This document shows, piece by piece, positions 1-64,000 of a DNA stretch of 64,000 nucleotides. Location: contig NZ_JAUCGR010000001.1 in the NCBI RefSeq assembly GCF_030362815.1, positions 1 through 64,000 of the forward strand. The letters run 5' to 3'. Position numbers and translations under genes: made by a program. Under the pieces are notes generated by a model. That model ran no database searches. It was not told the DNA's origin and saw only the letters and a list, made by a program, of their open reading frames with translations. The stretch's first letter is position 1, and each line of letters opens with the position of its first letter. Source of the DNA: Cellulomonas edaphi (GTDB lineage: Bacteria; Actinomycetota; Actinomycetes; Actinomycetales; Cellulomonadaceae).

Positions 1-48
1 GGGCGGAGCCGGCCGCCCGGCCGCCGCGAGGCGGGTCGGCTGCGCGCG

Positions 49-120
49 CCGACCGCGGGTCGCACGCACCGACTGCGGGCGGCGCGCAACCCGCCGTCGC
101 GGCGCACGACCCGCGGTCGG
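49..120. terminator. Inverted repeat downstream of purL
   Basis: Two perfect 14-bp inverted arms (49-62 and 107-120) enclose 44 bases that contain a further GC-rich dyad (GCGGGCGGC against a CCCGCCGTC segment). The element lies about 50 bases beyond the purL stop codon and could end its transcript. There is no T-tract, which is common for actinobacterial hairpins. It could also be part of a repeat that begins outside the window. Confidence 0.4.
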
Positions 121-167
121 GCGAAAAGGGCGGCCGCGCGTGCCGGGCGCGCGCAGGCCGCGCCGGA

Positions 168-2534
168 TCAGCCGAAGTAGTGCGGGAGCGTCGCCTCGTG
201 CACCTCGCGCGCCTCGGAGAGCGGCAGCGTGAACAGGCCGGCCACCTCGACGGCGGGGCCGTGGTCGTGGTCGGGGTCGTCGACGGGGGCGCCAGCGCCC
301 GGGGTGCAGGACTCGGCCGTCTCGCCGATCCGCAGCGCGGGGACGCCGCGGGCGGTGCACAGGTCCAGCAGGCGCACCTCCTCGGAGCGCGGCACGGCGA
401 CCAGCACGCGAGCGGTCGACTCCGAGAACAGCGCCTCGAAGGGCGTGAGCCCGTCGCGCGCGCACAGCTCGTCGAGCGAGACCTGCACACCGACGCCGTA
501 GCGCAGCGACGACTCGATGAGCGCCTGCACCAGGCCGCCTTCCGAGAGGTCGTGCGCCGCGTCGACCAGGTGGTCGCGGCTCGCGTTCTGGAGCACGAGC
601 GCCAACCGTCGCTCGGCGGCCAGGTCGACGACGGGCGGCACGCCGCCCAGGTGGTCGTGCACCACGTCGGCCCACACGGAGCCGTCGAGCTCCGGGCGCG
701 TGGTTCCGAGCAGGTAGACGGCCTGGCCCGGCGTGGTCCAGCCCGACGAGGTCGCGTCGGCGACGTCGTCCAGGACGCCCAGCACGCCGACGACCGGAGT
801 CGGGTGGATGGCCGAGTCGATGAGGCCCGGCTCGCCCGTCCCGTTGTAGAGCGAGACGTTGCCGCCCGTGACGGGGACCTCGAGCTCCTGGCACGCGTCG
901 GCCAGGCCGCGGATCGCCTCGACGAGCTGCCACATCGAGTCCGGGTGCTCGGGGCTGCCGAAGTTGAGGCAGTCCGTCACGGCCAGCGGGCGGGCGCCGG
1001 TGGTCGCGACGTTGCGGTAGGCCTCGGCGAGCGCCAGCTGCGCGCCCGTGTAGGGGTCGAGCTTCGCGTAGCGCCCGCTCGCGTCGGTGGCGAGCGCGAC
1101 GCCGAGCCCGGTGCTCTCGTCGACCCGGATGACTCCCGAGTCGTCGGGCTGCGCGAGCGCGGTGTTGCCTTGGACGAACCGGTCGTACTGGCTGGTGACC
1201 CATGCCTTCGAGGCGAGGTTGGGCGAGGCGAGCAGCTCGAGCACCGTGCCGCGGATCTCCGCAGGCGACGAGGGCCGGGCCAGCTGCGCGGCGGTGTCGG
1301 CGTTGAGCCCGTCCTGCCACGCCGGCCGCGCGTACGGGCGGTCGTAGACCGGGCCTTCGTGCGCGACCGTCTTGGGGTCCACGTCGACGATGCGCTCGCC
1401 GTGGTGGTCGATGGTGAGGCGACCGGTGCCGGTGACCTCGCCGATGACGGCCGTCTCGACGTCCCACTTGCCCGTGATGGCCAGGAACGCGTCGAGCTGG
1501 TCCGGGCGGACGACGGCCATCATCCGCTCCTGCGACTCCGACATGAGGATCTCGCCGGCGGTCAGCGTGGGGTCGCGCAGCAGCACGTGCTCGAGGTCGA
1601 CGTGCATGCCGCCGTCACCGTTGGAGGCCAGCTCGCTCGTCGCGCAGCTGATGCCCGCGGCGCCCAGGTCCTGGATGCCCTCGACCACGCGGGCGGCGTA
1701 GAGCTCGAGGCAGCACTCGATGAGCACCTTCTCCATGAACGGGTCCCCCACCTGCACCGACGGGCGCTTGGAGGGCTTGGTGTCGTCAAAGGTCTCCGAC
1801 GCGAGGATCGAGGCACCGCCGATGCCGTCGCCACCCGTGCGGGCGCCGAACAGCACGACCTTGTTGCCCGCGCCCGACGCGTTGGCCAGGTGGATGTCCT
1901 CGTGCCGCAGCACCCCGAGGCACAGGGCGTTGACCAGCGGGTTGCCCTGGTACGAGGCGTCGAAGACGAGCTCGCCGCCGATGTTGGGCAGGCCGAGCGA
2001 GTTGCCGTAGCCACCGACCCCCGCCACCACGCCGTGCACCACGCGAGCCGTGTCGGGGTGGTCGACCGCACCGAAGCGCAGCTGGTCCATGACGGCGACC
2101 GGGCGCGCGCCCATCGAGATGATGTCGCGCACGATGCCGCCGACGCCCGTCGCGGCGCCCTGGTAGGGCTCCACGTACGACGGGTGGTTGTGCGACTCGA
2201 CCTTGAACGTGACCGCCCAGCCGTCGCCGATGTCGACCACGCCGGCGTTCTCCCCGATGCCGACGAGCAGGTGCTCCTTCATGGCGTCGGTGGTCTTGTC
2301 GCCGAACTGGCGCAGGTGGTTCTTGCTCGACTTGTACGAGCAGTGCTCCGACCACATCACCGAGTACATGGCGAGCTCGGCGGCGGTAGGGCGGCGACCG
2401 AGGATGTCCCGGATCCGCTGGTACTCGTCGGGCTTGAGGCCCAGCTCGGCGAACGGCTGCGCGAGCTCGGGCGTGGCCGCCGCGTTCTCGACGGTGTCAC
2501 TCGTGTGGGCAGGACGCGCAGGTGCGGTGGTCAT
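168..2534 (-). CDS. purL: Phosphoribosylformylglycinamidine synthase subunit PurL
   Basis: This is the large subunit of FGAM synthase. It converts FGAR, glutamine and ATP to FGAM in de novo purine synthesis, in a cytoplasmic complex with PurS and PurQ. The 788-residue product matches the small bacterial PurL type (about 740-790 residues), which lacks fused glutaminase. Characteristic segments are [10 protein letters not shown] near residue 61, VESHNHPS near 112 and a C-terminal DLSEGG motif. The reading frame stays open far upstream, but the ATG at 2534 follows a GAGGGA Shine-Dalgarno and begins where PurL homology starts. purQ and purS lie about 17 kb away, which is unusual because purS-Q-L are often contiguous. 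Confidence 0.97.
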
Positions 2535-2813
2535 CGATTCCCTCGGTGGTGGCCACGGGTCGCGGTCGGTGCCGCGCGGCGAACGAGGCAAGGATACCGG
2601 CGCGGGGTGCGCCTCCGATCTCGGCCTCGTCACCGCGGACAGCCGCCCGACGACCGCGACTCGACGCAGCTGCCCCCACCGATCACGCGCATCGGGCCAC
2701 CACGCCCCGACGAGGTCCGATACCGTCGCGGTCATGCGCATGCTCGGGACGGACGCCGTGCTGCCCGTCCTGCCGATGAGCGGCCCGCCGGGATCGACCG
2801 CTCCCCCGCGCAC

Positions 2814-3593
2814 ATGATCGCCCGGCCTCCCCGGGCGGTCGCCCTCCTGGGCGCGGTCACGTGCGCCGCGCTCCTCGCGGCGTGCACCTCGTCCTCGGCC
2901 GACCCGACGCCGATGGCGCCCAGCAGCGCCACGACGACAACCACGACCACGTCGAAGCCGCCCACGGCAACCCCCGCCCCGGACGCACCGCCCTCCGCGG
3001 CGGCCGTCCGCGGGGGCCTGGCGCTGCGCGCGGACGGGGCCCGCGCATGGGTCCTCGCGGCTGACGGCGTGCAGGTCACCAAGCACCGGGCCGACGACGG
3101 CTCCATCCGGCTCACCTTCCGCGACAGCCGCACCGCCGCTGACGCCCCACTCGCCTACGTCACCGGTGCGGACCCGGAGACGTTCGGGGACGGCACCGCC
3201 CTGGTGGGTCGCGGCGGGCTGACGCCGTCCCACGGCCGGCTGTCCGACGACGGCGCCGACGTGCTCGCCCTCACGGCGCGAGGCGGCGAGGGCACGACGA
3301 CCCTCTGGTTCGCCGGCAGCACGGTCGCCCACACCTCGTGGGGGAACCGCGAGGGTGGCGAGTCGCTGGCCGTGACGCCGACCGCCTGGGCACGCAACGG
3401 CGGGCTTGCCGCCCAGCGGCTGACCTGGGACCAGCTGGTCGCGGCCGAGCCGGACGCCGACTCGCAGACCATGCACGACCAGCTCACCTGCCACGAGCTG
3501 GGCGCGCCCGACAAGGCGACCTGGAACCTCGAGCCCTGGCGGCCGCAGGTGGACGGCCTCGCAATGATCGCGGCGCGCTGCAACCCCACCTGA
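2814..3593 (+). CDS. DUF2599-type lipoprotein
   Basis: The 259-residue product begins with a hydrophobic signal ending in a lipobox (LLAAC, Cys24), so it is probably a lipid-anchored extracytoplasmic protein. A Ser/Thr/Pro-rich tether follows (about residues 25-60). The C-terminal 60 residues ([22 protein letters not shown] and onward, with two Cys) resemble DUF2599, found in actinobacterial exported proteins of unknown function. The gene diverges from purL across about 280 bases in which I recognise no other feature. ATG 2814 was chosen because it immediately precedes the signal peptide. No enzymatic role can be assigned. Confidence 0.8.
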
Positions 3594-3685
3594 CCCGATG
3601 CGCCCGGGACAGGACCGGGCCAGGATGGGCACGACGGGACGGCCGGGCGGGGACGCCGACGGCGACCGGCGACCGGGAGGTCCGC

Positions 3686-3943
3686 ATGTCCAGCCAGAGC
3701 CCCGCCCCGCGTCCCGGCGGCACGCCGCCCGAGAAGAAGCCCGTTCCCTGGCGGCTGTACGTCGGCATCGTCGTGGTGGTGCTCGCGGTCGTGATCGTCC
3801 TGCAGAACACCAAGCCGGCGACCTTCAAGGTGTTCGCCTGGGAGTTCGTCACCCCGACGTGGGTGATGCTCAGCATCGCGCTCGCGCTCGGCTTCGTCAT
3901 GGGCTGGCTGCTGCACTACCGGCGCCGGGCGAGGCGGAGGTAG
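3686..3943 (+). CDS. LapA/DUF1049-like small membrane protein
   Basis: This 85-residue protein has a Pro-rich cytoplasmic start, two hydrophobic segments (about residues 23-41 and 53-77) and a very basic tail (RRRARRR). The layout fits the LapA (DUF1049) family of small inner-membrane proteins, which in enterobacteria takes part in lipopolysaccharide assembly control; in actinobacteria the role is unknown. The ATG follows a GGGAGG ribosome-binding site. A strong hairpin follows the stop codon, so the gene probably ends its transcript. Confidence 0.8.
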
Positions 3944-3951
3944 CGCGCGCG

Positions 3952-3994
3952 ACGACCCCGGGACCGCGCTCGTCGAGCAGGGTCCCGGGGTCGT
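3952..3994. terminator. Bidirectional hairpin terminator
   Basis: A perfect 14-bp stem (3952-3965 with 3981-3994) and a 15-base loop lie between the convergent LapA-like gene and the acyl-CoA oxidase-like gene. No T-tract follows. The convergent context and perfect pairing support a terminator acting from either side. Confidence 0.75.
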
Positions 3995-4046
3995 GGCGGG
4001 GGCGTCCGTCCGCACGGCCGGGTGGGTGCCGGCCCTGCGCTGCGCG

Positions 4047-6116
4047 TCAGCGGATGTGCTTCTCGGGCAACGGCGCCTGTCCGGAAGCGCGCTGCGCGCG
4101 GTAGTGCGCGCGTGCCTCGTCCTGCCGCTCCTGCTCGGCCCCGGACGCGATGGGCGCACGCAGGTGCTCGGGTCCGTAGCCGAACGCGTCGACCAGGTCC
4201 TGCGCGTGCGGGCGCAGCCGGGCGAGCAACCGGTCGATGTAGGACGTGACCGTGCGCGCGCGGCCGGCCGACAGCCGGCCGTTGATGAGGTACCAGGCCA
4301 GGTGCCGCTCGATGAGCTGCAGGCCGAACAGATCACGCACCCAGGTGAGCACCTGCTTGGTGGCCGGGTCGCTGACCTGGGCCAGCCCCCGCGTGAACGC
4401 CTCCCACTGCACGCGCTCGGCGTGCGCGCGGGCCGCCTCGATGAGCTCGTGCTGGTGCGCGTTGAACAGCGCGGCGGCCTCGGCGGGCGCCATCTTCTGC
4501 GCGGGACGCAGCGAGTTGGCCAGGTCCGCCACCATCGACTCGACCCGGTCGGTGAGCAGCTCGCGCTGGGCGGCCTCGTCGCGCAGCTGCCCCACCGAGC
4601 GCCGCGCGTCCCCCGCGTCGGACAGCGTCTGGACCGCGCGGATGAGCGGGGTGCGGTGCAGCGCCGCACCCGCGGCACGGCCGGCCACGAGGCGCGCCAC
4701 GTCGCCCGCGCCGGCGCCCTTGAGCGAGCGCGCGTACTCGGTGAGCAGCCGCTTGGCCACCAGCTGGTAGAGCACGGTGTTGTCGCCCTCGAACGTCACG
4801 TAGACGTCCATGTCCTGGTGCAGGCCGACGAGACGGTTCTCCGCCAGGTAGCCCGCGCCGCCGCACGCCTCGCGGGCAGCCTGAATGGTGTTCATCGCGT
4901 GCCAGGTCGAGGTCGGCTTCAGGGTCGCGGCCAGCGTCTCGAGGTCCTCGCGGCCCTCGGGGGTGTCGCCCCGGCCCGAGAAGACGGCGTCGAACGCGGC
5001 GAGCAGCTCCTCGTGCGCGAACGTCGACGCGTAGGTCTCGGCGATCAGCGGCAGCAGGCGGCGCTGGTGCTGGCCGTAGTCCATGAGGACCACCTCGTCG
5101 GAGCCCGCACCTGCGAACTGGCGGCGCTGGTTCGCGTAGGTGACGGCGATCGACAGCGCGAGCTTGCTCGCGTTGGCGGCCGCGCCGTCGAGCGACACGC
5201 GGCCCTGCACCAGGGTGCCCAGCATCGTGAAGAAGCGGCGGCCCGGGCTCGCGATCGGCGAGCTGTAGGTGCCGTCCTCGGCCACGTCGCCGTACCGGTT
5301 CAGCAGGCTGGAGCGCGGCACCCGCACCTGGTCGAAGTGCAGGCGGCCGTTGTCGACGCCGTTCAGGCCTCCCTTGAGGCCGTCGTCCTCGCCCCCGACG
5401 CCCGGCATCCAGGCGCCCGACGCGTCACGGACCGGCACGTAGAAGGCGTGCACGCCGTGGTTGACCGCGGGCTCCTCCGGGCCGGCCGTGACGAGCTGCG
5501 CGAAGACGACCGCCGCGGTCGCGTGCTGGGCGGCGTTGCCGAGGTAGTCCTTCCACGCGGCGCGGAACGGCGTGTGGATGACGAACTCCTGCGTCGCCGG
5601 GTCGTACGTCGCCGTGGTGCCGATCGACGCGACGTCCGAGCCGTGCCCCGTCTCGGTCATCGCGAACGCGCCGGGCACGTCGACCGACATCGCGGCCGGG
5701 AGGAACCGGTCGTGGTGGTCGGCCGTGCCCAGGTGCAGGATCGCGGACGCGAACAGCCCCCACTGGACGCCGGCCTTGATCTGCAGCGACGGGTCGGCGA
5801 CGACCAGCTCCTCGAACCGCGACAGCGAGCCGCCGTGGTCGTCGGCCCCGCCCAGGCGCGACGGGAACGCGCGCAGCACGTCGTGGTGCGCGGCCAGCTC
5901 GCGCAGCTGGTGCAGCACGCGCTCGCGGTGCTCGGGCACCGGCTGGCCCTCGATCTTCTGGAACTCGGGGCGGCCCGCCACCTCGCGCGCTTGGCGACGC
6001 AGGTCCGCGTACGGACCGAGCAGCTGGTCGGCGAGCGCGGCGACGTCGATGCGGACGTCGCGGGCGTCGTCGACCGGCGCCTCCAGCGTGGTGGGCCGGT
6101 CGGTGATGGCGGTCAT
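4047..6116 (-). CDS. Acyl-CoA oxidase/dehydrogenase family flavoprotein
   Basis: The predicted product is a 689-residue FAD enzyme that would oxidise acyl-CoA to trans-2-enoyl-CoA, the first beta-oxidation step. The FAMTETGHGS segment (about 151-160) is the FAD/substrate-binding signature. FEGDNTVLY (about 442-450) carries the expected catalytic Glu (Glu443) in the acyl-CoA oxidase context. The extra C-terminal helical domain also fits the oxidase-like subgroup better than the 380-residue dehydrogenases; whether O2 or ETF is the acceptor cannot be told. The start ATG overlaps the TetR stop codon (ATGA), so the two genes are translationally coupled, and they diverge from thiolase-reductase-hydratase genes that would complete the cycle. 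Confidence 0.9.
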   Translation of the reverse strand: MTAITDRPTTLEAPVDDARDVRIDVAALADQLLGPYADLRRQAREVAGRPEFQKIEGQPVPEHRERVLHQLRELAAHHDVLRAFPSRLGGADDHGGSLSRFEELVVADPSLQIKAGVQWGLFASAILHLGTADHHDRFLPAAMSVDVPGAFAMTETGHGSDVASIGTTATYDPATQEFVIHTPFRAAWKDYLGNAAQHATAAVVFAQLVTAGPEEPAVNHGVHAFYVPVRDASGAWMPGVGGEDDGLKGGLNGVDNGRLHFDQVRVPRSSLLNRYGDVAEDGTYSSPIASPGRRFFTMLGTLVQGRVSLDGAAANASKLALSIAVTYANQRRQFAGAGSDEVVLMDYGQHQRRLLPLIAETYASTFAHEELLAAFDAVFSGRGDTPEGREDLETLAATLKPTSTWHAMNTIQAAREACGGAGYLAENRLVGLHQDMDVYVTFEGDNTVLYQLVAKRLLTEYARSLKGAGAGDVARLVAGRAAGAALHRTPLIRAVQTLSDAGDARRSVGQLRDEAAQRELLTDRVESMVADLANSLRPAQKMAPAEAAALFNAHQHELIEAARAHAERVQWEAFTRGLAQVSDPATKQVLTWVRDLFGLQLIERHLAWYLINGRLSAGRARTVTSYIDRLLARLRPHAQDLVDAFGYGPEHLRAPIASGAEQERQDEARAHYRAQRASGQAPLPEKHIR

Positions 6117-7066
6117 CGGATCTCCCTGGTGGTGCTGGTGTGCTCGTCGTCGAACGGGTGGGTGCCGTGATGGTCGGACTGGTTGCCGGGCTGCTGCTGG
6201 TCGGCACGGGTGCGCTCGCGGGCGAGCAGGCCGACGGGGCCCGCCCACAGCCACGCGGCCACCTGCGCCGTGATGTCCTCCCGGTCCGGGCTGCCGGGCT
6301 CGTCGCGGTGGGCCAGCCACCACTCGCCGGCCCCGCGGACGAACCCGACGGCGCCCGCGGCCCAGGACTCGGCCAGCGCGATGCGGGCGGACGTGGTGTC
6401 GTCGGGCGACGCCTCCGGGCGGCGCGCGTAGCGGCGGCCGTCGCCGGCCTCCTCGGTGAGCCCGCGGGCGAAGGGCGCGGCGACGAGCGCGGTCACCGAG
6501 TCGAGGAAGTGGCCGAGCGGCCCGCCCGACTCCACGGACCCGTTGCGCGTCACGAACGCGTACACGTGCGGCGACGACTCGATCATCTCGAGGTAGACGG
6601 CCACCATCGCGCGCAGGCCGTCGCGCGGCGTCGGCGCCACACGCAGCACGCCCTCCAGGGCACCCTGGATCTGCAGCACCACGGCCTCGGCGACGGCGAT
6701 CTGGAGCCCCGTCTTGTCGGCGAAGTACCGGTAGACGATCGACTTCGAGGTCCCGGCCGCGGTCGCGATCTCCTCCATGGAGACGTCCGGACCGCGGTGG
6801 TGGACCGTGCGCCGGGCGATCCGGACCAGCTCGGCGCGACGCGCCTCGCGGTGGTCCGCCCATCGCGTCGAGCGGCCGTCGGACGCGAACACGTCGTCGG
6901 CCGGACGCCGGGAAGCGGGGGCTGGCGCGCCAGCCGGCGCACCGGTCGCCCCCGCCGGCACGCGGCGCGGAGCGCGACCAGCGGCGGGAGGGGCGTCGCC
7001 GCTCAGCAGCGTCAGGCCGCTCGGGTTGGGGGTGCTCGCCTTCGAGCTCGGTGTGATCGGACTCAC
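6113..7066 (-). CDS. TetR-family transcriptional regulator of the fatty-acid module
   Basis: A TetR helix-turn-helix is visible (SMEEIATAAGTSKSIVYRYF), followed by a helical ligand-binding region. The gene is coupled to the downstream oxidase through an ATGA overlap and diverges from the thiolase operon, so it probably represses both when acyl-CoA is absent (inference). From the GTG at 7066 the protein has 317 residues, with about 90 low-complexity Pro/Ala/Ser residues before the DNA-binding domain; ordinary TetR proteins have about 200. A GTG at 6892 would give a conventional 259-residue protein. Neither start has a strong Shine-Dalgarno, so the start is uncertain while the family call is firm. 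Confidence 0.8.
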   Translation of the reverse strand: MSPITPSSKASTPNPSGLTLLSGDAPPAAGRAPRRVPAGATGAPAGAPAPASRRPADDVFASDGRSTRWADHREARRAELVRIARRTVHHRGPDVSMEEIATAAGTSKSIVYRYFADKTGLQIAVAEAVVLQIQGALEGVLRVAPTPRDGLRAMVAVYLEMIESSPHVYAFVTRNGSVESGGPLGHFLDSVTALVAAPFARGLTEEAGDGRRYARRPEASPDDTTSARIALAESWAAGAVGFVRGAGEWWLAHRDEPGSPDREDITAQVAAWLWAGPVGLLARERTRADQQQPGNQSDHHGTHPFDDEHTSTTREIR

Positions 7067-7161
7067 GAGACCGAAGGTATCAGGTACTGTTGGTTGCGGA
7101 AACACCAGGGACGGAAGTCCCACGACGAACGCCATCACCGACGATGCGAGAGGGACGCCCC
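7067..7161. promoter_or_regulatory. Divergent promoter region of the fatty-acid module
   Basis: This gap separates the TetR gene from the thiolase gene. It contains the direct-repeat-like pair AGGTATC and AGGTACTG (around 7074-7088) with a TANNNT hexamer (TACTGT), a possible plus-strand -10 element. I cannot define a convincing palindromic operator. Confidence 0.3.
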
Positions 7162-8487
7162 ATGGCAGCCTCGAAGACCGCAGGACCCGCCACGTCACCG
7201 CGCGCGCTGGTGCTGGGCGGCAACCGGATCCCGTTCGCCCGTGCCGGCGGCGCGTACGCCCACGCGAGCAACCAGGACATGCTGACCGCCGCGCTGGACG
7301 GGCTCGTCGCGCGGTACGGCCTGCAGGGCGAGCGGATCGGCGAGGTCGCGGCGGGCGCCGTGCTCAAGCACAGCCGCGACTTCAACCTCACGCGCGAGAC
7401 CGTGCTCGGCTCCGCGCTGTCCGCCGAGACGCCGGCGTACGACCTGCAGCAGGCCTGCGCGACGGGCCTCGAGACGGTGGTGTCGCTGTCCAACAAGATC
7501 CGGCTGGGCCAGATCGACTCCGCGGTCGCGGGCGGCGTCGACACCACCTCCGACGCACCCATCGCGGTGAGCGACCGGTTGCGCCGCGCACTGCTGGACC
7601 TGTCGCGCGCGCGCTCGGTGGGTCAGAAGGTGGCGGCCGCGGCGAAGATCCGGCCCAAGGACCTCGCGCCGTCCACGCCCCGCACGTCCGAGCCGCGCAC
7701 GGGCCTGTCGATGGGCGAGCACCAGGCCCTGACCACGGCCCAGTGGGGCATCACGCGCGAGGCCCAGGACGAGATCGCCCTCGCCTCCCACCAGCGGCTG
7801 GCCGCCGCGTGGGAGCAGGGCTTCTTCGACGACCTGGTCACGCCGTACCGCGGCCAGTCGCGCGACGGCAACCTGCGGGCCGACACCTCGCTCGAGAAGC
7901 TGGCGGCCCTCAAGCCCACCTTCGGGCTCGGGCTGGACACCCCCGCGACGATGACGGCCGGGAACTCCACGCCCCTGACCGACGGCGCCTCCACCGTGCT
8001 GCTCGGCAACGAGGAGTGGGCGGCCGCCCACGGGCTCACCCCCCTGGCCGTGGTGGTCGACGCGGAGGCGGCGGCGGTCGACTTCGTGCACGGCGTGGAC
8101 GGGCTGCTCATGGCGCCCGCGTTCGCCGTACCCCGCCTGCTGGCCCGCAACGGGCTGACGCTCGCCGACCTCGACTACGTGGAGATCCACGAGGCGTTCG
8201 CCTCCACCGTGCTGACCACGCTGGCCGCGTGGGAGTCCGAGGAGTTCGGCCGCGAGCGGCTCGGCCTCGACGGCGCGTTCGGCACGGTGGACCGCGCGCG
8301 GCTCAACGTGCACGGCTCGTCGCTGGCCGCGGGCCACCCGTTCGCCGCGACGGGGGGTCGCATCGTGGCGACCATCAGCAAGGAGCTGCACCGACGACGC
8401 GCGGCCGAGGGCCGGCCCGTGCGGGCGCTCGTGTCCGTGTGCGCGGCCGGCGGGCTGGGCCTGACGGCGATCCTCGAGGCGGTCTGA
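7162..8487 (+). CDS. Acetyl-CoA C-acyltransferase (FadA2-type thiolase)
   Basis: This 441-residue thiolase would cleave 3-ketoacyl-CoA or condense acetyl-CoA. The nucleophilic Cys lies in LQQACATGLE (Cys99). A catalytic GHP motif (His392) and the second Cys in SVCAAGGLG (Cys427) are also present. Length and gene context resemble mycobacterial FadA2, which sits next to fabG4 and htdX. ATG 7162 follows GAGAGGGA at a good distance; an in-frame ATG at 7144 lacks such a site. One base separates the stop from the next GTG, so the three downstream-directed genes form an operon. Confidence 0.92.
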   Translation: MAASKTAGPATSPRALVLGGNRIPFARAGGAYAHASNQDMLTAALDGLVARYGLQGERIGEVAAGAVLKHSRDFNLTRETVLGSALSAETPAYDLQQACATGLETVVSLSNKIRLGQIDSAVAGGVDTTSDAPIAVSDRLRRALLDLSRARSVGQKVAAAAKIRPKDLAPSTPRTSEPRTGLSMGEHQALTTAQWGITREAQDEIALASHQRLAAAWEQGFFDDLVTPYRGQSRDGNLRADTSLEKLAALKPTFGLGLDTPATMTAGNSTPLTDGASTVLLGNEEWAAAHGLTPLAVVVDAEAAAVDFVHGVDGLLMAPAFAVPRLLARNGLTLADLDYVEIHEAFASTVLTTLAAWESEEFGRERLGLDGAFGTVDRARLNVHGSSLAAGHPFAATGGRIVATISKELHRRRAAEGRPVRALVSVCAAGGLGLTAILEAV

Positions 8488-8488
8488 C

Positions 8489-9832
8489 GTGAGCGACACC
8501 TACCTGAACCTGGTCAACAGCGGCTTCACCAAGAAGGTCGCCAAGCAGCTGGGGCTGCCGCAGCCCGCACCCCTGCGCCGGTACCGGCCCGGGCAGCCGT
8601 TGCTCGAGGGCGCGGTGCTCGTCGTCGGCCGCGGCACGGACGCGGACGCCGTCGCGGCCCTGCTCTCCGGCCCGTGGGACCTCGAGGTGCACCGCAATCC
8701 CGAGCCCGACGTGCGCTACGCGGCGGTCGTGCTGGCGCTGACGCAGGTCGAGCACCCCACCGACCTCACCGCTCCCGTGCTCGCCGCCGCCGGGGTCCTC
8801 AAGTCGCTCACCAAGGGCGCGCGCGTGGTCACGCTGTCGCGCTCGTCGGTGCCCGACGACGCGCCGGCCGTCGCCGCCGCTCGTCAGGGCGTGGACGGCC
8901 TGCTGCGGTCGCTGGCCAAGGAGCTGCGCGGAGGCTCGACGGGCAACGGCATCGTGCTCGAGGCCGGCGTCGGCGTCGAGGCGCCGTCCGTGGTCGGGGC
9001 ACTGCGGTTCTTCCTGTCCACGCGCTCGGCATTCGTCGACGGCCAGCTCCTGACGGTGTCGAGCGAGGCCGGCTCGCTGCCCGGCTCCTGGGAGCGCCCG
9101 CTCGAGGGTCGGGTCGCGGTCGTGACCGGCGCCGCGCGTGGCATCGGCGCGTCGATCGCGGACACCCTGGCCCGCGACGGCGCCACGGTCGTCGCGGTCG
9201 ACATGCCCGCCGCGGGCGAGCACATGACCGCCGTCGCCAACCGCGTGCGCGGGACGGCCCTGCAGCTCGACGTCACGGCGCCCGACGCGGGCGAGCGCAT
9301 CCTCGAGCACGCGCTCGCGCGGCACGGTCGCCTGGACATCGTGATCCACAACGCGGGCATCACGCGGGACAAGCTGCTCGCCAACATGACGCCCGAGAAG
9401 TGGGACCCGGTGCTCGCGGTGAACATCACCGCGCAGCTGCGCATCAACGAAGCGCTGCTGACCTCGGGCGACTTCACCGACGCCCCGCGCATCGTCTCGC
9501 TCGCGTCTACGTCGGGCATCGCGGGCAACCGTGGGCAGACCAACTACGCGGCCTCCAAGGGCGGCGTGATCGGCATGGTGCGCGCCACGGCTCCGCTGCT
9601 CGAGGCGTTCGGGGGGACTGCCAACGCCGTCGCGCCCGGCTTCATCGAGACCGACATGACCGCACGCATCCCCGCCGTGACGCGGCAGGTGGCACGGCGC
9701 CTCAACTCGCTGCAGCAGGGCGGCCAGCCGGTGGACGTCGCCGAGACGGTCGCGTTCCTCGCGTCGCCCGCCGCCGGCGGCGTCGTCGGGAGGGTGCTGC
9801 GGGTGTGCGGGCAGAACATGGTGGGCCAGTGA
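8489..9832 (+). CDS. fabG: 3-oxoacyl-ACP/CoA reductase, high-molecular-weight FabG4 type
   Basis: This is a 447-residue short-chain dehydrogenase made of two Rossmann-like halves. The N-terminal half (about 1-200) lacks the SDR cofactor and catalytic motifs. The C-terminal half (about 205-447) has the nucleotide-binding motif VVTGAARGIG (211-220), the NAG motif, Ser340 and the YxxxK pair (Tyr353/Lys357). This is the layout of mycobacterial FabG4, an NADH-preferring reductase that differs from the usual 250-residue FabG. In this operon it would interconvert 3-hydroxyacyl and 3-ketoacyl thioesters. Its TGA overlaps the GTG of the following hydratase gene (GTGA). Confidence 0.92.
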   Translation: MSDTYLNLVNSGFTKKVAKQLGLPQPAPLRRYRPGQPLLEGAVLVVGRGTDADAVAALLSGPWDLEVHRNPEPDVRYAAVVLALTQVEHPTDLTAPVLAAAGVLKSLTKGARVVTLSRSSVPDDAPAVAAARQGVDGLLRSLAKELRGGSTGNGIVLEAGVGVEAPSVVGALRFFLSTRSAFVDGQLLTVSSEAGSLPGSWERPLEGRVAVVTGAARGIGASIADTLARDGATVVAVDMPAAGEHMTAVANRVRGTALQLDVTAPDAGERILEHALARHGRLDIVIHNAGITRDKLLANMTPEKWDPVLAVNITAQLRINEALLTSGDFTDAPRIVSLASTSGIAGNRGQTNYAASKGGVIGMVRATAPLLEAFGGTANAVAPGFIETDMTARIPAVTRQVARRLNSLQQGGQPVDVAETVAFLASPAAGGVVGRVLRVCGQNMVGQ

Positions 9833-10728
9833 CCGACCGGCTCGTCGAGCTGGGCGGCGTCCCGGCCCTCGGCTCCGTGTACGCGCGCACCGTCCTGTCC
9901 TCCGGCAGGCTGGGGGTGCAGCGCCGCCTGGGGCGTGCACCGGCACCGGCAGCAGGCGGGGGCGCGGTGCTCCACGTCGGTGGGGTGCGGGTCGATGCCA
10001 CGCGCCTGACCGACTACCAGCACCTCGTCGGCGAGCCCGCGAGCGACGTGCTGCCGGCCGGGTTCGTGCACGCGATCACGTTCCCCGTCGCGATGGCGCT
10101 CATGTCGTCGGCCGACTTCCCGCTCCCGCCGCTCGGCATGGTCCACCTGTCCAACCACGTGACCCAGTCGCGCGGCGTCCGCGTCGGCGACGAGCTCGAC
10201 GTGCGCGCGTGGGCCCGCGACGTCCGGCCGCACCGCTCGGGCACCCAGGTGGATCTCGTCGCGCAGGTGCGCGTCGACGGCGACGTCGTGTGGACCGGGG
10301 TCTCGACCTACCTGGCCAAGGGTGTGACCGCGCGAGAGCAGCCGGGCGGCGCCACCGACGACGAGCGCGAGCCGTTCGTCGCGCCCGTGCCCACCGGGCG
10401 CTGGCAGCTCGCTGCGAACACCGGCCGCCGCTACGCCGCCGTCTCGGGCGACCGCAACCCGATCCACCTCTCCGCGCTCGCCGCCAAGGCCTTCGGCTTC
10501 CCTCGCGCGATCGCGCACGGCATGTACACCGCGGCGCGCGCGCTCGCCGACGTCGGCGCGGCCCGCGGAGAGGCGTACGTGTGGACCGTCGAGTTCGCCA
10601 AGCCCGTGCTGCTGCCCAGCAGCCCGTCCGTCCGGGTCGCCCCGGACGGCGACGGGTTCGCGTACACCGCCTGGCGGCCGGGCTCGAGCGGCCCGCACCT
10701 GACGGGCCGGGTCGACCCGCTGCGGTGA
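9829..10728 (+). CDS. MaoC/HtdX-type 3-hydroxyacyl thioester dehydratase
   Basis: The 299-residue product is a double hot-dog hydratase. The N-terminal half is a degenerate hot-dog; the C-terminal half carries the hydratase-2 motif in SGDRNPIHLS, with Asp208 and His213 the expected catalytic dyad, and a FPRAIAHGMY helix. It matches the HtdX-like proteins encoded beside fabG4 in mycobacteria. It would hydrate enoyl thioesters or dehydrate 3-hydroxyacyl thioesters, giving the missing beta-oxidation step of this locus. The GTG start overlaps the fabG stop by four bases, so translation is coupled. Confidence 0.88.
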   Translation: MTDRLVELGGVPALGSVYARTVLSSGRLGVQRRLGRAPAPAAGGGAVLHVGGVRVDATRLTDYQHLVGEPASDVLPAGFVHAITFPVAMALMSSADFPLPPLGMVHLSNHVTQSRGVRVGDELDVRAWARDVRPHRSGTQVDLVAQVRVDGDVVWTGVSTYLAKGVTAREQPGGATDDEREPFVAPVPTGRWQLAANTGRRYAAVSGDRNPIHLSALAAKAFGFPRAIAHGMYTAARALADVGAARGEAYVWTVEFAKPVLLPSSPSVRVAPDGDGFAYTAWRPGSSGPHLTGRVDPLR

Positions 10729-10749
10729 CGCGCGCTTCACCTCGTGACG

Positions 10750-10776
10750 GCTCGGGCGCATGGCTCACCCCCGAGC
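10750..10776. terminator. Weak hairpin between convergent genes
   Basis: A 7-bp GCTCGGG/CCCGAGC stem with a 13-base loop lies in the 53-base gap between the htdX-like gene and the convergent GNAT gene. Position supports a terminator; the stem is short. Confidence 0.4.
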
Positions 10777-10781
10777 GCCGC

Positions 10782-11351
10782 TCAGCCGAGCCGAGCCTCG
10801 AGGCCCGCCCGGACCGCGGGCCACTCCGGGGCGAGGATCGAGAAGTACGCCGTGTCCCCGCGCGATCCGTCGGGGCGGACGCGGTGGCTGCGCAGCACGC
10901 CTTCGGGCACGCCGCCCATCCGCTGGATCGCCGCCAGCGAGCGGGTGTTCTCCGTGTCGGCGCGCAGGGCCACGCGCGCGCAGCCCCAGGCGTCGAACGC
11001 GTGCGAGAGCAGCAGCAGCTTCGTGGCCGGGTTCGTCGTGCCGCCCCACCAGTCGCGCCCGTAGTACGTGTGACCGATCTCGACCCGCGCGAGCTCCGGC
11101 GCCCAGTCGTAGAAGGAGGTGCTCCCCCGCACCTCACCGGTGGCGGCACCCAGCACGGCGAACGCCAGCCTGGCCGGCGTCTGCTGCGCCGCGATGATGG
11201 TGGCGGCCATCTCGTCGGTGGTCGTGGGCGTCGGCGACGTCATGCCGCGCCACAGGGCGTCGTCCACCAGCGCGACGAGGGCGGGCGCGTGCTCCACGCC
11301 GAGCGGAACCAACCGGACGCCGTTGCCCTCCAGGACCAGGTCGTGCTGCAT
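10782..11351 (-). CDS. GNAT N-acetyltransferase (RimJ/RimL type)
   Basis: This 189-residue protein has the RimL-like course: an N-terminal strand binding the acceptor (GVRLVPLGVEHAPALVAL), a central VEIGHTYYGRDWWGGTTNPA motif and the TENTRSLAAIQRMGG segment near the C-terminus. Members acetylate protein N-termini or small amines with acetyl-CoA; the substrate is not predictable. The gene diverges from the pentapeptide-repeat gene across a gap of fewer than 40 bases, so their promoters must overlap. Confidence 0.85.
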   Translation of the reverse strand: MQHDLVLEGNGVRLVPLGVEHAPALVALVDDALWRGMTSPTPTTTDEMAATIIAAQQTPARLAFAVLGAATGEVRGSTSFYDWAPELARVEIGHTYYGRDWWGGTTNPATKLLLLSHAFDAWGCARVALRADTENTRSLAAIQRMGGVPEGVLRSHRVRPDGSRGDTAYFSILAPEWPAVRAGLEARLG

Positions 11352-11389
11352 CGAGCGATCGTGGCACGGACTCTGGCAGGGTGTGCCCC

Positions 11390-11986
11390 GTGACCAGCAT
11401 CAGCCTCGAGCCGGGAGCGGACCTCGACGGGCTGGATGTGGCGGGCGCCGTGCTCGACGGCCAGGACGGCTCCTCCGCGCGCGTGCTGGAGTGCATGTTC
11501 ACCGGCTGCTCGCTGGACGGCGTCCGGCTCGAGCACGCACGCATCATCGACACCACGATCGCCGACTCACGCGCAGGCGCGCTCCACGCGGCCTCCGCGA
11601 CCTGGCAGGACTGCGCATGGTCCGACGTGCGGTTCGGCGCCGTCCAGGCGTTTGCGTCCACCTGGACCCGCGTGCGCGTGACGGGCGGGAAGATCGACTA
11701 CCTCAACCTGCGCGACTCACGCCTGGACGACGTCACGTTCGCCGGCGTGGTGATCGACGAGCTCGACCTCGCGCGCGTGCGGGCCTCGCGGCTGCGCTTC
11801 GAGGACTGCCAGGTGCGGCGGCTGGTGCTCGGCGGGGCCACCCTGAAGGACGCCGACCTGCGCGGCATCGACGCCCTGCGCGAGATCGAGGGCATCGACG
11901 GGCTGGCCGGGGCCACGATCAGCCCCGGCCAGCTCGTCGACCTGGCGCCCGCTCTGGCCAACCACGCGGGCCTGCGGGTGCGATGA
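11390..11986 (+). CDS. Pentapeptide-repeat-like protein
   Basis: The 198-residue product consists largely of consecutive five-residue units with a central Leu/Phe and small flanking residues (for example ADLDG, AVLDG, ATLKD, ADLRG), the pattern of a right-handed quadrilateral beta-helix. Many such proteins are of unknown function; a few act as DNA mimics protecting gyrase. The units here are degenerate in the middle of the protein. GTG 11390 is preferred because GGCAGGG lies at a suitable distance; the GTG at 11381 would place that site too close. Confidence 0.7.
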   Translation: MTSISLEPGADLDGLDVAGAVLDGQDGSSARVLECMFTGCSLDGVRLEHARIIDTTIADSRAGALHAASATWQDCAWSDVRFGAVQAFASTWTRVRVTGGKIDYLNLRDSRLDDVTFAGVVIDELDLARVRASRLRFEDCQVRRLVLGGATLKDADLRGIDALREIEGIDGLAGATISPGQLVDLAPALANHAGLRVR

Positions 11987-12010
11987 GGCCGCGCTGAGTC
12001 GGGAGGAGGC

Positions 12011-12670
12011 TCAGAGGTCCACGGGCCGCAGCACGAACGTGATCGCGTGCGCGATCTGCTTGTTGCCCTTGTTGATGTCGAGCTTGCACGGGATCAGGAA
12101 CGGGTTGACGTCGTTGCGGTCCTTGTCGATCAGCCGCACCAGGCCGAACCGCTTCGAGAGCACGTCGACCTTGATGGTGCCGCCCTGGGCCGTGGTGAGG
12201 ACCGCGTTGTCGGAGGCCAGGGCCGTCTTGGAGTCGATCGTCGCGCCCGGCACCACGTGGTAGAGCAGCACCTGCTCGATCGCGTCGACGCCCACCGCGC
12301 CGGCCAGCGCGGTCAGCACGCGCTGCTCCGAGGAGTACCAGCGGTGCGTGAGGTCGTGCGCCAGCAGCTGGAAGGCGCGGTCGGTCGGGATGAAGGCCGT
12401 GAGCGGCACGGTCCCGTCCGCCAGCACCGCGACCGGGCTGTCCGGCTTGGCGGCGAGCACCGCGCCCACGGCCTGGTCCAGGATGTCGAAGTCGTACCAG
12501 TTGCGGTCGAACGTGTTGCCGTCCGAGGCCAGCACGGCGGCGAGGCTCGTCGTGCCGGTCGGGGCGGAGGCGGTGCGGGCGGTGGCGGACGCGCCGGGCG
12601 CGAACGCGACCACCGCGCCCGTGGCGAGTGAGGCGGCTGCGAGGGCGGAGACGAAGCGACGGATCGACAT
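12011..12670 (-). CDS. Secreted fasciclin (FAS1) domain protein
   Basis: This 219-residue protein has an N-terminal signal peptide (FVSALAAASLATGAVVAF, then an Ala-rich cleavage region) and one FAS1 domain. The two FAS1 landmarks are visible: TAFIPTDRAFQLL and the LLYHVVPG motif. FAS1 domains mediate cell-surface adhesion or polysaccharide contact in other organisms. Like many bacterial members, it has no lipobox or anchor. The ATG follows a GGGAG ribosome-binding site. About 130 bases of featureless sequence separate it from the next minus-strand gene, so it is probably transcribed alone. Confidence 0.85.
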   Translation of the reverse strand: MSIRRFVSALAAASLATGAVVAFAPGASATARTASAPTGTTSLAAVLASDGNTFDRNWYDFDILDQAVGAVLAAKPDSPVAVLADGTVPLTAFIPTDRAFQLLAHDLTHRWYSSEQRVLTALAGAVGVDAIEQVLLYHVVPGATIDSKTALASDNAVLTTAQGGTIKVDVLSKRFGLVRLIDKDRNDVNPFLIPCKLDINKGNKQIAHAITFVLRPVDL

Positions 12671-12804
12671 GGCGAGCTCCCAGGGACGTCGGACGCGGGC
12701 GACGCCTGGCGCCGCACCGCGCGGGCGCCGGTCGGCGCCCTCATCCCCCACTTCCGTCCCCGCACCCGGTCCGGATGCACCCGAAGCGGATCTTTTCGGG
12801 CGCG

Positions 12805-14202
12805 TCAGTCGTCGAGCGCGGGTCCGCACGCCGCGGCGGCGGTGGCCGCGAGGTGGTCCAGGCCGTGCACCGCGAGCAGGGGCCGCGTGTCGTCCACCAC
12901 GGCCCAGCAGCCGTCCACGATCTCGTACGACGAGCGCGCGCCCGTCCCGAGGTAGTCGCGCAGGGCGCCCACCAGCCGGTCCACGGCCTCGCTCGTGGTC
13001 CCGACGCCCACGGACGCGCGGATCGCACCCCCGGTCGCCCCGAGGTGCGCGAGGAGCGGGTGGGCGCAGAAGCGGCCGTCACGTACACCGATGCCGTGCT
13101 CCGCGGCGAGGTACGCCGCGACGAGGCCCGGGTCGTGGTCGGGCACGGTGAACGTGATCACGCCGACCGGCTCGTCCGAGTCGGGCCAGATGCGGGCCAC
13201 CTGGACGCCCTCGATCGACGACAGGCCGGCGACCAGGCGGTCGCGCAGCGCCTTCTCGTGCGCGTGCAGGGCTCCCGCCGGGAGCGCCGCGAGCTGCTCG
13301 CAGGCCTCCGCGAGGGCGATCGCGCCGATCACGTTGGGCGAGCCGGCCTCGTGGCGGGCCGGCGCGGGCTGCCAGATGGTCCGGTCGGTCCGCACGTCGC
13401 GCACCGCACCTCCCCCTGCGAGGTACGGCGTGCCGACGTCGAGCCAGTCGCGGCGGCCGACGAGCGCGCCGGCACCGAACGGCGCGTACGTCTTGTGCCC
13501 CGAGAACACGACGTAGTCCGCCCCGGTCTCGGCGAGCGAGAAGCCGCGGTGCGGCACCAGCTGCGCACCGTCGACCACGACGCGCGCCCCCTCGGCGTGC
13601 GCGATCTCGATGACGCGGTCGAGCGGCAGCGACTCGCCCGTCACGTTGGAGGCGCCCGTCACGGTGACCAGCGCGTAGTGCTGGCGTGCGAGCTCGTCGG
13701 CCAGCGACCGGAGCGTCTCGGCGACCGTGCGCGCGATGGGCAGGATGGTCGTGGAGCGCTCCTGCCCCGGGCGGGAATGCACCCAGGGCAGCAGGTTCGC
13801 GTGGTGCTCGACGTCCAGCACCAGCACGCGACCGCCGGCCGGCACCACGCCCGCGAGCAGGTTGAGGGAGTCGGTGGTGTTCCGCGTGATGATCGCGACG
13901 TCGTCGGCCCGGGCGCCGACGAAGCGCGCGATGCTCTGCCGCGACGACTCGTACAGAGCGGTGGACACCTGGGAGAGGTAGCCGGCACCGCGGTGGACGG
14001 ACGCGTACAGCGGCAGCACCTCGGAGACGCGGGCCGCCACGGCCTCGAGAGCCGGCGCGCTGGCCGCGTAGTCCAGGTTCGCGTAGACCACCTGCGAGCC
14101 GTCCACCAGGGGCACGGTGGTGCTCCCGCCGACGACGGGGATCAGCGGGCTGATCAGGTCCTCGACGCCCGCACAGGACGTCCGCTCAGCGATCGCAGTC
14201 AT
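12805..14202 (-). CDS. SAM-riboswitch-controlled cysteine desulfurase-like class V aminotransferase
   Basis: This is a 465-residue PLP enzyme of fold-type I. The PLP-binding Lys is in SGHKTYAPFG (Lys237), with a DGAQ motif ahead of it. The segment VRDGRFCAHPLL (Cys379) matches the position and context of the SufS/CsdA catalytic Cys loop (RxGxxCAxP), so cysteine desulfurase activity, releasing persulfide sulfur from cysteine, is plausible. It is not beside suf or isc genes; instead it diverges from rhodanese-metZ and is preceded by a SAM-IV riboswitch. GGAGG lies 6 bases before the ATG. A selenocysteine lyase or ergothioneine-type C-S lyase role cannot be excluded. Confidence 0.85.
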   Translation of the reverse strand: MTAIAERTSCAGVEDLISPLIPVVGGSTTVPLVDGSQVVYANLDYAASAPALEAVAARVSEVLPLYASVHRGAGYLSQVSTALYESSRQSIARFVGARADDVAIITRNTTDSLNLLAGVVPAGGRVLVLDVEHHANLLPWVHSRPGQERSTTILPIARTVAETLRSLADELARQHYALVTVTGASNVTGESLPLDRVIEIAHAEGARVVVDGAQLVPHRGFSLAETGADYVVFSGHKTYAPFGAGALVGRRDWLDVGTPYLAGGGAVRDVRTDRTIWQPAPARHEAGSPNVIGAIALAEACEQLAALPAGALHAHEKALRDRLVAGLSSIEGVQVARIWPDSDEPVGVITFTVPDHDPGLVAAYLAAEHGIGVRDGRFCAHPLLAHLGATGGAIRASVGVGTTSEAVDRLVGALRDYLGTGARSSYEIVDGCWAVVDDTRPLLAVHGLDHLAATAAAACGPALDD

Positions 14203-14239
14203 GGTGCACCTCCGGATCGAGGGAGCACCGCCCATGGGT

Positions 14240-14353
14240 GTCCCGCGCTTGCCGGGCACCAACTGGTGCCGGCCTGGTCGTCACCCGGGGCACCCCGCCG
14301 CGGAGGAGGGTTGCCGGCCAGCGAGCCGGGGCTTGACGCTGGCGCTCATGACC
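14240..14353 (-). promoter_or_regulatory. SAM-IV riboswitch
   Basis: Read on the minus strand, this 114-base stretch carries the SAM-IV signature blocks in order: GGTCATGAG, GCCAGCGTCAAGCCCCGGC, GCTGGCCGGCAACCC, GGGGTGCCCCGGGTGACGACC, a GGCACC-AGTT-GGTGCC hairpin, and the closing GCAAGCGCGGGAC. Block order and sequence agree closely with the actinomycete SAM-IV aptamers I know, including the GCAACC/GGTGC SAM-binding core shared with SAM-I. It ends 37 bases before the desulfurase ATG. A segment at 14221-14229 can pair with the GGAGG region (14203-14213), suggesting control of translation when SAM is bound. Confidence 0.9.
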
Positions 14354-14475
14354 TGACCATGAGGGTTCCGAAGAAGCGCCCTCGCTGTCAACGGCACGAC
14401 GGGCGCATCTCGCATGACGGGACGCGGTGTTCACAACGTGGAAGGCATCGGCTTCGACGCGCTAGCATCGCCGAA

Positions 14476-14579
14476 CCATCCAGAGCGGCCGAGAGATCTG
14501 GCTCGACGACGCCGCAGCAACCCCTACGGGATCAGTGCTCACGCCCGGAGCAGGGTGCTACCGCCAGGACCGATGGAGG
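14476..14579 (+). promoter_or_regulatory. SAM-I (S-box) riboswitch overlapping the Shine-Dalgarno
   Basis: The plus strand shows S-box features: a P1 pair CCATC (14476-14480) with GATGG (14572-14576), the kink-turn region CCGAGAGATCTGGCTCGACGA, a GCGG/CCGC P2 stem, then GCAACC and GGTGCTA forming the SAM-binding core. The 3' P1 strand overlaps the GGAGG Shine-Dalgarno (14575-14579) of the rhodanese gene, so SAM binding would directly hide the ribosome-binding site. This arrangement fits repression of rhodanese-metZ when SAM is plentiful. Confidence 0.88.
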
Positions 14580-14585
14580 AGAGCA

Positions 14586-14999
14586 ATGCCCTACGCAGGC
14601 GACCTGACCCCGCAGCAGGCCTGGGACCTGCTGACGACCGACGAGAGCGCGCTGCTCGTCGACGTCCGCACCGACGGCGAGTGGCGCACCATCGGCGTTC
14701 CCGACGCCTCCGAGCTCGGCGGCCGCGCCGCGTTCGTCGAGTGGGTGACGCCGGCCGGGCCCAACCCCGACTTCCTGGCCGACCTCGCGCGGGCGGGCCT
14801 CACGCCGGGCGAGGAGCGACCGGTCGTGTTCCTCTGCCGGTCCGGCGTCCGGTCCGTGGCAGCCGCGCAGGCCGCCACGGCCGCCGGGTTCGGACCGTCG
14901 TACAACGTGCTGCAGGGCTTCGAGGGCGACGTCGGTCTCGACGGCCAGCGCGGGCACTCCGGCTGGCGCGCCGACGGCCTGCCCTGGCGCGAGCTGTGA
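14586..14999 (+). CDS. Rhodanese-like sulfurtransferase linked to metZ
   Basis: This 137-residue single-domain rhodanese has the catalytic Cys84 in the loop FLCRSGVRS, which forms the persulfide-binding cradle, and an LLVDVRTDGEW segment near residue 24 typical of the fold. It would carry sulfane sulfur as a Cys persulfide. Its stop overlaps the metZ GTG (GTGA), as expected for partners made in equal amounts; a rhodanese gene immediately before metZ also occurs in mycobacteria. The SAM-I riboswitch ends at its ribosome-binding site. The donor could be the product of the divergent desulfurase gene (inference). Confidence 0.92.
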   Translation: MPYAGDLTPQQAWDLLTTDESALLVDVRTDGEWRTIGVPDASELGGRAAFVEWVTPAGPNPDFLADLARAGLTPGEERPVVFLCRSGVRSVAAAQAATAAGFGPSYNVLQGFEGDVGLDGQRGHSGWRADGLPWREL

Positions 15000-16246
15000 G
15001 CCGGGTCCCCGGACCGGCCGACTGGGACGCACGCCGCGTCGAGCGATCCGGGCTGCGGCCCGACACGCTCGCCGTGCGCGGTGGCCTGGTGCGCACCGAG
15101 TTCGACGAGATGTCCGAGGCGCTCTTCCTCACGCAGGGCTACGTCTACGGGTCCGCGGGCCAGGCCGAGGCGGCGTTCGCCGGCGACGTCGACCGCTTCC
15201 TGTACTCGCGCTACAACAACCCCACCGTGCAGACCTTCGAGGAGCGGCTCCGCCTGCTCGACGGGGCCGAGGCGGCCGTCTCGACCTCGACGGGGATGTC
15301 CGCCGTCTTCACGTCGCTGGCCGCCGTGGTCAAGCAGGGCTCCCGCATCGTCGCGGCGCGCGCGCTGTTCGGCTCGAGCGTGGTCATCTTCGACGAGCTC
15401 CTGGCCGGCTGGGGCGTGACCACGGAGTACGTCGACGGCCATGAGCTCGGGCAGTGGGAGGCCGCGCTCTCCACCCCGGCCGACGTGGTGTTCTTCGAGA
15501 CGCCGTCCAACCCGATGCAGGACCTGGTCGACATCGCCGCCGTCTCGGCGCTCGCCCGCGCGGCGGGGGCGCTCGTGATCGTCGACAACGTCTTCGCGAC
15601 CCCGGTGCTGTCGCGCCCCCTCGAGCTGGGCGCGGACATCGTCGTCTACTCGGCGACCAAGCACATCGACGGGCAGGGACGCGTGCTGGGCGGCGCCATC
15701 CTCGGCCCGGCGGACTACATCCACGGTCCGGTGCAGACCTTCGTGCGCAACACCGGCCCGTCGCTCGCGCCCTTCAACGCGTGGGTGCTGCTCAAGGGGC
15801 TCGAGACCCTGTCCCTGCGGGTCCGCCACCAGGCATCCTCCGCGCTGCGGCTGGCCCAGTGGCTCGAGGCGCGCGACGAGGTCGCGCGCGTGCGGTACTC
15901 CTACCTGCCGTCGCACCCGCAGCACGAGCTGGCGCTGCGCCAGCAGTCGGGCGGCGGCACGGTCGTGACGTTCGACCTGCGGGTGCCCGCCGACGCGACG
16001 CCCGAGGTGGCGAAGAAGACCACGTTCGCGTTCCTGGACGCGCTGCGGGTCATCGACATCTCGAACAACCTGGGCGACGCGAAGTCGATCGTGACGCACC
16101 CGGCCACGACCACGCACCGCAAGCTCGGTCCTGAGGGCCGCGCCGCGGTCGGGATCGCCGAGTCCACCGTGCGGTTCTCGGTGGGCCTCGAGGACGTCGA
16201 CGACCTGATCGACGACCTCACGCAGGCCTTCACCACGCTGGCGTAG
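14996..16246 (+). CDS. metZ: O-succinylhomoserine sulfhydrylase
   Basis: The 416-residue PLP enzyme belongs to the Cys/Met metabolism gamma-family and would form homocysteine from O-succinylhomoserine (or O-acetylhomoserine) and sulfide, bypassing cystathionine. The PLP-Lys lies in YSATKHIDGQGRV (Lys222). YSRYNNPTVQTFEERL and the FETPSNPM active-site segment are typical of MetZ. Length and sequence fit actinobacterial MetZ rather than MetB or MetY, although substrate choice among this family is hard to read from sequence. Translation is coupled to the rhodanese gene and under the upstream SAM-I riboswitch. Confidence 0.93.
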   Translation: MSRVPGPADWDARRVERSGLRPDTLAVRGGLVRTEFDEMSEALFLTQGYVYGSAGQAEAAFAGDVDRFLYSRYNNPTVQTFEERLRLLDGAEAAVSTSTGMSAVFTSLAAVVKQGSRIVAARALFGSSVVIFDELLAGWGVTTEYVDGHELGQWEAALSTPADVVFFETPSNPMQDLVDIAAVSALARAAGALVIVDNVFATPVLSRPLELGADIVVYSATKHIDGQGRVLGGAILGPADYIHGPVQTFVRNTGPSLAPFNAWVLLKGLETLSLRVRHQASSALRLAQWLEARDEVARVRYSYLPSHPQHELALRQQSGGGTVVTFDLRVPADATPEVAKKTTFAFLDALRVIDISNNLGDAKSIVTHPATTTHRKLGPEGRAAVGIAESTVRFSVGLEDVDDLIDDLTQAFTTLA

Positions 16247-16248
16247 CC

Positions 16249-16287
16249 TCCGCGTCGAGCGCTCCCGGCAGGGGCGCTCGACGCGGA
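16249..16287. terminator. Perfect bidirectional hairpin after metZ
   Basis: A perfect 14-bp stem (16249-16262 with 16274-16287) and an 11-base loop lie directly after the metZ stop, before the convergent stress-protein gene. No T-tract follows. Confidence 0.8.
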
Positions 16288-16295
16288 GCGTGCGC

Positions 16296-16775
16296 TCAGA
16301 GCGAGACGGTCTCGTTCTCCCCGCCGTCGTAGCGCTCGCCCGTGACCTTCGCCTTGATCAGGCTCAGGACGGTCGCGACCCGGCCGCCCGCCGAGTCCCA
16401 GTACTCGGCGGTCTCGCCGTGCAGCACGACGAGCACCAGACCGGGCGTCTCCGGCCCGTCCGGGTACCAGGCCTCGGCGACCGGTCCCCACAGCTCGCGC
16501 TGCTTGGCGACGTCGCGGACCACCTCCGCGGGGCCGGACACCGAGAGCCACGACGACGAGCTGACGAACGCCGCGTTGGCGGGGCTGCCGTGCTCGATCT
16601 CGGCGACCTTGTGCGAGTCGGCGTCGGCGAAGAACCACAGGTCGCCGTCGAAGTCGACGTCCTGGACGCCCATGGGCCGGCTGACCAGCGCGCCCGCCGC
16701 GTCGATGGTGGTGAGCATCGCGATCTTGGAGCCCTTGATGAGCTCGGCGACCTTGGTGATCTCGGGCTGGGGCAT
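16296..16775 (-). CDS. Pyridoxamine-phosphate-oxidase-like general stress protein
   Basis: This 159-residue protein has the split-barrel flavin-binding fold of the general stress protein 26 family: KVAELIKGSKIAMLTTIDAAG at the start, SRPMGVQDVDFDGDLWFF in the core and a conserved WYPDGPETPGL segment. Members bind FMN or F420 and are induced by stress, with unknown physiological substrates. The ATG follows a near-perfect GAGGAGG ribosome-binding site, whereas the longer in-frame start would add an Arg/Pro-rich tail with no homology. Confidence 0.85.
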   Translation of the reverse strand: MPQPEITKVAELIKGSKIAMLTTIDAAGALVSRPMGVQDVDFDGDLWFFADADSHKVAEIEHGSPANAAFVSSSSWLSVSGPAEVVRDVAKQRELWGPVAEAWYPDGPETPGLVLVVLHGETAEYWDSAGGRVATVLSLIKAKVTGERYDGGENETVSL

Positions 16776-16853
16776 GCGACCTCCTCGTCCGGCGGTCCCG
16801 CGCAGGACCAGGACGGCCACGCTAGGTCGAGGCGGTGGTCGCCGCATCTCGGG

Positions 16854-17579
16854 TCAGCCCAGGAACGCGCGCAGCGTCCGGGCGTTGCGGACCGCGTTCC
16901 CCTCGCCGTCGTTGTTGAAGTAGGCCAGCACGTCCCGGCCGTCGCCGGCCCACTCGCGGATCCGGTCCGCCCACCAGTGCAGGTCGTCGTCGGAGTACGA
17001 GCCGCCGTACAGGTGCTCGTGGTCGGGGCCGTGCAGGCGGACGTACACGAACCCTGCGGTGGCGCGCAGCACGCACGGGAGGCCGGCGCCGCTCATCACC
17101 ACGTAGGCCGCTCCGCGACGCTCCAGCAGGTGGAACACCGCGTCGTCGTTCCACGAGGGGTGCCTCAGCTCGACGGCCACGCGCACCCAGTCCGGCAGCG
17201 ACCCGAGGAACCAGTCGAGCCGCGCGTCGTCGCGCTCGTGGTCGGGTCGCAGCTGGACCAGCAGCACCTCGCGCCGCGGTCCCAGCTCGTGCCACGCGGC
17301 CGCCATCCGTGCCGACCACACCTCCGGCTCCAGCAGCCGCTTCGCGTGCGTGAGGCCGCGCGCCGCCTTCACGGACATGGTGAAGCCCTCCGGCAGCCGC
17401 TGCCGCCATCCCGCGAAGGTCGTGTCGCGCGGCCACCGGTAGAAGCTCGCGTTGAGCTCGACGGTGTCGAACTCGCGCACGTAGTGCTCGAGCCGGTCAC
17501 GCGGCGGCGTGCCGTGCGGGTAGAGGACGCCGTCCCAGTGGTCGTACGACCAGCCGGACGTCCCGATGCGGATCGTCAT
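16854..17579 (-). CDS. DUF72 family TIM-barrel protein
   Basis: The 241-residue product begins with IRIGTSGWSYDHWDGVLYP and contains FDTVELNASFYRWP and AVELRHPSW, three hallmarks of DUF72 (YecE-like) proteins. Structures in the family are TIM barrels resembling endonuclease IV or xylose isomerase, but the reaction is unknown. The C-terminal LAYFNNDGEGNAVRNA motif is also typical. Nothing nearby points to a specific role. Confidence 0.9.
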   Translation of the reverse strand: MTIRIGTSGWSYDHWDGVLYPHGTPPRDRLEHYVREFDTVELNASFYRWPRDTTFAGWRQRLPEGFTMSVKAARGLTHAKRLLEPEVWSARMAAAWHELGPRREVLLVQLRPDHERDDARLDWFLGSLPDWVRVAVELRHPSWNDDAVFHLLERRGAAYVVMSGAGLPCVLRATAGFVYVRLHGPDHEHLYGGSYSDDDLHWWADRIREWAGDGRDVLAYFNNDGEGNAVRNARTLRAFLG

Positions 17580-17624
17580 GCGGCCATGGTCACCGCCAGA
17601 CCTCCGTCCGGCACGCGGGAGGTC

Positions 17625-18452
17625 CTACATCTCCTCGGCGGCTCCCGTGACGCGGATGCGCCCCTGGTCGGGCACGTCCACGACGATGGCCGACGGGCGG
17701 CCCACCTCGGAGCCCTGGTCGACGCTGATCACCACAGGCGCCTCCACGTGGCCGCCGGCGCGGAGGTAGGCACCGAGCCCGGCGGCCGCGGAGCCCGTCG
17801 CCGGGTCCTCGCGGATCCCGCCCCGAGGGAACGGGTTGCGCGAGGCGAACCGCGTCGGCGACAACCGCTCGACGACCGGCACCGTGCCGTCCCAGCCCTG
17901 CGAGTCCTGCAGCCGTAGCACCGCGTCGTCGTCGTGGTCGAGCCGCGGCAGGACGCCCGGCCGCACCACGAGCAGCGGGTGCAGGTTGCCGCCGTGCACG
18001 AGAGCCGGGGGCAACGCGGGATCGAGGTCGGCCTTCTCGAGGCGCACGGCCCGCAGGAGGGCATCAAGGAGGGCATCGTCGAGCGGCTCCACCTCGGTCT
18101 CGACGGCCGTCAGGGTCGCTCGGTCCGGCGTCACGTCGACGGGCACGAGGCCGGCGTTGGTCGTCAGGCGGACGGTCGGCCCGGCGGCCCGTCGTCGTGC
18201 GAGCGCCACGCCCGACGCGATCGTCGCGTGCCCGCAGAAGGCGATCTCCGCACGAGGGGTGAAGTACCGCACCCGCGCGGCGTCGTGCTGGATCTCGGTG
18301 AGGAACGCCGTCTCGCTGAACCCGAGCTCGGCCGCGATGGCGACCATCTCCGCCTCGTCGAGGCCCTCGGCGTCCAGCACGACCCCCGCGGGGTTGCCGG
18401 ACGCGGGGTCGGGGTGGGCCGTGGTGAACGCTCGGTAGCGCAGGATCTCCAT
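17625..18452 (-). CDS. PhzF family isomerase/epimerase-like protein
   Basis: This 275-residue protein has the PhzF two-lobe pattern: an N-terminal YRAFTTAHPDPASGNPAGVV start, the GFSETAFL segment whose Glu is the general acid/base in PhzF, FCGHATIASG in the first lobe and REDPATGSAAAGLGAYL in the second. Named members isomerise a phenazine precursor; most housekeeping members have unknown substrates. No phenazine genes are nearby, so a phenazine role is not suggested. The start coincides with the first homologous residue. Confidence 0.88.
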   Translation of the reverse strand: MEILRYRAFTTAHPDPASGNPAGVVLDAEGLDEAEMVAIAAELGFSETAFLTEIQHDAARVRYFTPRAEIAFCGHATIASGVALARRRAAGPTVRLTTNAGLVPVDVTPDRATLTAVETEVEPLDDALLDALLRAVRLEKADLDPALPPALVHGGNLHPLLVVRPGVLPRLDHDDDAVLRLQDSQGWDGTVPVVERLSPTRFASRNPFPRGGIREDPATGSAAAGLGAYLRAGGHVEAPVVISVDQGSEVGRPSAIVVDVPDQGRIRVTGAAEEM

Positions 18453-18528
18453 GCGCCCATCGTCCCGGCCGCCTGGCCGCCTGGCGATGGCCACCCGCGC
18501 GGCAGTGGCCTCGGGCGACCGGGGGTCG

Positions 18529-19518
18529 TCAGCGCGCGAGCGGCTTGCCGAAGCAGAGGGAGTGCAGGTCCGACTCGTAGGGCCCGAAGGGAGCGATCGG
18601 CCGCCACCCGGTCGCGAGGTACAGCCTGATGGCTTCGGGCTGGCGGATGCCGGTCTGCAGCACCAGGTCGGTGAAACCGAGCGACCGGGCCTTCTCGTCG
18701 ACCGCGGCCAGCAGCGCGCGCGCCACGCCGGCGCCGCGCGCGTCGGCCTCGATGTAGAGCTTCTTCAGCTCGGCCGATCCAGCGGGGTACCCGTCACGCG
18801 GCGCGCGCAGGCTCACGCAGCCGACGGGCCGCCCGTCGACGCGCGCCACCCAGGTGCCGAGGTCACCGACCCCCTGCGCCTCGTCGTCCGCCCAGAAGCC
18901 CCCGACGTCCGCGATCATCGCGGCCAGCTCGGGGTAGGTGGGCGCGTTGAACTGGGTGTACATCCGGTGCCGCAGGTACGAGGCGTCGGGATCGGTCCAC
19001 GGGACCCGGTCGAGCGTCACGACCACCCCGGGCCGCGCGGGGCCACGGACTCCGGGCACCGCGCGCAGGTCCTTGGCGAAGCAGCGGGAGTCGAGAACAC
19101 CCACGTACTCGCCGTAGTTCTCCGTGGGCACGTACCCCGCCGAGAGGTACAGCCCGATCGCCTCCGGCTGGCGCGGCCCGGTCTCGAGCACCAGGCGGTC
19201 GTACCCGCGCTCGGCGGCGATCCGCTCGAGCTCCACCAGGACCGCGCGCGAGTGACCCCGGCCGCGATGGTCGGGGAGCACGAACATGCGCTTGAGCTCG
19301 GCGGTGGCCGCCCCGAGATCCGGCGCGTCCCGCAGCGCGCCGCACGCCACGGCCTCACCCGACGACGAACGCAGCAGCACCATCGCGACGATCTGCTCGC
19401 CGGTCATCGCGTGACCGATGTCGTCGTCGCCGTAGCGCTCGCGCAGCTCGGCCTGCTGGGCGACGCGCAGGCGCGCGGCGGCGGGGTCGTCCCACGCGAC
19501 GAGGTCGAGCACCGGCAT
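18529..19518 (-). CDS. Tandem-GNAT acetyltransferase coupled to purQ
   Basis: The 329-residue protein contains two complete GNAT domains (about 1-155 and 165-329). Each has an acetyl-CoA loop (LPDHRGRGHSRAVL and EADARGAGVARALL) and then a near-identical block, LETGPRQPEAIGLYLSAGY and LQTGIRQPEAIRLYLATGW, showing internal duplication. Its ATG shares one base with the purQ stop (TGATG), so it is translated with the purine operon. A role in purine metabolism is not evident; substrates in this family are diverse. Confidence 0.85.
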   Translation of the reverse strand: MPVLDLVAWDDPAAARLRVAQQAELRERYGDDDIGHAMTGEQIVAMVLLRSSSGEAVACGALRDAPDLGAATAELKRMFVLPDHRGRGHSRAVLVELERIAAERGYDRLVLETGPRQPEAIGLYLSAGYVPTENYGEYVGVLDSRCFAKDLRAVPGVRGPARPGVVVTLDRVPWTDPDASYLRHRMYTQFNAPTYPELAAMIADVGGFWADDEAQGVGDLGTWVARVDGRPVGCVSLRAPRDGYPAGSAELKKLYIEADARGAGVARALLAAVDEKARSLGFTDLVLQTGIRQPEAIRLYLATGWRPIAPFGPYESDLHSLCFGKPLAR

Positions 19519-20213
19519 CAGCCGACGAGCGAGTGCAGCACCGACGTGAAGAAGCCGAGCCCGTCCGTCCCGGTGCGAGGGCCGTCGGCACCGTCCGGGC
19601 CGAAGCCGGCCTCGACCGCGTGCTCGGGGTGCGGCATGAGCCCCACCACGTTGCCCGCGGCGTTGGAGATGCCCGCGATGTTGCGGCGCGAACCGTTCGG
19701 GTTCCAGCCCACGTAGCGGAACACGACCCGGCCCTCGCCCTCGAGCTCGTCGAGCGTGGCCTCGTCGGCGACGTACTGGCCGTCCTGGTTCTTCAGGGGC
19801 ACGGTGATGTGCTGGCCGGCGCTGTAGTCACGCGTCCACGCGGTGTCGGCGTTCTCCACGGACAGCACCTGCTCGCGGCACACGAAGTGCAGGTGGTCGT
19901 TCTTGATCATGGAGCCGGGCAGCAGGTGCGCCTCGGTCAGCACCTGGAAGCCGTTGCAGATGCCCAGCACGGGCAGCCCCTTGCCGGCGGCCTCGACGAT
20001 CTCGCCCATGACGGGCGCGAACCGGCTGATCGCGCCCGCTCGCAGGTAGTCCCCGTAGGAGAAGCCGCCGGGCAGCACGACGGCATCGACGCCGTGCAGG
20101 TCGGCGTCGGCGTGCCACAGCGAGACCGGCTCGGCGCCCGCGAGACGCACCGCGCGCGCGGCGTCCCGGTCGTCGAGCGTTCCCGGGAAGGTGACGACTC
20201 CGACGCGGGTCAC
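19518..20213 (-). CDS. purQ: Phosphoribosylformylglycinamidine synthase glutaminase subunit PurQ
   Basis: This 231-residue class I glutamine amidotransferase supplies ammonia to PurL. The catalytic Cys is in [10 protein letters not shown], and the His/Glu pair in [10 protein letters not shown] completes the triad; [14 protein letters not shown] is characteristic of PurQ. The GTG start overlaps the purS stop by four bases (GTGA), and the stop overlaps the GNAT ATG, so purS-purQ-GNAT form a tightly coupled unit. purL is not downstream as would be usual but about 17 kb away. Confidence 0.97.
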
Positions 20214-20476
20214 AGCGCGGCGCCCTGCTCGACGTCCTCGTAGACCGCGACCACGTCCTCGATGACGGGGTTCGAGAGCACCTGCTCACCGGCGGCGCGC
20301 GCCGCGGCGAGGATCTCGTCGGTCACCGGTCCGTCCACCTCGAGCTCGAACCGCTTGCCCTGCCGGACCGACGCGAACTGACCGAAGCCGAGTCGCGGGA
20401 GGGCGCCGGCCACGGCCTTGCCCTGCGGGTCGAGGATCTCGGGCTTCGGCATCACGTCGACGACAACTCGTCCCAC
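20210..20476 (-). CDS. purS: Phosphoribosylformylglycinamidine synthase subunit PurS
   Basis: This 88-residue small subunit bridges PurQ and PurL in the FGAM synthase complex. The sequence shows the PurS pattern [19 protein letters not shown], then [13 protein letters not shown] and the C-terminal NPVIEDV. GTG 20476 is preceded by AGGAG at a good spacing. The frame remains open upstream, but PurS homology begins here. Its end overlaps the purQ start. Confidence 0.95.
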
Positions 20477-20592
20477 GGGGGTGCTCCTGGCTTCACGCGG
20501 CGATGGGGGTTCGACCGGGAGTCTACCGACGGCGCTCCCGGCACCGGACCACGGCCCGACCCGTGGACCGGCGCGGTCGCCGTCGTCGAGGC

Positions 20593-20955
20593 TCAGTCCT
20601 CCGACATGCCGCGGTACGGGCGGAAGTGGCCGACGTGATCGGCCTCGGCGTCCGCGCCGAAGTAGCGGACGCGACTGCTGGCTCGCCCTCCGAAGGCCTG
20701 GAGCACGGCGACGGGGTACGTGAGGGCGATGGCCACGACCACGAGCCGCACTGGCAACGAGAGGACGACCGCCATGGCCACGCCGAGCGGAGCCGCGATC
20801 ACCAGGCTCCACGCCGCCTCGGCCCACGGATAGGCGCGGCTGTCCAGGTCGTCGCGGAGCCAACCGTCGTAGCGCGCAGCGGGACGGCGGCCGAACACTC
20901 GATAGGCGGCGACGACCCCGAGGGGAGGCCGCTCGGTGCGCAGGTCCTGAGCCAT
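20593..20955 (-). CDS. Small membrane protein between purC and purS
   Basis: The 120-residue product has a polar N-terminus (RVFGRRPAARYDGWLRDDL), two adjacent hydrophobic segments (about 47-68 and 69-88) and a charged C-terminus. The N-terminal YDGWLRDDL region vaguely recalls DUF5313 actinobacterial membrane proteins, but I cannot confirm that. The start lies only 4 bases beyond the purC stop, so it is probably transcribed with purC. No function can be assigned. Confidence 0.7.
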   Translation of the reverse strand: MAQDLRTERPPLGVVAAYRVFGRRPAARYDGWLRDDLDSRAYPWAEAAWSLVIAAPLGVAMAVVLSLPVRLVVVAIALTYPVAVLQAFGGRASSRVRYFGADAEADHVGHFRPYRGMSED

Positions 20956-20959
20956 GACG

Positions 20960-21883
20960 TCAGATCACCAGCGCCGTGCCGGTCAGCCGCTCGTACGCCT
21001 CGAGGTAGCGGGCACGCGTGCGGTCGACGACGTCGTCGGGCAGCTGCGGCGGGGTGCTGTCCGACGCCCGGTCCCAGCCGGAAGCGGGCGAGGTCAGCCA
21101 GTCGCGCACGAACTGCTTGTCGAAGCTGGGCTGCGCGCGGCCCGGCTGCCAGCCGTCGGCGGGCCAGAACCGCGACGAGTCCGGGGTGAGCACCTCGTCG
21201 CCGAGGGTCACCGCGCCGGTGACCGGGTCGGTGCCGAACTCGAGCTTGGTGTCCGCCAGGATCACGCCGCGCTCGCGCGCGATCGCCTCGGCGCGCGCGT
21301 AGACGGCCAGCGTAAGCGACCGCAGCGTCTCGGCCGACTCGGCCCCGACGCTGTCGACCACCGCCGAGAAGGGCACGTTCTCGTCGTGCTCCCCCAGCTC
21401 GGCCTTCGTCGCCGGCGTGAAGATCGCCTCCGGCAGCCGGGACCCGTCGACGAGCCCGTCGGGCAGCTCGATGCCGGTCACCGAGCCGGAGACGCGGTAC
21501 TCCGCGAGGCCGGAGCCGGTGAGGTAGCCGCGCACGACGCACTCGACGGGGAACATGTCCAGCCGCCGGCACACCATCGCGCGGCCCGCGACGGCCTCAG
21601 GGACGTCCGTCGAGACCACGTGGTTGGGCACGAGGTCGGCCAGCTGCTCGAACCACCACAGGCTCAGCTGCGTCAGGACGACGCCCTTGTCGGGGATGCC
21701 GGGGCTGAGCACGTGGTCGTAGGCGGAGACGCGGTCGCTCGCGACGACGAGGACGACGTCGCCGTGCTCGTCGGTCACGGCACGGCCCGCCGGGGACTCG
21801 TCGGGCACGTACAGGTCGCGAACCTTGCCCGAGTAGGTGTGGGTCCAACCGGGCAGCACCGCGGAGGTGGTCGTGGAAGTCAC
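20960..21883 (-). CDS. purC: Phosphoribosylaminoimidazole-succinocarboxamide synthase (SAICAR synthetase)
   Basis: The 307-residue enzyme ligates aspartate to CAIR with ATP. Diagnostic segments are YSGKVRDLY near the start, ASDRVSAYDHVL, VECVVRGYLTGSG and LADTKLEFG. The length fits the longer PurC type found in actinobacteria and yeast. The GTG start at 21883 is the first codon before the homologous sequence. It is the first purine gene of this minus-strand run toward purS-purQ. Confidence 0.97.
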   Translation of the reverse strand: MTSTTTSAVLPGWTHTYSGKVRDLYVPDESPAGRAVTDEHGDVVLVVASDRVSAYDHVLSPGIPDKGVVLTQLSLWWFEQLADLVPNHVVSTDVPEAVAGRAMVCRRLDMFPVECVVRGYLTGSGLAEYRVSGSVTGIELPDGLVDGSRLPEAIFTPATKAELGEHDENVPFSAVVDSVGAESAETLRSLTLAVYARAEAIARERGVILADTKLEFGTDPVTGAVTLGDEVLTPDSSRFWPADGWQPGRAQPSFDKQFVRDWLTSPASGWDRASDSTPPQLPDDVVDRTRARYLEAYERLTGTALVI

Positions 21884-21910
21884 GCGCCTAGTGTGCCGTC
21901 CCGCACGACC

Positions 21911-22318
21911 TCAGACGAGGTCGTCTCCCCCCTCGAGCCCGTCCGGGATCGGCAGGCCGACGAGCCGGACCAGACGCTCCACGGTCTCCTCGACGAACGT
22001 GTCCACCGGCTCGTCGACGTGGTCCTCGGCCAGCAGCCGGCGCACGTGCTTCGCCTCGACGTCGATCGCGCCCACGAGCAGTGCCCATTCCGCGAAGGCC
22101 TCGGCCTCCGCGGCCAGGTCCACGGGCTCGCTCTCTGCCGGGTCGTCGAAGAAGTCGCGCGGCTGGAAGCCGAGGTAGAACCGGCCCCGACCCTCCGGGG
22201 TGGGCCGGTAGTCGACGGTCGCGATGTCACCGTCCTGCACGTCAATCCGCAGGCTGGGCTCGTCGGCGGCGTCGCCACCCCACACGCCGCCGCCGTACAC
22301 GAAGGTCCCGTTGCTCAT
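21911..22318 (-). CDS. Uncharacterised acidic protein
   Basis: This 135-residue protein is strongly acidic and rich in Asp/Glu/Val. It has no signal peptide, membrane segment or motif that I recognise; the N-terminus (NGTFVYGGGVWGGD) is glycine- and aromatic-rich. The coding-type third-position GC and the position directly upstream of purC on the same strand support a real gene. Function unknown. Confidence 0.65.
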   Translation of the reverse strand: MSNGTFVYGGGVWGGDAADEPSLRIDVQDGDIATVDYRPTPEGRGRFYLGFQPRDFFDDPAESEPVDLAAEAEAFAEWALLVGAIDVEAKHVRRLLAEDHVDEPVDTFVEETVERLVRLVGLPIPDGLEGGDDLV

Positions 22319-22379
22319 GCCCTGATCCTGCCGCACCGGCAGCGTGCACGTCCTCGGCCGGCCTGCCAGAGTCACCGGC

Positions 22380-22877
22380 GTGACCACCACACCCCTGCTC
22401 GTCGTGCTGGGCGGCCTGCCCGGCACGGGCAAGACGACCCTCGCGCGCGCCCTCGCCACCCGGCTGGGCGCCTCGCACGTGCGCATCGACACGATCGAGC
22501 AGGCGCTGCTGCGCTCGTCCCTCGGGATCGACCGTGTCGCCGAGGCGGGGTACGCCGTCGGCATGGCGGTGGCCGCCGACGACCTGCGGGTCGGTCGGTC
22601 GGTCGTCGCGGACGCCGTGAACGCGGTCGACGAGGCGCGCGCGGGCTGGCGAGCGCTCGGGGGCCGCACCGTCGAGGCCTGGCTGACGTGCTCGGACGCG
22701 GTCGAGCACCGCCGGCGGGTCGAGCACCGCGTCGCCGACATCCCGGGGCACCGGCAGCCCACGTGGGACGAGGTCGTCGCGACCGCGGTCGACCCATGGC
22801 CGGGTGCGACCGTCGTGGAGACCGCGGGTCGGCCCGCGTCCGCGGTGCTCGACCTGGTCCTGGCCCTCTGCCGATGA
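22380..22877 (+). CDS. P-loop kinase-like ATPase
   Basis: The 165-residue protein begins with a Walker A motif, [10 protein letters not shown] (11-20), and then has RIDTIEQAL, where the Asp is in the acceptor-base position of small-molecule kinases. The later [14 protein letters not shown] resembles an Arg-rich lid. This is the AAA_33 / gluconate-kinase-like P-loop family; many are antibiotic or metabolite kinases with unknown substrate. The GTG at 22380 directly precedes the first strand. Confidence 0.78.
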
Positions 22878-22938
22878 CCACGCCGTCCTACGCTCAGGCA
22901 CCCAGCGCCCGCACTCGTCGCCGACGGAGCCAGCACCC

Positions 22939-23277
22939 ATGACCGTGACCCGCTCGATCCTGCTGTTCGTCGCCGCCGCGATCCTCGAGATCGGCGGGGC
23001 GTGGTTCGTCTGGCAGGGCGTGCGCGAGCACCGCGGCTGGGCGTGGATCGGCGCCGGGGTCGTCGCGCTCGGGCTCTACGGGTTCATGGCCACGCTGCAG
23101 CCGGACGCGAGCTTCGGCCGGATCCTGGCCGCGTACGGCGGGGTGTTCGTCGCCGGCTCGCTCGCGTGGGGCATGGCGGTGGACGGATTCAAGCCCGACC
23201 GCTGGGACATCGCCGGTGCGCTGATCTGCCTGGCCGGCGTCGCGGTGATCATGTACGCACCGCGCGGTGCCGAGTAG
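22939..23277 (+). CDS. YnfA/UPF0060 family membrane protein
   Basis: This 112-residue protein has four predicted transmembrane helices, and [17 protein letters not shown] and [18 protein letters not shown] are the family landmarks of UPF0060. The fold resembles small multidrug resistance transporters, and some YnfA proteins have been linked to drug efflux, but the physiological role is unsettled. It ends 12 bases before the convergent purD stop codon. Confidence 0.9.
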
Positions 23278-23289
23278 CGGCGGGCCGCG

Positions 23290-24567
23290 TCAGTCCCGGT
23301 CCGCTCGTGAGCCCTGGGAGGCCGCGAGCGCGATGTCCGAGCGGTGGTGCGCGCCCTTGAGACGGATGAGGTCCACGCCCGCGTAGGCCGCGGTGCGCGC
23401 CGCGGTCAGGTCCGCACCGACCCCGACGACGGACAGCACGCGGCCGCCCGCGGAGTGCAGGATGCCGTCCGAGGCGGACGTGCCGGCGTGCAGCACGTGC
23501 ACGTCGTCGAGCGCGTCCGCCTGCGTGACGCCCGTGATCGCGTCGCCCGAGCGCGGCGCGGCGGGATAGCCCTCTGCCGCCACGACCACCGTGACCGCCG
23601 CGTCGTCGCGCCACTCCAGGGGCGGCAGGTCACCCAGACCCCCCGTCGCCGACGCGAGCAGCACGCCGGCCAGCGGCGTCGCGAGCCGCGCGAGGACCAC
23701 CTGCGTCTCCGGGTCGCCGAAGCGCGCGTTGAACTCGACGACCTTCGGCCCCTTCGACGTCAGCGCGAGCCCGACGTACAGCACGCCCGCGAACGGTGTC
23801 CCGCGGCGGGCCATCTCGGCGATCGTCGGCCGGGCCACGCGCTCGACCACCTCGTCGACCAGCCCCTCGGGTGCCCACGGCAGCGGCGAGTACGCCCCCA
23901 TGCCCCCCGTGTTGGGTCCCTCGTCGCCGTCGTGCGCGCGCTTGAAGTCCTGCGCGGGCACGAGCGGGACGACGTCGGTGCCGTCGGACAGCACGAAGAG
24001 CGAGACCTCGGGCCCGTCCAGGTACTCCTCGATCACGATGCGTCCGCCCGGCTTCTGCAGGCACGCGTGTGCGTGGGCGAGCGCCTCCGCGCGGTCGTCG
24101 GTGACCACCACGCCCTTGCCGGCGGCCAGCCCGTCGTCCTTGACGACGTAGGGAGCGCCCAGCTCGTCGAACGCGGCGGCGGCCTGCTCGAGGTCCTCCG
24201 CCACGCGCGGCGCCGCCGTCGGCACGCCCGCTGCCGCCATGACCTCCTTGGCGAAGGCCTTCGACCCCTCGAGCCGAGCACCCTCGGCCGACGGGCCGAA
24301 CACGGGGATCCCCGCCTCGCGCACGTGGTCCGCCACGCCGGCCACCAGCGGCGCCTCGGGGCCGACGACCACCAGATCGACGCCGAGCCGCGTGGCGAGC
24401 TCGGCGACTGCGAAACCGTCCAGCGGGTTCACGGTGTGCAGCGTCGCCAGCGTCCCGATCCCCGGGTTGCCCGGCGCCGCGTGCAGCTCGGTGACGGCCG
24501 GGTCCAGGGACAGCGCACGGACGATCGCGTGCTCGCGGGCACCGGTTCCGACGACGAGGATCTTCAC
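23290..24567 (-). CDS. purD: Phosphoribosylamine-glycine ligase (GAR synthetase)
   Basis: This 425-residue ATP-grasp enzyme forms GAR from phosphoribosylamine, glycine and ATP. It begins with [15 protein letters not shown] and shows APGNPGIG, the ATP-grasp strand [26 protein letters not shown] and [11 protein letters not shown], all diagnostic of PurD. The 425-bp region upstream, between purD and purA, is filled with repeats rather than genes. Confidence 0.97.
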
Positions 24568-24732
24568 GGTCGCCGAGCCTACCGACGTGCGGACCGCGCC
24601 CGCGGCCGCGTCTCACACCACCCGCCGCGCGCTGCCACCCGTGCGTGCCTGCCCGCGCCGGGCCTGCCCCCCGCGCGGGGCTGCCACCTGCGCCGGCGCC
24701 ACCGACGCCGGCGCCACCGACCTGCCGGTCCG

Positions 24733-24807
24733 CATCACTTCGCCGACTCCGCACCGATACGCCGATTCGGATCGGCGAAGCGATGCGCAATCGGCGAAGC
24801 GACGAGC
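24733..24807. repeat. Dispersed palindromic element, short copy
   Basis: The stretch from the CATCACTTCGCCGACTCCGC segment to AATCGGCGAAGCGACGAG aligns without gaps, over about 65 bases, to the two ends of the long array at 63596-63860. It has opposing CTTCGCCGA and TCGGCGAAG ends. It looks like the same element without the internal 32-bp units. Confidence 0.75.
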
Positions 24808-24809
24808 GT

Positions 24810-24893
24810 GGCGCGACCAGCAGCGCGGCGCGACCAGCAGCGCGGCGCGACCAGCAGCGCGGCGCGAGCAGCAGCGCGGCGCGACGAGCGCAG
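24810..24893. repeat. 17-bp tandem repeat, about five units
   Basis: Three identical copies of GGCGCGACCAGCAGCGC (24810-24826, 24827-24843, 24844-24860) are followed by a copy with one change (24861-24877) and a partial copy (24878-24893). The unit is not a multiple of three and no gene covers it, so it is an intergenic minisatellite-like tract. Confidence 0.9.
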
Positions 24894-24992
24894 CCGGCAC
24901 CCACCCCCAACGGCGCAGCAGCGTGGCGCGCGCGGGCGGCTGCCGTCGCCCAGCACGTGGCCGGCCAGGCGGAACAAGGCGGGCGCGGCGGC

Positions 24993-26309
<1,317 letters not shown>

Positions 26310-26395
26310 TCAGTTCCCGGAGTCGGGAACCCGGCACGGGCGGCAGTGACCCTGTACCCGCAGAGGCTACCCGATGGTCAAGGAACGGTCATGGC

Positions 26396-26438
26396 GCCGT
26401 CCGCAGCCACCTGCGCGCAGCGCACGGCAGCGGACGGC
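26396..26438 (-). terminator. Hairpin downstream of the DUF3151 gene
   Basis: A perfect 9-bp GCCGTCCGC/GCGGACGGC stem with a 25-base loop lies just after the minus-strand DUF3151 gene and before the purA leader. The loop is long, so the call is tentative. Confidence 0.4.
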
Positions 26439-26449
26439 TCAGCGGCAGC

Positions 26450-26878
26450 TCACCGGAGCCCGGCGACCTCGTCCGCCGACGTCGCCGAGTCGACGAGGAA
26501 CGTCTGGCACCGGTCGGCCTCGTCCTGCTCGCCGATCGCGTCGGCCGCCTCGGCGAGCGCGAGCAACGCGCGCAGGAAGCCCTGGTTGGGCTGGTGCGCG
26601 GCGGGGACGGGACCGCGGCCGCGCCAGCCGGCCCGGCGCAGCGCGTCGAGCCCGCGGTGGTAGCCCGTGCGGGCGTAGGCGTAGGCGGCGACCGGGTCGC
26701 CCGTGTCGCCGAGCGCGTGCTCGGCCAGCAGCGCCCACGGCAGCGAGGCGGCGGGCGCGACCGCGGCCACCTCTTGCAGCGTCAGCCCCTGCGCCAGGGC
26801 GGCGCGCGCTTCCGCGTCCGGCCCCTCGGCGGGGAGCAGGGTGGGCGCGGGTCCGTCGAGCAGGTTCTCGTGGCTCAT
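26450..26878 (-). CDS. DUF3151 family protein
   Basis: The 142-residue protein has the course of the actinobacterial DUF3151 family: a short Pro-rich N-terminus, a helical SLPWALLAEHAL segment, YAYARTGYHRGLDALRRAGWRG and PNQGFLRALLALAEAADAIGE. The helical pairs are TPR-like. Proteins of this family are encoded between purA and fba in mycobacteria, and that order is kept here with a signalling module inserted. Function unknown. Confidence 0.82.
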   Translation of the reverse strand: MSHENLLDGPAPTLLPAEGPDAEARAALAQGLTLQEVAAVAPAASLPWALLAEHALGDTGDPVAAYAYARTGYHRGLDALRRAGWRGRGPVPAAHQPNQGFLRALLALAEAADAIGEQDEADRCQTFLVDSATSADEVAGLR

Positions 26879-26998
26879 GCCGCCAGTCTGGCGCATCCTC
26901 GCCGCGGCGCGGTCCTGCGTGAGACGGGCGCCAGGATGCACTCGTGCGTCCGGCAACCTATGGTCGTTCCGCCCCATCACTCGACACAGCGGGTACCG

Positions 26999-27367
26999 AT
27001 GATCGAGATCTCCACCTCGCCGACGACCACGACGCTCGTCATCGCCGGCGATCTCGACCTGGCCGAGCGCGACCAGTTCCCTGAGATCGCCGCGCGGGTG
27101 GTCGGTCTGCGACGGCAGCTCGTCGTGATCGACATGTGTCGTGTGACGTTCATGGACTCGACGGGCGCGGCGTTCCTCATCTCGCTCGCCGACGCGGGCC
27201 GCAAGCGTGGAGGGGCCACCGTCCTGCGCGGTGCGGACCCGCGGGACCTGTTCGTGATCGAGGTGTGCGGAGCGATGGACCTGTTCCGCATCGACCCGGA
27301 CCACCGGTGCGAGGATCTCGACGAGGCCTCGGTCACCACCAACCCCACGCCGACGCAGGAGCCCTAG
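26999..27367 (+). CDS. STAS-domain anti-sigma factor antagonist
   Basis: This 122-residue protein is essentially a single STAS domain. The phosphorylatable Ser lies in VTFMDSTGAAFLISL, the expected site in RsbV/SpoIIAA antagonists. Phosphorylation by a kinase and reversal by a PP2C phosphatase such as the one encoded next door would switch its binding to an anti-sigma factor. It is convergent with that phosphatase gene, 22 bases apart. A second STAS gene lies on the other side (29659-30084). Confidence 0.9.
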   Translation: MIEISTSPTTTTLVIAGDLDLAERDQFPEIAARVVGLRRQLVVIDMCRVTFMDSTGAAFLISLADAGRKRGGATVLRGADPRDLFVIEVCGAMDLFRIDPDHRCEDLDEASVTTNPTPTQEP

Positions 27368-27389
27368 GCGGGGTTCCGCGAGCGAACGC

Positions 27390-29576
27390 TCAGCTCCCCG
27401 GCGGGCGGCGGACCGCCGCAGGTGGCAGGTCGCCTGGGCGCACCTTGGCCCACACCAGCTTGCCGCGCGCCGAGGGCCGCCAGCCCCAGTCGGCCAGCCG
27501 CTCGACGATCTTGATGCCGAACCCGCCCACGCGGCCCGGGTGGCCGTCCGTGGCGATGGGAGGCGCGGGGTTGCCGTCCTCGACCTCGATCCGCAGCCCG
27601 TCGCCCGTGTCGTACAGCTGCAGGGACACGTGCCCGAAGCCGTGCAGCACCGCGTTCGCCACGAGCTCGGAGACCACCAGCTCGGCGTTCGCGGCGTTCG
27701 GCATGTCCCACGCGTGGCACGTGCGCACGACGGCGTGCCGCGCACGGCCGATGGACGTGGGCTCGCTGGGCAGCGACCAGCGGCGGCGGCGCGGGCTCCG
27801 GCCACGCTCCAGGTGGTCGCGCGGGTCGGGCACGCGCACCACGACGACGGCGACGTCGTCCTCGGGGTGGTCGGCCAGCCGGGACAGGATCTCCTCGCCG
27901 ATGCCGGCCGAGTCCCGGGCCGTGACGCCGCCGACGACCTCGGTGAGCGCGTCGATGCCGTCGCGCAGGCCCCGGTCACGACGCTCGATGAGCCCGTCGG
28001 TGTAGTAGACGAGCACGTCACCGGGCTCGAGGGCCAGCGACTCCGTGCTCCGCCCGCCGCCGCCGAACCCGATGAGGGGTCCGCCGCCTCGCATCAGCTC
28101 GGTCACCTCGCGGTCGCGCACGTGCAGCAGCGGCAGGTGCCCGGCGCGCGAGTACTCGAGGCGCCACGCGCCCTCGGCTCGGGTCAGCGTCGAGAGCACG
28201 AGGCCGGCGGAACGCGGGATGCGCATGCCGGCCACCAGCTGGTCGACGCGCTCGAGCACCGGTCCTGGCGTGGTGATGTCGTAGGCGTAGGACCGCACCA
28301 CGGAGCGCAGCTGCCCCATCGCCGCGGCCGCCTCCACGTCGTGCCCCACCACGTCGCCGATCACCACGCCCACCACGTCGGGCGAGATCTGCAGCACGTC
28401 GTACCAGTCGCCGCCCACCTGGACGTTCTCGGAGTTGGGCGCGTAGTAGGTCCAGACGTCGAGACCCTCGACGTCCGCCTGCTGCGGCAGCATGGCCCGC
28501 TGCAGCGTCTCGGCCAGCCGGTGCTCGCGGTCGTAGAGGCGGGCGTTGTCGATCACGAGGCCCACGCGCCGGGCGGTCAGCTCCAGCACCGTGCGCGCCG
28601 ACTGGTCCAGGCCGTCGAGGCCGCTGCCGGTGCGCGGCAGGACGACGAGCAGCCCCAGCACGCGCCGCCGGCCCGACACGGGGAACACGGCCGCCCGCGC
28701 GGACGCCGCCGTGAGGTTCGGCACCGCGTGCGCGGTCACGTGGTCGGCCAGCCAGGACGAGGCGCTCCCGCGCGGGAACCACCCGTCGAGCGGCAGGTCG
28801 ACCGGCCGCTCCTTCGCCCCGTCGAGCAGCAGCTGCACCGCATCGGGTCCTGGTGTGCGGTCGCCGCCCTCGTCGACCTGGCGCGCGGCGACGCCGTGCT
28901 TGCGGCCCTTGCCCGAGGGAGGGCGGTTGGCGTCGACGCCGTCCGCCTGGCGCAGTCCCCCGTCGTTCACGTAGAACGCGGCCCAGCCCACCAGGGCGTG
29001 CCGCAGCAGCGACGCGATCTCGTGCAGCGGGGTGGTCCGGTCGTCGACGTCCATGAGCAGGTCCGACACCTGCGCGACGAGCCCCAGGCTGCGTCGCTCG
29101 CGCCGCTCCGCCTCGACCAGGGCCGCCTGCTCCGCGTCGTGCGACAGCTGGTCGGTGAGGTCCTGCAGCGCGGCGACCCAGTGCTCGACCGTGCCGTCGG
29201 CGGCCAGGAGGGGGGAGAGCTGGATGCGGCACGTGTAGACGGAGCCGTCGGCGCGGCGCAGCGACAGCGTCGAGGCCACGTCGCGGCGGGCCCGGACCGC
29301 CTCGCGGACGGCCAGCAACGCATCGGGGTTACGCGCACCGGGTGGGATCGGGTCGCGCTGGTGCTGCCGGGCGCCTGCCGCGTCGTACCCTGTGGTCACC
29401 TCGAACGCTCGGTTGACCCAGACCACCGGCAGATGAGGGTCGGCTCCATCCAGCACGGCGATCGGCACCGCGATGTCCAGCAGTGCGCGTTCGAGTACAG
29501 CAGGACCCACGACAGACCGTTCCGGTACGTCAGACGAGACGTCGGTGACACGTCCACTCTCCGGGGAGTTGACCAC
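27390..29576 (-). CDS. PAS-GAF-SpoIIE phosphatase-HATPase signalling protein
   Basis: The 728-residue soluble protein has four parts: a PAS domain (about 20-125, VWVNRAFEVTTGYDAAG), a GAF-like domain (about 150-330), a SpoIIE/PP2C Ser phosphatase domain (about 345-560, with GGDWYDVLQ and GDVVGHDVEAAA metal ligands) and a C-terminal RsbW-like ATPase (about 590-728, ELVVSELVANAVLHG and DGNPAPP). It could both dephosphorylate and phosphorylate STAS antagonists. The PAS domain sits in a LOV-like sequence context but lacks the photoactive GRNCRFLQ Cys. GTG 29576 lies 5 bases after GGAGG; a later GTG in SVVGPAV is an alternative. Confidence 0.85.
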   Translation of the reverse strand: MVNSPESGRVTDVSSDVPERSVVGPAVLERALLDIAVPIAVLDGADPHLPVVWVNRAFEVTTGYDAAGARQHQRDPIPPGARNPDALLAVREAVRARRDVASTLSLRRADGSVYTCRIQLSPLLAADGTVEHWVAALQDLTDQLSHDAEQAALVEAERRERRSLGLVAQVSDLLMDVDDRTTPLHEIASLLRHALVGWAAFYVNDGGLRQADGVDANRPPSGKGRKHGVAARQVDEGGDRTPGPDAVQLLLDGAKERPVDLPLDGWFPRGSASSWLADHVTAHAVPNLTAASARAAVFPVSGRRRVLGLLVVLPRTGSGLDGLDQSARTVLELTARRVGLVIDNARLYDREHRLAETLQRAMLPQQADVEGLDVWTYYAPNSENVQVGGDWYDVLQISPDVVGVVIGDVVGHDVEAAAAMGQLRSVVRSYAYDITTPGPVLERVDQLVAGMRIPRSAGLVLSTLTRAEGAWRLEYSRAGHLPLLHVRDREVTELMRGGGPLIGFGGGGRSTESLALEPGDVLVYYTDGLIERRDRGLRDGIDALTEVVGGVTARDSAGIGEEILSRLADHPEDDVAVVVVRVPDPRDHLERGRSPRRRRWSLPSEPTSIGRARHAVVRTCHAWDMPNAANAELVVSELVANAVLHGFGHVSLQLYDTGDGLRIEVEDGNPAPPIATDGHPGRVGGFGIKIVERLADWGWRPSARGKLVWAKVRPGDLPPAAVRRPPGS

Positions 29577-29658
29577 CACCACCTCCGATCGTCTAGCGTT
29601 CCGAACGGGCGAGCACCTCGAGCATGCGGGTGCCGCCGCCCCACCCGGAAGGAGCACC

Positions 29659-30084
29659 GTGCGCGACGGTAACAGCACGACCCCCCAGGAGCCCGCCGAC
29701 GGCGCACAACCCGCGCAGGCTAGCGGACCCGGGGAACCGGGGGCCGTCCAGGTCATCGTCGGTGAGGACAGCACCCGCATCGTGCTCTCGGGCGAGGTCG
29801 ACGCCGACCTGGCCTCGGAGCTGCAGGAGGCGACCGCCGAGGCCGAGCACCTGGGCCTTCCCATCGAGGTCGACGCGCACCACGTGACGTTCATGGACTC
29901 CTCGGGCGTGGCGTTCCTCGCCCGCCTGTCCATCCGGTCGCAGCATCGCGTCAAGCTGCTCCGCGTGCCGCCCACGGTCCGGTTCCTGCTCGAGGTCACG
30001 CGCATCGGCGAGCTGCTCGACGTCGTGGAGGACGACGACGCGCGGACGTTCCAGCCCGTCGGCGACCAGACCACCACGGACTGA
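29659..30084 (+). CDS. STAS-domain anti-sigma factor antagonist with N-terminal tail
   Basis: The 141-residue protein has a disordered Gly/Pro/Ala-rich N-terminal tail of about 30 residues followed by a STAS domain. VTFMDSSGVAFLARL contains the predicted phosphoserine site. It diverges from the PAS-SpoIIE-ATPase gene across 82 bases, so the two are likely co-regulated. The GTG at 29659 follows GGAAGGAG. It probably acts with that protein in a partner-switching cascade controlling an unknown sigma factor. Confidence 0.88.
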   Translation: MRDGNSTTPQEPADGAQPAQASGPGEPGAVQVIVGEDSTRIVLSGEVDADLASELQEATAEAEHLGLPIEVDAHHVTFMDSSGVAFLARLSIRSQHRVKLLRVPPTVRFLLEVTRIGELLDVVEDDDARTFQPVGDQTTTD

Positions 30085-30135
30085 CGGCGACGGCGCGGTC
30101 CGGGCCGCCCGACGCGGACGGACCGACCACGACGA

Positions 30136-30180
30136 CGACGAAGCCCCCGCCTGCCCAGAGGGCCGGCGGGGGCTTCGTCG
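30136..30180. terminator. Perfect bidirectional hairpin between STAS gene and fba
   Basis: A perfect 16-bp stem (30136-30151 with 30165-30180) and a 13-base loop lie between two convergent genes. On the plus strand it ends GGGGGCTTCGTCG, as is usual in actinobacteria. Confidence 0.85.
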
Positions 30181-30193
30181 TGCGGGGCTCAGA

Positions 30194-31213
30194 TCAGATC
30201 TTCTGCCCGGCCGAACGCAGCTGCTGCGACGCCTCGACCAGACGCTGGGCCAGCCCGGCCTCGGCCAGCTTGCCCCAGGCGCGCGGGTCGTAGGCCTTCT
30301 TGTTGCCGACCTCGCCGTCCACCTTCAGCACGCCGTCGTAGTTGCGGAAGAAGTGGTCCGCGACCGGGCGGCTGAACGCGTACTGCGTGTCCGTGTCGAT
30401 GTTCATCTTGATGACGCCGTTGTCGACCGCCTCGGCGATCTCGGCCTCGGTCGAGCCCGAGCCACCGTGGAACACCAGGTCGAACGGGTTCTCCTTGCCG
30501 ATCGCGTCGCCGACGGCCTTCTGGATGTCCGCGAGGATCGACGGGCGCAGCTTGACGGCACCCGGCTTGTAGACGCCGTGCACGTTGCCGAACGTCAGGG
30601 CCGTCAGGTAGCGGCCACGCTCGCCCGCACCGAGGGCCCTGACCGTGGCGAGGCCGTCCTCGACGGTCGTGTACAGCTTGTCGTTGATCTCGGCCGTGTG
30701 GCCGTCCTCCTCGCCGCCGACGACGCCCACCTCGATCTCGAGGATGGTGCGTGCGGCCACCGAGAGCTCGAGCAGCTCCTCGGCGATGACGAGGTTCTCG
30801 TCGAGCGGCACGGACGAGCCGTCCCACATGTGCGACTGGAACGTGGGGAGCTTGCCGGCCTTGACCTGCTCGATCTCGAGGGCGAGCAGCGGGCGCACCC
30901 AGGAGTCGAGGTTCTGCTTGGCGCAGTGGTCGGTGTGCAGCGCGACCGTGATCGGGTAGCCCTTGGCGACCTCGGCGGCGTAGGCCGCGAGCGCGAGCGA
31001 ACCCGCGACGCGGTCCTTGATCGTGGAGCCGGAGGCGTACTCGGCGCCACCGACGGAGACCTGGATGATGCCGTCGGACTCGGCCTCGGCGAAGCCCTGC
31101 AGCGCTGCGGTCAGCGTCTGGGACGAGGTGACGTTCACGGCCGGGTAGGCGAACTTGCCCGCCTTCGCCCGATCGATCATCTCTGCGTACACCTCGGGGG
31201 TGGCGATGGCCAT
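30194..31213 (-). CDS. fba: Class II fructose-1,6-bisphosphate aldolase
   Basis: This 339-residue zinc enzyme splits fructose-1,6-bisphosphate into DHAP and glyceraldehyde-3-phosphate in glycolysis. Zn ligands are seen in LHTDHCAKQNLDSW, in TFGNVHGVYKPG and in VFHGGSGSTEAEI; the GVVGGEEDGH loop is also diagnostic. ATG 31213 marks the start of homology (MAIATPEVYAEMIDRAK). The gene lies downstream of a SPOUT methyltransferase, as in related actinobacteria. Confidence 0.97.
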   Translation of the reverse strand: MAIATPEVYAEMIDRAKAGKFAYPAVNVTSSQTLTAALQGFAEAESDGIIQVSVGGAEYASGSTIKDRVAGSLALAAYAAEVAKGYPITVALHTDHCAKQNLDSWVRPLLALEIEQVKAGKLPTFQSHMWDGSSVPLDENLVIAEELLELSVAARTILEIEVGVVGGEEDGHTAEINDKLYTTVEDGLATVRALGAGERGRYLTALTFGNVHGVYKPGAVKLRPSILADIQKAVGDAIGKENPFDLVFHGGSGSTEAEIAEAVDNGVIKMNIDTDTQYAFSRPVADHFFRNYDGVLKVDGEVGNKKAYDPRAWGKLAEAGLAQRLVEASQQLRSAGQKI

Positions 31214-31310
31214 CTGCTCACATCTCCTGCGGCTAGTGGGGAGGTATCGCCCCCGAGTTTGCCACCTCCCGGGGGTGGCGCGTCCGGGACGTCCTTCCCA
31301 TGGACGGGGC

Positions 31311-31952
31311 TCAGGCGTGCTGTGCGACCCACGCGTGCATGGCGATGGCCGCCGCCGCGCCGGCGTTGATCGAGCGGGTCGATCCGAACTGCGCGATGTG
31401 CAGCACGTCGACCGCCGCGGCACGCGCCTGCTCCGAGAGTCCCACGGACTCCTGCCCGAACACGAGAACGCAGGCGCGCGGGAGGGCGTACCCCTCCAGG
31501 GCGACCGAGCCGGGCAGGTTGTCGACGCCGAGCACCGGCAACCCCTCCGCCTGCGCCCAGGCCACGAGGTCGGCGACCGTGGGGTGGTGGCGCACGTGCT
31601 GGTAGCGGTCGGTGACCATCGCGCCGCGCCGGTTCCAGCGACGGTTGCCGACGATGTGCACCTCGGCCGCCAGGAAGGCGTTGGCCGTGCGCACCACGGA
31701 GCCGATGTTCAGGTCGTGCTGCCAGTTCTCGATGGCCACGTGGAACGGGTGGCGGCGCGTGTCGAGGTCCGCGACGACGGCCTCGAGCGTCCAGTAGCGG
31801 TAGCGGTCCACCACGTTGCGGCGGTCGCCGTGCTCGAGCAGCTCCGGGTCGTAGCGCTCGTCGAGCGTGCCGTCCTGGTGACGCGGCCAGGCGGCCGGAC
31901 CGCCCGGCCACGGGCCGACGCCCACACGCTCGTCCTCGTCCACGGCCCGCAC
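31311..31952 (-). CDS. SPOUT-family (TrmH) RNA 2'-O-methyltransferase
   Basis: The 213-residue protein has the three SPOUT motifs: NIGSVVRTANAFLA (motif 1), LVFGQESVGLSEQA (motif 2, SAM-binding knot) and STRSINAGAAAAIAMHAW (motif 3). An N-terminal extension of about 70 residues may bind RNA. It would 2'-O-methylate a ribose in tRNA or rRNA with SAM; the target is not predictable. GTG 31952 is the first possible start, and a second GTG nine bases later is equally possible. Confidence 0.88.
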   Translation of the reverse strand: MRAVDEDERVGVGPWPGGPAAWPRHQDGTLDERYDPELLEHGDRRNVVDRYRYWTLEAVVADLDTRRHPFHVAIENWQHDLNIGSVVRTANAFLAAEVHIVGNRRWNRRGAMVTDRYQHVRHHPTVADLVAWAQAEGLPVLGVDNLPGSVALEGYALPRACVLVFGQESVGLSEQARAAAVDVLHIAQFGSTRSINAGAAAAIAMHAWVAQHA

Positions 31953-32018
31953 GCTATCTTCCCCGGCTCCTCACACGGGAGCCGAGGTGGCGCCCACCCC
32001 GCCCCGTAGGGTGGTCGC

Positions 32019-32765
32019 ATGCTGACGACGAGTGCCCTTGCGGGTGCGATGCCCGCCCTGGGCCCTGACTTCCTGGACCCTCAGCACCTCATCGACAGCT
32101 TCGGCGCGTGGGCGCTGGTCGGCATCATGGCCGTGATCTTCATCGAGGTCGGCCTGCTGTTCCCGATCCTGCCCGGCGACTCGCTGCTGTTCACCGCGGG
32201 GGCCCTGCTCGCGCAGAAGTCGCTCGACATCCCGGTGAACATCGCCGAGCTGTGCGTGCTCATGATCCTCACCGCCTTCGCCGGGACGCAGTGCGGCTAC
32301 CTCATCGGTCGCAAGGCCGGCCCCAAGGTGTTCAGCCGGCCCGACTCCCGGTTCTTCAAGCAGAAGTACATCGACGACACCTACGCCTACTTCGACCGCT
32401 ACGGCGGCCGCACGCTCGTCGTCGCGCAGTTCGTGCCCTTCGTGCGCACGTACGCGTCGGTCGCGGCGGGCGTGGGCAAGATGCCCTACCGGCAGTTCGT
32501 GAAGTTCAACGCGGTCGGCGTCGTGCTCTGGGCGGGTGGCGTCACGCTGCTCGGCTACGCGCTGGGCACCATCACCTTCATCGCCGACAACATCGAGATG
32601 CTGCTCGTGGTCGTGGTGCTGCTGTCGGTCATCCCGATCGCCTTCGAGGTGCTGCGCGAGCGCCGCAAGGGCCGGCGCGGCCTGCTCGACGAGAACGGCC
32701 GGGACACGCGCTACGACGAGCCCGCCGAGCGGGCCGAGGTCGAGAGGAAGGCGTTCGACGCATGA
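32019..32765 (+). CDS. DedA family membrane protein
   Basis: This 248-residue integral membrane protein shows the DedA signatures: FIEVGLLFPILPGDSLLF, YLIGRKAGPKVF and FVRTYASVAAGVGKMPYRQF, where the Glu and Arg residues are needed for function in Escherichia coli homologues. Several hydrophobic helices precede a charged C-terminal tail. DedA proteins are linked to lipid flipping and membrane homeostasis. Its stop overlaps the next ATG (ATGA). Confidence 0.93.
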   Translation: MLTTSALAGAMPALGPDFLDPQHLIDSFGAWALVGIMAVIFIEVGLLFPILPGDSLLFTAGALLAQKSLDIPVNIAELCVLMILTAFAGTQCGYLIGRKAGPKVFSRPDSRFFKQKYIDDTYAYFDRYGGRTLVVAQFVPFVRTYASVAAGVGKMPYRQFVKFNAVGVVLWAGGVTLLGYALGTITFIADNIEMLLVVVVLLSVIPIAFEVLRERRKGRRGLLDENGRDTRYDEPAERAEVERKAFDA

Positions 32766-33535
32766 CCCGCGAGATCCGCTCCTGGCTGTCCGACATGGAC
32801 GGCGTCCTGGTGCACGAGGGCGTGGCGCTGCCCGGCGCGGCCGACTTCGTGCGGGCGCTGCGCGACGCCGAGCGCCCGTTCCTGGTGCTGACCAACAACT
32901 CGATCTTCACGCCGCGGGACCTGCGGGCCCGGCTGGCCGCGTCGGGCATCGACCTGCCCGAGGACGCGATCTGGACGTCCGCGCTGGCGACCGCGCAGTT
33001 CCTCACCGACCAGATGCCCAACGGCTCGGCGTACGTGATCGGCGAGGCCGGCCTGACGACTGCGCTCTACGAGGCCGGCTACACGCTCACGGCCGCCCAG
33101 CCCGACTTCGTCGTCCTCGGCGAGACGCGCACCTACTCCTTCGAGGCGATCACGCAGGCCGTACGCCTCATCCAGGGCGGCGCGCGGTTCATCGCGACCA
33201 ACCCCGACGTCACCGGTCCCTCCGCCGACGGCGACCTGCCCGCGACGGGTGCCGTCGCGGCGATGATCCGCGCCGCCACCGGGCGGGACCCCTACTTCGT
33301 CGGCAAGCCCAACCCGATGATGATCCGCTCGGCACTCAACCGGATCGACGCGCACTCGGAGACCACCGCCATGGTGGGCGACCGGATGGACACCGACGTC
33401 GTCGCCGGCATCGAGGCGGGGCTGCGCACCTTCCTGGTGCTGTCCGGGTCCACCCGCGCACAGGACGTCGAGCGGTATCCGTTCCGGCCCAGCGAGGTGC
33501 TCGACTCGGTGGCTGATCTCGTCGAGCGTGTGTGA
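32762..33535 (+). CDS. HAD-IIA family phosphatase (NagD-like)
   Basis: This is a 257-residue haloacid-dehalogenase-type phosphatase. The nucleophile/acid pair is in WLSDMDGVLVHEG, motif II in FLVLTNNS, the conserved Lys in VGKPNP and the Mg-binding acid in MVGDRMDTDVVAGIEAG. The large cap domain between motifs II and III puts it in the NagD/4-nitrophenylphosphatase group, which acts on sugar or nucleotide phosphates. Translation is coupled to the dedA-like gene. Confidence 0.92.
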   Translation: MTREIRSWLSDMDGVLVHEGVALPGAADFVRALRDAERPFLVLTNNSIFTPRDLRARLAASGIDLPEDAIWTSALATAQFLTDQMPNGSAYVIGEAGLTTALYEAGYTLTAAQPDFVVLGETRTYSFEAITQAVRLIQGGARFIATNPDVTGPSADGDLPATGAVAAMIRAATGRDPYFVGKPNPMMIRSALNRIDAHSETTAMVGDRMDTDVVAGIEAGLRTFLVLSGSTRAQDVERYPFRPSEVLDSVADLVERV

Positions 33536-33553
33536 CCGAAGCCATTTGGACTG

Positions 33554-33572
33554 TTAGGTAACCCTGCCCTAA
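33554..33572 (+). promoter_or_regulatory. DtxR/IdeR-like iron box
   Basis: The 19-bp TTAGGTAACCCTGCCCTAA has perfect TTAGG/CCTAA ends and agrees with most of the established DtxR/IdeR consensus. It lies 37 bases before the GTG of the iron-siderophore binding protein, where repressor binding would block transcription in iron-replete cells. Confidence 0.75.
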
Positions 33573-33609
33573 CCTCATGGAGTTCCCGAAGCTCGACGTG
33601 AGGACCCCC

Positions 33610-34647
33610 GTGTCACACCCCCGCAAGCTGCGCACCCTGCTGGCCACCGTCCTCGCGGTCACCGCGCTGGCACTGGCCGGCTGCTCCTCGTCCGCCGACG
33701 ACGACACCCCCGCGAGCACGCCCTCGGCCAGCGCCGACTCCGCGTTCCCCGTGACGCTGACCGACAAGCTCGGCTCGGCGACCATCACCAAGAAGCCCGA
33801 GCGCATCGTCACGATCGGGTGGGCGTCGCAGGACGTCGTCGCCGCGCTGGGCACCGCGCCGGTCGGGTCGACCGACTTCACGTGGGGCACCGTCGACAAG
33901 TACCTGCCGTGGTTCGCCGACCGGGTGAAGGAGATCGGCGGCGAACTGCCCGAGATCGTCACGTATGCCGAGAACGACGAGGTCGACGCCGAGCAGGTCC
34001 TGGCCCTCGACCCCGACCTGATCCTCGCCGTGCACTCCGGGATCACCGAGAACGAGTACGCGAAGCTCTCCGAGATCGCGCCCACGATCGCCTACAAGGA
34101 CGCACCGTGGACGTCGGACTGGAAGGAGCTGACCACCACGATCGGCGCGGCCATGGGCCAGTCGGCCGAGGCGGCGAAGCTGGTCGCCGACACCGAGAAG
34201 CAGATCGCCACGGCCGCCGCCGCGCACCCCGAGTTCAAGGGCGTGACGTTCACGTACGGCTGGACCCTGGCCGACGGCGCCACCGCGCTGGACCTGTACT
34301 TCCCGCAGGACCCCCGCGTGCAGCTCATGGAGCAGCTCGGCTTCGTCTCCTCCCCGCAGGTGGTCGCGCTCAGCAAGGAGGGCTCGGCGTTCTACGGCAG
34401 CGTCAGCCTCGAGAAGCTCGACACGGTCGAGTCGCAGTTCCACCTCGCGTGGGCCAACACGCCGGCCGACGTCGCCAAGACCGTGGACAACCCGCTGGTC
34501 AAGCAGTGGGCGCCCATCGCCAAGGGCTCCTACTACTTCATGGAGGACCAGGCGCAGGCCTGGGCGAGCTCGCAGCCGTCGGTGCTGAGCATCCCGTGGC
34601 AGCTGGACTCGTTGCTGCCCGAGCTCAGCTCGCACCTGCACCCGTGA
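33610..34647 (+). CDS. Iron-siderophore ABC transporter substrate-binding lipoprotein
   Basis: The 345-residue protein has a lipoprotein signal (LLATVLAVTALALAGCSS) and a two-lobe periplasmic-binding fold typical of FepB/FecB: ATITKKPERIVTIGW, EQVLALDPDLILA and a long linking helix. It would capture a ferric siderophore outside the membrane. GTG 33610 is preferred because TGAGGA lies 6 bases upstream; the ATG at 33577 would add 11 residues before the signal peptide. It heads an operon with two permeases and an ATPase behind a DtxR/IdeR-like box. Confidence 0.92.
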   Translation: MSHPRKLRTLLATVLAVTALALAGCSSSADDDTPASTPSASADSAFPVTLTDKLGSATITKKPERIVTIGWASQDVVAALGTAPVGSTDFTWGTVDKYLPWFADRVKEIGGELPEIVTYAENDEVDAEQVLALDPDLILAVHSGITENEYAKLSEIAPTIAYKDAPWTSDWKELTTTIGAAMGQSAEAAKLVADTEKQIATAAAAHPEFKGVTFTYGWTLADGATALDLYFPQDPRVQLMEQLGFVSSPQVVALSKEGSAFYGSVSLEKLDTVESQFHLAWANTPADVAKTVDNPLVKQWAPIAKGSYYFMEDQAQAWASSQPSVLSIPWQLDSLLPELSSHLHP

Positions 34648-34651
34648 GCAG

Positions 34652-35701
34652 GTGACCACCAACGCCGGCACCGATCGCGCCGCGGCCACCCGCGGGGTGG
34701 CCCGCGGCGCGTTCGTGCGTTCGCTGGGCCTGGTCGCGGCCGTCGCGGTGCTGGCGGCGGTCTGCGTGCTCAGCGTGATGATCGGCGCGAAGTCGATCCC
34801 CGCGGGCGACGTGCTGCGCGCGCTGCTCGGGGGCGAGGGCACGCACGACCACAGCGTGATCTGGGACCTGCGCATCCCCCGCACGCTCGTGGGAGTCGTG
34901 GCGGGTGCCGCCCTCGGCGTGTGCGGCGCACTCATCCAGGCGTACACCCGCAACCCGCTCGCCGACCCCGGGATCCTCGGCGTCAACGCCGGCGCGGGCA
35001 TCGCCATCACGACGGCGGTGGCGTTCTTCGGCCTGACCTCGCCGGCGGGATACGTCTGGTTCGCGTTCGTGGGCGCCGCCGTGGTCACCGTGCTCGTGTA
35101 CCTGGTCGGGTCAGCCGGGCCCGGGCAGGCGACGCCCGAGAAGCTCACCCTGGCGGGCGTGGCCCTCGCCGCCGTGCTCGGTGGGATCAGCCAGATGATC
35201 ACGCTGCGGGACCCCAACCTGTTCGCCGGGATGCTCTCGTGGAGCGTGGGCAGCATCGGCGGGCGGTCGCTGTCGCTCCTCGGGTCGATCGCGCCGTTCA
35301 TCGGCGTCGGGCTGCTCATCGCCCTGCTCGTCGCGAGGCCGCTCAACGCGCTCGCCCTCGGCGACGACCTGGGCCGCTCGCTCGGTGCGCGGACGGGCCC
35401 CACGCGCACCCTGACGATCGTCGCGGTGACGCTGCTCGCGGGCGGCGCCACCGCGCTCGCCGGCCCGATCGCGTTCGTCGGCCTCATGGTCCCGCACGCC
35501 GCCCGCTGGTTCACGGGACCGGACCAGCGCTGGATCATCCCCTACTCGGCGGTCGGCGCCGCCATCCTGCTGCTCGTCTCCGACATCATCGGCCGCGTCA
35601 TCCTGCCGAGCGGCGAGCTGCGCGTGGGCCTCGTGACGGCGTTCGTGGGCGGGCCCGTGCTCATCGCGCTCGCGCGACGACGGACGGCGAGCGGGCTGTG
35701 A
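34652..35701 (+). CDS. FecCD-type iron-siderophore permease 1
   Basis: This 349-residue permease of the BtuC/FecCD family has about ten hydrophobic helices. Landmarks are LRIPRTLVGVVAGAALGVCG, QAYTRNPLADPGILGVNAGA and GPIAFVGLMVPHAARW, the coupling region that docks the ATPase. It starts 4 bases after the binding-protein stop codon and overlaps the second permease (GTGA). It should form a heterodimeric channel with that protein. Confidence 0.95.
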   Translation: MTTNAGTDRAAATRGVARGAFVRSLGLVAAVAVLAAVCVLSVMIGAKSIPAGDVLRALLGGEGTHDHSVIWDLRIPRTLVGVVAGAALGVCGALIQAYTRNPLADPGILGVNAGAGIAITTAVAFFGLTSPAGYVWFAFVGAAVVTVLVYLVGSAGPGQATPEKLTLAGVALAAVLGGISQMITLRDPNLFAGMLSWSVGSIGGRSLSLLGSIAPFIGVGLLIALLVARPLNALALGDDLGRSLGARTGPTRTLTIVAVTLLAGGATALAGPIAFVGLMVPHAARWFTGPDQRWIIPYSAVGAAILLLVSDIIGRVILPSGELRVGLVTAFVGGPVLIALARRRTASGL

Positions 35702-36735
35702 GCGTCGACCTCGGCCGCCCCGTCGCGGTCTGGCGCCCGCGACCCCGCACCTCGCTGCGCGTGGACCGCCGCGCCGTGGCCGTCGGCCTGGTGCTCCTGG
35801 CCATCGTGTGCGTGCTCGCGGTCGTCAGCCTGGCGTACGGCACGTACCAGCTCAGCCTCGGCGAGGTGGTGGGCGCCCTGACGGGGAACGGTGACCGGCG
35901 CGCGCACACGCTCGTGGTGGAGTGGAGGCTGCCGCGCCTGCTGTTCGCGATCGGGTGCGGCATCGCGCTGGCGCTCGCGGGCTCGATCTTCCAGTCGCTC
36001 ACGCGCAACCCTCTCGGCAGCCCGGACGTGATCGGGCTCGATGCCGGCTCGTACGCCGGTGCCGTCATCGTCACGCTGGTCATCGGCAGCACCGCGTACA
36101 CGGACATCGCGCTCGGGTCGCTCGTGGGCGGCCTGCTCACCGCGGCGCTCGTCTACGTGCTCGCCTACCGACGCGGCGCCCAGGGATTCCGTCTGATCAT
36201 CGTGGGCATCGCGGTGGCCGCCATGCTGTCCTCGTTCAACGCCTACGTCATGATGCGCGAGGACCCGCAGACCGCCATGATCGTGGCCGCCTGGGGGGCG
36301 GGGTCCCTGGCGTCGCTCGGGTACTCGCAGCTGGTGCCGTTCTCGATCGCGCTCGTCGCCCTGCTCCCCCTCGCCGCGCTCCTGGCCCGTCCCCTGGCGC
36401 AGCTCGAGCTCGGTGACGACGCCGCCCGCTCGCAGGGCGTCCACGCCGAGCGGGTGCGCCTCGGGGCCACCATCCTGGGCGTGGCGTTCGCGTCGCTCGT
36501 CAGCGCGGCCGCCGGACCCATCGCCTTCGTCGCGCTCGTCGCGCCGCAGATCGCGCACCGGCTCGCGCGAACCGCGGGCCCCTCGCCCGTGGTCTCCGCC
36601 CTGACCGGCGCCGCCCTGCTCGTGAGCGCGGACGTCGTCGCGCAGCACCTGGCCGTCGCGACGGGCCTGGTCACCGTGACGCTCGGTGGCCTCTACTTCA
36701 TCTGGCTGCTGATCCGGGAGTACCGACGCTCATGA
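35698..36735 (+). CDS. FecCD-type iron-siderophore permease 2
   Basis: The 345-residue partner permease carries WRLPRLLFAIGCGIALALAG, QSLTRNPLGSPDVIGLDAGS and GPIAFVALVAPQIAHRL. A basic N-terminal tail of about 25 residues precedes the first helix. GTG 35698 overlaps the previous stop, and its own stop overlaps the ATPase ATG (ATGA), so all four transporter genes are tightly coupled. Confidence 0.95.
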   Translation: MSVDLGRPVAVWRPRPRTSLRVDRRAVAVGLVLLAIVCVLAVVSLAYGTYQLSLGEVVGALTGNGDRRAHTLVVEWRLPRLLFAIGCGIALALAGSIFQSLTRNPLGSPDVIGLDAGSYAGAVIVTLVIGSTAYTDIALGSLVGGLLTAALVYVLAYRRGAQGFRLIIVGIAVAAMLSSFNAYVMMREDPQTAMIVAAWGAGSLASLGYSQLVPFSIALVALLPLAALLARPLAQLELGDDAARSQGVHAERVRLGATILGVAFASLVSAAAGPIAFVALVAPQIAHRLARTAGPSPVVSALTGAALLVSADVVAQHLAVATGLVTVTLGGLYFIWLLIREYRRS

Positions 36736-37520
36736 CTGCACACGCCCTCGAGGCCGCCGGCCTGACGCTCGCGTACGACAAGCGCGTCATCAGCACGGAC
36801 CTGTCGGTGCACGTCCCGGCGGGGTCGTTCACCGCGATCATCGGTCCCAACGCGTGCGGCAAGTCGACGCTGCTGCGCGCGCTGTCCCGGTTGCTCGCCC
36901 CCCGAGCCGGCACGGTGCTCCTGGACGGGCGCGACATCGCCGAGCGCGGGGCCAAGGAGCTCGCCCGCGAGCTGGGGCTGCTCCCGCAGACGTCCTTGGC
37001 CCCCGACGGCATCCGCGTGGCCGACCTCGTGGCGCGCGGCAGGTTCCCGCACCAGCGCGTCTTCGACCGGTGGTCGCCCGACGACGAGGCCGCGGTGCTG
37101 CGGGCGATGTCCGCGACCGACGTGCTGGACCTGTCGGGCCGCCTCGTCGACGAGCTGTCCGGCGGGCAGCGCCAGCGGGTGTGGGTGGCCATGGCCCTCG
37201 CGCAGGAGACCGCCACGCTGCTGCTCGACGAGCCCACGACGTTCCTCGACATCGCGCACCAGATCGAGGTGCTCGAGCTGTTCCGTCGCATCAACCTCGA
37301 GGACGGCCGGACGCTGGTCGCGGTGCTGCACGACCTCAACCAGGCGGCGCGGTACGCGTCGCACATCATCGCGATGAAGGACGGCCGCGTGGTCGCCGCG
37401 GGAGCACCCACGGACGTGATCACGCCCGAGGTCGTCCAGGACGTGTTCTCGGTGCCGTGCCGGGTGATCGAAGACCCGGAGGCGCACACTCCCCTGGTGA
37501 TCCCCCTCGTCAGAAGGTGA
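36732..37520 (+). CDS. FecE-type iron-siderophore ABC transporter ATPase
   Basis: This 262-residue ATPase powers the preceding permeases. Walker A is GPNACGKST, the ABC signature LSGGQRQRVWVAMAL, Walker B LLLDEPTTFLD and the switch His is in VLHDLNQAARY. The size and the FLDIAHQIEVLELF segment fit the FecE/FepC group. Its 3' end overlaps the convergent lemA gene by 11 bases. Confidence 0.96.
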   Translation: MTAHALEAAGLTLAYDKRVISTDLSVHVPAGSFTAIIGPNACGKSTLLRALSRLLAPRAGTVLLDGRDIAERGAKELARELGLLPQTSLAPDGIRVADLVARGRFPHQRVFDRWSPDDEAAVLRAMSATDVLDLSGRLVDELSGGQRQRVWVAMALAQETATLLLDEPTTFLDIAHQIEVLELFRRINLEDGRTLVAVLHDLNQAARYASHIIAMKDGRVVAAGAPTDVITPEVVQDVFSVPCRVIEDPEAHTPLVIPLVRR

Positions 37521-38076
37521 CGGTCGGCGCCTGGCGGACGGCCGGGTCCTCCACCTCGAAGTACTCCGCACGCGCGAACCCGAACGCGCCTGCGAGCAGG
37601 TTGCTGGGGAACGACTCCACCCGGGTGTTCAGGTCGCGCACGTTGGCGTTGTAGAACCGGCGAGCCGCCGCGATGCGGTCCTCGGTCGTCGACAGCTCGA
37701 GCTGCAGCTGCTGGAAGTTCTCGCTCGCACGGAGCACGGGGTAGCCCTCGGCGACGGCGAACAGCCGCCCCAGCGCGTGCGTGAGCTCGTTCTCCTGCGC
37801 GGCCTGCTGCTCGGGCGACGCCCCCGCGCCGACGGCCGCGGAGCGTGCGCGCGCGACCTCCTCGAACACGGCCTTCTCGTGGCCCGCGTAGCCCTTGACG
37901 GTCTCCACGAGGTTCGGGATCAGCTCGTGGCGGCGCGTGAGCTCGACGTCGACCTGGCGCCACGACTCCTGCACGAGGTTCCGCACGCGGACCAGGCCGT
38001 TGTACTGCACGACCACGAGGATCGCGAGGACGACGAGGACGACGAGGACGATCAGGGCGGTGGTCCCGGGGGTCAT
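37510..38076 (-). CDS. LemA family membrane-anchored protein
   Basis: The 188-residue protein has one N-terminal transmembrane helix (about 7-24), then the LemA pattern: YNGLVRVRNLVQESWRQVDV, ELTRRHELIPNLVETVKGYA and FYNANVRDLNTRVESFPSN. It folds as a long helical bundle outside the membrane; its biochemical role is unknown. The ATG follows an AGGAG site. It overlaps the fecE-like gene tail-to-tail by 11 bases, so no terminator fits between them. Confidence 0.92.
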   Translation of the reverse strand: MTPGTTALIVLVVLVVLAILVVVQYNGLVRVRNLVQESWRQVDVELTRRHELIPNLVETVKGYAGHEKAVFEEVARARSAAVGAGASPEQQAAQENELTHALGRLFAVAEGYPVLRASENFQQLQLELSTTEDRIAAARRFYNANVRDLNTRVESFPSNLLAGAFGFARAEYFEVEDPAVRQAPTVTF

Positions 38077-38112
38077 GGGGGCTCCTAGGTGTGCACGGTG
38101 GCAGCGCGGACG

Positions 38113-38796
38113 TCAGTGTGCCGCGGCCGGATCGTACCCGTGGTCGAGCCAGACGTGGCGCGGGACGGCGTCGCGGACGGCGGCGAGCAGGGCCAGCGTC
38201 CCCGCGATGCGGTCCACCGCCGTCGCGCCGGGGTGCCACGACACGATGGTGCTGCCCTCGATCCGCCAGGCGGTCCCCCGCGTGCCGGGCTCGAGCAGAC
38301 GCTCCATGAGGCGGGGGTGGATCACGGCGTGCACCACCTGCGGGTCGGTGCCCTCCACCCGGTAGGCGCGGTTGAACTCCTCGGACTCGAACTGCACGTC
38401 CTGCGCGCCCACCATCTTCGCGAGGCGCGCGCCGATCCCCTCGGGCGTGACCTCGACCGTCGACAGCGCCGCCGGCAGCGTCAGGGCCACCACGTGGTGG
38501 GTCGTGGTCGAGCGCTCGGTCTTGCCGTCGCTGCCGCGCCTGATCCGGGTGGAGCGGTAGGTGAACGACACGGCGTCCGCGCCCGCGTAGGTGCCGGTCA
38601 TGACCTCGACGGCCTCGCGCTCGTCCCCGGTGCCGAACGGCTCGCCGGCCCAGCGGTAGGCGAGCGAGTCGTCACGACCCACGAACGACCACCCGCTGGC
38701 GCGTGCCCAGGCGGCGATGGCCTCCAGGCGCTTGCGCTGGGTGTACCAGGCGCCGGCAGCGACGAGCAGCGCGAGCGCGAGGACGAGCCAGACCAC
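38113..38796 (-). CDS. Membrane-anchored protein of unknown function, upstream of lemA
   Basis: The 227-residue protein begins with a single hydrophobic helix (VWLVLALALLVAAGAWY) followed by a soluble domain. RKRLEAIAAWARASGWSFVGRD resembles the start of DUF3137-like proteins, but I cannot be sure of the family. It is on the same strand as lemA with a 36-base gap, so both could act on the envelope together. Confidence 0.7.
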   Translation of the reverse strand: MVWLVLALALLVAAGAWYTQRKRLEAIAAWARASGWSFVGRDDSLAYRWAGEPFGTGDEREAVEVMTGTYAGADAVSFTYRSTRIRRGSDGKTERSTTTHHVVALTLPAALSTVEVTPEGIGARLAKMVGAQDVQFESEEFNRAYRVEGTDPQVVHAVIHPRLMERLLEPGTRGTAWRIEGSTIVSWHPGATAVDRIAGTLALLAAVRDAVPRHVWLDHGYDPAAAH

Positions 38797-38810
38797 GGGC
38801 CCTGCCCCGC

Positions 38811-39374
38811 TCAGGCCAGGCCGAGGTCGGACAGGCTGAACAGGTAGTGGTACGGGACGCCGTAGGCCTCGATCTTCTCCTGCGCGCCCGTGTTCCGGTC
38901 GACGATCACGGCGACGCCGAGCACCTCGGCGCCCGCCTCGCGGGCCGCCTCGAGCGCGGCGATCGGCGAGCCGCCCGTGGTCGAGGTGTCCTCGAGGATG
39001 ACGACCTTGCGGCCCGCGATGTCCGGGCCCTCGATCCGCCGCTGCATGCCGTGCGCCTTCGCCTCCTTGCGGACGACGAACGCGTCGAGGTCCTGCCCGC
39101 GGCTCGCGGCCGCGTGCAGCAGCGAGGTGGCCACGGGGTCCGCACCGAGCGTGAGCCCGCCCACGGCGTCGATCTCCGCGGTGCCGAGCCCGACCTCCTC
39201 CAGCCGGTCGAGCAGCAGGTGCCCGATGAGCGGGGCCGCGCGGTGGTGCAGCGTGGCGCGGCGCAGGTCGACGTAGTAGTCGGCCTCCCGGCCCGACGAG
39301 AGCGTCACCTTGCCGTGCACGACGGCGAGTTCCTGGATGAGGGCGAGCAGCTGCTGGCGGGGAGTCTCGGTCAC
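38811..39374 (-). CDS. pyrE: Orotate phosphoribosyltransferase
   Basis: The 187-residue enzyme joins orotate to PRPP in pyrimidine synthesis. The PRPP-binding motif VVILEDTSTTGGSPIAALE is clear, as is KVTLSSGREADYYVDLR near the N-terminus, where the catalytic SG-R-YYVD region lies. The GTG start at 39374 is the first codon before homology. No other pyrimidine gene is in the window. Confidence 0.96.
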   Translation of the reverse strand: MTETPRQQLLALIQELAVVHGKVTLSSGREADYYVDLRRATLHHRAAPLIGHLLLDRLEEVGLGTAEIDAVGGLTLGADPVATSLLHAAASRGQDLDAFVVRKEAKAHGMQRRIEGPDIAGRKVVILEDTSTTGGSPIAALEAAREAGAEVLGVAVIVDRNTGAQEKIEAYGVPYHYLFSLSDLGLA

Positions 39375-39384
39375 GGGGGCCAGG

Positions 39385-40158
39385 CTACTCGGGAGACTCG
39401 ATCGCCTTCCGGTACCGGCCCACGGCTCGGACGGCCGACCTGGGGGCGATGCGCGCCACGGCCGAGACGGCGCGGTAGCGCGCGCTCGGCGTGGAGATGA
39501 CGGCGCCGCGCCGCACGTCGGCCAGCGCCGTCGCGACCACGCTCTCCGCGTTGAGCCACGCGAGCTCGGGGTAGCTGCTCACGTCGATGGCACCACGCTC
39601 GTGGAACTCGGTGCGCACGAAGCCCGGGCACAGCGCGGTGGCCGTGACGCCCGTGCCCTTGAGCTCGACCGCGAGGCCCTCCGTGAAGCTGCGCACCCAC
39701 GCCTTGTGGGCCGAGTACGTGCCGGAGGCCAGCAGCGCGGCCACCGAGGCGACGTTGAGGATGGCACCGCGGCCGCGGGCCGTCATCGCGTCGGCCGCGG
39801 CGTGCGAGAGCACCAGCACAGCGCGGACCATGACGTCCAGCGCGGCCTCCTCCCGGCTGAGGTCCCCTCCGACGAAGTGCTGGTTCAGGCCCAGGCCGGC
39901 GTTGTTGACCAGCAGGCCGACGGGGCGCTCCTCGTCCGCGAGCCGGATCGCGACGCGCTCCACGTCGACGCGGTCGGCGAGGTCCGCGACCAGCACCTCG
40001 GCGCGGACGCCCGCGGCGGCCTCGAGCTGGGCGGCGAGGCGCGTCAGGCGCTCCTCGTCGCGGGCGACGAGCACCAGGTCGTGCTTGGCGGTGGCGAGCT
40101 GCCAGGCGAACTCGAGGCCGAGCCCCGCGCTGGCACCGGTGACGAGTGCGATACCCAT
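39385..40158 (-). CDS. Short-chain dehydrogenase/reductase
   Basis: This 257-residue classical SDR has the nucleotide motif [15 protein letters not shown], the NNAGLG motif, a catalytic Ser in [14 protein letters not shown] and Tyr/Lys in [18 protein letters not shown] follows at the usual place. ATG 40158 is chosen because homology begins there. Substrate unknown. It lies 10 bases upstream of pyrE on the same strand. Confidence 0.9.
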
Positions 40159-40288
40159 GCTGGCCACCCTATGCGGGACCCCCGACTCCGGCCCACGCCG
40201 ACGCCGCGTGCTCTCGCGCTCGGCCACCCGATCCCTGTGGTCCACAGGGCGTCCGCGGGTGTGGGCACCGGCTCGTAGGGTTGGGCAC

Positions 40289-42340
40289 GTGCAGCTCCCC
40301 GACGACCTTCCGCCCGACGAGGGCTTCGCGTGGCATCTCGAGGAGCCGCCCTTCGACCCCGGCTACGACGAGGTCCCGCCGGAGTCGACGCCGTCCTCGC
40401 GACCCACCTCCGAGGCCCCGGGCCGCCGCAGCCCTGCGACGCCCGCACCCACGGCCGGGCAACCGCCCTCCTCGGCACCGGCCTCCGTGCGCGTCGGCGG
40501 CGCCACCCAGGGCCCCGCCGACGGGTTGATGCCGGACCCGCTGGAGGTGCTGCAGCGCGTCTGGGGCTACGACGCGTTCCGCGGCGAGCAGGCCGACATC
40601 ATCGCGACCGTCGTCGGCGGCGGCGACGCGCTCGTGCTCATGCCCACCGGCGGAGGCAAGTCGCTGTGCTACCAGGTGCCCGCGCTCGTGCGGCCGGGCA
40701 CGGGCGTGGTCGTCTCGCCCCTCATCGCCCTCATGCAGGACCAGGTGGACGCCCTGTCGGCGCTCGGCGTGCGTGCCGGCTTCCTCAACTCGACGCAGGA
40801 CCCGGCGCAGCGACGCGCGGTCGAGGACGCGTACCTGGCGGGCGAGCTGGACCTCCTCTACCTGGCCCCCGAGCGCCTGCGCGTGCGTGAGACCGTCGAG
40901 CTGCTCGACCGCGGCCGGGTCGCGCTGTTCGCCATCGACGAGGCTCACTGCGTGTCGCAGTGGGGGCACGACTTCCGGCCCGACTACCTCCAGCTCTCGA
41001 TGCTGCACGAGCGCTGGCCCGACGTGCCGCGCATCGCGCTGACGGCGACCGCCACCGACGCGACCCACGCCGAGATCGCCTCGCGGCTGCAGCTGGAGCA
41101 GGCGCGGCACTTCGTCGCGAGCTTCGACCGGCCCAACATCCAGTACCGCATCGCGCCCAAGGACAACCCGCGCGCGCAGCTGCTCGCGCTGATCCGCGAG
41201 GAGCACCCGGGCGACGCCGGCATCGTGTACTGCCTGTCCCGCAGCTCCGTCGAGCAGACCGCGGAGCACCTCGCGGCTCAGGGCATCACGGCACTGCCGT
41301 ACCACGCGGGACTCGACAGGGCGGTGCGCGCGCGCAACCAGTCGCGGTTCCTGCGCGAGGACGGCGTGGTGATGGTGGCGACCATCGCGTTCGGCATGGG
41401 GATCGACAAGCCGGACGTGCGGTTCGTCGCGCACCTGGACCTGCCCAAGTCCGTCGAGGGGTACTACCAGGAGACGGGCCGCGCCGGGCGCGACGGGCTG
41501 CCCTCCACGGCGTGGCTCGCCTACGGGCTGCCCGACGTGGTGCAGCAGCGCCGCATGATCGACACCTCCGAGGGCGACGCGGCGCACAAGCGCAGGCTCA
41601 CCCAGCACCTGGACGCGATGCTGGCGCTCTGCGAGACCGTCACGTGCCGCCGCGTGCAGCTGCTCAGCTACTTCGGTCAGGCCAGCGAGCCGTGCGGCAA
41701 CTGCGACACGTGCCTGTCGCCGCCGGACTCGTGGGACGGGACGCTCGCGGCGCAGAAGCTGCTCTCCACCGTGGTGCGCCTCGAGCAGCGAGGCCAGCGG
41801 TACGGCGCGGGCCACCTGGTCGACATCCTTCGCGGCAAGGTCACGCCGCGCATCATCCAGCTGGGCCACGCGGACGTGTCCACGTTCGGCATCGGGGCGG
41901 ACCTCTCCGACGCCGACTGGCGCGGGGTCGTGCGTCAGCTGCTGGCGGCCGAGCTGCTCGGCGTGGACTCGGACGGGTACGGGACGTTGCGGCTCACGCC
42001 CGAGTCGGCCGCCGTGCTGCGCGGGGAGCGGACGGTGCCGCTGCGCCGCGAGCCCGAGAAGCCCGAGAAGCGCGCGCGCACGCGCTCCGGGGCGCCGCGG
42101 GCCGCCGCGGCGGACCTCGACGCCCCCACCGCGTCGGTGTTCGAGGGGCTGCGCGCGTGGCGTGCCGGTGCCGCACGAGAGCAGGGCGTGCCGGCCTACG
42201 TGGTGTTCCACGACGCGACGCTGCGCGAGATCGCGCTGCAGCAGCCCACCTCGCTGGCCGAGCTCGGCACCATCAGCGGCATCGGCGCCGCCAAGCTGGA
42301 GAAGTACGGCCCGGGCGTCCTCGCCGCGCTCGCGGGGTGA
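40289..42340 (+). CDS. recQ: ATP-dependent DNA helicase RecQ
   Basis: The 683-residue 3'-5' helicase acts in recombination and fork repair. Walker A is [10 protein letters not shown] (Lys124), motif [17 protein letters not shown], and motif VI lies in [12 protein letters not shown]. Zinc-binding Cys follow (CRRVQ, then CGNCDTC) and a winged helix; the C-terminus ends in an HRDC domain ([23 protein letters not shown]). An N-terminal Pro-rich tail of about 75 residues is extra; a start at the Met of [10 protein letters not shown] is the alternative. The stop overlaps the SNF2 gene start (TGATG). Confidence 0.94.
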
Positions 42341-45300
42341 TGCGACCGATGGACGACGCCCAGATCCGCCAGGTGGTCGGCGGCGGCGCGTACGCGCGCG
42401 GCCTCGAGTACGCCCGCCGCGGCAAGGTGCTGTCCTCGACGTGGAGCCCCGACCGCCGGATGCTGACGGGAGTCGTGAGCGGGTCCGGCCGCGCCCCGTA
42501 CCGCACGTTCGTCGAGCTCGCGGCCTCGGGCAGCGTCATCGACACGTCCTGCACGTGTCCCGTGGGCGAGTACTGCAAGCACGTCGCCGCCCTGCTGCTT
42601 GCCGACGCGGAACCGGCCGACCCCGCGCAGCCCCGTCGGCCCGCGTGGGAGCTGCAGATCGAGGGGGCGCTCAGCGCCGCCGCGCCCGAGACGGCCCGCC
42701 CGGACCTCGGGCTCCAGCTCGAGGTGGTCCTCGACGACTTCGGCGAGAAGCCGGTCCGCCTGCGCGCCCGGCCCGCGGCCCGCACCGCCGCCGGGCGGTG
42801 GACCCGGTCGGTGTCGTGGGACACCGTGACGCGGGGCTACTCGGCCCAGTACGACCGCCGCCAGCTCGCGGCACTCAGCGCGGTGCACCGCCTGACCGGG
42901 AGCACGAGCGGCTACTACGCGCCCGCGTCGGCGTGGGTGTGGCTCGACGACGCGTCCGGACCCGGGACGTTCGCGGCCCTCGCCGACCTGGGACGCGCCG
43001 GGGTGCCCGTGCTCGTGGCGGGCACCGACCTCGAGGTGGCCCTGCACGACGAGTCGGCCCGCGCGGCGCTCGACCTGCGCGCACGCACGGACGGCGGCAT
43101 CGACGTCCACCCGCTCGTGCTGGTCGGCGACGAGCCGCTGACCACCTGGACCCTGCTCGGCGCGCCCGAGGCCGTCGCCCTGTTCTGGTGGGAGGGCGAG
43201 ACGCCGCGCGGCGCACCGCTCCACGTCGCCCGCTTCGACGCGCCGCTGTCCTCCGGCGCGGCCGGGCTCGTCGGGCCGGGGCACGCGCTGCGGGTGCCGC
43301 CCGACGACGCTCCACGGTTCCTGCGTCGCTACTACCCGCGGCTGACCGCCCACCTCGACATCACGTCGCGCGACGGCTCCGTGGTGCCGCCCCCGCCGCC
43401 CACCGCGGCGCTCGTGCTGACGCTCACCCCTGGCCCGGAGCACGCCGTCACGTCCCGCTGGACCTGGGAGTACCGGAGCCACGAGGGCGAGGTCGTCGAG
43501 CAGCGCGCCGTGCGTGAGGCGCGCGTGGCGACCGACGCCTACCGGTCGACCGCCGACGAGAGCCGGCTCGCGGCGAGCGCCGGGGCAGTCGCCGGTCTGC
43601 TGGTCGACAACGCCGGCCAGCTGCTCGACCGCACGCTCGCGGGCTGGCAGACGGTGGACCTGGTGACCGACGTGCTGCCCGCGTTGCGCGCGCTCGACGG
43701 CGTCGAGGTCCGCGTCGACGGCGACCTGCCGGACTATCGCGAGGCGCAGGCGGATCCGCAGGTGACCGTCACGCCCGGCCCGTCCAACGGTCGCACCGAC
43801 TGGTTCGACCTCGCCGTGACGGTGGAGGTCGAGGGGCGCGAGGTCATGCTCGCGACGCTCGTCACCGCTCTCGCCGCGGGGAAGGCGCGGCTGCTCCTGC
43901 CCGACGGGTTGTGGCTGCGCATCGACACCCCCGCCCTCGAGGCCCTCCGGGCGCTCATCGAGGAGGCGCGGGAGCTGGACGACCGCCGAGGCCTGGGCGT
44001 CGGGCGGCTGCGGGCCAACGCCTGGGACGAGCTCGAGGCGCTCGGCGTGGTCGTGCAGCAGGCCGACGAGTGGCGACGCGCCGTCTCGGAGGTGCGCCTG
44101 CTCGAGTCCCCGGCCCAGGACGTCGAGCCTCCCGCGGCGGTGCATGCCCTCCTGCGGCCCTACCAGCGCGCCGGGTACGCGTGGCTCGTGCACCTGCACG
44201 ACTCCGGCCTGGGCGGCATCCTCGCCGATGACATGGGGCTCGGCAAGACGCTGCAGGTGCTCGCGTTCGCGGCGCACGTGCACCGCCTGGACTCACGGGG
44301 CGGCGATCGCGAGAGCCCGCCCCTGCTGGTGGTCGCACCGACGTCCGTGGTCGGTGCGTGGGCGTCGGAGGCCGCCAAGTTCGTGCCGGACCTGCGGGTG
44401 GCCACGGTGGAGCGGACCGCGGGCAAGCGGGGTGTCGCGCTCGCGGACCTGGCCCGGGACGTGGACGTCGTGGTCACGTCCTACGCGCTGTTCCGGATCG
44501 AGTACGACGACTACGCCGCACTCGACTGGTCCGTCCTGGTGCTCGACGAGGCGCAGACCGTCAAGAACCATCAGTCGCGCGCCTACGCCTGCGCGCGCAC
44601 GCTGGAGGTGCCCATGAAGCTCGCGATCACGGGCACCCCGCTCGAGAACACCGTGATGGAGCTGTGGGCGATCCTCGGCATCGTGGCACCCGGGCTGCTG
44701 CCGCCGCTCCAGCGGTTCGTCGAGCAGTACCGCTACCCCATCGAGCGCAACCACGACGCCGCACGCCTGGACCAGCTGCGTCGCCGCATCCGGCCCCTGG
44801 TGCTGCGCCGCACCAAGGAGGCGGTCGCCGACGACCTGCCGCCACGCATCGAGCAGGTGGTGCACGTGGACCTGGCTCCCGCGCACCGTGTGGTCTACGA
44901 CCGGCACCTGCAGCGCGAGCGGCAGAAGGTGCTGGGGCTGCTCGCCGAGATGGAGGGCAACCGGTTCGAGATCTTCCGCTCGTTGACACTGCTGCGCCGC
45001 CTCGCGCTGGACCCTTCGCTGGTCGACCCCGACCACACGAGGGTTCCGGCCAGCAAGCTCGACGTGCTCGAGTCGATGCTCGACGAGATCGTCGCGGACG
45101 GCCACCGGGTGCTCGTGTTCAGCCAGTTCACCGGCGTGCTCGACCGGGTGCGCACCCGGCTCGACGGCAGGTCCGTGCCGTACGCCTACCTCGACGGCAC
45201 CACCACGCGCCGCGCCGCCGTCATCGACGGCTTCCGCACCGGGACGGCGCCCGTTTTCCTCATCAGCCTCAAGGCGGGCGGCGTCGGGCTCACGCTCACG

Positions 45301-45561
45301 GAGGCCGACTACGTCATCGTCCTCGACCCGTGGTGGAACCCCGCCGTCGAGGCGCAGGCCGTGGACCGCGCGCACCGGATCGGGCAGAAGCGCTCCGTCA
45401 TGGTCTACCGGCTGGTCGCGTCGGGAACCATCGAGGAGAAGGTGATGGCGCTCAAGGCGAGCAAGTCGCGCCTGTTCGACGCGATCATGGGCGGCGGCGA
45501 GCTGTCCCGGACGCGGCTGACGGCCGACGACGTCCGACAGCTGCTGGACGTCCCGGCCTGA
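42340..45561 (+). CDS. SWIM-zinc-finger SNF2-family helicase
   Basis: The 1073-residue protein begins with a SWIM zinc finger (Cys71, Cys73, Cys79, His81 in CTCPVGEYCKH). A long middle domain of about 500 residues with no clear motif follows, then a SNF2 ATPase: DDMGLGKTLQVLAF near 627, DEAQTVKN near 735 and the helicase-C QAVDRAHRIGQKRSVMVYRL near the end. It is a predicted double-stranded DNA translocase that could remodel protein-DNA complexes or act in repair. The ATG shares a base with the recQ stop codon, so both are translated together. Confidence 0.92.
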   Translation: MRPMDDAQIRQVVGGGAYARGLEYARRGKVLSSTWSPDRRMLTGVVSGSGRAPYRTFVELAASGSVIDTSCTCPVGEYCKHVAALLLADAEPADPAQPRRPAWELQIEGALSAAAPETARPDLGLQLEVVLDDFGEKPVRLRARPAARTAAGRWTRSVSWDTVTRGYSAQYDRRQLAALSAVHRLTGSTSGYYAPASAWVWLDDASGPGTFAALADLGRAGVPVLVAGTDLEVALHDESARAALDLRARTDGGIDVHPLVLVGDEPLTTWTLLGAPEAVALFWWEGETPRGAPLHVARFDAPLSSGAAGLVGPGHALRVPPDDAPRFLRRYYPRLTAHLDITSRDGSVVPPPPPTAALVLTLTPGPEHAVTSRWTWEYRSHEGEVVEQRAVREARVATDAYRSTADESRLAASAGAVAGLLVDNAGQLLDRTLAGWQTVDLVTDVLPALRALDGVEVRVDGDLPDYREAQADPQVTVTPGPSNGRTDWFDLAVTVEVEGREVMLATLVTALAAGKARLLLPDGLWLRIDTPALEALRALIEEARELDDRRGLGVGRLRANAWDELEALGVVVQQADEWRRAVSEVRLLESPAQDVEPPAAVHALLRPYQRAGYAWLVHLHDSGLGGILADDMGLGKTLQVLAFAAHVHRLDSRGGDRESPPLLVVAPTSVVGAWASEAAKFVPDLRVATVERTAGKRGVALADLARDVDVVVTSYALFRIEYDDYAALDWSVLVLDEAQTVKNHQSRAYACARTLEVPMKLAITGTPLENTVMELWAILGIVAPGLLPPLQRFVEQYRYPIERNHDAARLDQLRRRIRPLVLRRTKEAVADDLPPRIEQVVHVDLAPAHRVVYDRHLQRERQKVLGLLAEMEGNRFEIFRSLTLLRRLALDPSLVDPDHTRVPASKLDVLESMLDEIVADGHRVLVFSQFTGVLDRVRTRLDGRSVPYAYLDGTTTRRAAVIDGFRTGTAPVFLISLKAGGVGLTLTEADYVIVLDPWWNPAVEAQAVDRAHRIGQKRSVMVYRLVASGTIEEKVMALKASKSRLFDAIMGGGELSRTRLTADDVRQLLDVPA

Positions 45562-45564
45562 CCG

Positions 45565-46599
45565 TCACGAGCGCTGGTGCGTCCCGTCGACGGCGAACGG
45601 CTCGATCGCGGCGATCTCCTCGTCGGTGAGCGCCGGGGCGGACAGTGCGCCCACGTTGGCCTCGAGCTGCGCCACGGACGACGCGCCGATGAGTGCCGAC
45701 GTCACCCGCTCGTCGCGCAGCACCCAGGACAGTGCCAGCTGCGCGAGCGACTGACCCCGGCCGCGCGCGATGTCGTCCAGGGCCCGGGCCCGCGTCAGGT
45801 AGTCCGAGGTGAGCGCGGACGGCTTGAGGAAATGACCCACGGCCGCGCGCGAGTCGGCGGGGACGTCGCCGGACAGGTACCGGTCGGAGAGCAGACCCTG
45901 CTGGAGCGGGGAGAACACGATGGTGCCGATCCCGAGGTCGCCCACCGCGTCGAGCAGCGACTCGCTCTCGCCGTCGCGGACGTGCTCGATGTGCCGGCTG
46001 AACATCGAGTAGTTGGGCTGGTGGATCGTCAGCGGCGTGCCCATCGACCTCAGGATCGAGGCGGCCTCGCGGGTCTGCGACGGGCTGTAGTTCGAGACCC
46101 CCGCGTACAGCGCGCGACCGCTGGCGACGGCGGTGTGCAGCGCACCCATGGTCTCCTCGAGCGGCGTCGACGGGTCGAACCGGTGGGAGTAGAAGACGTC
46201 GACGTAGTCGAGCCCCAGGCGCCCGAGCGACTGGTCCAGCGACGCGAGCAGGTACTTGCGCGAGCCGCCGTCGCCGTACGGTCCGGGCCACATGTCGTAG
46301 CCGGCCTTCGAGGAGATCACGAGCTCGTGGCGGTACGGCTTGAGGTCGCCGGCGAGCAGCCGTCCGAAGTTCTCCTCGGCGGACCCGGCGGGCGGCCCGT
46401 AGTTGTTCGCGAGATCGAAGTGCGTGATGCCGAGGTCGAACGCCCGACGCACGACCGCTCGCTGGTTCTCGAGCGGCGTCGTGCCGCCGAAGTTGTGCCA
46501 GAGGCCGAGCGAGAGCCCTGGCAGGCGCAGCCCGCTGCGCCCGACCGGCCGGTAGGGCATCCGCTCGTAACGGTCGTCCGCGGCACGGTAGAGCGACAT
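45565..46599 (-). CDS. Aldo-keto reductase (YghZ-like)
   Basis: This 344-residue NADPH-dependent (beta/alpha)8 reductase has the tetrad Asp/Tyr in FDLANNYG, Lys in ISSKAGYDMW and His in FYSHRFDP. The MPYRPVGRSGLRLPGLSLG start and WPGPYGDGGSRKYL insertion resemble YghZ, an L-glyceraldehyde-3-phosphate/methylglyoxal reductase. The substrate here is unproven. The ATG follows GGAGGACCC. It is convergent with the SNF2 gene, only 3 bases apart. Confidence 0.93.
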   Translation of the reverse strand: MSLYRAADDRYERMPYRPVGRSGLRLPGLSLGLWHNFGGTTPLENQRAVVRRAFDLGITHFDLANNYGPPAGSAEENFGRLLAGDLKPYRHELVISSKAGYDMWPGPYGDGGSRKYLLASLDQSLGRLGLDYVDVFYSHRFDPSTPLEETMGALHTAVASGRALYAGVSNYSPSQTREAASILRSMGTPLTIHQPNYSMFSRHIEHVRDGESESLLDAVGDLGIGTIVFSPLQQGLLSDRYLSGDVPADSRAAVGHFLKPSALTSDYLTRARALDDIARGRGQSLAQLALSWVLRDERVTSALIGASSVAQLEANVGALSAPALTDEEIAAIEPFAVDGTHQRS

Positions 46600-46738
46600 G
46601 GGTCCTCCAGTTCGATGGGGCGGCGCAGGCGGCACGCGCGTCGGTGCGGCGACCACGCTAGCCACGCCCCGCCGCCCCGGCGCGCACGGGCCACCCCTCG
46701 GGACCGGCGTACCGCTCGTGCTCGGGCATGATGGCACC

Positions 46739-47203
46739 GTGCTGCACGTCGTGTTCTTCGAGCCCCGCATCCCCGGCAACACCGGCAGCGCGATCCGCAT
46801 GTCGGCCACGACGGGTTCGGCGCTGCACCTGGTCGAACCCCTGGGGTTCGACCTGTCGGAGGCCAAGCTGCGGCGGGCCGGGCTCGACTACCACGACCTG
46901 GCGCACGTGCAGGTGCACGCCGACCTGGCGGCCGCCAAGGTCGCGCTCGGACCGGCGCGCGTGTTCGCGTTCACCACCCAGGCGACCACGCGGTACACCG
47001 ACGTCGACTACCGGGACGGTGACGTGCTGCTGTTCGGCCCCGAGCCGACCGGCCTGCCGCCCGAGGTGCTGTCCGACCCGTGGCTCACCGACCAGCTCCG
47101 CATCCCGATGCTGCCCGGTCGCCGCTCGATGAACCTGTCGAACGCCGCCGCGATCGCGACGCACGAGGCATGGCGGCAGCTCGGCTTCCCGGGCGGCGTC
47201 TGA
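46739..47203 (+). CDS. trmL: tRNA (cytidine/uridine-34-2'-O)-methyltransferase TrmL
   Basis: This 154-residue minimal SPOUT enzyme 2'-O-methylates the wobble base of leucine tRNAs. The signature is HVVFFEPRIPGNTGSAIRM at the start, LLFGPEPTGLPPEVL in the middle and MLPGRRSMNLSNAAAIATHE near the end. The length matches TrmL (about 157 residues). GTG 46739 is the only in-frame start close to the first strand. Its last codons lie in a 16-bp direct repeat. Confidence 0.93.
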   Translation: MLHVVFFEPRIPGNTGSAIRMSATTGSALHLVEPLGFDLSEAKLRRAGLDYHDLAHVQVHADLAAAKVALGPARVFAFTTQATTRYTDVDYRDGDVLLFGPEPTGLPPEVLSDPWLTDQLRIPMLPGRRSMNLSNAAAIATHEAWRQLGFPGGV

Positions 47204-47233
47204 CGGTGGCGCCAGACGGCGGCGTCTGACGGT
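47192..47233. repeat. 16-bp direct repeat covering the trmL stop codon
   Basis: GGCGGCGTCTGACGGT occurs at 47192-47207 and again at 47218-47233, duplicating the last trmL codons and stop. Complementary GTCTG/CAGAC segments also allow a small hairpin. Confidence 0.8.
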
Positions 47234-48654
47234 CAGGCAGTCACGGACGCCACGAGCGGCCCCACCGCCGTGTCGCCGAAGCGCACGTTCACCTCGCCCG
47301 TGACCGTCACGGAGGCACCGTCGACCTCCGCGCGGAGCGTGACCGCGTGGGGACCACCGATCAGCCGCGCGGTGAGCTCGTACACCGAGGGCGAGACCCA
47401 CGCGCCGGCGGCCAGCACCTCCTCGTCGACGTGCTTGCCGAGCTGCACCCAGCTGGAGCGCAGGTCGCCGTGCCCCACAGCGATGCGCCACCGACCGCGC
47501 TCGTGCTCGACGACCAGCTCGTCGCCGTCGGCCCCGCCGTCCAGCGTGGCCGTCCTGATCCCGAGGTCGTTCGGCTCGAACACGAGCTGCCGGCCCAGGA
47601 TCGGCGCACCCCGCTCGGCACCCACCGGCACCGGCAGCCGCAGGGCCGCGAGCCGCTCCGTCAGCGCGCGCAGGGAGGCGTCGTCCTCCTCGAGCGCGCC
47701 GTCGGCGACCCCGGGGAGCAGGTGCTCCCACACCCGCGCGAGCTCGACGTGCATCTCGGCCGACGCGCTGGTGATCGCCACGACGACGTCGAGGGCCGGC
47801 AGGACCACGCAGTACTGCCCGAAGGCGCCGTCGCCGCGGTAGGAGTCGTGCCGCCCGCGCCAGAACTGGTAGCCGTACCCCTGAGCCCAGTCGCCGTCGG
47901 GGTCGTCGCCGTTGGGCACCTGGCGGCGCGTCGCCTCGGCGGCCCAGCCCTCGGGCAGCAGCTGCACACCGCCCCAGCGCCCGTCCTGCAGGTACAGCTG
48001 CCCGAACACCGCGATGTCCTCGGTGGTCACCGACATGCCGAATCCGCCGACGTCCACGCCGTCGGGGGACTGCTCCCAGGTCGCGCCCTCGATGCCCAGG
48101 GGCTCGAGCAACCGAGGAGTGAGGTAGTCCAGGACGCGCATGCCGGCCGCGCGCTGCACCGCCTCGGCGAGCATGTACGTCGCGGCCGTGTTGTAGACGA
48201 AGTGCGTGCCGGGCTCGTGCTGCACGGGCAGGCCGAGGAACGTCTGCGACCAGTGCCGGGACGTGAACGTCGCGTCGCTGGTGTCCTCGTGATGGCCCGT
48301 GGTCATGGTGAGCAGGTGGCGCAGCCGCATGCTCCGCAGATGGGGACCGGGGTCGGCGGGTGCGACGTCGGCGAAGTGGTCGAGCACCAGGTCGTCCACG
48401 TCCAGCAGGCCCTCCGCCTGCGCGAACCCGACCGCCGTCGACGTGAAGCTCTTGCTCAGCGAGTAGAGCAGGTGCGGCCGGTCGGCGGAGTACGGCGCGG
48501 CCCAGCCCTCGGCCACCACGTGGCCGTTCCGGACCACCATGAGCGAGTGCAGCTCGCCGGGCTCGACCAGCGCGTCGAGCAGCGCGAGCAGCGCGGACGG
48601 TGCGACGCCCTGCGTCTCGGGTCGGGAGCGGGGCAGGCGGCGAGTTCCGGGCAC
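47233..48654 (-). CDS. Serine hydrolase of the beta-lactamase/D-alanyl-D-alanine peptidase family
   Basis: This 473-residue protein has the SxxK motif in YSLSKSFTSTAVGF and a Tyr motif in VYNTAATYML, typical of class C beta-lactamase-like esterases and peptidases. The C-terminal 120 residues form an extra beta-rich domain. No signal peptide is visible, so it is probably cytoplasmic, unlike true beta-lactamases. GTG 48654 precedes the first homologous segment (RSRPETQGV); a start at 48681 is possible. Substrate unknown. Confidence 0.88.
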   Translation of the reverse strand: MPGTRRLPRSRPETQGVAPSALLALLDALVEPGELHSLMVVRNGHVVAEGWAAPYSADRPHLLYSLSKSFTSTAVGFAQAEGLLDVDDLVLDHFADVAPADPGPHLRSMRLRHLLTMTTGHHEDTSDATFTSRHWSQTFLGLPVQHEPGTHFVYNTAATYMLAEAVQRAAGMRVLDYLTPRLLEPLGIEGATWEQSPDGVDVGGFGMSVTTEDIAVFGQLYLQDGRWGGVQLLPEGWAAEATRRQVPNGDDPDGDWAQGYGYQFWRGRHDSYRGDGAFGQYCVVLPALDVVVAITSASAEMHVELARVWEHLLPGVADGALEEDDASLRALTERLAALRLPVPVGAERGAPILGRQLVFEPNDLGIRTATLDGGADGDELVVEHERGRWRIAVGHGDLRSSWVQLGKHVDEEVLAAGAWVSPSVYELTARLIGGPHAVTLRAEVDGASVTVTGEVNVRFGDTAVGPLVASVTA

Positions 48655-48705
48655 GGCGTCATGCTGGCACGAGCCACCCACACCCGGCGCGTCTGCGACG
48701 TCCGG

Positions 48706-49689
48706 TCAGCGGGCCTTGAGGGTCCGCATCCGCCCGTCGGCCAGCGCGAGGAGACGCTCCGCGTCCCCGCCCCCGGCGCCCGAGCACACCGCCACGGCGT
48801 GCAGCTGCGGCCAGGCGCGACCGTCGATGCCCCCTGCCGGTTCGGCCAGCGCAGCCACCACGTGCTCCCGCAGCGACTCGGCCAACGCCTCCGCGTGCCG
48901 CTCGTCGACCGCACCCGGGAGCGTGACCGCCACGGCGAACTCGTCGCCGTCGAGCCGCGCGACGTCGCTCCCGGCCGGGGCCGCAGCCCGCAGCCGGGTG
49001 CCCACCGACGCGAGCACGACGTCGCCGACCGCGTGCCCGTACGCGACGTTGACCTGCGCCAGCTGCCGCAGGTCGACCTGCACGACGACGACGCGCCGGG
49101 CGCTGCCCACCGCCTCGGCGCACCGCCGCGCGAGCTGGTGGACGAACATCGCCCGGTGCGCGAGCCCGGTGAGCGGGTCGTGCAGCGACCGCACCGCGAG
49201 CTGCGTCGAGAGCGAGCGGACGAGGTCCGCCGTCGACGCGACCTTCCAGACCTCACCGGCGACGAGGACGTCGTCGTACCGACGCTCGTCGTACCGCTCC
49301 ATCGCGCGGACGGCCACCTCCGAGACCTGAGCCGTGGGGGGCACCACCATCGGGGAGAAGTCGGTCAGCTCGGTGGTCGCGCGTCGCGCGAGGACCGCCC
49401 GGCCGAAGCCCAGCCGCCCGGTCATCGCGGCGGTGAACCGCGCCCGGGTCACCAGCCCCACCCGAGCCGGGTCACCGGGGTCCCGGACGGCCACCGAGGC
49501 GACGTGCGCCGACCGGAACACGAGCTCCAGCCGCGCCACGGGAAGGTCCGCGTCCACGACGTCGACGGGGTGCGCCAGCTCGTCCACGGTGGCGCGGGCG
49601 GTGGAGCGGTAGTCGCCGACGGCCCGCGAGAGGCGGTCGGCGAGCAGGGTGATCTCGGCAGACATCCCACGATCATTGCCGCAGGTCAC
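48706..49689 (-). CDS. GGDEF-domain protein with CBS-like N-terminal region
   Basis: The 327-residue protein has an N-terminal region resembling a CBS pair (RSAHVASVAVRDPGDPARVGLVTRARF and a second copy near residue 120), then a GGDEF domain: LHDPLTGLAHRAMF, QVDLRQLAQVNVAYGHAVGD and LDGDEFAVAV. The signature reads DGDEF, so the first Gly is Asp; the metal and substrate residues are otherwise present. It may make cyclic di-GMP or act as a sensor. GTG 49689 follows AGGAGG; the ATG at 49665 is the alternative. Confidence 0.82.
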   Translation of the reverse strand: MTCGNDRGMSAEITLLADRLSRAVGDYRSTARATVDELAHPVDVVDADLPVARLELVFRSAHVASVAVRDPGDPARVGLVTRARFTAAMTGRLGFGRAVLARRATTELTDFSPMVVPPTAQVSEVAVRAMERYDERRYDDVLVAGEVWKVASTADLVRSLSTQLAVRSLHDPLTGLAHRAMFVHQLARRCAEAVGSARRVVVVQVDLRQLAQVNVAYGHAVGDVVLASVGTRLRAAAPAGSDVARLDGDEFAVAVTLPGAVDERHAEALAESLREHVVAALAEPAGGIDGRAWPQLHAVAVCSGAGGGDAERLLALADGRMRTLKAR

Positions 49690-49750
49690 GGGCCTCCTGG
49701 CCCTGACCTGCCGCGATTCACCCAGTGTTCGGACGAGGTTCGCCGAGCCG

Positions 49751-50914
49751 TCAGCTGGTGCCGCGCACCACCAGGGTGGGCTCGAAGATCACCGACGTCA
49801 CGCGCCGTTCGGGGTCCGCCAGCGTGTCGAGCAGGATGCGGGCCATCTCTGCCGCCATCTCCTCGATGGGTTGCCGGACGCTGGTCAGGCCGGGGCGGGA
49901 GTGCGCCCCCAGCGAGCTGTCGTCGAATCCGACCACCGAGACGTCGTGCGGGACGTGCCGGCCTCGCGCGTGCAGGGCCTCGATCGCGCCGAGCGCCATG
50001 AGGTCGTTGGAGGCGAACACGCCGTCGACCGCGGGCTCCTGGTCCAGCAGCCGGTCCATGGCCACGACCCCGCTCGCGAACGTGAAGTTTCCCGCCGCGG
50101 ACGGCACCCATGCGTGGCCGTGCCGGGCGAGCTCGTCCTCGAACCCCGACAGCCGGTCGCGTGCCGCCGGGACGTCCAACGGTCCCGAGATCGCCACGAT
50201 CCTGCGCCGGCCCCGCTCCACGAGGTGCGCCGCGGCGAGCCTGGCGCCGTCCCGGTTGGCGACGTCGACATAGCTCATCGGCAGGGGGTGCGCGGGCCGG
50301 GCGAACTGGACCGCGGGCATGCCGGCCTCGACCAGCAGCGCGGGCAGCGGATCCTCCGCGTGCGTGGAGACCAGGAGCGCGCCGTCGGCGTTGCCGTTGG
50401 AGAGCGCGGAGATCACGCGGTTCCGGTCCGCGTCCGTCTCCGCGAGCATGAGGATGGGATCGACGTCCCGCGGGCGCAGCGCACGGAGCATGCCGCCCAC
50501 CACGCGGCCGAAGAACGGGTCGGCGAAGTCGACGCTGGAGGAGCCGTCGGCCGCTGCCTCCTCGGCGCCCGAGACGACGACGACCACTGCGCCCGTCCGA
50601 CGCGTGACGAGCGAGCGCGCTGCCAGGTTGGGCACGTAGCCGACGGTCGCGATCGCCTGCCGCACCACGTCCTGGATGTCCTGCGCCACGCGGCGCTTGC
50701 CGTTGACCACGCGCGAGACGGTCGCTCGAGAGACCCCTGCCACGCGGGCGACGTCCTCCAGCGTGGGGGCGCCGCCCGTTCGCTCGGGTGTCTCGCCCGA
50801 GCCGACGGGCCGCGCCGCGACGTCGCCGTGGGGTCGCGGCGCTTCGAGCGTCGCGGCGCCACCGTGCGGCAGGTCGTCCGCGGGCGGCACGGCGCCGGAC
50901 CGGTCGTCTCCCAT
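49751..50914 (-). CDS. LacI-family regulator, CelR-like
   Basis: The 387-residue repressor has a LacI helix-turn-helix (PTLEDVARVAGVSRATVSRVVNGKRR, about 49-74) preceded by an unusual 48-residue tail, and a periplasmic-binding-like sensor core. It diverges from a secreted glycoside hydrolase, and both promoters carry AGCGCTCTCCC operator-like sites resembling the cellulase repressor (CelR) palindrome of cellulolytic actinobacteria. A breakdown oligosaccharide is the likely inducer (inference). Confidence 0.9.
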   Translation of the reverse strand: MGDDRSGAVPPADDLPHGGAATLEAPRPHGDVAARPVGSGETPERTGGAPTLEDVARVAGVSRATVSRVVNGKRRVAQDIQDVVRQAIATVGYVPNLAARSLVTRRTGAVVVVVSGAEEAAADGSSSVDFADPFFGRVVGGMLRALRPRDVDPILMLAETDADRNRVISALSNGNADGALLVSTHAEDPLPALLVEAGMPAVQFARPAHPLPMSYVDVANRDGARLAAAHLVERGRRRIVAISGPLDVPAARDRLSGFEDELARHGHAWVPSAAGNFTFASGVVAMDRLLDQEPAVDGVFASNDLMALGAIEALHARGRHVPHDVSVVGFDDSSLGAHSRPGLTSVRQPIEEMAAEMARILLDTLADPERRVTSVIFEPTLVVRGTS

Positions 50915-50933
50915 GCATGGATGCTACCAGCGG

Positions 50934-50949
50934 GGGAAAGCGCTCTCCC
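50934..50949. promoter_or_regulatory. CelR-like operator near the lacI-type gene
   Basis: GGGAAAGCGCTCTCCC is an imperfect palindrome with one mismatch per arm, centred 28 bases from the regulator ATG. It resembles the TGGGAGCGCTCCCA operator of cellulolytic actinobacteria and suggests autoregulation. Confidence 0.65.
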
Positions 50950-51116
50950 TCTTTTGCGCCCGGGAGAGTGAAGTTCGGGCGTCACGGCCCGTCCGGACGC
51001 GGTGCGCCGCTTGACGTAGGCGCGCAGAGCGGGTGAAATCCGGGTATAACTTCCCGGAGCGGGCACCCAACCCGCCCACACCCCCGTCTGGACCGGCGCC
51101 ACACCCTGCATCGCCG

Positions 51117-51132
51117 GTAGAGCGCTCTCCCA
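51117..51132. promoter_or_regulatory. CelR-like operator upstream of the glycoside hydrolase gene
   Basis: GTAGAGCGCTCTCCCA contains the palindrome AGAGCGCTCT and shares AGCGCTCTCCC with the site at 50934-50949. It lies about 170 bases before the hydrolase start, which suits control of the hydrolase promoter. Confidence 0.65.
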
Positions 51133-51304
51133 GATGGCTTGGTCAGGCAGCACGACTCAGCACCGAGGAACCAGCACCAGTCAGGCACCACCCGCACCGA
51201 CCGGCACCCGCTCGACAGCACTCGCACGCCGCCGGACCGACACAGACGTCGGGCCGAGCCGGCAGACGCACCAGCGGACGAGCATCGCCCCCGAGGAGAC
51301 ACCT

Positions 51305-53986
51305 GTGTCAATGACGACCACCCACCACCGCCCGGGCAGCGCCCGCGGCAGGCGCCTCGCCGCGCTCGCCGCCATGGGCGCGCTCACGATCGCGGGCCTC
51401 GTCCTGCCTGCAGCAGGCGCCAGCGCGGCTCCCGTGCTGCTCTCACAGGGGAAGGCAGCCACCGCGTCGACCACCGAGAACGCCGACTACCTGGGCGCGA
51501 AGCTCGCCGTTGACGGCGACAACGGCACGCGCTGGGCCAGCGCCGCGACCGACAACCAGTGGATCCAGGTCGACCTCGGAGCGAAGGCGACGATCGAGCG
51601 CGTCGACCTGCGCTGGGAGTCGGCGTACGGCAAGAGCTACACGATCCAGACGTCCGACGACGGCACCACGTGGACGACGATCGCCACCAAGACGAACGGC
51701 ACGGGCGGCAACGAGTCGGTGGCCGCCAGCGGCGCGGGGCGCTTCGTTCGCCTGCAGGGCGTCGCCCGCGGCACCGGCTACGGCTACTCGCTGTGGGAGC
51801 TGCAGGTGTTCGGCACCCCCGGCACGACGACGCCCACCGACCCCACCACGCCCGGCACGTGCAACAGCGACAACGTCGCGCTGGGCAAGCCGGCCACCGC
51901 CTCCACCCAGGAGGGCGACGGGCTCGCCGCGAAGTTCGCTGTCGACGGCAAGACAGACACGCGCTGGGCCAGCACCTTCGCCGACAACCAGTGGCTCCAG
52001 GTCGACCTGGGCTCGAGCACGCAGGTCTGCAACGTCGCCCTGAACTGGGAGGGTGCCTACGGCAAGGCCTTCCAGGTGCAGGTCTCCGACAGCGCGACCT
52101 CGGGCTTCGCGACGATCGCCACCGTGACCAACGGCACCGGTGGCGCCAACCAGGTCGTCGCGGCATCGGGCAAGGGCCGCTACCTGCGCCTCAACCTGCA
52201 GACCCGCGGCACGGGCTACGGCTTCTCGCTGTGGGAGCTGAAGGTCTCGACCTCGGGCACCACGCCGACCGACCCGACGACCCCCACCGACCCGACCACC
52301 CCGACAGGTGACGTCTACAACCCGAACGTGCCCGACGGCCCGGCCGACGGCAAGGTCAAGGTCGCGGGGTCGCAGGGCAACTGGGCGCTGCAGGTCAACG
52401 GCAAGCAGTGGGTCACCAAGGGCATGACCTGGGGCCCGTCGGTCGCCGACTTCCCGAACCACGTCGCCAACCTCAAGGCGATGGGCGTCAACACGATCCG
52501 CACGTGGGGCACGGACGCGGGCTCCAAGGCGCTCTTCGACGGAGCCGCGGCCAACGGCATGCGCGTCATCGCCGGCTTCTGGCTCGCCCCCGGTGGCGGC
52601 CCCGGCTCGGGCGGCTGCCCGGACTACGTCAACGACGCGACGTACAAGTCGAACTCGATGAACGACATCCTCACGCAGGTCCGCGCGTACAAGGACAACC
52701 CGGGTGTGCTGATGTGGGACGTCGGCAACGAGTCCCTGCTGGGCCTCGGCTCGTGCGGCACCACGGGCGGCGGCGTCGAGCAGAACCGCAACGCGTACGC
52801 CAAGTTCGTCAACGACGTCGCCGTCGAGATCAAGAAGATCGACGCGAACCACCCCGTGACCTCGACGGACGCGTGGACGGGCGCCTGGCCGTACCTCAAG
52901 GCCAACGCCCCGGCGCTCGACCTCTACGGCCTCAACAGCTACGGCGCCGTGTGCGCCACCAAGGCGACCTGGCAGGCCGGCGGGTACACCAAGCCTTACA
53001 TCCTCACCGAGGGCGGCCCCGAGGGCTCGTGGGAGGCCAAGCCCGACGTGAACGGCATCGCCAACCAGGGCACGGACCAGGACAACGCCAACGGCTACGT
53101 GAAGTCGTGGAACTGCTTGGCCGACCACCGCGGTGTCGCCCTGGGCGCCACGATGTTCCACTACGGCACCGAGGGCGACTTCGGCGGCATCTGGTTCAAC
53201 GTGCTGCCGGGCGGCAACAAGCGGCTCTCGTACTACTCGATCGCCAAGATGTACGGCGGATCGGCCGGGCAGGCGGGCGTCAACACCCCCCCGACCTTCC
53301 AGTCGATGTCGATCCCCGGTTCCACGAACATCGTCGCCGGCTCCACCGTGACGATGAACGCCGCGGTCAGCGACCCGCAGGGCGACGCGATCACCTACCA
53401 CGTGTTCCTCAACAGCCAGCCGATCAACAACGCGGGCGGCCTGCTCGAGGTGCCGTTCACCAAGAACGGCACCACGTACACCTTCACCGCGCCGCAGATG
53501 CTGGGCGTGTGGAAGGCGTACATCTTCGCCGAGGACGGCAAGGGCAACGTCGGCGTCCAGACGGTCTCGTTCCGCGTCACTCCGCCGGCCGTCGCAGGGA
53601 CGAACATCGCGAAGGGCCGCCCGGCCACCGCGTCGTCGTTCGACCCGTACAACGGGAACTTCACGCCGGGCCAGGCCGTGGACGGCGACTTCACCACCCG
53701 GTGGGCCTCGAGCTGGTCGGACAACGAGTGGATCCAGGTGGACCTCGGCTCGAAGAGGGCCTTCTCGAACGTCCAGCTCGTCTGGGAGTCGGCGTTCGCC
53801 AAGGGCTACACCATCCAGCAGTCCGACGACGGCACCACGTGGTCGACCATCTCCACGGTGACCAACGGTGACGGGAACGTCGACACGGTGGGCGTCAACG
53901 GGAACGCACGCTACGTGCGCATCCAGGGCGTGACCCGTGGCACTGCGTACGGCTACTCGCTGTACGAGCTCGGGATCTACGCGTGA
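51305..53986 (+). CDS. Secreted glycoside hydrolase with three CBM32-like domains
   Basis: This 893-residue exported enzyme has a signal peptide (about 1-42), two F5/8-type-C (CBM32-like) domains (about 45-178 and 190-325), a TP-rich linker, a clan GH-A (beta/alpha)8 catalytic domain (about 365-680), a beta-sandwich (about 685-770) and a third CBM32-like domain (about 775-893). Catalytic acids are likely Glu476 in DVGNES and Glu569 in LTEGGPEG. The GH family is uncertain; it recalls GH2- or GH72-like barrels, so a beta-glucan or related plant polysaccharide is a reasonable substrate. GTG 51305 follows GAGGAG; ATG 51311 is the alternative. Confidence 0.88.
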   Translation: MSMTTTHHRPGSARGRRLAALAAMGALTIAGLVLPAAGASAAPVLLSQGKAATASTTENADYLGAKLAVDGDNGTRWASAATDNQWIQVDLGAKATIERVDLRWESAYGKSYTIQTSDDGTTWTTIATKTNGTGGNESVAASGAGRFVRLQGVARGTGYGYSLWELQVFGTPGTTTPTDPTTPGTCNSDNVALGKPATASTQEGDGLAAKFAVDGKTDTRWASTFADNQWLQVDLGSSTQVCNVALNWEGAYGKAFQVQVSDSATSGFATIATVTNGTGGANQVVAASGKGRYLRLNLQTRGTGYGFSLWELKVSTSGTTPTDPTTPTDPTTPTGDVYNPNVPDGPADGKVKVAGSQGNWALQVNGKQWVTKGMTWGPSVADFPNHVANLKAMGVNTIRTWGTDAGSKALFDGAAANGMRVIAGFWLAPGGGPGSGGCPDYVNDATYKSNSMNDILTQVRAYKDNPGVLMWDVGNESLLGLGSCGTTGGGVEQNRNAYAKFVNDVAVEIKKIDANHPVTSTDAWTGAWPYLKANAPALDLYGLNSYGAVCATKATWQAGGYTKPYILTEGGPEGSWEAKPDVNGIANQGTDQDNANGYVKSWNCLADHRGVALGATMFHYGTEGDFGGIWFNVLPGGNKRLSYYSIAKMYGGSAGQAGVNTPPTFQSMSIPGSTNIVAGSTVTMNAAVSDPQGDAITYHVFLNSQPINNAGGLLEVPFTKNGTTYTFTAPQMLGVWKAYIFAEDGKGNVGVQTVSFRVTPPAVAGTNIAKGRPATASSFDPYNGNFTPGQAVDGDFTTRWASSWSDNEWIQVDLGSKRAFSNVQLVWESAFAKGYTIQQSDDGTTWSTISTVTNGDGNVDTVGVNGNARYVRIQGVTRGTAYGYSLYELGIYA

Positions 53987-54334
53987 GGCCTCGGCCCACT
54001 GCGTGACTGACCGGTCCGGGCGGGGCTGTGGGCTGCGGCCCCGCCCGGACCGACCCGCCGCCGCACGGCGCGGGTCCTGCACCACCGGCAGCCCACGCAC
54101 GACGACGACGGCACTGCCCCGCCCACCAGGGGATCGGTCGGGGCTCCGCCACACCTCGAAGGCCGACGACGGCGTCGGTCTTCCCGGTCCCGGCCCGACG
54201 ACGGTCGCTCCTCAGCCCAGCACGCACGGACGGCGCATGTCGCCCCTGCGTGCACCCGCTCGCTCCTCCCCGGCGAGCAGCACACGCACCCGCGGCGTCC
54301 TCGCCGCCATCGCGCTACTGAAGGAGTCCTCCCC
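53987..54334. other. Intergenic region between hydrolase and CBM32-DUF1996 gene
   Basis: These 348 bases hold the hairpin at 54012-54052 and an AAGGAG ribosome-binding site at 54321-54326. Open frames here lack coding features and I see no gene. No copy of the AGCGCTCTCCC operator is present, so the next gene may have a separate control. Confidence 0.6.
54012..54052 (+). terminator. Strong hairpin after the glycoside hydrolase gene
   Basis: A perfect 15-bp stem (54012-54026 with 54038-54052) and an 11-base loop begin 25 bases after the stop codon. It would separate this transcript from the following gene. Confidence 0.75.
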
Positions 54335-55726
54335 ATGAGCACCCGAACCTCCGTGCGGCGACCAGCCCGCACCCGAGCGTGGCTCGCGGCCGGCGTGGCC
54401 GCGGCCCTCGTGGCCTCGGGCGTCGTCGCGGCCGTCGCGACGACCGCGAGCGCGGCGCCGGTGAACATCTCGCAGGGCAAGGCCGCGAGCGCCTCGTCGG
54501 CCGAGAACGCCGACATGGTCGGCGCCAAGGCCGTCGACGGCAACACCGCCACGCGCTGGAGCAGCACGTTCTCCGACGCGCAGTGGCTCCAGGTGGACCT
54601 GGGCTCGACGGCCACGATCGACAACGTGCAGCTGCGCTGGGAGGCGGCCTACGGCAAGGCGTTCACCATCCAGCTGTCCGACAACGGCACCACCTGGACG
54701 ACGGCAGCCACGGTCACGAACGGGACCGGCGGCAACCAGACCGTGAGCGCAGCCGGCAGCGGCCGCTACGTGCGGCTCAACCTCACGGCACGCGGAACCG
54801 GCTACGGCTACTCGCTGTGGGAGTTCCAGGTCTTCGGCACGGGGGGCACCTCCCTGCCGCCGTACTCGCCCAAGCCGCTCCCTCCGGCGCCCCCGGGCGC
54901 CGACACGACCGTCACCCACCACGAGTTCCAGGCGAACTGCACGCCTCACCATGTGCTCCCCGACGACCCGATCGTCTTCCCCGGGCAGGCGGGCGCGTCG
55001 CACAGCCACACGTTCATGGGCAACAGCACCACCAACGCGGCCTCGACCGCGGCGTCGATCCAGAACACGGGCACCACGTCGTGCACCGTGCCGCAGGACC
55101 GCTCGGCGTACTGGTTCCCGACGCTGCTGCGCAACGGCGGCCAGGTGGTCTCTTCCGACGAGCAGACGATCTACTACAAGGCCGGGATCATCGACTACAA
55201 GCAGGTGCGCCCGTTCCCGGCCGGCCTGCGCTTCGTCGTCGGCAGCATGACCGCGACGCTGGACGAGTTCAAGAACGCCCCCGGCACCGTCGAGGGCTTC
55301 GAGTGCGGCGAGAGCGTGCGCAACTGGGACGTCGCAACGATGACGTGCCCCGCCGGCTCGAAGCTCAACATCCGCTACCAGGCGCCCAGCTGCTGGGACG
55401 GCGTCAACCTCGACTCGGCCAACCACAAGAGCCACATGGCGTACCCGGTCAACGGCGAGTGCCCGCCCGACCACCCGGTGCCCGTCCCGATGATCGAGTT
55501 CAAGCTGTCGTGGCCCGTGGACGGCAACCTCTCCAACGTCGCGTTCGCGAGCGGCCGCGGGTACTCGTTCCACTACGACTTCTTCAACGGCTGGGACGCA
55601 CCGACGCTCAAGGCGCTCACCGAGCACTGCATCAACGGCGGCCTGCAGTGCAACCCGCGGGGTTTCGACCTCTACAAGCCGTGGGCCGGCGGCGTGCTGG
55701 ACAGCAACTTCGCCCTCATCCCCTGA
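54335..55726 (+). CDS. Secreted CBM32-DUF1996 protein
   Basis: This 463-residue exported protein has a signal peptide (VAAALVASGVVAAVATTASA), one CBM32-like domain (about 42-170) very close in sequence to those of the upstream hydrolase, a Pro-rich linker and a C-terminal DUF1996 domain (about 190-440). The latter contains ASHSHTFMG, a conserved His/Cys-rich core and SWPVDGNLSN. DUF1996 occurs in secreted fungal and actinobacterial proteins and has no known activity. The ATG follows AAGGAG. A role on insoluble polysaccharide is inferred from the CBM and the neighbour. Confidence 0.88.
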   Translation: MSTRTSVRRPARTRAWLAAGVAAALVASGVVAAVATTASAAPVNISQGKAASASSAENADMVGAKAVDGNTATRWSSTFSDAQWLQVDLGSTATIDNVQLRWEAAYGKAFTIQLSDNGTTWTTAATVTNGTGGNQTVSAAGSGRYVRLNLTARGTGYGYSLWEFQVFGTGGTSLPPYSPKPLPPAPPGADTTVTHHEFQANCTPHHVLPDDPIVFPGQAGASHSHTFMGNSTTNAASTAASIQNTGTTSCTVPQDRSAYWFPTLLRNGGQVVSSDEQTIYYKAGIIDYKQVRPFPAGLRFVVGSMTATLDEFKNAPGTVEGFECGESVRNWDVATMTCPAGSKLNIRYQAPSCWDGVNLDSANHKSHMAYPVNGECPPDHPVPVPMIEFKLSWPVDGNLSNVAFASGRGYSFHYDFFNGWDAPTLKALTEHCINGGLQCNPRGFDLYKPWAGGVLDSNFALIP

Positions 55727-55748
55727 CCCCGACGAGCTGACGCGTGGC

Positions 55749-55775
55749 GGCCCCGGTCCCTCGTGGACCGGGGCC
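55749..55775 (+). terminator. Hairpin after the DUF1996 gene
   Basis: A perfect 11-bp GGCCCCGGTCC/GGACCGGGGCC stem with a 5-base loop lies 22 bases after the stop codon and is followed by GTCGTTGCGG. Confidence 0.8.
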
Positions 55776-55869
55776 GTCGTTGCGGTGGGTATCTCGGGCG
55801 GCGGACCATGGCTCCTGACGATCGACCGGGAGCCCGTGCGCGCGGGCACGGCGGCCGACGGAGGGACCG

Positions 55870-57015
55870 ATGGGCGAGAGGCGCACGGCGTTCGACCCGG
55901 CGGTGCACGGGTTCAGCTTCCCGAACGCCTTCGTCGACGTGCTGCTCACCCTGCCCAGCGGCAAGGCGATCTCGACGGCCGGGCGGTGCGGTGGCATGGC
56001 CTACGCCTCGCTCGACCTGTTCCACGCCGGCGTTCCAGCTCCGCGGTGGGGCGCCGGCCTCTTCGCGCCCCAGCGCGTCCCGCCCGACGACAACTGGCTC
56101 GCCGACACCATCCGGGCGCGGCTCTTCGACTCGTTCATGGTGCGATCGGCGGCCAGCTTCGTGACGTGGTCGGTCCACCCGGACGACCCGGCCGGGCCGC
56201 TCAAGGGCGTCCGGCGCTGGACGGTCGAGGACGAGCTGCCGAAGGTGATCCGGGCCATCGACGCCGGCAGGCCCGTGCCGCTGGGCCTGGTGGTCGCCCG
56301 CAGGGTCAGCGCCATCGGCAAGAACCACCAGGTGGTCGCGCACGGGTACTCGCGGAGCAACGGCACGACCTCCGTCCTCATCACCGACTCGAACAGCCCG
56401 GGGCGCGAGGTCACGCTGACCCCGAAGGACGGTGCCTGGGTGGCGTCGAACGGGCCCACCTGGCGGGGGTTCTTCGTCCAGGACTACGCACGCAAGAAGC
56501 CCACCGTCCTCACGCGGTCGCCCGCCGACCCGAGCGCCCCGGTCGGGCCCGGCTCGGTCGTCGCCCTCTCGCACGTGTGGACCGGACGCACCCTGCACAG
56601 CGACCGCACCCCGTGGGCCTACCCGGGCGCACCCTCGGGCCAGCGCGTCACCGCGGTGCGCAGCGCGGCGTCCGACGACGAGCGCTGGGCGGTGCTCAGC
56701 ACCCGGACGGCGCGGGACCACGTGCGCCTGCGGCACGTCGCATCGGGAGGGTTCCTCGGCAGCGGCCGCGCCCGTTCACCGGTGACGGGTCAGCAGGGCC
56801 TGTTCGTCGGGCCGGCGGAGGACGAGTGGCGCGTCGAGGTCGACGGCGGCGGCGCGTGGACCGCCGGCGCGCGCGTCCGGCTCGTGCACGTCGGGACGGG
56901 GGCGGCCCTGCACTCGCACCCGCACTCGTCGGACGCCACGGGCGGTCAGCAGGAGGTCACCGGCTTCGCGGGTCGCGACACCAACGACTGGTGGACCGTC
57001 CTCGAGGTGGACTGA
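55870..57015 (+). CDS. Papain-like fold plus MIR-domain protein
   Basis: This 381-residue protein has two parts. The first (about 1-215) contains GRCGGMAYASLD (Cys40), KNHQVVAHGY (His153) and LITDSNSPG (Asp173/Asn175), the Cys-His-Asp/Asn order of papain-like enzymes. The second (about 225-381) shows repeated beta-trefoil units such as LRHVASGGFLGS and LVHVGTGAALHSHP followed by GQQEVTGF and WWTVLEV, closely matching MIR domains of SDF2 and protein O-mannosyltransferases. No signal peptide is visible. A strong hairpin precedes the gene and another follows, so it is probably monocistronic. Function unknown. Confidence 0.78.
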   Translation: MGERRTAFDPAVHGFSFPNAFVDVLLTLPSGKAISTAGRCGGMAYASLDLFHAGVPAPRWGAGLFAPQRVPPDDNWLADTIRARLFDSFMVRSAASFVTWSVHPDDPAGPLKGVRRWTVEDELPKVIRAIDAGRPVPLGLVVARRVSAIGKNHQVVAHGYSRSNGTTSVLITDSNSPGREVTLTPKDGAWVASNGPTWRGFFVQDYARKKPTVLTRSPADPSAPVGPGSVVALSHVWTGRTLHSDRTPWAYPGAPSGQRVTAVRSAASDDERWAVLSTRTARDHVRLRHVASGGFLGSGRARSPVTGQQGLFVGPAEDEWRVEVDGGGAWTAGARVRLVHVGTGAALHSHPHSSDATGGQQEVTGFAGRDTNDWWTVLEVD

Positions 57016-57052
57016 CCGGCGGGCCGGGCTCGGCTGCGAAGGGCGCACACGA

Positions 57053-57087
57053 CGAGAGCCCCGGTCCGCGAGGGACCGGGGCTCTCG
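57053..57087. terminator. Bidirectional hairpin between the MIR gene and clpC
   Basis: A perfect 15-bp stem (57053-57067 with 57073-57087) and a 5-base loop lie between convergent genes. It is the strongest stem-loop in the window. Confidence 0.85.
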
Positions 57088-57105
57088 ATCGAGGTCAGGC
57101 GACCG

Positions 57106-59691
57106 TCAACCCACCTGGGGAAGCGTGCCCGTGCCGCCGTCGCCGGCCGCCGAGATGGGCGGCGCCGCCGGCAGGTCGGTGCCCGAGCCGGGGGTCCCGG
57201 CCGAGACGCCGGCCCCCACGGTCTCCTTGTGCATGTCCACCTTGGTCACGCCCTGGAACGTGAACTCGCCGAGGATGCCCTCGCCGACTGCGTCCACGAT
57301 CACCAGCTGGCCCGCCTTGAGCTCGCCGAACAGGATCTTCTCGGACAGGGCGTCCTCGATGTCCCGCTGGATCGCGCGGCGCAGCGGCCGGGCGCCGAGC
57401 ACCGGGTCGTAGCCCTTCTCCGACAGCAGCTTCTTGGCCGCGGGCGTGATCTCGATGCCCATGTCCTTGTCGCGCAGACGCTTGTCGAGCTTGGCGATCA
57501 TCAGGTCGACGATCGCGAAGATCTCCGGCTGCGAGAGCTGCGGGAACACGACCACGTCGTCGACGCGGTTGAGGAACTCAGGCCGGAAGTGCTGCTTGAG
57601 CTCGTCGTTGACCTTGGCCTTCATGCGGTCGTAGGACGTCGACAGGTCGCCGCCGGCCTGGAAGCCGGTCATGACGCCCTTCGCGATGTCCCGCGTGCCG
57701 AGGTTGGTGGTCATGATGATCACGGTGTTCTTGAAGTCGATGACACGACCCTGCGAGTCGGTCAGGCGACCGTCCTCGAGGATCTGCAGCAGCGAGTTGA
57801 AGATGTCCGCGTGGGCCTTCTCGACCTCGTCGAACAGCACCACCGAGAACGGCCGGCGACGCACCTTCTCCGTGAGCTGGCCGCCCTCGTCGTAGCCGAC
57901 GTAGCCGGGAGGCGAGCCGAACAGGCGCGAGACCGTGTGCTTCTCCGAGAACTCGGACATGTCGAGCTGGATCAGCGCGTCCTCGTCTCCGAACAGGAAC
58001 TCCGCGAGCGCCTTGGCGAGCTCGGTCTTCCCGACGCCCGTGGGGCCGGCGAAGATGAACGAGCCACCGGGACGCTTCGGGTCCTTGAGCCCGGCGCGCG
58101 TGCGGCGGATGGCCTGCGAGAGCGCCTTGATCGCCGCGTCCTGGCCGACGACCCGCTTGTGCAGGTTCTCCTCCATGTGGAGCAGTCGGCTGGACTCCTC
58201 CTCGGTGAGCTTGAAGACCGGGATGCCCGTGGCGTTCGCCAGCACCTCGGCGATCAGCTCCTCGTCCACCTCGGCGACCGCGTCGAGGTCACCCGACTTC
58301 CACGCCTTCTCCTTCTCGAGGCGCTTGAGGCCGAGCTGCTTCTCGGCGTCGCGCAGGCGCGCAGCCTTCTCGAAGTCCTGCTCGTCGATCGCGGACTCCT
58401 TGTCGCGACGCGTCTCGGCGATCTGCTCGTCGAGCTCGCGCAGCTCCGGCGGAGCCGTCATGCGACGGATGCGCAGGCGGGCACCGGCCTCGTCCACCAG
58501 GTCGATGGCCTTGTCCGGCAGGTAACGGTCGTTGACGTAGCGGTCCGCCAGCGTGGCGGCCGCCACCAGTGCGGAGTCCGTGATCGACACGCGGTGGTGC
58601 GCCTCGTACCGGTCCCGCAGGCCCTTGAGGATCTCGATCGCGTGCTGCAGGTTCGGCTCGGAGACCTGGATGGGCTGGAAGCGCCGCTCCAGGGCCGGGT
58701 CCTTCTCGACGTACTTGCGGTACTCGTCGAGCGTCGTGGCGCCGATGGTCTGCAGCTCGCCGCGCGCGAGCATCGGCTTGAGGATCGACGCGGCGTCGAT
58801 CGCACCCTCGGCGGCACCCGCACCGACGAGCGTGTGGATCTCGTCGATGAACAGGATGATGTCGCCGCGCGTGCGGATCTCCTTGAGCACCTTCTTCAGG
58901 CGCTCCTCGAAGTCACCGCGGTAGCGGGAGCCGGCCACGAGCGCACCCAGGTCCAGCGTGTAGAGCTGCTTGTCCTTGAGCGTCTCGGGGACGTCGCCGC
59001 GCACGATGTCCTGCGCGAGGCCCTCGACGACGGCCGTCTTGCCGACGCCGGGCTCGCCGATCAGCACCGGGTTGTTCTTGGTGCGGCGGGACAGCACCTG
59101 CATGACCCGCTCGATCTCCTTCTCGCGCCCGATGACCGGGTCGAGCTTTCCGTCGCGCGCGGCCTGCGTGAGGTTGCGCCCGAACTGGTCGAGCACCGCG
59201 CTGCCGGAAGGCTGCCCCTCGGCGGGACCTCCGGCCGCGACCGGCTCCTTGCCCTGGTAGCCCGAAACCAGCTGGATGACCTGCTGGCGCACGCGGTTCA
59301 GGTCGGCACCCAGCTTGTTGAGCACCTGGGCGGCGACGCCCTCGCCCTCGCGGATGAGACCCAGCAGGATGTGCTCGGTGCCGATGTAGTTGTGGCCCAG
59401 CTGCAGCGCCTCGCGGAGCGAGAGCTCCAGCACCTTCTTGGCGCGCGGCGTGAACGGGATGTGGCCCGACGGGGCCTGCTGGCCCTCGCCGATGATCTCC
59501 TGGACCTGGGCGCGCACGGCCTCCAGCGAGATGCCGAGCGACTCGAGCGCCTTGGCGGCCACTCCCTCACCCTCGTGGATCAGCCCCAGGAGGATGTGCT
59601 CAGTCCCGATGTAGTTGTGGTTGAGCATCCGTGCCTCTTCTTGGGCAAGGACGACCACGCGACGGGCTCGGTCCGTGAATCTCTCGAACAT
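57106..59691 (-). CDS. clpC: ATP-dependent Clp protease ATPase subunit ClpC
   Basis: This 861-residue AAA+ unfoldase delivers proteins to ClpP. It shows two N-terminal Clp repeats, the first Walker [10 protein letters not shown], a UVR-like coil ([16 protein letters not shown]), the second Walker [10 protein letters not shown] and a ClpP-docking type C-terminal region, followed by a Gly-rich tail. ATG 59691 is chosen because AGGAG lies 5 bases upstream; a GTG at 59697 lacks spacing. A ClgR-like box lies in the upstream region. Confidence 0.97.
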
Positions 59692-59803
59692 GTGCACTCC
59701 TCACGAGCTGCGTGGCCCACCGGTTCCGCGCCGGGCGCTGCGGGGTCGGTGGGACGGCGTTGTTCGATGCTAACGGCGGGACCCTGCCAGGACTGCCCGT
59801 GTT

Positions 59804-59814
59804 CGCCGCAGGCG
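59804..59814 (-). promoter_or_regulatory. ClgR-like box upstream of clpC
   Basis: CGCCGCAGGCG, preceded by GTT, fits the CGC-N5-GCG pattern of ClgR boxes found before clp genes in actinobacteria. It lies about 115 bases before the clpC start. The match is short, so the call is tentative. Confidence 0.4.
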
Positions 59815-59886
59815 TGACGCTGGGGTGACGCGAGGGGGATGAGTCGATCTCGCCCGGGCGACGGCACGCACCGCTAGCCTCCAGCC

Positions 59887-60672
59887 ATGGGTGACGACGA
59901 GGGGGCGCCGGCGCCGGTGACCGCGGACGACCGGCCGGGTGACGGCGGCCCCACGCCGGGCCCCGCCGCAGGCTCGTCGGCCCTGGCGCCCGCGGCGCCG
60001 CGGCGGCGACGCCGTCGCCGTCGGCTGGTCTGGCTCGCTGCCGCGGCGGTCGTCCTGGTGCTCCTCGCGCCGCTCCTCGTCGTGCAGGGCGTGGGCCTCG
60101 CACACACCCGCTCGCTCGGCGACGTCCCCGACACCCCCGTCGCCCTCGTGCTCGGCGCCGGCCTGCGGCCCGACGGCTCGCCGTCCACGTACCTGCGTCG
60201 CCGGCTCGACGCCGCGGTGTCGCTCTACGAGCGTGGCGCGGTCCAGGTGGTGCTGGTCAGCGGCGACAACGGCACGACGACGCACGACGAGCCCGGTGCG
60301 ATGCGGGACTACCTGCTCCAGGCCGGGATCCGCGCGGACCGAATCGTGCTCGACGCGGCCGGCTTCGACACGCACGACTCGTGCGTGCGCGCGCACGAGG
60401 TGTTCGGGGTCCGCTCCGCCGTCGTGCTGACCCAGGACTACCACCTCCCCCGCGCACTGTTCTCCTGCGCGGCGGCCGGCATGGACGTCACGGGCGCGCC
60501 CGTCTCGGCCTCGAGCGTGCAGCCCCGGCAGGCGGTCGCGTGGCGGCTGCGCGAGATCCCGGCCTCGTACAAGGCCGCGTGGGACGCCCTCGTCGGCCGC
60601 GCGCCCGCCGCCGGCGGCCACGAGACCGGCGTGCAGGACGCCCTGGCCGCGGCTGCGACCATGGGGTCGTGA
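59887..60672 (+). CDS. SanA/YdcF-like (DUF218) membrane protein
   Basis: The 261-residue protein has a disordered, Arg-rich cytoplasmic N-terminus, one transmembrane helix (about 47-66) and a DUF218 domain: VALVLGAGLRPDGSPSTYLRRRL, VSGDNGTTTHDEPGAMRDYL, a DSC motif and VLTQDYHLPRALF. SanA-like proteins affect envelope permeability and vancomycin sensitivity in enterobacteria; the enzymatic role is unclear. Its TGA overlaps the GTG of the next gene (GTGA). Confidence 0.9.
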   Translation: MGDDEGAPAPVTADDRPGDGGPTPGPAAGSSALAPAAPRRRRRRRRLVWLAAAAVVLVLLAPLLVVQGVGLAHTRSLGDVPDTPVALVLGAGLRPDGSPSTYLRRRLDAAVSLYERGAVQVVLVSGDNGTTTHDEPGAMRDYLLQAGIRADRIVLDAAGFDTHDSCVRAHEVFGVRSAVVLTQDYHLPRALFSCAAAGMDVTGAPVSASSVQPRQAVAWRLREIPASYKAAWDALVGRAPAAGGHETGVQDALAAAATMGS

Positions 60673-61478
60673 ACCCGGTCCTCGACCCGCCCGAGCTCGG
60701 CAACCCCGACATCCGCCTGATCGCCGTCGACATGGACGGCTCGCTGCTCGACGACGACAAGCGCGTCGACCCGTCGTTCTGGCCGCTCCTGGACCAGCTG
60801 CACGAGCGCGGCATCGCGCTGTGCCCGGCCAGCGGCCGGCAGTACGCGACCCTGCGCGACCAGTTCGGGCGCGACGACCTCGTGTACATCGCCGAGAACG
60901 GCGCCTACGTGGTGCACGAGGGTCGCGAGGTCGGTTGCACCCCCCTCGGGGCGGCCGCCGCACGGGAGGCGCTCGACGCGGTCCGCGCGGCCGGCGACGA
61001 CACCGGCGTGGTCCTGTGCGGCAAGCGGTCGGCCTACGTCGAGCGCACCGACGACGCCTTCCTCGACCAGGTCCGGCCGTACTACCACCTGCTCCAGACC
61101 GTCCCGGACCTCGCCGCGGTCGAGGACGACGTGCTCAAGGTGGCCGTGTACGACTTCGACTCCTCGGCGCGCACGGCCCGTGCGCTGGACGGGCTCGACG
61201 GCGTCATGGTCTCCGGACCGCACTGGGTGGACGTCATGGACCCGGCGGCGGACAAGGGCGTCGCGCTGCGCCAGGTGCAGCACGCGCGCGGCATCGGCCC
61301 CGCGCAGACGATGGCGTTCGGCGACTTCCACAACGACCTGGGCATGCTCGCCGCGGCGCAGTACTCGTTCGCGATGGACAACGCGCACCCCGACGTACGC
61401 TCGGCGGCCCGGTACGTCGCACCCGCCAACTCCCGCAACGGGGTGGTCCGGACCATCACGGCCGCGCTGGGGCTGTAG
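60669..61478 (+). CDS. Cof-type HAD phosphatase
   Basis: This 269-residue HAD-IIB phosphatase has motif I AVDMDGSLLDDDK, motif II in CPASGRQYATL, a Lys in the DKGVALRQV segment and motif IV MAFGDFHNDLGML, typical of Cof/YidA sugar-phosphate and flavin-phosphate phosphatases. Cap-region residues do not reveal the substrate. Translation is coupled to the SanA-like gene. Confidence 0.93.
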   Translation: MNPVLDPPELGNPDIRLIAVDMDGSLLDDDKRVDPSFWPLLDQLHERGIALCPASGRQYATLRDQFGRDDLVYIAENGAYVVHEGREVGCTPLGAAAAREALDAVRAAGDDTGVVLCGKRSAYVERTDDAFLDQVRPYYHLLQTVPDLAAVEDDVLKVAVYDFDSSARTARALDGLDGVMVSGPHWVDVMDPAADKGVALRQVQHARGIGPAQTMAFGDFHNDLGMLAAAQYSFAMDNAHPDVRSAARYVAPANSRNGVVRTITAALGL

Positions 61479-61514
61479 CCGGTTGGTCACCTGGCTCTGC
61501 AGACGGTCGGTCGC

Positions 61515-62441
61515 TCAGACCGCGGCCGCGAGCGCGTCCAGCGTGGCGGCGACCGCGGGGACGCGGAGCAGGTCCGGAGCCGTGACCGCGTGCACGGCCC
61601 GCGTCGACGTGCCGGCCGCGGGGCGGACCACGACCCCGGGCTGGCGCTCCGCGACGGGACGCACCAGGTCGGGGAGCATCGCGACGCCCAGCCCCGCCTC
61701 GACGAGCGCCAGGACCGCCACGTAGTCGTCCGTGGCGTGCGCGATCCGCGGCGCGAAGCCGCACGCCAGGGCGGCGCTCAGCAGGTGGCCTCGGCATCGC
61801 GGGCAGCCGGCGATCCAGTCGTCGTCCGCGAGGTCGGCCAGCTGGAGCACGTCGTCGCCCGACGCCGGGTGCCCGTCCGGCAGGGCTACCAGCATGGGCT
61901 CGTCGAGCAGGTGGCGCGTGACCAAGCCGGCCAGGTCGTCCTCGCCGCGCCCCAGCCCGACCCCCGGGTAGTCGAACGCCAGCGCCACGTCGCACTCGCC
62001 CGAGCGGAGCGCGCGCAGGGCCTCGGGCGGCTCGGCCTCGTCGAGCGTCACCTGCAGCCCGGGGTGCGACGCGCGCAGCGCCACGAGAGCGCGCGGGACG
62101 AGGGTGGCCGACGACGACGGGAACGCGACCAGCCGCACCCGCCCGGCGCGCAGCCCGGTCAGCGCCGCGACCTCAGCCGTGGCTGCGCGCAGCGCGACGC
62201 CGACCGCGGCGCCGTGCCGAGCCAGCACCTCCCCCGCCTCCGTGAGCCGCACCGTGCGGCCGGAGCGGTCCAGGAGCGCGGTGCCGAGGCGCCGCTCGAG
62301 CCGCCGCACCTGCTGGCTCACCGCGGGCTGGCCCACCCCCAGCAGAGCCGCGGCCCCGGTGATGGTCCCGGTGTCCGCGATCGCACGGAGCATCCGCAGC
62401 GAGCCCACGTCGAGCGCCCGCGCGGTCCGAAGGTCGTCCAT
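61515..62441 (-). CDS. LysR-family regulator
   Basis: The 308-residue protein has an N-terminal LysR helix-turn-helix (LRMLRAIADTGTITGAAALLGVGQPAVSQQVRRLE) and an effector-binding domain. It diverges from an aminotransferase gene across 81 bases that carry a T-N11-A LysR site, so it probably controls that gene and itself. ATG 62441 is the first codon before homology; the frame stays open upstream only because of repeat-rich sequence. Confidence 0.93.
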   Translation of the reverse strand: MDDLRTARALDVGSLRMLRAIADTGTITGAAALLGVGQPAVSQQVRRLERRLGTALLDRSGRTVRLTEAGEVLARHGAAVGVALRAATAEVAALTGLRAGRVRLVAFPSSSATLVPRALVALRASHPGLQVTLDEAEPPEALRALRSGECDVALAFDYPGVGLGRGEDDLAGLVTRHLLDEPMLVALPDGHPASGDDVLQLADLADDDWIAGCPRCRGHLLSAALACGFAPRIAHATDDYVAVLALVEAGLGVAMLPDLVRPVAERQPGVVVRPAAGTSTRAVHAVTAPDLLRVPAVAATLDALAAAV

Positions 62442-62448
62442 CCCGCCA

Positions 62449-62498
62449 GCATCACACACCGTGATGGGAACTGTTCGAACTTCGTCGTTGTGTGATGC
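62449..62498. promoter_or_regulatory. LysR-type operator with T-N11-A dyad and distal inverted repeat
   Basis: ATCAC-N5-GTGAT (62451-62465) is a 15-bp T-N11-A palindrome, the classical LysR-type site. GCATCACACA (62449-62458) is also repeated in perfect inverted orientation as TGTGTGATGC (62489-62498). Both lie in the divergent intergenic region. Confidence 0.7.
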
Positions 62499-62522
62499 CG
62501 CCGAACTCCCGACCATCGAAGG

Positions 62523-63563
62523 GTGACAACCGACCTCCGTTCCGAGTTCGCGCACGCGCCCGGGTACATCGACGCGGCCACCGTCGGGCTGCCGGCGCTC
62601 GCCACCCTCGCCGCCCTGAGGGACGCGCTCGACGAGTGGCAGGCCGGTCGCGCCGACCTGCACGCATACGACGCCGCGGTCGCCGCCGCGCGGACCTCCT
62701 ACGCGCGGCTGGTCGGCGTGGCGCCCACGGACGTCGCGATCGGCGCGCAGACGTCGGCGCTCGTGGGGCTGGTCGCCTCGGCCCTGCCCGACGGCGCCGA
62801 GGTGCTGGTCGTCGACGGCGACTTCTCCTCGGTCGTCTACCCGTTCCTGGCGCACGCCGACCGCGGCATCACTGTGCGGCACGCCCCGCTCGCCGCGCTG
62901 GCCGACGAGGTGCGGCCGACGACCGCCGTGGTGGCGTTCTCGCTCGTGCAGTCGCGCGACGGTTCGGTGGCCGACGTGGACGCGGTGCTGGCCGCGGCAC
63001 GGTCGGCGGGTGCGCTCACGCTGTGCGACACCACGCAGGCGGGGTGGATGCCGGTCGACGCCTCGCGGTTCGACGTGACCGTGTGCTCCGCGTACAAGTG
63101 GCTCGCCGCGCCCCGCGGTGTCGCGTTCCTCACCGCCCGCCGCGAGGTGGTGGAGGGTCTGCGGCCGCTCGCGGCCGGGTGGTACGCGGGCGACGACGTC
63201 TGGGGATCCTGCTACGGACCGAACATGCGGCTCGCGACGGGCGCGCGCGGGCTCGACGTCTCCCCGGCGTGGCTCTGCTGGGTGGGGGCCGCCCCGGTCC
63301 TCGAGCTGTGGGCCGCCACCGACATGGCCGCGGTCCGCGCGCACGCGGTCGGGCTCGCCGACTCGCTGCGGGCAGGCCTGTCGCTCGCGCCGGGTGGGAG
63401 CGCGATCGTCTCGCTGCCCGACGCGTCCGGCGCCGTGGGCGACCGCCTGCGAGCCGCCGGCTGCCGCGTCGCCGGCCGCGCGGGCGGGGTCCGGCTCGCG
63501 TTCCACGTCTGGAACGACGCCGACGACGTCAGCCGCGCCCTCACGGCGCTCGCCCCGCACTGA
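62523..63563 (+). CDS. Class V aminotransferase family PLP enzyme
   Basis: This 346-residue fold-type I PLP enzyme has the internal-aldimine Lys in CSAYKWLAAPRG and the DTTQAGWMPVD cofactor-binding segment. It resembles the kynureninase/selenocysteine-lyase-like group of class V enzymes, but the substrate is not evident. GTG 62523 is the first in-frame start after the LysR operator. It is the last gene of the window; repeat arrays follow. Confidence 0.88.
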   Translation: MTTDLRSEFAHAPGYIDAATVGLPALATLAALRDALDEWQAGRADLHAYDAAVAAARTSYARLVGVAPTDVAIGAQTSALVGLVASALPDGAEVLVVDGDFSSVVYPFLAHADRGITVRHAPLAALADEVRPTTAVVAFSLVQSRDGSVADVDAVLAAARSAGALTLCDTTQAGWMPVDASRFDVTVCSAYKWLAAPRGVAFLTARREVVEGLRPLAAGWYAGDDVWGSCYGPNMRLATGARGLDVSPAWLCWVGAAPVLELWAATDMAAVRAHAVGLADSLRAGLSLAPGGSAIVSLPDASGAVGDRLRAAGCRVAGRAGGVRLAFHVWNDADDVSRALTALAPH

Positions 63564-63595
63564 CTGGCCACGGGCCACACCTGTTCGTCGATCCT

Positions 63596-63860
63596 CATCG
63601 CTTCGCCGATTCCGCTCGCTGGCGCCGATCGTTTCGCCGATTCCGCATCGCAGGCTCCGATCGATTCGCCGATTCCGCATTGCAGGCTCCGAACGTTTCG
63701 CCGATTCCGCATCGCAGGCTCCAATCGATTCGCCGATTCCGCATCGCTGGCGCCGATCGTTTCGCCGATTCCGCATCGGTGGCGCCGATCGTTTCGCCGA
63801 TTCCGCACCGATTCGCCGATTGCAACCGGCGAACTGATGGCGAATCGGCGAAATGAGGAG
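63596..63860. repeat. 32-bp tandem array with palindromic terminal segment
   Basis: Six units (the first of 31 bp, five of 32 bp: 63601-63631, 63632-63663, 63664-63695, 63696-63727, 63728-63759, 63760-63791) and a partial seventh unit share the core TTTCGCCGATTCCGCATCGC. The last unit runs into GATTGCAACCGGCGAACTGAT and an inverted CGAATCGGCGAAATG end. The flanks match the short element at 24733-24807. Repeats are contiguous, with no spacers. Confidence 0.9.
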
Positions 63861-63906
63861 TGCGCGTGCTGGGGAAAGGTGTGCGCAGGTGCACGCCGCG
63901 CTACCG

Positions 63907-64000
63907 ATCCCCCATCGCGGGCTCCGATCGATCCGCCATCGCGAGCTCCGATCGATCCGCCAGCTCCGATCGATCCGCCAGCTCCGATCGATCCGCCAGC
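63907..64000. repeat. 18/24-bp tandem array reaching the window edge
   Basis: Two 24-bp units (63907-63930 and 63931-63954) are followed by 18-bp units ATCCGCCAGCTCCGATCG (63955-63972 and 63973-63990) and a partial one. The units share GCTCCGATCGAT with the 32-bp array. The array continues beyond the window, so its size is unknown. Confidence 0.85.

Follow-up and report, generated by a model that had tools for sequence, protein, structure and literature searches.

Among the riboswitches of the SAM clan, the SAM-I/IV class possesses the pseudoknot PK-2. In the accounts of PMC6890682, PMC7270179 and PMC2864571, SAM-I has a P4 hairpin, whereas SAM-IV is without P4 and has PK-1, PK-2 and P5; P4 is named among the features that separate SAM-I from SAM-IV in PMC7270179, where a conserved uridine is named as well. 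SAM-I/IV is described as having P4 and no PK-1 (PMC6890682), and as being without the internal loop of P2 (PMC2864571). For SAM-I, a ribosome-binding site within the 3' side of P1 is described in PMC2258182, where helix numbers are also retained even for stems absent in most sequences, a usage that counts against the novelty of a form without P4. Neither a P4-less SAM-I nor a divergent SAM-IV/SAM-I pair is described in those parts of the literature covered by our search; Weinberg 2008 on SAM-IV and Trausch 2014 on the SAM clan may mention such a variant.

The window, i.e. the whole stretch of 64,000 nucleotides of Cellulomonas edaphi DNA analysed here, was compared with 4227 Rfam families by cmscan and gave two matches above cut-off, SAM-IV and SAM (Table 1). 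An earlier note had placed a SAM-IV aptamer on the minus strand and a SAM-I aptamer on the plus strand of one intergenic region, about 120 bases apart, and had proposed an Infernal search. Both covariance models pass, each on the strand named, the gap between the aptamer 5' ends (14354..14472) measures 119 nt, and the cmscan matches together with the gene families bear out two Rfam classes of one clan lying divergently at the flanks of one sulfur locus. The genes are likewise those expected: a SufS-like class-V aminotransferase on the minus strand (top NCBIfam model SufS TIGR01979 at 280 bits, below its cut-off of 475) and rhodanese-metZ on the plus strand, where the GTG start of metZ overlaps the rhodanese stop as read from the sequence, so one leader plausibly governs both. 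Only the label of the plus-strand element has to be amended: RF00162 does score above its cut-off, by just 4.4 bits, yet the P4 hairpin is absent, so a plain SAM-I assignment is incomplete. Covariance-model search of the whole genome gives seven SAM-IV and two RF00162 matches. The locus is read here, with a probability of roughly 0.85, as two divergently transcribed SAM OFF switches, one a canonical SAM-IV and the other a minimal SAM-clan aptamer without P4.

Table 1. Features of the divergent SAM-aptamer locus, in window positions
Feature	Position	Strand	Basis
Class-V aminotransferase, SufS-like	12805..14202	-	Pfam Aminotran_5 PF00266, 1.5e-82
Predicted expression platform	14203..14229	-	14229..14222 predicted to pair with Shine-Dalgarno region; read from sequence
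SAM-IV aptamer (RF00634)	14353..14240	-	cmscan 110.5 bits, cut-off 38, E = 1.6e-19, model positions 1-116
Predicted promoter of SAM-IV transcript	14362..14391	-	-35 TTGACA 14391..14386; -10 AACCCT 14367..14362, by eye
Operator-like palindrome	14407..14423	between promoters	1 mismatch to GTCTCRNATNNYGRGAC
Predicted -10 TAGCAT of rhodanese-metZ transcript	14463..14468	+	TANNNT position conserved
SAM-clan aptamer scored as SAM (RF00162), without P4	14473..14579	+	48.8 bits, cut-off 44.4, E = 3.9e-8
P1 of plus aptamer	14476-14480/14572-14576	+	alignments
P2a of plus aptamer	14485-14489/14511-14515	+	alignments
P2b of plus aptamer	14493-14495/14502-14504	+	alignments
PK-1 of plus aptamer	14498-14501/14564-14567	+	alignments
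Lower P3 of plus aptamer	14516-14522/14554-14559	+	alignments
Shine-Dalgarno GGAGGAG	14575..14581	+	first two G in P1 3' strand; sequence, alignment
Rhodanese-domain protein	14586..14999	+	PF00581, 6.1e-10
metZ, O-succinylhomoserine sulfhydrylase	14996..16246	+	NF005870 695.6 bits, cut-off 618

Judged by its sequence, the minus-strand element is a full, canonical SAM-IV. Its alignment, running the length of the model, has a P5 hairpin after P1 and no P4 inside the junction, and PK-2 can be read as CCGCG of the P3 loop pairing with CGCGG of the tail. A Shine-Dalgarno sequence, GGAGG (14213..14209), lies upstream of the ATG at 14202, and a hairpin over it is proposed as the platform of this leader; a C-rich element ahead of the Shine-Dalgarno sequence is present, as judged by eye, in 30 relatives. 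Minimum-energy folding was uninformative for both leaders, the plus-leader fold leaving P1 open, and folding energies were no better than those of dinucleotide shuffles (z of +1.18 and -0.40).

In the plus-strand RNA the 18 RF00162 model positions that hold P4 are replaced by 2 nt in the Rfam alignment, and the same is true of the second RF00162 copy of the genome, which precedes metF. P1 comprises five pairs, and the model's three outermost P1 pairs are non-standard here. The letters of J1/2, inner P1 and the P3 core agree with the RF00162 consensus, and GA, as read from the sequence, stands at either side of the internal loop in P2, the helix in which a kink-turn is expected of SAM-I. The RNA as aligned thus keeps P1, a looped P2, P3 and PK-1, without P4 and without the PK-2/P5 module of SAM-IV, and is on these grounds a non-standard SAM-I. 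In the window sequence a PK-2 joining the P3 loop to bases ahead of the ATG seemed feasible, but it was unsupported over 154 P4-less RNAs, in which complementarity of P3 loop and 3' tail was 4.16 vs 4.14 in shuffled tails; the corresponding figures for 51 SAM-IV RNAs were 5.08 vs 4.23. Identity with SAM-I/IV was also rejected, the genome searched having no RF01725 match at E <= 0.001, and P2a and P2b being distinct helices that each show changes in both strands, so that an internal loop is present. In the metF leader, a frame of 14 codons behind the P4-less aptamer seems by eye to end overlapping the likely metF start and is a possible leader peptide.

The form extends well beyond these two copies. 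The 30 best RF00162 loci among 200 genomes of the family are, on reading, all without P4 and near-identical in core. When 25 of them were aligned with the window RNA and the metF copy, P4 was absent in 27/27, J3/1 being about 12 nt and ending GATGGA. A pattern scan of named genomes, which yields P4-less RNAs by construction because the pattern fixes the spacing, returned at least 118 stretches with 124 sites among the matches listed, of which 113 were counted as true, 109 by a signature regular expression and 4 by eye (L094, L114, L146 and L169); the remaining 11, i.e. the 15 that fail the expression minus those 4, were set aside as chance matches. An alignment of 91 RNAs was then built from the two of this genome and 89 listed pattern sites, with near-duplicates removed and five non-redundant sites omitted. 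In it 99.7% of structure cells are paired, and both-side changes occur in 56 cells against a shuffle mean of 7.9, a value reached in none of 500 shuffles; structures slid along the alignment fail the same test. P2a, P2b and PK-1 covary, the pseudoknot switching pairs from CG to GC (6) and from UA to CG (6). In P1 and lower P3 there is almost no variation, and the collecting pattern had set part of these helices, which therefore add little covariation and no independent support; upper P3 is not alignable across P4-less RNAs. Downstream, GATGG continues into AGG, AGA, AGT, AGC or GAG in 137 of 154 P4-less RNAs, and a start-codon triplet follows it at 4-20 nt in 144 of the 154.

By sequence, the P4-less form occurs in many Actinomycetes, its sites among the matches listed coming from Arthrobacter, Kocuria, Rhodococcus, Nocardia, Lentzea, Actinomyces, Georgenia and others. 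Among the loci listed, the first residues of genes behind other P4-less RNAs seem to resemble MetF, MetE-like and methionine-transport proteins. In Arthrobacter sp. MYb213 (L140, 3197-3668) two SAM-I RNAs of the P4-less form are arranged divergently with 273 nt between them, and P4-less RNAs with the SAM-I signature are found in a Solirubrobacterales MAG and in a MAG labelled Chloroflexi (L094, L175). P4 was surveyed in the phylum by reading the 30 loci with the highest scores together with 20 selected stretches, of which 13 had been chosen because their match was short; the sample is not random. Of the best-scoring loci 26 were parsed, with hairpin-forming P4 sequence by eye (weak in L195 and L198). 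Fifteen of the selected stretches were parsed: a long P4 segment is present in six, which belong to the same class (families f6, f8 and f9), and absent from the other nine, which come from seven families. P4-containing and P4-less forms hence both exist in the phylum, since both were read among the surveyed loci.

A dedicated covariance model of the P4-less form, R1, was made from the 91 RNAs, including both copies of this genome. It scores the window copy at 96.4 bits vs 48.8 for RF00162 and the metF copy at 104.5 vs 50, both copies being in its training set. RF00162 matches 145 and R1 135 of 296 genomes of the phylum, and the two models cross-react. As a classifier of P4-less RNAs R1 is not clean: for several such RNAs from other classes RF00162 gives the higher score (81.4 with RF00162 vs 64.9 with R1 in genome G235, 80.6 vs 53 in G353). 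Upstream of rhodanese, R1 finds a P4-less RNA in 34 of 40 sampled family genomes (L267-L306) at 65-100 bits. All 34 are also recovered by RF00162 when E values up to 0.1 are admitted; 17 of them reach its cut-off (L277 with a score equal to it) and the other 17 fall short. Should the core-only aptamer bind SAM, RF00162 in its present calibration would under-call SAM-I in this family.

The divergent arrangement was followed through the same 200 family genomes, representing 25 genera, 166 of which encode the rhodanese at E <= 1e-25. A strict pattern that covers the ends of the two aptamers has matches in 61 of the 200 genomes, from 8 genera, and its reversed control has none in the table. By regular expression the pair stands before rhodanese in five named loci, from Cellulomonas, Cellulosimicrobium, Kineococcus, Xylanimonas and Myceligenerans. 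The 40 genomes sampled above were without the strict pattern and were chosen among the listed rhodanese places so as to cover genera; in about 900 nt upstream of their rhodanese genes a SAM-IV match is found in 25 (two cut by the stretch end), and in 21 SAM-IV and the P4-less RNA point away from each other, 86-188 nt apart in 20 and 318 nt in one. Within these stretches, 6 of the 40 loci gave no SAM-I match and 15 no SAM-IV match. Pattern and sample together place the pair in 19 of 25 genera; of the other six, g2 and g8 have SAM-I only, g25 SAM-IV only and g5 and g22 neither in the genomes sampled, and g4 was unsampled. A shared N-terminal motif marks the SAM-IV-side gene in 26 of 30 pattern loci and 3 of 23 sampled loci, and all ten motif-negative partial frames tested, from nine other genera, are Aminotran_5, as is the gene at L294. 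The suggestion that such divergent pairs are unusual therefore finds no support in this family. On sequence comparison the arrangement is real and conserved, the pair is ordinary for the family, and what merits further attention is the P4-less form. In the conserved pair, two architectures for the same ligand sit near each other within a genome, which offers a natural way of asking why neither has been lost. The same genome holds a second divergent pair (L008, G000:C2:817005-817380), SAM-IV facing SAM-IV at 156 nt, upstream of an MFS transporter and a luciferase-like monooxygenase.

Promoter-like elements lie between the aptamers, where the earlier note had placed the promoters, and do so at fixed distances. 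On the minus side, [TCG]GTCAA is found at index 39-42 of the intergenic string in 30/30 pattern loci, corresponding to the -35, and TTGAC lies 36-38 nt upstream of SAM-IV in 21/21 further loci against a background of 1.4% per 50 nt. On the plus side, TANNNT precedes CCATC, which holds the first P1 base, by 13-14 nt in 30/30 pattern loci and by 12-15 nt in 34/34 further loci, the window background being 0.1% for the four offsets. Given these fixed distances, each RNA should start within a few bases of its aptamer.

SAM as ligand, the direction of control, the translational mechanism and the start sites are what we infer for this locus. Both transcripts would start at or near the first nucleotides of their aptamers. 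On the minus strand SAM-IV would lower translation of the SufS-like aminotransferase through a downstream hairpin hiding the Shine-Dalgarno sequence. On the plus strand P1 itself would be the expression platform: SAM would stabilise P1, in the 3' strand of which the Shine-Dalgarno sequence begins, and translation of rhodanese and the overlapping metZ would fall. From their families, the aminotransferase and rhodanese could pass cysteine sulfur toward MetZ, the maker of homocysteine, and repression by SAM would suit an end product of that route.

Control could instead be exerted mainly at the level of DNA, by a putative regulator on the palindrome between the promoters, with the aptamers secondary. 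The palindrome, of GTCTCGCAT type, is a possible regulator site on sequence grounds, and for 6 of the 8 SAM aptamers of this genome that were displayed, GAGACG occurs on one or the other strand in the preceding 60 nt vs 5.9% of 70-nt windows, being absent upstream of the SAM-IV of the window and of L004. The motif is partly conserved, however, the TCTC site standing at the shared place in 20 of 30 pattern loci while both aptamers are intact, and a search of the genome with up to 2 mismatches gave 71 matches vs 22 for the reversed control, an enrichment from a search too loose to define a regulon. Predominant DNA-level control is thus considered unlikely; a palindrome-binding regulator could nevertheless act on top of the aptamers.

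Two further readings concern the plus-strand RNA itself. Its missing P4, its narrow excess over the Rfam cut-off and its poor folding energy are what a decayed SAM-I that had lost SAM binding along with P4 might display, but decay is hard to reconcile with a near-identical core in 30/30 of the best RF00162 family loci, with PK-1 covariation in 91 RNAs and with tested neighbours that are metZ and metF, and it is regarded as very improbable. Equally little weight is given to a change of ligand. Close variants of SAM-I that respond to spermidine, as described in PMC10853860, provide a precedent, while the consensus letters of J1/2, inner P1 and the P3 core and the methionine genes tested as neighbours speak against it. 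The preferred reading remains a pair of SAM OFF switches, the plus-strand member without P4.

The balance tips slightly towards regarding the plus-strand RNA as a separate, widespread SAM-clan architecture that consists of just the ligand core with PK-1 and has neither P4 nor PK-2/P5; as such it would be the clan's smallest natural form, would fill the empty corner of a P4 by PK-2 scheme and would use P1 as its whole expression platform. SAM binding by the core-only aptamer would mean that nature can do without both of the clan's peripheral modules, a result with a bearing on how such modules support one binding pocket. With SAM-I (RF00162) the RNA shares the P1-P2-P3 core, the P2 internal loop and PK-1, and a Shine-Dalgarno sequence that begins in the P1 3' strand, a mechanism already described for SAM-I in PMC2258182; it differs in having J3/1 of about 12 nt in place of the P4 hairpin. 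It resembles SAM-IV (RF00634) in being without P4 and having PK-1, and differs in the absence of P5 and PK-2. With SAM-I/IV (RF01725) it has the SAM-clan core in common and is the reverse of that class, as described in PMC2864571 and PMC6890682, in its P2 internal loop, P4 and PK-1. The locus as a whole resembles the tandem SAM riboswitches of PMC9481103 in having two SAM sensors nearby; those are described within one leader, whereas the two aptamers here lie on opposite strands and would belong to two transcripts.
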